Shown piece by piece: positions 1-20,016 of a stretch of DNA of 20,016 nucleotides; within the stretch, counting starts at the first letter, position 1, and each line of letters begins with the position of its first letter. This DNA is from a virus, in the IMG/VR virus record IMGVR_UViG_3300009011_000066, positions 1 through 20,016 of that record; one strand, 5' to 3'. Under the pieces are notes generated by a model that saw nothing but the letters and a program-made list of their open reading frames with translations, did not search any database and was not told the origin of the DNA. The position numbers were made by a program, and so were the translations under genes.

Positions 1-1
1 A

Positions 2-241
2 GAGAAGATCGAGAACGCATCTAAGCTGGCCGATATCGTGCAGAAAACCACTGGCTTCTATGGCGGTGAGCCGCCTGTTACAGCCAATGAGCTGCGCGAA
101 GTTGTTGGGCTTGACCCGCTGCCAGAGCCAAAAGAACCGCCTAACCCGAATGACAAGGTGACAACCAATGATCCACTGGCCGATGACACCGGAACAGACG
201 GCAAAGGTGGGGCTGCCGATAGTTCCGCGCAGCAAGGTTGA
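2..241 (+). CDS. Phage portal protein, C-terminal end (partial)
   Basis: This is the last 79 codons of a gene that begins before the window; the frame is open from base 2 to TGA at 239-241. The visible part has a short helix, then VTANELREVVGLDPLPEP, the type of motif found at the C-terminus of DUF1073-like portal proteins, and ends in an acidic, Gly/Ser-rich, disordered-looking tail. The portal is the dodecameric ring at the capsid vertex through which DNA enters and leaves. The next gene, a MuF-type head protein, overlaps it by 74 bases, and portal then MuF is a usual order in tailed phages. The call rests on position and this short motif, because the portal core lies outside the window. 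Confidence 0.6.
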   Translation, partial: EKIENASKLADIVQKTTGFYGGEPPVTANELREVVGLDPLPEPKEPPNPNDKVTTNDPLADDTGTDGKGGAADSSAQQG

Positions 242-1178
242 CCCAACGCGTTCGGCGAAGCAGGTCAGCGCGATGTTCCGGGATATCGAGGACCGGTATC
301 TTGGCATCAAGCGAGCGCTGAAAGCTCTTTTCGACCAGCGCCTGACCGGGCGAGAGCGAGAGGTTAACAGCCATAACTGGCACTTCCTTTGCCACGATCA
401 CGGCGCGGAGATGCGGCTCTACCAGGTAAACGCAGGCAAGTTCATCTACGACATGTCGGCGCAGGAACTGGCTGACCTGCTGGAAGCGGTGCAGGGCATT
501 CTCGACGATTACCTGCTGGATGGTGGCGAGCAGAACCTGTGGGCGATGGATTACGTCGTCGCAGAAGCGCAGCGCGGCACGCTGGAGGCATTCAATAACC
601 TCTCGCAGCAGTCGCAGGTGTACGCCAGCCAGACGACGCTCCAACAGCTTTTAAGCAGCCCCGGCCACCTTAATCAGGTGGCAGCGGCCAGGCTGACAAC
701 GTTCAGTGACTGGAAGGTCATCAGCGACACAACCCGGGGCGATCTGACCAACATCATCACCGATGCGGTAGCGCGCGGCGTGAATCCTCGCGAGACTGCC
801 AGCGTCATCAGTAAGCGCCTCGATGTGTCGATGTCGAAGGCGAAGACCATCGCTCAGACTGAGCAGGTCGGCGCGCTGCGGCAGGCACAATGGAATGAAA
901 CGGACTGGGCCGCTGACAGACTGGGGCTAAATACCGGCCTGCTGTGGCTTTCAGCGCTCAAGCCAACGACGCGCACCTGGCACGCCAGCCGTCACGGAAA
1001 GGTCTACACCACCGAAGAGGTGCGGGACTTCTACGCTGAGAACGGCAACAGGTACAACTGCTATTGCAGCCAGATTCCGGTGCTCCTTAACGATGACGGT
1101 AGCATATTCAACGAAGGGCTGGCGGATAAGTTGGCGAAAGAGCGCAAACAGTGGAAAACAGATACTGGGCAAGCATAA
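168..1178 (+). CDS. MuF-like head morphogenesis (minor head) protein
   Basis: This 336-residue protein resembles the Mu gpF / SPP1 gp7 minor head family, whose members bind the portal and are packaged in small numbers during procapsid assembly. The N-terminal 170 residues are mostly helical. The MuF-type domain lies in roughly residues 185-305: SDTTRGDLTNIITDAVARG, then SMSKAKTIAQTEQVGALRQA, then a Trp- and Arg-rich stretch with RTWHASRHGKVYT. It ends in NRYNCYC (Cys298 and Cys300), which matches the H-P-N-C-R-C type ending of the family. The start at 168 has AAGGTG (154-159) at good spacing and lies inside the portal gene, so the two are probably translationally coupled. The stop TAA directly abuts the stop of the reversed gene that follows. 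Confidence 0.85.
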   Translation: MIHWPMTPEQTAKVGLPIVPRSKVDPTRSAKQVSAMFRDIEDRYLGIKRALKALFDQRLTGREREVNSHNWHFLCHDHGAEMRLYQVNAGKFIYDMSAQELADLLEAVQGILDDYLLDGGEQNLWAMDYVVAEAQRGTLEAFNNLSQQSQVYASQTTLQQLLSSPGHLNQVAAARLTTFSDWKVISDTTRGDLTNIITDAVARGVNPRETASVISKRLDVSMSKAKTIAQTEQVGALRQAQWNETDWAADRLGLNTGLLWLSALKPTTRTWHASRHGKVYTTEEVRDFYAENGNRYNCYCSQIPVLLNDDGSIFNEGLADKLAKERKQWKTDTGQA

Positions 1179-1523
1179 TTAATTTTTGCATGGGAATGCG
1201 CTCACCAAGGCTTTATATGCAAGTTCAGATGCGGGCTTTGTCCGCAATTCAGGGTGGTTATCAAGATATAAGCCAACGATGTCTTCTACTTGGCCGACTG
1301 TTACGCCTGGCTCTGGGCAAATAGTTACATTTTGAAAGGCGTTATAGGTTGCAATGACAAACCCCCTGTACACACCAGCATCGAGGTAATCCACCGTTTC
1401 AGCGTTATTGTTTAAGGCTTTTTTCCTGGCATTGTTCCACTCTGATAGCTGATTTCCATTATAGAAAACAGCGTAAGACGGTAGAGAAACTGCGAGTAAT
1501 AGCGAAGCGATAATTTTTTTCAT
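1179..1523 (-). CDS. Secreted Rap1a/Tai-like immunity protein (moron)
   Basis: This 114-residue protein is the only clear reverse-strand gene. Residues 1-18 form a Sec signal peptide (lysines, hydrophobic core, PSYA before the cut), so the mature protein should be periplasmic. The mature part reads NGNQLSEWNN, then DAGVYRGFVIATYNAFQ, then TICPEPGVTVGQVEDIVGLY, LDNHPELR and a closing LVSAFPCKN. This is the outline of the Rap1a/Tai family, small periplasmic proteins first known as immunity partners of type VI secretion amidase effectors. Cys69 and Cys112 match the conserved second cysteine pair. The usual first pair, near the NGN motif and before the GF/GY motif, is absent. The gene is richer in A+T than its neighbours and sits in a head operon, which fits a moron expressed in the lysogen. 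Its partner, if any, is not visible. Confidence 0.7.
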   Translation of the reverse strand: MKKIIASLLLAVSLPSYAVFYNGNQLSEWNNARKKALNNNAETVDYLDAGVYRGFVIATYNAFQNVTICPEPGVTVGQVEDIVGLYLDNHPELRTKPASELAYKALVSAFPCKN

Positions 1524-1536
1524 TTTGTTTATGCCT

Positions 1537-1554
1537 GTTAGGAATAGTCCTAAC
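1537..1554. repeat. Perfect 7-bp palindrome with 4-nt centre upstream of the moron
   Basis: GTTAGGA (1537-1543) is followed by ATAG and then TCCTAAC (1548-1554). It lies between the reversed moron start (1523) and the GTG start of the next head gene (1576). It could be an operator half-site pair, or a hairpin in the leader RNA of the moron ending 13 bases before its ATG. There is no T-run, so it is not an ordinary terminator. Confidence 0.6.
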
Positions 1555-1575
1555 TAATAACATATAGGATTCAAC

Positions 1576-2940
1576 GTGAAATTATCCAGCATCCACGTTA
1601 AATCCCTCGCCATCAACGCCTCCAACATCTCAACGACAACCATCAACGGCCAGGAACACTACGTCATTCGTGGTGTTGTTCCGATCGTGGATGACATCGT
1701 CATGAATGGCGGGCTATACCCGGCTGAGGAGATTAACAAAAGCTTCAAAACCATGGAGCGTAAATTGATGCCGATCGGGCATCCCATGGTTAATGGAAAG
1801 TATGTTCCTTCGACCGATCCAGAGGCGCTGAACACATACTACGCCGGAGCCTGGGCTCAGAACGTCAGCAAGAGCAATGACAAAGTCGTTATGGACGTGT
1901 ACGTCAACAAGTCCGTGGCAGAGTCAAAGCCTGACGGGAAGCGTCTCATTCAGCGCCTTGACGACATGATGTCTGGGGCGAATATCGACCCAATCCACGT
2001 CTCTACTGGTCTACTGCTCAACAAAGAACAGCGCGCCGGGGAGTCGAAAGGAAAGAAACACTCCTGGGTTGCTCACAATCTTGATTTTGAGCACACAGCG
2101 ATCCTGCTTGATGAGCCTGGAGCCGGGACGCCTGAAGAAGGTGTCGGAATGTTCGTCAACGCTGACGGGCAAGAGGCGGATGTTGAAACGACGAGCCTCA
2201 TCGATGCAGCCAACAGCATGAAAGATGGCCTGTGGAATAAGGTGAAGTTTTACCTTTCAAACGCATCGAATTACACATTCGACGACATTAACCGGGCTAT
2301 TACCTGCAGATTACGAGAGGGACAGGGTGAAGACTCCTATCTCTGGCCGGAAGCAATCTGGCCTGACAGCTTCGTCTATCGCGACGGAGAGCAATATTTC
2401 AAACAAAAGTACCTGATTGACGATGATGGCAAGGCTGTCTTTGTCGGCGATCGTGTAGAAGTCGTGCGCAAACCAACTGAGTACGAAGTCAAAACCAACG
2501 GAGAAACAAACCCGATGAAAGAGAAGATGATCGCCGCGCTCAATGCCGCAGGCGTTAAAACCGAGGGGCTGACCGACGATCAGGTCTGGGATGCCTACAA
2601 CCAGCAGATGCAGAAGAAAGATGGTGGCGGCGACCCGGGCCAGGCTCAGATCAACTCTGATGTGATTACTGCTGCTGTTAATGCTGCGCTCACCCCGCTG
2701 AACGAAAAGCTGAGCAAGCTGGAAACTCAGCTGCAGGCGAACGCTGAAAGCGAGCTGAAAACCAAACGTGACGCTGTTAAAGCGAAATTCTCGTTCATGA
2801 CCGAAGCAGCGGTTAACTCCCTGTCCGGTGACGCGCTGAACGACTTGTACTCACAGTGCCAGACCAGCACCGGTCTGAACCCTGCATTCCAGGGGAATTG
2901 CGCTCAGAGTGAAATCCTTAACATGGAGGCACCTGAATAA
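1576..2940 (+). CDS. DUF2213-like prohead protease fused to a scaffold domain
   Basis: This 454-residue protein starts at GTG, with TAGGAT as ribosome site a few bases upstream. Residues 1-205 resemble DUF2213 proteins, which are related to HK97-type prohead proteases. They contain LMPIGHP (His69), IHVSTGLL (Ser143) and HNLDFEHTAILLDEPGAG. His69 and Ser143 are the natural candidates for the catalytic pair. Residues 205-305 form a Trp- and Tyr-rich middle segment I do not recognise. From residue 314 the sequence becomes helical and charged, with ALTPLNEKLSKLETQLQ suited to a coiled coil, as expected of a capsid scaffold. It sits directly before a decoration-like gene and the capsid gene. A likely internal start at 2515 would give the scaffold alone. 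Confidence 0.75.
   Translation: MKLSSIHVKSLAINASNISTTTINGQEHYVIRGVVPIVDDIVMNGGLYPAEEINKSFKTMERKLMPIGHPMVNGKYVPSTDPEALNTYYAGAWAQNVSKSNDKVVMDVYVNKSVAESKPDGKRLIQRLDDMMSGANIDPIHVSTGLLLNKEQRAGESKGKKHSWVAHNLDFEHTAILLDEPGAGTPEEGVGMFVNADGQEADVETTSLIDAANSMKDGLWNKVKFYLSNASNYTFDDINRAITCRLREGQGEDSYLWPEAIWPDSFVYRDGEQYFKQKYLIDDDGKAVFVGDRVEVVRKPTEYEVKTNGETNPMKEKMIAALNAAGVKTEGLTDDQVWDAYNQQMQKKDGGGDPGQAQINSDVITAAVNAALTPLNEKLSKLETQLQANAESELKTKRDAVKAKFSFMTEAAVNSLSGDALNDLYSQCQTSTGLNPAFQGNCAQSEILNMEAPE
2515..2940 (+). CDS. Possible internally started scaffold product
   Basis: An in-frame ATG at 2515 (residue 314 of the protease gene) begins MKEKMIAALNAAGVKTEGLT. It is preceded by CGGAG at 2499-2503, 11 bases before the ATG, which is usable but slightly long. 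The start coincides with the change from the folded N-terminal region to the coiled-coil region. A nested scaffold gene within a protease gene is known from lambda (C and Nu3). The product would be 141 residues. This is inferred from the position of the ATG and the domain boundary only. Confidence 0.35.
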   Translation: MKEKMIAALNAAGVKTEGLTDDQVWDAYNQQMQKKDGGGDPGQAQINSDVITAAVNAALTPLNEKLSKLETQLQANAESELKTKRDAVKAKFSFMTEAAVNSLSGDALNDLYSQCQTSTGLNPAFQGNCAQSEILNMEAPE

Positions 2941-3401
2941 TGGCTCTCGCACCTCGTTTCCATACGGTAATCGCGGGCCCGGCCCGTAAGAATGACCCAC
3001 AGGTCATTGAAGCAATCATGGCGGCGGCCGTGAAACCCGGCTCACTGGTGATGCTCGACAGCACCGGGAAACTGGCGGTTCACAATGTCGCTGGTGGTGC
3101 AGGCGTTGCTCTGGCTCTTCAGCACAACTATATCGGCGGCGGTGACATTCGCGACTCGGTTCCTGCAGGTGATACCGGCGCGGCCATCATGTGCGAAGAC
3201 GTTGTGGATTACCACATGCTAGTCAAAGCAGGCGAAGTGTTGCTGGAAAACGAAGGCCTGGTTTCTGCCGGTGACGGCACGCTTGCCAAGGCAACAACGC
3301 CAGCTACCGACCAGGTCCTCTTCTATTCACGCGAAAAAATCACCGTTGGCGCTGAAGCTCAGCTCGTGAAAGTTCGCAAATCAGGGAAAGCAACCGCATG
3401 A
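2940..3401 (+). CDS. Putative capsid decoration/cement protein
   Basis: This 153-residue protein is short in helices and rich in Gly, Ala and Val. It reads as a beta-rich fold: KPGSLVMLDSTGKLAV, then GGAGVALALQHNYIGGG, then VPAGDTGAAIMCEDVVDYHML, then GLVSAGDGTLAKA. The alternation of 'pG-d-v-v', 'aG..gvAl' and 'vpaGd.g' phrases resembles small cement proteins that sit on the outside of HK97-fold capsids. Genes for these commonly lie between the scaffold and the major capsid gene, as here. The ATG overlaps the preceding stop (TAATG), with GGAGG a short distance upstream, and the gene ends in an ATGA overlap with the capsid gene. I cannot assign a named family, and the role is inferred from position and sequence style. 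Confidence 0.5.
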   Translation: MALAPRFHTVIAGPARKNDPQVIEAIMAAAVKPGSLVMLDSTGKLAVHNVAGGAGVALALQHNYIGGGDIRDSVPAGDTGAAIMCEDVVDYHMLVKAGEVLLENEGLVSAGDGTLAKATTPATDQVLFYSREKITVGAEAQLVKVRKSGKATA

Positions 3402-4453
3402 GCATGATCGTATTCAACAAAAAGCTGATCACCGAGCACAATCAGGTGAAGCAGGCATGGAATCAGCTGCTGATGCAGCGTGAATCCTTCAACATCAACC
3501 AGGGCACCATTTCTGCCCAGTACGGCGGCGCGCTGGAAGTGAACCAAGCCGCGCTGATCTCCAAAGACTACTGGCGTGAAGTGGATAACATCACTACCCG
3601 AGTCTTCCGTAATGACGAAGGCAACGGCCTGCTGGATGATCTGCTCGGCCTCGGTACGCCAATCTCTATTGGCAAGACAGCGGCGCTGTACCGCGTTTCC
3701 AGTGATGCTGGCAAGGTTCATCGCACGCTGACCGGCCACGTCCCGGAAGAACTGGATAAAGTCATCTACGACGAAGCTGGTGACCCAATCCCGATCTTCA
3801 ACACTGGCTACAGCCGTGAATGGCGTGAGTGGAACGGCATGCAGTCGGAAAACCTCGACGCGATGGCTGACGATCAGGAAGCGCACGTTGCGGCTATCCG
3901 TGAAGACATGGCTGACTACATGCTGTCAGGCGATGCGAAGGTGAAGGTGAAAGGGTATGTCGGCGCAGGTATCACCAACCACGCCAACACCAACCAGGTG
4001 GATCTGAGTGCCTCCGGTCTGAATATTGACCTGACCACCTCGACTCCTGATGAATCAGTGGCATTCTTCACCGGCCCGTTCGCCAAACTTCTGGATGATA
4101 ACTACGTGCAGGAGAAGGTTAAGCTGTGGGCGTCACCGGACATCATGCGCAACCTGAACCGTCCGTATTCCGATGCTGCCGGATTCAAAGAAGGCACTGT
4201 GCTGGAATACATCCTGCGCTATGGCCGCATCGAGTCGTTCAACCAGACCTTTAAGCTGACAGGTAACCACTTCATTGCGTACGTTCGCAACTCGCAGTAC
4301 ATCAAAACGCGCATCGCCGCGCCGGTGGGCACCTTCATGATCCCGCGTCAGAATCCTTTCGACAACTACAACTCCCTGGTCTGGAGTGCTGTCGGTCTGC
4401 AGATTAAGCGCGATTTCAACGGTCGTTCAAAAGTGTTCAACGCACAGGGTTAA
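3398..4453 (+). CDS. Major capsid protein (HK97-fold, DUF6260-like)
   Basis: This 351-residue protein is the probable shell subunit. The order protease/scaffold, decoration, capsid and then connectors places it. It has a charged helical N-terminus, a mid-section NTGYSREWREWNGMQSENLD, a long helix with DDQEAHVAAIREDMADYML, a glycine-rich turn GYVGAGI, and a C-terminus with IAAPVGTFMIPRQNPFDNYN, the pattern I associate with the DUF6260 capsid group. No long N-terminal delta domain is present, which agrees with a scaffold supplied by the upstream gene. Two starts are close (3398 and 3404). The first gives an ATGA overlap with the preceding gene and is preferred. The stop codon is part of the left arm of a terminator hairpin. 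Confidence 0.8.
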   Translation: MSMIVFNKKLITEHNQVKQAWNQLLMQRESFNINQGTISAQYGGALEVNQAALISKDYWREVDNITTRVFRNDEGNGLLDDLLGLGTPISIGKTAALYRVSSDAGKVHRTLTGHVPEELDKVIYDEAGDPIPIFNTGYSREWREWNGMQSENLDAMADDQEAHVAAIREDMADYMLSGDAKVKVKGYVGAGITNHANTNQVDLSASGLNIDLTTSTPDESVAFFTGPFAKLLDDNYVQEKVKLWASPDIMRNLNRPYSDAAGFKEGTVLEYILRYGRIESFNQTFKLTGNHFIAYVRNSQYIKTRIAAPVGTFMIPRQNPFDNYNSLVWSAVGLQIKRDFNGRSKVFNAQG

Positions 4454-4473
4454 GGGGCTTCGGCCCCTTTTCT
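4452..4473 (+). terminator. Hairpin terminator after the capsid gene
   Basis: AAGGGGC (4452-4458), a stable TTCG tetraloop and GCCCCTT (4463-4469) form a seven-pair stem followed by a T-rich run with one C. The left arm begins inside the capsid stop codon. It would let some polymerases stop after the capsid gene, so the capsid message could exceed that of the connector genes. Confidence 0.8.
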
Positions 4474-4485
4474 TCGGGAGAGAGC

Positions 4486-4773
4486 ATGAAAAAGTTAAAA
4501 GTCGAGAAGGCTGGTTGCTGGGGAACGATTAACGGCGTATTCCAGCAACTGCCGGTTGGTCATGAGTTTGTTGCGGTTGATGTGCCGCCAGCTTTCGCTG
4601 GGCGCGTTTCAGTGGTTGGCGAAGTCGACGAGCAGGAGCTTGAAGTCTCCACGCCAGGCGCCGACGATAAATCTGCAGAGCAGGCAGAGCAGGCAGAGCA
4701 GGCAGAGCAGGCAGAGCAGGCAGAGCAGGCAGAGCAGGCAGACACCTCCGCTAAATCGAAAAAGGCGAAATAA
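4486..4773 (+). CDS. Small capsid-adjacent protein with AEQ repeat linker
   Basis: This 95-residue protein starts at ATG 4486 with a GGGAGAGAG ribosome site. Residues 1-45 (MKKLKVEKAGCWGTINGVF, then LPVGHEFVAVDVPPAFAGRV) look like a small beta-strand domain of a kind seen just after the capsid gene in related phages. I do not know its function. Residues 64-84 are seven perfect AEQ units encoded by identical 9-base repeats, followed by a lysine-rich tail SAKSKKAK. The repeat should form a helical or disordered acidic spacer. The copy number may vary between relatives through slippage, and every change would keep the frame. It lies between a terminator and the connector genes. Confidence 0.7.
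   Translation: MKKLKVEKAGCWGTINGVFQQLPVGHEFVAVDVPPAFAGRVSVVGEVDEQELEVSTPGADDKSAEQAEQAEQAEQAEQAEQAEQADTSAKSKKAK
4675..4737 (+). repeat. Seven perfect tandem copies of a 9-bp unit
   Basis: GCAGAGCAG is repeated seven times without a mismatch, and an eighth copy breaks off after GCAGA. It encodes (AEQ)7. All three forward frames stay open through it (AEQ, QSR, RAG), which explains the spurious overlapping reading frames here. Confidence 0.95.
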
Positions 4774-4775
4774 CC

Positions 4776-5156
4776 ATGGCTGACCCAATCACAGCGGCAG
4801 ACGTGCAGGCGTTCCTCGGTGAATTGGGTTACTCCATCCCGGGCGCGCTCCTGGATCCGATCCTCTGCGTGGTGAACAAGATTATCCCGTGTCTTGATGG
4901 CGCGGGTTATGACGAGTGCACCGCGAAGCTGATCCTAATGTATGCCGGCGCGCTTATGGCTACGTCGTCCGGCGCGCGCCGCATCAAATCGCAGGGTGCG
5001 CCGTCCGGCGCGTCCCGCTCGTTTGAATATGCTGACGACAGCATTACCTGGCTGCGCGACTCGCTGGCCAGGCTCGATACCAGCGGTTGCACCGGTGATT
5101 TGCCAATCAGCGCTGGTAACAGCGTAGGACTGTTCATGGTGGTCGGGGGCTGCTGA
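4776..5156 (+). CDS. Putative head-tail connector (adaptor) protein
   Basis: This 126-residue, mostly helical protein begins MADPITAADVQAFLGELGY and continues with NKIIPCLDGAGYDECTAKL, a hydrophobic helix ILMYAGALMATSSGARRIKS, and DDSITWLRDSLARLDTSG. Small helical proteins placed right after the capsid gene usually form the adaptor ring below the portal (HK97 gp6 / SPP1 gp15 type), and the layout DSITWLRDSLARLD resembles the last helix of that group. The start at 4776 is two bases after the previous stop, with AAGGCG upstream. It ends in an ATGA overlap with a 57-codon gene. The role is inferred from position and helical content. Confidence 0.6.
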   Translation: MADPITAADVQAFLGELGYSIPGALLDPILCVVNKIIPCLDGAGYDECTAKLILMYAGALMATSSGARRIKSQGAPSGASRSFEYADDSITWLRDSLARLDTSGCTGDLPISAGNSVGLFMVVGGC

Positions 5157-5329
5157 TGACGTACAAATCAGTTAAGCACGGACTCCCGCGCTCGTTCACT
5201 CGCGTCTGGGTGATGACCGACACCGGGCGGGAGACTACCGGCTACGTGAAATCGGACGGCGAGTGGTTCATCAACTGCCCGCGCATCCGGGCGACCGGCG
5301 CAAAGGTGCTGCGCTGGAAGGAGGGCTGA
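5156..5329 (+). CDS. Small 57-residue connector-region protein
   Basis: This short gene reads MTYKSVKHGLPRSFTRVWVM, then TDTGRETTGYVKSDGEWFIN, then CPRIRATGAKVLRWKEG. Its start overlaps the preceding stop (ATGA at 5156) and its stop overlaps the next start (TGATG at 5327-5331). Both overlaps strongly support translation. The two segments VWVMTDTG and GYVKSDGEWFIN look like a small beta hairpin with aromatic residues, and the protein is basic. I do not recognise a family. It may be a minor connector component or a small regulatory protein. Confidence 0.65.
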   Translation: MTYKSVKHGLPRSFTRVWVMTDTGRETTGYVKSDGEWFINCPRIRATGAKVLRWKEG

Positions 5330-5679
5330 TGTCATCGGTAGCGAACTGGAGCTATACCGCAACAGCGACCATCTGGCGCAAGCTGGAAGGCAATGACGAA
5401 TACGGCGATCCGCTGGGTTATGCGGAACCTGAGCAAATCCTCTGTGATTACGAGGGCGGGCTCAGCAAGAAGTTAGCCAGCCTGGGCGCCGAAATCGTCG
5501 TGAAGAATACCGTCTGGACAGAGTTCGCGCTGGCGGCCGCGGGTGATTACCTGCTGATTGGCGTTTCGACCGAAGCGGACCCGGTTGTCGCCGGTGCCGA
5601 CGAGGTGCGGCAAGTTATCCGCTACGCCGACACGTTCGAGCGCCTGGCGGATGATTACGCCATCCTGACAGGAGTGTAG
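5329..5679 (+). CDS. Putative head closure / head-tail joining protein
   Basis: This 116-residue protein starts at ATG 5329, which overlaps the preceding stop and follows a GGAGGG ribosome site. An in-frame start at 5263 lies inside the previous gene and is less likely. The sequence begins MSSVANWSYTATATIWRKLE and continues with NDEYGDPLGYAEPEQILCDY and VWTEFALAAAGDYLLIG, which suggests a compact beta-barrel. Proteins of this length between the adaptor and a gp10-like gene commonly act as the stopper or joining protein that seals the filled head. The fold could not be tested here, so this remains a positional assignment. Confidence 0.5.
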   Translation: MSSVANWSYTATATIWRKLEGNDEYGDPLGYAEPEQILCDYEGGLSKKLASLGAEIVVKNTVWTEFALAAAGDYLLIGVSTEADPVVAGADEVRQVIRYADTFERLADDYAILTGV

Positions 5680-5681
5680 CC

Positions 5682-6122
5682 ATGGGCATCAAAGTGAAGG
5701 GCATCAGCCAGGCGAAAAAGCACCTGAACGATGTCATCAACGACGTGAAGGGGCGAAAGGTAATCCGCGCGCTGCAGTCAGCGATGATTATCATCGGTGC
5801 GCGGGCAGCCTACTACACCCCGATCGATACCTCCACGCTGATTAACAGCCAGTTTCGGGAAATTGACGCTGGCGGCGTGCTCATCACCGGGCGAGTCGGT
5901 TACTCAGCGAACTATGCCGCGTATGTTCATGAGGCGTCAGGCAAGCTGAAAGGCCAGCCGCGCGCGCACTTTGGTACGACCCGTTCCGGGCATCAGTTCG
6001 GCGGCGGTACCGGAACGGGCAACTATTGGGATCCGCATGGCGAGCCTCAATTCCTGACCAAAGGCGCGAATGAAGAGCGCGATAACGTTGACGCGGTGAT
6101 GCGCAAGGAGCTTTCGTTATGA
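5682..6122 (+). CDS. HK97 gp10-like minor tail / tail completion protein
   Basis: This 146-residue protein has the outline of the HK97 gp10 family, whose members act at the head-tail joint or in tail completion. It has a basic helical N-terminus with KAKKHLNDV-like spacing, RAAYYTPIDTSTLINSQFRE (thiol-free helix then the 'tPvdTG.L..S' motif), then GRVGYSANYAAYVHEASGK. The YAAYVHE segment is the most typical mark of the family. It continues with a Gly-rich loop and a helical end. ATG 5682 lies two bases after the previous stop with AGGAG upstream, and the end overlaps the next gene by ATGA. Confidence 0.7.
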   Translation: MGIKVKGISQAKKHLNDVINDVKGRKVIRALQSAMIIIGARAAYYTPIDTSTLINSQFREIDAGGVLITGRVGYSANYAAYVHEASGKLKGQPRAHFGTTRSGHQFGGGTGTGNYWDPHGEPQFLTKGANEERDNVDAVMRKELSL

Positions 6123-6502
6123 CACCCATGATGCACGAGCGGGTGCGCAACATGTTCGGCGATGCCGGGCTCACTGCCGGTTTCACGGTGCAGCAGTTGA
6201 TGTACGACGACCCGGGCGACCTGTCGAAGGCGATCATGGTGTTCAGGCCAAATGGCGGCTCGAATATCCGTACTGACCTGGGCTCTGAGTATCACGTCCT
6301 GGTCGACGTCGTCGGCGCGAAGGACAAGCGCAAAGACGCACTCAATGCCGTGCAGCGCATCGTTGATTACGTTCAGGCAAACCCCATGGCTGACGAGTGC
6401 GTCGGCTACATCCAGAACATGGGCGCAATCCCCGCGCCGGTACTCACAGAAGAAGGGCGAATAGTCTTCCGACTCCAGTTCGCCTGCACTTACGGCGAAT
6501 AG
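6119..6502 (+). CDS. Putative tail terminator protein
   Basis: This 127-residue protein starts in an ATGA overlap and is the last gene before a strong terminator. It has an N-terminal helix (MTPMMHERVRNMFGDAGL), a strand pair (KAIMVFRPNGG and EYHVLVDVVGAKDKRKDA), a helix (LNAVQRIVDYVQAN) and a final strand pair (EEGRIVFRLQFACTYGE). This alpha/beta order fits the tail terminator fold (lambda gpU and relatives), in which a hexamer stops tube growth. The place between the gp10-like gene and the tube gene agrees. I see no sequence motif that would settle it. Confidence 0.55.
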   Translation: MTPMMHERVRNMFGDAGLTAGFTVQQLMYDDPGDLSKAIMVFRPNGGSNIRTDLGSEYHVLVDVVGAKDKRKDALNAVQRIVDYVQANPMADECVGYIQNMGAIPAPVLTEEGRIVFRLQFACTYGE

Positions 6503-6517
6503 CCATCCCAACCAAAT

Positions 6518-6543
6518 AACCCGCTCCGGCGGGTTTTCTTTTA
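6518..6543 (+). terminator. Hairpin terminator before the tail tube gene
   Basis: AACCCGC (6518-6524), loop TCCG and GCGGGTT (6529-6535) form a seven-pair stem followed by TTTTCTTTTA. It separates the connector operon from the highly expressed tube gene. Confidence 0.85.
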
Positions 6544-6564
6544 TACGTCAAAGAGGAGTTTCAC

Positions 6565-7308
6565 ATGGCTAATTGCCAGAACTCGAACGAGCGCCTGTTC
6601 GGCGGTGCGGTCGTGCTGGAAGTCGCCGATGGCTGCCCGGACGTCAAGCCACTTGAATCTGAGTGGAAGGCGCTGGCTGCTGGTACGTCGAAGGGCTTCG
6701 ACTTCAACCCGAACTCGGTCACCTCTGATGCGGATGACGGCGGCGGCTATGTCGAGACCATCATCACCAACAGTGATCTTACCTTCAGTTTTGAAGGTGA
6801 AGTGCGCAAGAAGGATAAGCTAGATCAGTACGGCGTCGGCAAATTCATTAAGTACTTTGCTGACGAGCTTGCTGCCAAGCGTCAAACGGGCATCTGGGTG
6901 CGAATGGAATATGGCCCGGTTGAATTCATCGGCTACATGAACATCACCGCGCTGAGCTCTGACGGCGGCACAAATGACATCGTCACGTTCTCTACCGAGT
7001 TCAAAGTCGGCGACGCAAGCACCATCGAAGTGAACGAAATCACTGCAGTTGCTGTGACTGGCGTGACGGTAACCCCGACAACCAGCACCGGCACGGCAGG
7101 CGGTACCAGCACCTTCACGGTGAATATCGCACCAACCGGCGCAACCAATAAAGACTTCACTGTAGCGACTACCGATGCGACCAAAGCAACGGCTACCGCA
7201 TCCGGCAACACCGTTACCGTGACGCGCGTCGCCACCGGCAGCGCGCAGATCATCATCAACACCGAAGACGGAAACTTTGTGGCCGTGCATACGGTTACCG
7301 TTACCTAA
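6565..7308 (+). CDS. Major tail tube protein with C-terminal Ig-like domain
   Basis: This 247-residue protein is the likely tube subunit. Residues 1-155 form the tube domain: GGAVVLEVADG, a GFDFNPNSV segment, NSDLTFSFEGEVRKKD and a strand-rich end with VEFIGYMNITALSSDGG. From about residue 160 the composition turns to Thr, Val and Ala, with VAVTGVTVTPTTSTGTAGGT, then VATTDATKATATASGN and NFVAVHTVTVT. This is a typical bacterial Ig-like (Big2) domain, as on lambda gpV, displayed on the tail surface. A strong ribosome site (AGAGGAG) stands before ATG 6565 and a terminator precedes the gene, which suits a protein needed in many copies. Confidence 0.85.
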   Translation: MANCQNSNERLFGGAVVLEVADGCPDVKPLESEWKALAAGTSKGFDFNPNSVTSDADDGGGYVETIITNSDLTFSFEGEVRKKDKLDQYGVGKFIKYFADELAAKRQTGIWVRMEYGPVEFIGYMNITALSSDGGTNDIVTFSTEFKVGDASTIEVNEITAVAVTGVTVTPTTSTGTAGGTSTFTVNIAPTGATNKDFTVATTDATKATATASGNTVTVTRVATGSAQIIINTEDGNFVAVHTVTVT

Positions 7309-7319
7309 CGGACATTCCA

Positions 7320-7339
7320 AAGGGCGGCGTGCTGCCCTT
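7320..7339 (+). other. Short hairpin without T-run between tube and chaperone genes
   Basis: AAGGGC (7320-7325), eight bases and GCCCTT (7334-7339) can pair in the transcript. No T-run follows, so it is at most an RNA-stability or attenuation element reducing expression after the tube gene. Confidence 0.4.
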
Positions 7340-7365
7340 GATAATGACCGTTTACTGGAAGGCCT

Positions 7366-8037
7366 ATGACCGCTTTAACCGATATTGGCGAACTTTCCAT
7401 CAGCGACAGCCGCGAAGGCGGGAAAGACTACCTGTTGCGACCTTCATTCGAGGCTATGACGAGGATCGGCACTCCGGAAGAGATTGTGCAGGCGTACGCC
7501 ACCATCCACGGCAATGATGTCGCTCAGCTCATTGAGGTGTGCGCAGGCACGCTGGGGCGTTTCCCGGCCTGGCTATCTCCATCATTCAATCGCGCTGCTG
7601 AGAAGCTGTTATCAACGAGCATGCTGGTGCTGCAGGCATGCTGCGATGACGATCTGACGCCAATGATTGGCGAGTGGAAGGGTTGGCGACACTGCGTCGT
7701 CTACCGCCCGGGCCAGATGCCGAAGAACGACATAATCGTGCTGGCGCAGCACCTCATGCAGCACGGCGTCGTCGGCAAAGCTAAAGTTCGCCAGCTGCAG
7801 CGCCACGAAACGGGCGCGAGAACGAACGAATTTAAAGCCTTCGATTACATCAGCGCGGCTCGTAGCCACTTTGAGATGAACCGCGCCGAAGCCTCTCAGT
7901 TAACGATGACCGAATTCCAGATGCTGCTGGCGGCGAAATACCCAGACCAGAAAGGCTTCACTCGTGAAGAGTACGACAGCATCGCCGACGAATACCTGGC
8001 TAAACAGGCCGCACGCAGGGCAAAAGCAAAGCAATAA
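7366..8037 (+). CDS. Tail assembly chaperone-position protein (DUF6246-like)
   Basis: This 223-residue protein lies exactly where tail assembly chaperones lie, between tube and tape measure. It begins MTALTDIGELSISDSREGGK with the phrase YLLRPSFEAMTRIGTPEEIV, then a Cys-containing helix region (VLQACCDDDLTPMIGEWKGW), a central RHCVVYRPGQMPKNDIIVLA, and a C-terminal half with HFEMNRAEASQLTMTEFQML, followed by KYPDQKGFTREEYDSIADEY and a basic Ala/Lys tail. The ending EASQLTMTEFQMLLAAKYP resembles the second half of gpT-type chaperones. It reads as one continuous frame. I see no correctly phased slippery site, so it may encode both chaperone parts as a fusion. ATG 7366 has TGGAAGG upstream. Confidence 0.6.
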   Translation: MTALTDIGELSISDSREGGKDYLLRPSFEAMTRIGTPEEIVQAYATIHGNDVAQLIEVCAGTLGRFPAWLSPSFNRAAEKLLSTSMLVLQACCDDDLTPMIGEWKGWRHCVVYRPGQMPKNDIIVLAQHLMQHGVVGKAKVRQLQRHETGARTNEFKAFDYISAARSHFEMNRAEASQLTMTEFQMLLAAKYPDQKGFTREEYDSIADEYLAKQAARRAKAKQ

Positions 8038-8049
8038 CCGGAGAATGAC

Positions 8050-10992
8050 ATGGCAGGTGAGAAGAACGCCGGTAGCATCGTTTATGAAATCAGCGCCGAC
8101 GTTGAGCCGCTGCTGCAGGGCGGGAAACAGGCCATTGATGCTCTGGATAAACTGGATGCTGCAGCCCAGCAGTCAGGCAAGGGAATGGATAACCTCGACC
8201 AGAGTACGTCTCAAACTGGATCCGCGTTTACTGAACTGGCCGGTTATGCCAACTCCATGGACAACCAGCTGCGCAAGCTGAACACCAACGTGAGCGGCAT
8301 AGCCCGCGCAATGGAAGAGGCCCGCAGCGGTACCGGCGGCGCGAGCAGTGAATTCAGCCGAGCAGAATCCATCATCGAAGCGCTGGGTAACCAGCTGGCT
8401 GTGCTGGACGAAGCGCAGGAAAATGGCGCGCGTAGTGCCGCAGTTCTGGCTGCGCAGTTGCGTGCAGGATCGAAAGCCACCGACGAAGAGAAGCAGAAAA
8501 TCGGCGAGCTGACTGGTCGCCTGTATGACATGAAGACTGGCGTTGAAAATGGTGCAAAAGGCACTGGTAGCTGGAAAACCAGCATGCAGCAGGCCGGGTA
8601 CCAGGTTCAGGACTTCATCGTGCAGGTGCAGGGTGGGCAGTCTGCGCTGGTGGCGTTCGCGCAACAGGGGTCACAACTTGCCGGGGCGTTCGGTCCTGGA
8701 GGAGCCGTGGTGGGCGCCATAATAGCGCTTAGCTCTGTGCTGGCTGGCGTGCTGATTACTTCGCTGAATGGCGGTAAGAACGCCATGGATGCGCTGAAAG
8801 ACGCAGCTGAAGCGATGGATAAGGTGATCACCATTTCCTCGCAAGGCGTGGCCGCTCTATCCGACAAGTATGCTGCCCTGGCGCGGGTAAATGCCGACGT
8901 GGCAACACTGCTCCGTAATCAGGCGCTGCTGGAGTATAACCAGGCCATCTCGAAGATACCTAAGGCCATTAGCGACGCGTCTGATGCTTTCATCACGTTA
9001 GGCGATCGCGCACTGGCGGCAGTGGGCGGTGCGTCTCCCAGCATCAAAAAGTTCAACGATGAGCTTTCTGCGCTTGGTGTTACCACCACAGACTGGAGCC
9101 AGGCCATTCAACAGGCCAACAGCCAGGGTCAATATGCCTCTGGTATTGTGAACTCGCTGTCCTCAACGGTGAGCACGCTTTCTTCTCGTCTGGGCATCAG
9201 CAAGCAGTCAGCGTTTGATCTGGCAAGAGAACTATCAGACCTGAGCAATAACCCTTCACCAGAAGCACTTCAGGAACTGGCGAAAAAACTCCAGGAAATG
9301 CAGTCCTCATCCAAAGATGGGCAGTCAGCCATTGCTGAGCTGGCTGGTAAACTTGTCGATCTGGCGAGAGAAGCAGCCAACGCGAAGATAAACGTCGACA
9401 GCCTGAACAAGTCCACTGACAACCTCACGGCCGGGCAGAAGAACCTCATCAAGCAGTCTGAGCGAAACCTTGCTCTGTCGAAACTACAGGGCGAGGCCCG
9501 CGCACGCTTGCAGGCGCAATACGCCGCCGAAGATGCCGGGTTTGCGAAGGATGATCCGCACGCGAAGCAAATGGAAGACGATGCTGCAGCTACGTACAAA
9601 AATACGCAGGCGCAGAAGTCGCTTCAGTCAGAGCAGAAGAAGGGCGCGTCACAGGCTGATTCTATTGCCCAGAAGCTGGCGAACCTGAAACAGCAATCAG
9701 AGCTTGCCGCTGACTCAACGAATAAGCTGAGTCGCGAGCAGGCCATCCTGACTGCGCAGCAGTCGCTCGGGAAAGGAGCCACTAAAGAGCAGATAGCGCT
9801 AGCCGGTCAGTATGCGGCAAAAAAATGGGATACAGCCAACGCCATCAAAGCTGAAGCTGCAGCCCAGAAGCTTCTCCCTGAAGCGGCTGAGAACGCCAGT
9901 TACAAACAGGATGTTGAGGATCTGAATACGGCGCTGGCAGCGAAGAAAATCAGCCAGGAGCAGTACAACCAGACCTCAGAACGACTGGCGGCAACGCACC
10001 AGGCTAACCTCGCGAAAATACAGGCACAACAGGCTGTAACGCCACAGCAAGAGGCTGTCGGCGGAGTTGACCCTGTTCAGCAGCTGGCTAACGAGAACGC
10101 AAAGAAACTCGCGCTTATACAGTCATACGAGCAGCAAGGGCTGATTACTCACCAGAATGCCATGGCATTGCGTGCTGCAACTGACACGAAGTATGAGCAG
10201 GCGCGCATCGCTGCCCAGTGGGAGATTTTCCGCAACCAGAGTATGGGTAATGAGTTGCTGGCCGCGAGCTTTGACTCTCTCGCAGGCAATGCTTCCAATG
10301 CCTTAACCGGCATCATCACCGGTAGCATGTCGGCGCAGGAGGCAATGCAATCTCTCGCCAGCAACGCCCTGAATAGCCTGATTAACGGCTTCGTTCAGAT
10401 GGGCGTAGACTGGGTTAAATCTGCCGTGATGGGTGCGGCTGCACAAACCTCAGCCATTGCCACAACTACTGCGGCGCAAACTGCTGGTTTAGCGACAACC
10501 ACTGCGGCAAGCACCGCGGCGGCCACGACAACAATGGCAGTCTGGACGCCAGCAGCAGCCGTTGCATCAATCGGTTCTTTCGGCGGCGCAGCGGCTATCG
10601 GTATTGCTGCCCTTATCGCGGCTATGGCGATGGCTGGTGGTATTGCTGGCAAGCGTAAGAACGGTGGCCCGGTATCGGCTGGACGTACGTATCAGGTTGG
10701 TGAGGGCGGCATGCCTGAAATCTACCAGGCCAACAATGGCAGCCAGTACATGATCCCCGGCGACAACGGGAAAGTCATCAGCAACAAGCAGATGAATTCC
10801 GGTGCCGGCGGTAGTTCCGTGCCTGTCACTATCAACATTCAGAACTATACCGGTGCAACTGTCGACGCGCAGGCGACCCAGAACGGCAATGGAGTGACGA
10901 TCGATATGATTGTTGCCGATATCAGCCAGGGTGGTCGCATCGGCCAGGCTATCCAGCAAAATCACCAGGCACCACGCAAAGCAAGGGGATAA
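8050..10992 (+). CDS. Tail tape measure protein
   Basis: At 980 residues this is the longest gene, and it follows the chaperone-position gene. The protein sets tail length and travels with the DNA into the host envelope. Residues 1-180 are helical with many Gln, Ala and Ser. Around residues 180-240 comes GYQVQDFIVQVQGGQSALV, then FAQQGSQLAGAFGPGGAVVG and a hydrophobic span (about 213-238), which is the typical phrase of prophage tape measures. Residues 400-740 are long Ala/Gln/Lys coiled coil. Residues 799-830 are an unusual Thr/Ala run and about 845-867 a second membrane-like segment, followed by a Gly-rich end with NGGPVSAGRTYQVGEGGMPE, typical of lambda-gpH-like C-termini. CGGAGA stands before ATG 8050. 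Confidence 0.92.
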   Translation: MAGEKNAGSIVYEISADVEPLLQGGKQAIDALDKLDAAAQQSGKGMDNLDQSTSQTGSAFTELAGYANSMDNQLRKLNTNVSGIARAMEEARSGTGGASSEFSRAESIIEALGNQLAVLDEAQENGARSAAVLAAQLRAGSKATDEEKQKIGELTGRLYDMKTGVENGAKGTGSWKTSMQQAGYQVQDFIVQVQGGQSALVAFAQQGSQLAGAFGPGGAVVGAIIALSSVLAGVLITSLNGGKNAMDALKDAAEAMDKVITISSQGVAALSDKYAALARVNADVATLLRNQALLEYNQAISKIPKAISDASDAFITLGDRALAAVGGASPSIKKFNDELSALGVTTTDWSQAIQQANSQGQYASGIVNSLSSTVSTLSSRLGISKQSAFDLARELSDLSNNPSPEALQELAKKLQEMQSSSKDGQSAIAELAGKLVDLAREAANAKINVDSLNKSTDNLTAGQKNLIKQSERNLALSKLQGEARARLQAQYAAEDAGFAKDDPHAKQMEDDAAATYKNTQAQKSLQSEQKKGASQADSIAQKLANLKQQSELAADSTNKLSREQAILTAQQSLGKGATKEQIALAGQYAAKKWDTANAIKAEAAAQKLLPEAAENASYKQDVEDLNTALAAKKISQEQYNQTSERLAATHQANLAKIQAQQAVTPQQEAVGGVDPVQQLANENAKKLALIQSYEQQGLITHQNAMALRAATDTKYEQARIAAQWEIFRNQSMGNELLAASFDSLAGNASNALTGIITGSMSAQEAMQSLASNALNSLINGFVQMGVDWVKSAVMGAAAQTSAIATTTAAQTAGLATTTAASTAAATTTMAVWTPAAAVASIGSFGGAAAIGIAALIAAMAMAGGIAGKRKNGGPVSAGRTYQVGEGGMPEIYQANNGSQYMIPGDNGKVISNKQMNSGAGGSSVPVTINIQNYTGATVDAQATQNGNGVTIDMIVADISQGGRIGQAIQQNHQAPRKARG

Positions 10993-10993
10993 C

Positions 10994-11488
10994 ATGCCAA
11001 TTCCGTACCCTGACTGGTTGCCGCTGGCCCAGAAAGGGAAATCACCCACTACCGATACCGGGTTTCGCGTCGACCAGCCGACGGTCGGCGCGCCGGTATT
11101 CCAGAAATTAACCGACGATCTGAAGACGTCTGTCTCGCTGACGTGGATCTTCACACAGGACCAGCACCGTGCATTCATGCAGTGGTTGCGCAGCCCGAAC
11201 TACCTCGACAACTGTAATCAGTGGTTCACGATGCCGCTCGGCACCGGGACAGGAGACTCCGGTTTCGAGGTGCAGGAATTACACTTTCTCTCCTGGCCGT
11301 CGTGGTCACAGTCCGGGTCCATTTTCACGTGGAGCGGTGATGTCATTGCGCGCGAGCTGGTTAACTCAGATGACGAGTTTGACGACATCATCATTGAGCT
11401 TCCGCCACCATGGGCCTCATGGCTGGATATCGTTGTCACTGGCTATCCTGACGGGCGCGACCCGGAGAGCTTACCGAAGGTGCCATAA
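10994..11488 (+). CDS. Minor tail protein, tail tip (164 residues)
   Basis: This gene starts at ATG 10994, two bases after the tape measure stop and preceded by AAGGGGAT; an upstream in-frame start at 10910 lies inside the tape measure and is unlikely. The protein begins MPIPYPDWLPLAQKGKSP, then has FRVDQPTVGAPVFQKLTDDL, SVSLTWIFTQDQHRAFMQWL and HFLSWPSWSQSGSIFTWSGD, and ends in a Pro-rich segment. The Trp-rich strands and its place between tape measure and a DUF1833 gene fit a distal tail or tip-ring component, roughly in the place of lambda gpM. Its exact role is not shown by the sequence. Confidence 0.65.
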   Translation: MPIPYPDWLPLAQKGKSPTTDTGFRVDQPTVGAPVFQKLTDDLKTSVSLTWIFTQDQHRAFMQWLRSPNYLDNCNQWFTMPLGTGTGDSGFEVQELHFLSWPSWSQSGSIFTWSGDVIARELVNSDDEFDDIIIELPPPWASWLDIVVTGYPDGRDPESLPKVP

Positions 11489-11958
11489 TGCCGACGCTCA
11501 GAGAATTTCAGAGCCGAAGGCCAAACCGAATCCTGTACGAAACTATCACGTTTTACAGCCCGGTCTTTGGCTATATCAGGCTCGTTAATAACCAGATTTT
11601 TCCCAAAACGCTTGGCGGCCAGGTCTACACCCCATGCCGCATGGAGTTAACCGAAAGCCAGCAGAGCAACACGCCGATCCTTGACAGCACCGTCAAATTT
11701 GGCCGGCTGGCGCAGGACTTCAAGCAGCAACTCAAGCAGTGGAAAGCCTACTCGCGCATAACGCCCATCTCGGCGACGTACCAGCAGTTTGACGCAGCTG
11801 ACATGACGACTGCCATCAAGTCGTGGACACTCTACGTCAGCGACTGCTCGATGGACGATAAAGACGTGACGTGCAGCCTGACGCGCGTTAACCCTCTCAA
11901 TCGCAACGTCGGGCGGCTGTACACCGTCGAAGAATATCCGGGTCTCCAGAATGCTTAA
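11488..11958 (+). CDS. DUF1833 family minor tail protein (gpL-like)
   Basis: This 156-residue protein reads SRRPNRILYETITFYSPVFG, then YIRLVNNQIFPKTLGGQVYT, PCRMELTESQQSNTPILDST and VKFGRLAQDFKQQLKQWKAY. This is the usual DUF1833 pattern, in which a 'Y..i.f.hp' opening is followed by a strand-rich body. It occurs in tail tip operons directly before an NlpC/P60 gene and probably belongs to the tip complex in the place of lambda gpL. No iron-sulphur cysteine set like that of gpL is seen; only three cysteines are present. The start overlaps the previous stop by one base and the end overlaps the next gene by eight bases. Confidence 0.75.
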   Translation: MPTLREFQSRRPNRILYETITFYSPVFGYIRLVNNQIFPKTLGGQVYTPCRMELTESQQSNTPILDSTVKFGRLAQDFKQQLKQWKAYSRITPISATYQQFDAADMTTAIKSWTLYVSDCSMDDKDVTCSLTRVNPLNRNVGRLYTVEEYPGLQNA

Positions 11959-12388
11959 AGACGAGTTTATATCCCGTGTGGAAGGCGTCCCCTGGAGTAA
12001 CCGCGCCTGCAGCTTTGACGCTGCTGACTGCTGGGGCCTGGTGGTGCTCTATTACCGCCACGTTCTGGGGATCGAGATTCACCAGACTGTGGATTACGAA
12101 TCCGGGTGCGACTTCATGACGTGCTATGACTCTGGCGTTGTCTTCTGGCAGCCGGGCGCCACGTTCACTGAGAGCGGGATCTTCGTCGCCTGGGTTGGCA
12201 GCCAGCCTGTGCATGTCGGCCTGATTGTTGATGGTCGCGCGCTGCACAGCCGCGGGGAAAATGGACACGTCCGGTTCGACGCCATCCGGACAATTCAGAA
12301 GCTATTCACCAGAGTGGAGTTTTACACCTATGCCGGTAATCGAGATTCAGCGCGTTCCGGGGATGCCGAAGGATCGGGCGGTAGTTAA
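11951..12388 (+). CDS. NlpC/P60 peptidase, tail tip (gpK-like)
   Basis: This 145-residue protein carries the NlpC/P60 cysteine peptidase core: FDAADCWGLVVLYYRHVLG with the candidate nucleophile Cys27, then PVHVGLIVDGRALHSRG with His88 as the likely general base and His99 as the likely third polar residue. Such domains cut peptides in cell-wall peptidoglycan. In phage tails the lambda gpK type helps the tip pass the wall. It is shorter than gpK and lacks the N-terminal JAB domain, so only the peptidase half is present. Its last 59 bases overlap the start of the J-like gene, and the C-terminal tail of about 15 Ser/Gly/Asp residues is encoded there, probably carrying little constraint. Confidence 0.85.
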   Translation: MLKDEFISRVEGVPWSNRACSFDAADCWGLVVLYYRHVLGIEIHQTVDYESGCDFMTCYDSGVVFWQPGATFTESGIFVAWVGSQPVHVGLIVDGRALHSRGENGHVRFDAIRTIQKLFTRVEFYTYAGNRDSARSGDAEGSGGS

Positions 12389-14813
12389 AAGCGGCACAGT
12401 ATTTTCAGAATGGCTTGAGCAGGAAAGTTTTCACCGCGATATCCGCATCAACGTTAACGGAAAAGAACTGCAGCCCGATGATGAACTGGAGTTTGCACTA
12501 CAGGACGACGACCGGGTAATCATTTTCGACCAGCCGAAGGGCGGCGGACTTGTCGGAACGCTGCTGAACCCACTCGAGCACCTGAACCCGATCAAGTTCA
12601 CCCAAAAGGTGTTGTCTTCGCTGATGCCGAAGCCAAATACGAATGCTGGCGGCGGGAATAGTAAGACCTCACCTAATAACAGCCTGAAGGGGCAGACTAA
12701 CATCGCGCGAAATGGCGAAGCCAAGCCGGATAATTTCGGCCAGGTCCGCTCTTTCCCGGATTTGGCTCAGGAGTCGCTCTTTGAATATATCAGCAACCTG
12801 AAATACATCACTGAGCTGATGGTGTTCGGCCTGGGGAAATATGACGTAACGTCAGTACGTTTCTCTGAGTCGAACCTTGGATCGATGGCCGGTGCCAGCT
12901 ATACCATTTACCAGCCAGGCGATGTCATCCCGGTCGTGAATGAGGGCTATCAGTTCGATGATGTCGACGGACAGGAAGTGCCAGGCCTTAACGAAAGCGA
13001 CGATTTCCCGATCGAGACGGCGACGGCAAACACCATCATCAGCGGCGTATACGCTGGCGGACAGATAGCGATGAAAATCGTTAAACAGGCGGGCTTCGAC
13101 TACTTCGCTGACCTGACTTTCCCGCACCCGGTCACGTTCACTATCAATGTGACGTACCCGATCACCGGCGGAACTAGAACGGAAGATGTCACGCTGTCTG
13201 GGCGCCTTATCAGCTTTGCGGAGACAAACGATGGGTCTGTTGTAAGTCCTGTTTACTATTACACTTTCACGTTCGACAACCTGAATGGTCCGTCAATCCC
13301 AATTCAGGACGCAACAATCAACACGACGAAGTTCATTCTGAACGATAACGCCGCGCTGATCGTCGGTCCGTTTTTCTCCCCTATACCTTCAAGCCAGTTG
13401 TGGCTGCATACTAACTCCGGGCTCGGCGGTAACAGCGAAACGAACTGGGTTGTAAACATCTGGAAAGTGGACAATGACAACAACCTGATCCCGGGAACGG
13501 AACAGACGTTCACCTATCGGCAGACGACGCCGCACGACTACATGTCGGAGACGTTTAATCGGACTGACAAGCTCACCCCGGCTGGCGGGTTTGGGCGCTA
13601 TGCGATCACCTTCCAGAGGACGGATAACAGCAGCGACGCGAGCAAGTTGCAGGTCGAAGAGATTCATGCTGTAAACGTCAGGACGAACGTCGTTCACGCT
13701 GAAGATTCGCTGGTAATGGTGAAGGTTCGCGCTACTGAGAACGCCACAAGCGGGCGCGACAGGAAGTACAACGCACTGATCACCCGCCACGTCATCAGCT
13801 ACAACATGACGACGCAGCAGGTCGACTACACGCTCAGGCCATCGCGCAAGTTTGCAGATATTGCGCTGTTTAACTGGCTGATGGTCGGGCAGCAGCCGGA
13901 GTCGAGCATTGATATTTATGGCCTGTACCAGATCCAGGCTGAAATCGACGCTATTGACCCGCGTCTGGGGTATTTCGATTTCACCTTTGACGATGAGGAT
14001 GTGTCGCTCGGTTCGCGAATGGAGACCATCTGTGACGCTGCCAGCGTCTCGGTTTACGACGACAACGGCGTGCTGTCATTCACCAGAGACGGAAAAAAGA
14101 CATCTGCGGCCACGATATTCAACCGCTCGAATACCAAACCAGATGGTTACTCGCTCTCCTACGACATGACGCTCCCTGGCGGCTATGACGGTGTTGAAGT
14201 GCAGTATCGCAACCCGGACACCAATAAGCAGGACTTTGTCCGATACCGGATATCCGGAAATTCCATCATTGAAGGATCGCCGGCCAAGGCGAAGAAGTTC
14301 GAAATGCTGTACGTCAGGAACAGGTTCCAGGCTGCGGAGCGCGCGCTGCGCGAGTGCAAGCGGCTTATCTACTCCCGCATGACCATGCAGGTAACAGCAA
14401 TGGCGGACGGAGAGTGGGTAAACATTGGCGATATGGTTCAGGTGCCGGACACATACGACACCAACCAGCAGGCCGGTTATATCGTGTCGCGGGTCGGGAA
14501 TGACTTCGAGACGAGTGAACGAATCAACTTCTCCGGAACCATGTTTGTGCAGGTCACGGATTCGTTCGGCGCCACCACGGCGCGATACCCGGCTTCTCCG
14601 CGTGCTGATACTGCGTTCGGCTTTTCGGCAGCAATCCCGAATATTGAGCTCAATCTGTTTGATGGTTTCGATGTCCAGTCACCTTCCCGATACGTCATTG
14701 CCACTACTCAGGAACTTGATGCAGGGCAGTGGACTATCACGGCTAAACAACCAGACGGAAAAGGCAGCACTGCATTAACCCTCGCCGAGTATAGCGATCT
14801 GATTTACCAATAA
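12330..14813 (+). CDS. Tail tip central protein, J/TipJ-like, with N-terminal beta-grasp domain
   Basis: The best start is ATG 12330 (MPVIEIQRVPGMPKDRAVV), with GTGGAG upstream; an earlier in-frame start at 12225 lies deep in the peptidase gene. The product has 827 residues. Residues 1-75 look like a ubiquitin/MoaD-like beta-grasp domain, ending ELEFALQDDDRVIIFDQPKGGG. A Gly-rich hydrophobic linker follows, then PNNSLKGQTNIARNGEAKPD and FGQVRSFPDLAQ, the typical phrase of lambda-J-like proteins. The remaining beta-rich body forms the tail hub. No fibronectin or long host-recognition region is visible at the end, which agrees with recognition being handed to the separate tailspike gene downstream. 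I suggest the J part and a lambda-I-like domain are fused. Confidence 0.8.
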   Translation: MPVIEIQRVPGMPKDRAVVKSGTVFSEWLEQESFHRDIRINVNGKELQPDDELEFALQDDDRVIIFDQPKGGGLVGTLLNPLEHLNPIKFTQKVLSSLMPKPNTNAGGGNSKTSPNNSLKGQTNIARNGEAKPDNFGQVRSFPDLAQESLFEYISNLKYITELMVFGLGKYDVTSVRFSESNLGSMAGASYTIYQPGDVIPVVNEGYQFDDVDGQEVPGLNESDDFPIETATANTIISGVYAGGQIAMKIVKQAGFDYFADLTFPHPVTFTINVTYPITGGTRTEDVTLSGRLISFAETNDGSVVSPVYYYTFTFDNLNGPSIPIQDATINTTKFILNDNAALIVGPFFSPIPSSQLWLHTNSGLGGNSETNWVVNIWKVDNDNNLIPGTEQTFTYRQTTPHDYMSETFNRTDKLTPAGGFGRYAITFQRTDNSSDASKLQVEEIHAVNVRTNVVHAEDSLVMVKVRATENATSGRDRKYNALITRHVISYNMTTQQVDYTLRPSRKFADIALFNWLMVGQQPESSIDIYGLYQIQAEIDAIDPRLGYFDFTFDDEDVSLGSRMETICDAASVSVYDDNGVLSFTRDGKKTSAATIFNRSNTKPDGYSLSYDMTLPGGYDGVEVQYRNPDTNKQDFVRYRISGNSIIEGSPAKAKKFEMLYVRNRFQAAERALRECKRLIYSRMTMQVTAMADGEWVNIGDMVQVPDTYDTNQQAGYIVSRVGNDFETSERINFSGTMFVQVTDSFGATTARYPASPRADTAFGFSAAIPNIELNLFDGFDVQSPSRYVIATTQELDAGQWTITAKQPDGKGSTALTLAEYSDLIYQ

Positions 14814-14832
14814 GCCCCATCCCGATCACCCC

Positions 14833-14859
14833 AACCCGGCCACCGCGCCGGGTTTTTTT
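14833..14859 (+). terminator. Strong hairpin terminator after the J-like gene
   Basis: AACCCGGC (14833-14840), six bases and GCCGGGTT (14847-14854) form an eight-pair stem with a run of seven T starting inside the right arm. It ends the tail operon 12 bases before the tailspike ATG, so the tailspike is served by read-through or by its own promoter. Confidence 0.9.
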
Positions 14860-14870
14860 ATGGAATCAAT

Positions 14871-16946
14871 ATGGCTACGCAACCTACTCAAAATGCTGTA
14901 CCAAGCGAATCTCCTCGAGACCTGAAATTTAACGCGGGAAAAATTGACGAGTTCGCGACTTCATTAGTTCAGCAATACATCGATCGTTTTGGTAATGCCC
15001 ATTACACGATTGAAGGGCTTAGGCAATTGGCACTGCAGCAAATCTATAACCTCGGATGGAGTCTCAAAGGGTCTTTCCAGATCGGTGGTACTGTGACATC
15101 TGCTGGCGACCTATTGCAGGATGAAAGTACAAATATTTGGTACCGATGGGATGACCTGGAAACCTTGCCAAAAACCGTTCCGTCAGGCTCTACACCATCT
15201 TCGGCTGGCGGAACTGGAGAAGGGAAATGGCAGCCTGTTGAAGTCAGCGATGTTCTTCGCAAGGATCTTGCGAGCGCGATGAGCAATAAAGGCGATTCAT
15301 TAATTACAGTTAAGCAACCATTTACTGGTGCCGTTGCAAGAACTCAACACGACAAAAATAAAGATGTAATAAACGTTAAAGATTTTGGAGCCAAGGGGGA
15401 TGGAAGCGATCATCCACTGAGTGAGGTATTCCCGTCACTCGCATCCGCACAAGCAATCTATCCGTTTGTGACCTCCCTTAGCCAGACGCAGGACTATGCT
15501 GCTATCCAGGCTGCTATTAACGCAGCAAAAACTATCAATGCAGCGGTTTTTATCCCATCAGGCCAGTATGTTGTTAATTCAACTATTTTAGCGGATTATG
15601 CCGTATCAATGTATGGTGAAGGGGCCCAGGGGTTGAGGGATGTTTCTGCAACAAACCATTCGCCATCTCCTGTCAGGGGTACAGTTATCAATTCAAAAGT
15701 CACTTCTGGCCGGACATTATCTATTTCTCCCGCAAAATATTGCTTTGGCCTTACCCTCAGAGATTTTGCCATTTGGGGCGTACAGGGGCAATGTGACAAA
15801 GGACTGTATCTTAATGCTATTGGGTGGATGGGTATTGTATCAGGGGTTAATATCCAGAAGTTCCCCAATCAGGCTTTAGAACTTGGCTATATACAGGATA
15901 CGTATTTTACAAACTGTTCATTCCTTAGCAGCGGTAATCAGACTAATCCTGCGGTAACATGCATTTCAGAATCAAATTATGTATATTGGGATGGTTGTCA
16001 TTACGAGCTTACGCCGTACATGCTCAAACTTAACAATTGCTGGAACTGGTCCTGGAGTCATTGTCATTTTGAAGTAGCAAGACCTGCTGTAGATGGTGTC
16101 ACTGATGATGACAGATACCATTATGCTAGTGCCTGCATAGATCTTGGAAATAGCTACAGACTTCAATTTAGTAACAATACGTACGTTCCGGTGGACGCAG
16201 CCTTCTTAGCTACTAAAAACTCTCAAGACCGTGGAAGTGTTCCTTACTTTATTTCTAGCACTGGCAATTATATTGACTTTTCAGGTGAGTCTGTAATTGC
16301 TCCTGAAGGGAGTGTTGATTTCGGTTATTTCTCAGGTGACCATGTTAACTTCCGGGGCGGTCATTTGTATAAAATGAACCCATCCAAACAATCGCTTTAT
16401 ATTAAAAAAGGAAAGGTTAGCGATACGACTTACGCGATTCAGATTGATGCTGATACAACCAGGCTAAACGGAATGTATGTTGGAGGTCATGCATCAAATA
16501 ACACCATAGGATTCATAGGAACGGACAATGGTGTCAAACGGTCATCTGGATTTCTTCTTGGAGGAGCTTGTCAAGCAGTCGGTAACTCATATGATGAATC
16601 TAACTCTGTTTGCAAGTATCTTGATAATGCCGCCACAGTAAATGGATTTGATGGGTATGGTGTCAAGTATGTTAATATTACTGCCTCAGGTGATATTGAC
16701 CTGACAAATTACCCACCGAACGCACAATTAAGAATAGCTTCTAATAATGTTACCATTAGTCATATTTATGGCGCTCCATATGGGCGCGATGTAATGATAA
16801 CTACAAACAACACTGGTAGTGTCATTGCATACTCATCAGATAACATCCTTACCGCTGGGGCAACTAACTATTCTCTTGGTCAATACCATACCGCAATATT
16901 TAAATGTGTTAATGCTGGCATTAGTGTGTTGCAGCAGATAGGTTAG
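14871..16946 (+). CDS. Tailspike protein with pectate-lyase-like beta-helix
   Basis: This 691-residue protein has two parts. Residues 1-140 are a tail-anchoring domain, with AVPSESPRDLKFNAGKIDEF, a YIDRFGNAHYTIEGLRQLA phrase and YRWDDLETLPKTVPSGSTPS. This domain is shared by many enterobacterial tailspikes (TSP1/gp66 N-terminal type). From residue 164, VINVKDFGAKGDGSDH opens a pectate-lyase-superfamily parallel beta-helix, with DYAAIQAAINAAKTINAAVF next and PSGQYVV after it, then coil after coil of short strands to about residue 600. The last 75 residues look like a trimer-forming or carbohydrate-binding end. The helix probably binds and cleaves a capsule or O-antigen polysaccharide. Active-site residues cannot be named by eye. 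Codon use turns A+T-rich after the anchor domain, indicating module exchange. Confidence 0.85.
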   Translation: MATQPTQNAVPSESPRDLKFNAGKIDEFATSLVQQYIDRFGNAHYTIEGLRQLALQQIYNLGWSLKGSFQIGGTVTSAGDLLQDESTNIWYRWDDLETLPKTVPSGSTPSSAGGTGEGKWQPVEVSDVLRKDLASAMSNKGDSLITVKQPFTGAVARTQHDKNKDVINVKDFGAKGDGSDHPLSEVFPSLASAQAIYPFVTSLSQTQDYAAIQAAINAAKTINAAVFIPSGQYVVNSTILADYAVSMYGEGAQGLRDVSATNHSPSPVRGTVINSKVTSGRTLSISPAKYCFGLTLRDFAIWGVQGQCDKGLYLNAIGWMGIVSGVNIQKFPNQALELGYIQDTYFTNCSFLSSGNQTNPAVTCISESNYVYWDGCHYELTPYMLKLNNCWNWSWSHCHFEVARPAVDGVTDDDRYHYASACIDLGNSYRLQFSNNTYVPVDAAFLATKNSQDRGSVPYFISSTGNYIDFSGESVIAPEGSVDFGYFSGDHVNFRGGHLYKMNPSKQSLYIKKGKVSDTTYAIQIDADTTRLNGMYVGGHASNNTIGFIGTDNGVKRSSGFLLGGACQAVGNSYDESNSVCKYLDNAATVNGFDGYGVKYVNITASGDIDLTNYPPNAQLRIASNNVTISHIYGAPYGRDVMITTNNTGSVIAYSSDNILTAGATNYSLGQYHTAIFKCVNAGISVLQQIG

Positions 16947-16960
16947 TTTCATAGTTAAAG

Positions 16961-17033
16961 GTTGTTGAATGTGTGCTATCATCGCTCAATCTTTAAATTT
17001 TGTGATGTTAGAAAATGAAGCACATTCAACAAC
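16961..17033. repeat. 13-bp perfect inverted repeat across the acyltransferase start
   Basis: GTTGTTGAATGTG (16961-16973) is the exact reverse complement of CACATTCAACAAC (17021-17033); the arms are 47 bases apart. The right arm encodes residues 3-7 of the acyltransferase (HIQQL), and the ATG at 17015 lies in the loop near its base. In RNA the pairing would close a stem around the ribosome site. Confidence 0.75.
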
Positions 17034-18046
17034 TTGATGGATTAAGGGCGTTTAGTGTATTGGGTGTAATACTTTACCATCTGGGAGTCCCTGGCTTTGG
17101 TATGGGTTGGCTAGGGGTTTCTTTTTTCTTCGTTTTATCCGGGTTTCTTATCACCAGGATACTTATTGAATCAAAGGAAAGTAATAACTTCTTCTCTAAC
17201 TTCTATATAAGAAGAAGTCTTAGAATATTTCCGTTATATTATCTTTATATTTTTATAGTATTCATCTATTGCCTATACTTTGATGTTCAGGGAGTGAATA
17301 ACTGGCTTTATTATGTCTTTTATTTGCAGAATTACACAATGGCATGGAATGGATTTGCGTATGTTCCAGGGCAGGAGTTTGGTCACACGTGGTCTTTGGC
17401 TGTTGAAGAGCAATTTTATTTACTCTGGCCGCTTGTTGTTTTTCTTTGCAACAGGAATCTTATTATTATTTCAGCCATAATGCTTTCATGTGTGGCGATT
17501 GCATCAAGATTTTACCTTGCTGAATACACTTCAATAGTTTCTTTTGCTCCTCTATTCTCAACAATGGATACGCTACTAATTGGAGCTATCATTGCTGTTA
17601 TCTCTGTAAATAAAAGAGCAATGAAAATATTTTCATGCGCATTACTTGCTGTGGGCCTGTTCTGGTTCATATCGGTAGTTAAATTTGGTGTGCTTATATA
17701 TGGTTGGCACAAAGGGATTGAAGCGGCTAATCAAAGTCTTTACCTTTCATCAAGCATTTTATTTGCAGGTGTAATAGGGGTCATCGCTTCTGGGGTAGTG
17801 AAAGCTAAATTCCTTACCATTGCACCATTAATTTATCTTGGGAAGATAAGTTATGGGCTATACCTGTGGCATCCATTTGCAATTCAGGTTGTGGACTCAC
17901 TGCAGTACCGTGGTCATTTATTGTGGATAACTGGGCCAATGGTTTTGGCATCTAAACTGGCCCTTACTATCGCAATTTCTGCACTTTCATTTAAGTTTTT
18001 TGAGCTTCCATTCCTCAGGATGAAAGACAGGTTCACAAAGAAGTGA
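17015..18046 (+). CDS. Membrane O-acyltransferase (acyltransferase 3 family), lysogenic conversion type
   Basis: This 343-residue integral membrane protein belongs to the acyltransferase 3 family (OafA/OAc type), which moves acetyl groups onto sugars of surface polysaccharides. The opening QLDGLRAFSVLGVILYH has Arg11 and His22 in the R-X10-H spacing of the family. Then come SFFFVLSGFLITRIL, FYIRRSLRIFPLYY, HTWSLAVEEQFYLLWP and, near the end, LGKISYGLYLWHPF. About ten hydrophobic segments alternate with short loops. There is no C-terminal SGNH domain, so it is the short type. The DNA is strikingly A+T-rich (12 of 60 bases are G or C at 17221-17280, against 38 of 60 at 6301-6360), and it sits beside the tailspike. 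It probably alters the host O-antigen or capsule in the lysogen. The ribosome site is weak (TTAGAAA). Confidence 0.9.
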   Translation: MKHIQQLDGLRAFSVLGVILYHLGVPGFGMGWLGVSFFFVLSGFLITRILIESKESNNFFSNFYIRRSLRIFPLYYLYIFIVFIYCLYFDVQGVNNWLYYVFYLQNYTMAWNGFAYVPGQEFGHTWSLAVEEQFYLLWPLVVFLCNRNLIIISAIMLSCVAIASRFYLAEYTSIVSFAPLFSTMDTLLIGAIIAVISVNKRAMKIFSCALLAVGLFWFISVVKFGVLIYGWHKGIEAANQSLYLSSSILFAGVIGVIASGVVKAKFLTIAPLIYLGKISYGLYLWHPFAIQVVDSLQYRGHLLWITGPMVLASKLALTIAISALSFKFFELPFLRMKDRFTKK

Positions 18047-18054
18047 TGCTCCAG

Positions 18055-18077
18055 AGCCCACCGATGTGGGCTTTTTT
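18055..18077 (+). terminator. Hairpin terminator after the acyltransferase
   Basis: AGCCCAC (18055-18061), loop CGAT and GTGGGCT (18066-18072) are followed by a run of six T from 18072. It isolates the acyltransferase from the SOS genes that follow. Confidence 0.88.
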
Positions 18078-18088
18078 ATGCATGGCTC

Positions 18089-18132
18089 TTGATCGACGCC
18101 ACCGATCAATAATACTGTATACATATACAGTT
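18089..18132 (+). promoter_or_regulatory. SOS promoter with LexA box (first of two)
   Basis: TACTGTATACATATACAGTT at 18113-18132 contains CTGT-N8-ACAG, the full LexA consensus. A candidate -35 (TTGATC, 18089-18094) stands 18 bases before TACTGT, which would serve as the -10. LexA bound here would block the promoter until DNA damage. The -35 overlaps an inverted repeat TTGATCG (18089-18095) / CGATCAA (18103-18109). Confidence 0.9.
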
Positions 18133-18149
18133 TAGATTGGAGGGGCGTC

Positions 18150-18467
18150 ATGGGATTCCCGAGTCCGTCAGCAAACATGCAAGCCGCTTTTGTTGTAGCA
18201 ACAGAGCAATTTCTTCCGCCATCAGCAAGCATTGTCGAAACGCAGGAAGGCTATGATGTCATTGATAACCGAGCACAATTCAAGCGCGGAGACACTTTGC
18301 TTATCTGGTTTTGCGGCCGCCAGCAGCATGCGTACTGGGCCGGTGACTCGCTCATAACTGATGATGGTGAATCCATCGAGGGTGAGTCATTGGATGACGT
18401 TCGACTTGTCGGTGTTGTAACGCACACTATTCATAGGGTATCAGCAGACAACAACCCCTTCATGTAG
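18150..18467 (+). CDS. UmuD'-like protein without catalytic residues, SOS-controlled
   Basis: This 105-residue protein starts at ATG 18150 behind a strong GGAGGGG site and 18 bases after a LexA box. It begins M-GFPSPSANMQ. In UmuD the damage-induced cut lies between Cys24 and Gly25, giving UmuD' that starts GFPSP, so this protein starts where UmuD' starts. Further on, FLPPSASIVETQEGYDVIDN and FKRGDTLLIWF align by eye with the region around the UmuD nucleophile, but Asp36 stands where Ser60 should be. No lysine fits Lys97. The end LVGVVTHTIHRV parallels the GVVTFIVK end of UmuD. I infer an S24-fold, uncleavable UmuD' relative, perhaps binding UmuD, UmuC or RecA. It is not DinI-like. The alignment is manual and the middle is weak. 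Confidence 0.55.
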   Translation: MGFPSPSANMQAAFVVATEQFLPPSASIVETQEGYDVIDNRAQFKRGDTLLIWFCGRQQHAYWAGDSLITDDGESIEGESLDDVRLVGVVTHTIHRVSADNNPFM

Positions 18468-18588
18468 TATTTAAAATGAGCGATCAGCGCATTTCTTCCT
18501 GAAATTTACAAACACCAAAATTCCAACAGCGTTACAGGCTTAGAAACGAAGCGGCTATGAAGTAGCCAGCCACACACGAATGCCCGTC
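18468..18588. other. Spacer between the UmuD'-like gene and the second SOS promoter
   Basis: No gene is supported here. It contains a 9-bp direct repeat partner, GATCAGCGC at 18482-18490 (the other copy, 18591-18599, overlaps the second promoter), and a weak hairpin GGCTA (18553-18557) / TAGCC (18563-18567) with no T-run. No clear terminator is visible, so some transcripts from the first SOS promoter may continue into umuDC. Confidence 0.5.
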
Positions 18589-18631
18589 TTGATCAGCGCC
18601 TCAGATGAAACTACTGTATATAAAAACAGTA
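18589..18631 (+). promoter_or_regulatory. SOS promoter with LexA box upstream of umuDC (second of two)
   Basis: TACTGTATATAAAAACAGTA at 18612-18631 contains CTGT-N8-ACAG and, from memory, equals the E. coli umuDC operator. TTGATC (18589-18594) precedes TACTGT by 17 bases, a normal -35 to -10 spacing. The umuD ATG lies 16 bases after the box, behind GAGGTGAG. Confidence 0.93.
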
Positions 18632-18646
18632 TTCGAGGTGAGCATC

Positions 18647-19066
18647 ATGGAGTTCTTCAGACCGGCAGAGTTACGCGAAATTATTGCTATCCCACTGTTC
18701 AGCGATTTGGTGCAATGCGGGTTCCCAAGCCCGGCAGCCGACTACGTGGAGCAGCGTATCGATCTCAATGAGTTGCTTGTGTCCCATCCTAGCTCAACGT
18801 ATTTCGTAAAAGCCGCCGGCGACTCGATGATTGAGGCCGGGATCAGCGACGGCGATCTGCTGGTGGTGGATAGCTCGCGTACCGCTGAGCATGGTGACAT
18901 TGTCATCGCCGCTGTGGAAGGGGAGTTCACTGTTAAGCGCCTGCAGCTGCGCCCGACAGTCCAGCTAATTCCGATGAATAGCGCTTACTCACCGATCATT
19001 GTCGGTAGCGAGGACACGCTCGATGTGTTCGGCGTCGTGACTTTCATCGTTAAATCTGCGAGCTGA
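18647..19066 (+). CDS. umuD: UmuD, autoproteolytic subunit of DNA polymerase V
   Basis: This protein has 139 residues, the same length as E. coli UmuD, and most blocks match it as I remember it. Start 18647 follows GAGGTGAG; an earlier in-frame ATG at 18605 lies before the LexA box and would be outside the transcript. Cleavage site Cys24-Gly25 is followed by [17 protein letters not shown]. The nucleophile is Ser60 ([11 protein letters not shown]), and the general base is Lys97 (GEFTVKR). On DNA damage RecA filaments stimulate self-cleavage, and UmuD' pairs with UmuC to form the mutagenic polymerase V. The gene is followed by umuC after two bases. All catalytic parts are intact, so it should be functional. 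Confidence 0.97.
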
Positions 19067-19068
19067 AC

Positions 19069-20016
19069 ATGTTTGCGCTCTGTGATGTGAATTCGTTCTA
19101 CGCATCATGCGAGACGGTGTTCAGGCCAGATCTGAGAGGGCGCCCGGTTGTTGTTCTCTCGAACAATGATGGCTGCGTAATCGCGCGCAGTGCCGAGGCC
19201 AAGGCCGCTGGAATTACAATGGGAGAGCCTTTCTTCAAGCAAAAGGACTTATTTCGGCGCGCTGGCGTTGTTTGCTTCAGCAGTAATTACGAGCTTTACG
19301 CTGATATGTCGAATCGGGTAATGACGACGCTTGAGGAAATGAGCCCCCGCGTCGCAATTTATAGTATTGATGAAGCTTTTTGCGACCTGACAGGCGTCAG
19401 GAATTGCCGGGACCTGACGGAGTTCGGCAAAGAGATCCGCGCGACAGTTCTGAAGCGTACACATCTGACTGTCGGGGTTGGCATCGCGCAGACTAAAACG
19501 CTCGCTAAGCTGGCAAACCACGCCGCCAAGAAATGGCAGAGGCAGACTGGCGGGGTGGTTGATTTGTCCAATATCGACCGGCAACGTCGGTTGTTGACTA
19601 TCGTGCCTGTAGAGGATGTGTGGGGCGTTGGCAGGCGCATAAGCAAGAAGCTAAACGCCATGGGTATCAAAACGGCTCTGGACCTATCTGAGCAGAGTAC
19701 GTGGATTATTCGAAAGCACTTCAATGTCGTCCTGGAGCGAACGGTTCGGGAGCTGCGCGGCGAACCATGTCTTGATCTGGAGGAGTTTGCGCCGGCAAAG
19801 CAGGAAATCGTCTGTAGTCGTTCGTTCGGCGAACGCGTTACCGAGTACGAACAGATGCGCCAGGCTATCTGCAGTTATGCGGCGCGTGGCGCAGAAAAGC
19901 TTCGCGGCGAGCATCAGTATTGCCGCTTTATTTCTGCATTCGTGAAAACCTCTCCCTTTGCACTTAACGAGCCATACTACGGCAATAGCGCCTCAATGAA
20001 ATTGCTCACGCCAACG
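19069..20016 (+). CDS. umuC: UmuC, catalytic subunit of DNA polymerase V (partial, runs off the end)
   Basis: ATG 19069 begins [20 protein letters not shown] and the frame is open for 316 codons to the end of the window. E. coli UmuC has 422 residues, so about 106 are missing, including the beta-clamp binding end. The Y-family catalytic acids are present: Asp6 in CDVNSFYA, and Asp101 and Glu102 in [27 protein letters not shown] and [13 protein letters not shown] are the conserved finger and helix-hairpin-helix phrases. The enzyme copies damaged DNA past lesions with low fidelity, together with UmuD' and RecA. Transcription should come from the SOS promoter before umuD. The window cannot tell whether this is a phage-carried copy or the chromosomal one at the edge of the prophage. 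Confidence 0.95.

Follow-up and report, generated by a model that had tools for sequence, protein, structure and literature searches.

UmuD has to be cut before polymerase V works, and the delay limits mutation. What role could be played by a phage-encoded protein that starts in a UmuD'-like manner, has lost the active site, and is made from a gene before umuD and umuC under its own LexA box? The window in which this gene lies, meaning the whole stretch of 20,016 nucleotides that was analysed, is a 20-kb virus record carrying head, tail, and spike genes of the temperate-phage type, and its DNA relatives are phages of Klebsiella, Enterobacter, Salmonella, Erwinia, Hafnia, and Escherichia. At positions 18150 to 18467 (+), a real open reading frame encodes a protein of 105 amino acids with the start MGFPSPSANMQAAFVV, which agrees with the MGFPSP beginning given in the original prediction. 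The LexA box announced for the gene is likewise present (18115 to 18130), and the gene starts 20 nucleotides past that box (CTGTATACATATACAG). Near-consensus boxes of this kind are expected 0.05 times by chance, and a LexA box lies 28 to 46 nucleotides 5' of nearly all close relatives' genes. The prediction had also placed the gene before intact umuD and umuC. Its order is right and the window's UmuD is normal, with the GDSM motif (Ser60) and the Lys97 region kept, but umuC is cut by the end of the contig. The same three-gene array (UmuD'-like gene, umuD, umuC) occurs in E. coli strains D9, D4, and XJ55. The features of the region are the following.

18115..18130 (+), LexA (SOS) box of the UmuD'-like gene, CTGTATACATATACAG, strong
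18139..18145 (+), probable ribosome-binding site GGAGGGG, from the window sequence
18150..18467 (+), UmuD'-like protein without active site, 105 amino acids, phrog_3469, from profile searches
18150..18167 (+), codons 1 to 6, MGFPSP, a UmuD'-like start and short graft, not conserved in the close family
18168..18200 (+), codons 7 to 17, homologous to the beginning of orf80 (phrog_3893) by sequence comparison
18222..18446 (+), codons 25 to 99, conserved UmuD'/LexA-type body without the Ser60 segment, from alignment, model, and omega
18447..18464 (+), codons 100 to 105, C-terminal tail DNNPFM, family pattern D-[DE]-x-P-[VFI]-[MI]
18614..18629 (+), LexA box of umuD, CTGTATATAAAAACAG
18647..19066 (+), umuD, 139 amino acids, Ser60 and Lys97 present, matching Peptidase_S24 and UmuD models
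19069..20016 (+), umuC, 5' 316 codons, cut by the contig end, from profile searches

Elsewhere in the window, an O-acetyltransferase of the acyltransferase family (17015 to 18046) separates the tail spike from the SOS genes, and several related phages have acyltransferases of other sequence at the same place. A Rap1a immunity-family protein (1179 to 1523, minus strand; Pfam E 1.5e-15) sits inside the head-gene block on the opposite strand and is a possible moron gene. A small head-region reading frame has a run of AEQ repeats (AEQAEQAEQ...) near its end, at 4486 to 4773.

Judging from profile comparisons, the window protein is related to UmuD and HumD from end to end and beyond chance, which bears out the S24/UmuD-like relation seen earlier by eye. 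It matches the PHROG family phrog_3469, annotated "UmuD-like protein," with an E-value of 2.6e-38 (residues 1 to 104 against 1 to 105 of 106). A family profile of 25 sequences, searched against the PDB, found UmuD at 4e-6 and UmuD' at 9e-6, within a range of 4e-6 to 5e-5. Profile-profile comparison with UmuD and HumD-class proteins gave an E-value of 1.1e-17 over residues 1 to 105, with both ends in register and a probability of 98.9. The family profile was needed because a PDB search with the single sequence returned chance antibody matches only. No Pfam family matched the window protein up to an E-value of 1, Peptidase_S24 included, nor did any NCBIfam model, and PADLOC returned no match. 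Two bridge members of the family have weak, sub-threshold Pfam matches to Peptidase_S24.

The structural check proposed with the original prediction pointed the same way. AlphaFold2 gave a beta-rich body at moderate confidence (pLDDT 76.5, pTM 0.59), with residues 1 to 20 poorly modelled. In Foldseek, nearly all of the model's top PDB matches were C-terminal domains of LexA, UmuD', and CI with probability 1.00, at modest E-values of 0.009 to 0.2 and none below 0.001. The predicted fold is thus LexA/UmuD-like. The family itself is large, has no name of its own, and resides in prophages of Enterobacteriaceae; its members include mEp390, phiES15, Flotzy, and CobraSix. In samples centred on the genome of the Enterobacter cloacae locus L098, matches occurred in 51 of 392 genomes of one bacterial family and 45 of 60 genomes of one genus, mostly as open frames.

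The claim that the catalytic site is missing held, although the manner of its loss was misjudged. Asp36 had been taken to replace the serine nucleophile. In alignments made through the bridge members, about 11 residues around Ser60 are absent from the window protein, and 35 of the 39 other family members compared have Ala at that position, so that Asp36 is specific to the window clade and the substitution is ruled out. The Pantoea coffeiphila bridge member has its first 28 residues mostly as in UmuD' and then lacks the 11 residues that hold GDSM. This implies that in the whole family the serine was deleted along with its segment. The Lys97 column is adjoined by position 62, which is Lys or Arg in most other members; the window clade has Tyr there and no Lys97 equivalent. 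By the bridge alignments and Tyr62, the window protein lacks the Ser60-Lys97 catalytic pair.

At the other end, the HumD class and phrog_3469 share a C-terminal tail, acidic and then x-P-[VFI]-[MI], that is absent from UmuD. Examples are EFDDCPVI in HumD, EWDDLPVI in pAEv1818 (L107:1498-1887), and DNNPFM in the window protein, and P103 and D100 rank among the most conserved residues of the family. We take this tail to resemble the acidic tip of SSB. Where the gene is coupled to umuC, its final codons may have a second role at the umuC start. The sequences make plausible a series running from UmuD through the HumD class and phrog_3469 to the window clade.

The N-terminus has a different history from the body. 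The likeness of the window protein to the UmuD' start stops after six residues. Nearly all of the more distant relatives have the true pre-cut UmuD' start, MGFPSPA-DYVE, and those that have it have no adjoining umuC; the family as a whole is thus pre-cut and UmuD'-like. Close relatives, however, mostly begin not with MGFPSP but with MPRTADIHAAF (MPRTADIHAAFVA). This is also the start of orf80 (phrog_3893), an 80-amino-acid gene found directly 5' of an armed UmuD'-like gene in many enterobacterial prophages. The first 42 nucleotides of the MPRTADIHAAFVA-type start are 79 to 95% identical to orf80 DNA and abruptly 19 to 31% identical beyond; 5' of the start, promoter and ribosome-binding sequences are often near-identical to those of orf80 as well. 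This pattern indicates that an ancestral deletion joined the start of orf80 to a UmuD' body. In the window subgroup, the first codons were later swapped for MGFPSP, probably, as we infer, at a GCAGCAGAC microhomology. The motif drifts within that subgroup (PSR, PSS, QSS), and omega is about 0.58 for the N-terminal region past MGFPSP, which is weak constraint beside 0.13 for the body. The FPSP start, put forward as the key feature of the protein, thus proved to be a drifting six-codon graft that most close homologues lack, an outcome that the original prediction had named as grounds for refutation; the homologue starts, the graft origin, and omega together rule it out as a selected feature of the window clade.

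orf80 itself encodes a small SOS-controlled protein, present before armed UmuD'-like proteins in about 20 related loci (e.g., L098:5762-5998 and L052:3762-3998). AlphaFold modelled it with confidence (pLDDT 90.8) as winged-helix-like, with weak PDB matches.

Loss of both active site and arm, together with the relaxed N-terminal region, could mean that a former UmuD' gene is decaying here and persists through its linkage to umuC. We consider this very improbable. The body (codons 27 to 105, 37 distinct sequences) has an omega of 0.13, a strong constraint that is about equal in loci with and without umuD and that largely refutes decay. The matches in the sampled genomes are numerous and mostly open, and both the SOS box and the start/stop coupling to umuC have been retained.

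That coupling is seen in 31 related loci in which the gene lies directly 5' of umuC and umuD is missing. The stop of the gene and the start of umuC overlap by 1 nucleotide as TGATG in nearly all of them, and the gene thus occupies the place of umuD. An intact umuD separates the gene from umuC in 22 other loci and in the window, and it usually has a LexA box of its own; close relatives that retain intact umuD in this way, the window among them, make up about half. Where the contig is complete, umuC of the relatives encodes 421 to 422 amino acids and is full length in both settings, except in locus L041, where the frame stops early. The C-terminal tail of UmuC, which in the published polymerase V model is where UmuD' binds, is conserved in almost all complete copies. 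Among more distant members, direct pairing with umuC occurs in Enterobacter (CobraSix, E. cloacae DSM 26481) and Franconibacter. Relatives do not always lie before umuDC, a point raised for checking by the original prediction: many follow orf80 or stand alone near an integrase, as HK639 HumD does, with no umuC nearby. In Phytobacter and Kosakonia (L087 and L090), armless members lie 3' of umuC, not 5'.

Two further readings did not survive closer comparison. The UmuD protein is 95 to 100% identical among close relatives, yet the umuD DNA is diverged by about 10%, so a recent insertion of a umuD cassette was rejected. Residue 5 of UmuC is Val beside the protein alone and Cys beside umuD, but Cronobacter phage ENT39118 combines a normal umuD with Val5. 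In this set, we saw no specific co-adaptation between UmuC beside the protein alone and UmuC beside umuD.

The place of the gene suggests that its product might be a full UmuD' stand-in, a homodimer that alone activates the phage UmuC without cleavage, as HumD does for the host UmuC. The position before umuC in the 31 loci, the HumD precedent, and the whole UmuD' arm retained by more distant members all favor this. In a published model of polymerase V, one protomer of UmuD' holds the UmuC C-terminus, while the other places its N-terminal arm at the UmuC active site (PMC11791011). Armless UmuD' dimerises but gives no support to mutagenesis (PMC11791011), and an activating role for the window protein is therefore not certain. 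We compared arm and umuC linkage across 122 distinct family proteins. The UmuD' arm, which E. coli polymerase V needs (PMC11791011), is missing from all 45 that have umuC in cis, whereas about 67 of the 75 without umuC have it (64 by pattern and three by eye), and several of the remainder are fragments or lie just 3' of umuDC. On the tree, this takes about two changes for umuC linkage and four for the arm, so the contrast is clean and rests on few events. For the same reason we rejected a statistically independent association between losing the arm and being linked to umuC, tiny as the Fisher P value is. Given the missing arm, and the intact umuD that about half of the close relatives keep, a full stand-in seems to us unlikely.

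The gene is maintained beside intact umuD at about the same omega as elsewhere, and this would also suit a brake, in which the protein sits on UmuC, UmuD', or the RecA filament and thereby lowers polymerase V activity or slows the cleavage of LexA, UmuD, and the phage repressor. An armless protein of the same fold with no active site could act as a natural dominant negative. There is a precedent in Hex of phage 434, which the title of PMC3564112 describes as a small phage protein preventing RecA-mediated repressor cleavage. Translational coupling to umuC without umuD is nevertheless an odd layout for a pure inhibitor, and SOS-induced timing is late for the protection of a repressor. We regard a brake, too, as improbable.

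The reading we prefer, and hold with about even confidence, is that the gene product is a cleavage-free accessory subunit of the HumD type for the phage-borne polymerase V, which has lost the arm and probably works in mixed dimers with UmuD'. A role with UmuD and UmuC is plausible from the sequences and is strengthened by the relatives that lie directly 5' of umuC without umuD. When DNA damage inactivates LexA, the UmuD'-like gene would be transcribed, and because its product needs no RecA-stimulated cleavage, that product would be available at once. The armless protein would then probably pair with a UmuD' protomer, encoded either by the adjacent umuD or by that of the host, and this mixed dimer would tune the amount of active polymerase V formed. 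A mixed dimer is preferred because the window protein lacks the arm. UmuD and UmuD' are known to exchange subunits and to favor heterodimers (PMC5342242), and UmuD/D' heterodimers expose UmuD' to ClpXP (PMC4552617). For the window protein, we infer dimerisation, UmuC binding, the mixed pairing with UmuD', and the sign of the effect.

A more specific form of this proposal, which we think decidedly unlikely, is that some phages run an asymmetric polymerase V. It would contain an obligate mixed dimer, with an armless, uncleavable protomer on the UmuC tail and a UmuD' protomer contributing a single active-site arm. The armless protomer might perhaps reach replication proteins through its SSB-like acidic C-terminal tip. 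If this were true, one cleavage event per complex would be enough. More generally, a natural UmuD' body without cleavage machinery or arm, selected beside umuC, offers a ready way to test which portions of UmuD' are required and whether the two UmuD' protomers serve different functions. It is also an illustration of how a prophage may rewire the SOS mutagenesis of its host.

Among known systems, impCAB likewise has a small SOS gene before a umuDC-type pair. ImpC is DinI-like, whereas searches of Pfam, NCBIfam, and PHROGs gave no DinI match for the window protein, so the analogy covers layout only. With UmuD and UmuD' of E. coli polymerase V, the window protein shares the body fold, the N- and C-terminal landmarks, and, in the umuD-less relatives, the position before umuC. 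It differs in having no cleavage site, Ser60 segment, or Lys97, a different N-terminus, and an extra C-terminal tail. Members of phrog_3469 share its length, deletions, and tail; most of the distant ones, unlike the window protein, have the whole UmuD' arm, Lys or Arg at position 62, and Ala at position 36, lack umuC in cis, and are often preceded by orf80.

The HumD class (phrog_811, NCBIfam NF051876) includes the proteins of P1, phiKO2, HK639, Hafnia yong1, and Aeromonas pAEv1818. They have a pre-cut start, a Ser60 motif that is degenerate in most (already so in P1 HumD, phiKO2, and HK639), and the tail shared with the window family. A LexA site is annotated for P1 and phiKO2, and the members examined have no adjoining umuC. 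The original prediction placed HumD closer to UmuD. The reverse is true, because P1 HumD is itself pre-cut, a natural, already activated short UmuD (PMC7092418), and the P1 database record states that HumD complements UmuD'. HumD keeps the full UmuD' length and the arm, whereas the window protein is shorter by about 11 residues at Ser60 and by about 6 at a later point, has no arm beyond MGFPSP, and sits with umuC. The HumD-type start with its conserved arm is absent from it, since only MGFPSP is present and residues 7 to 17 derive from orf80. The HumD model NF051876 does not match the window protein, while 33 of 74 relatives match (best E 6.5e-11). Our best reading, by analogy, is that the window protein would work most like HumD, yet it is no HumD by curated model or arm. 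A literature search, which covered few subscription journals, found no paper on the window protein. Because HumD itself is pre-cut, a phage-encoded pre-cut UmuD' was already known; what is new here is the deletion of the active-site segment, the replacement of the arm, and the umuC operons without umuD.
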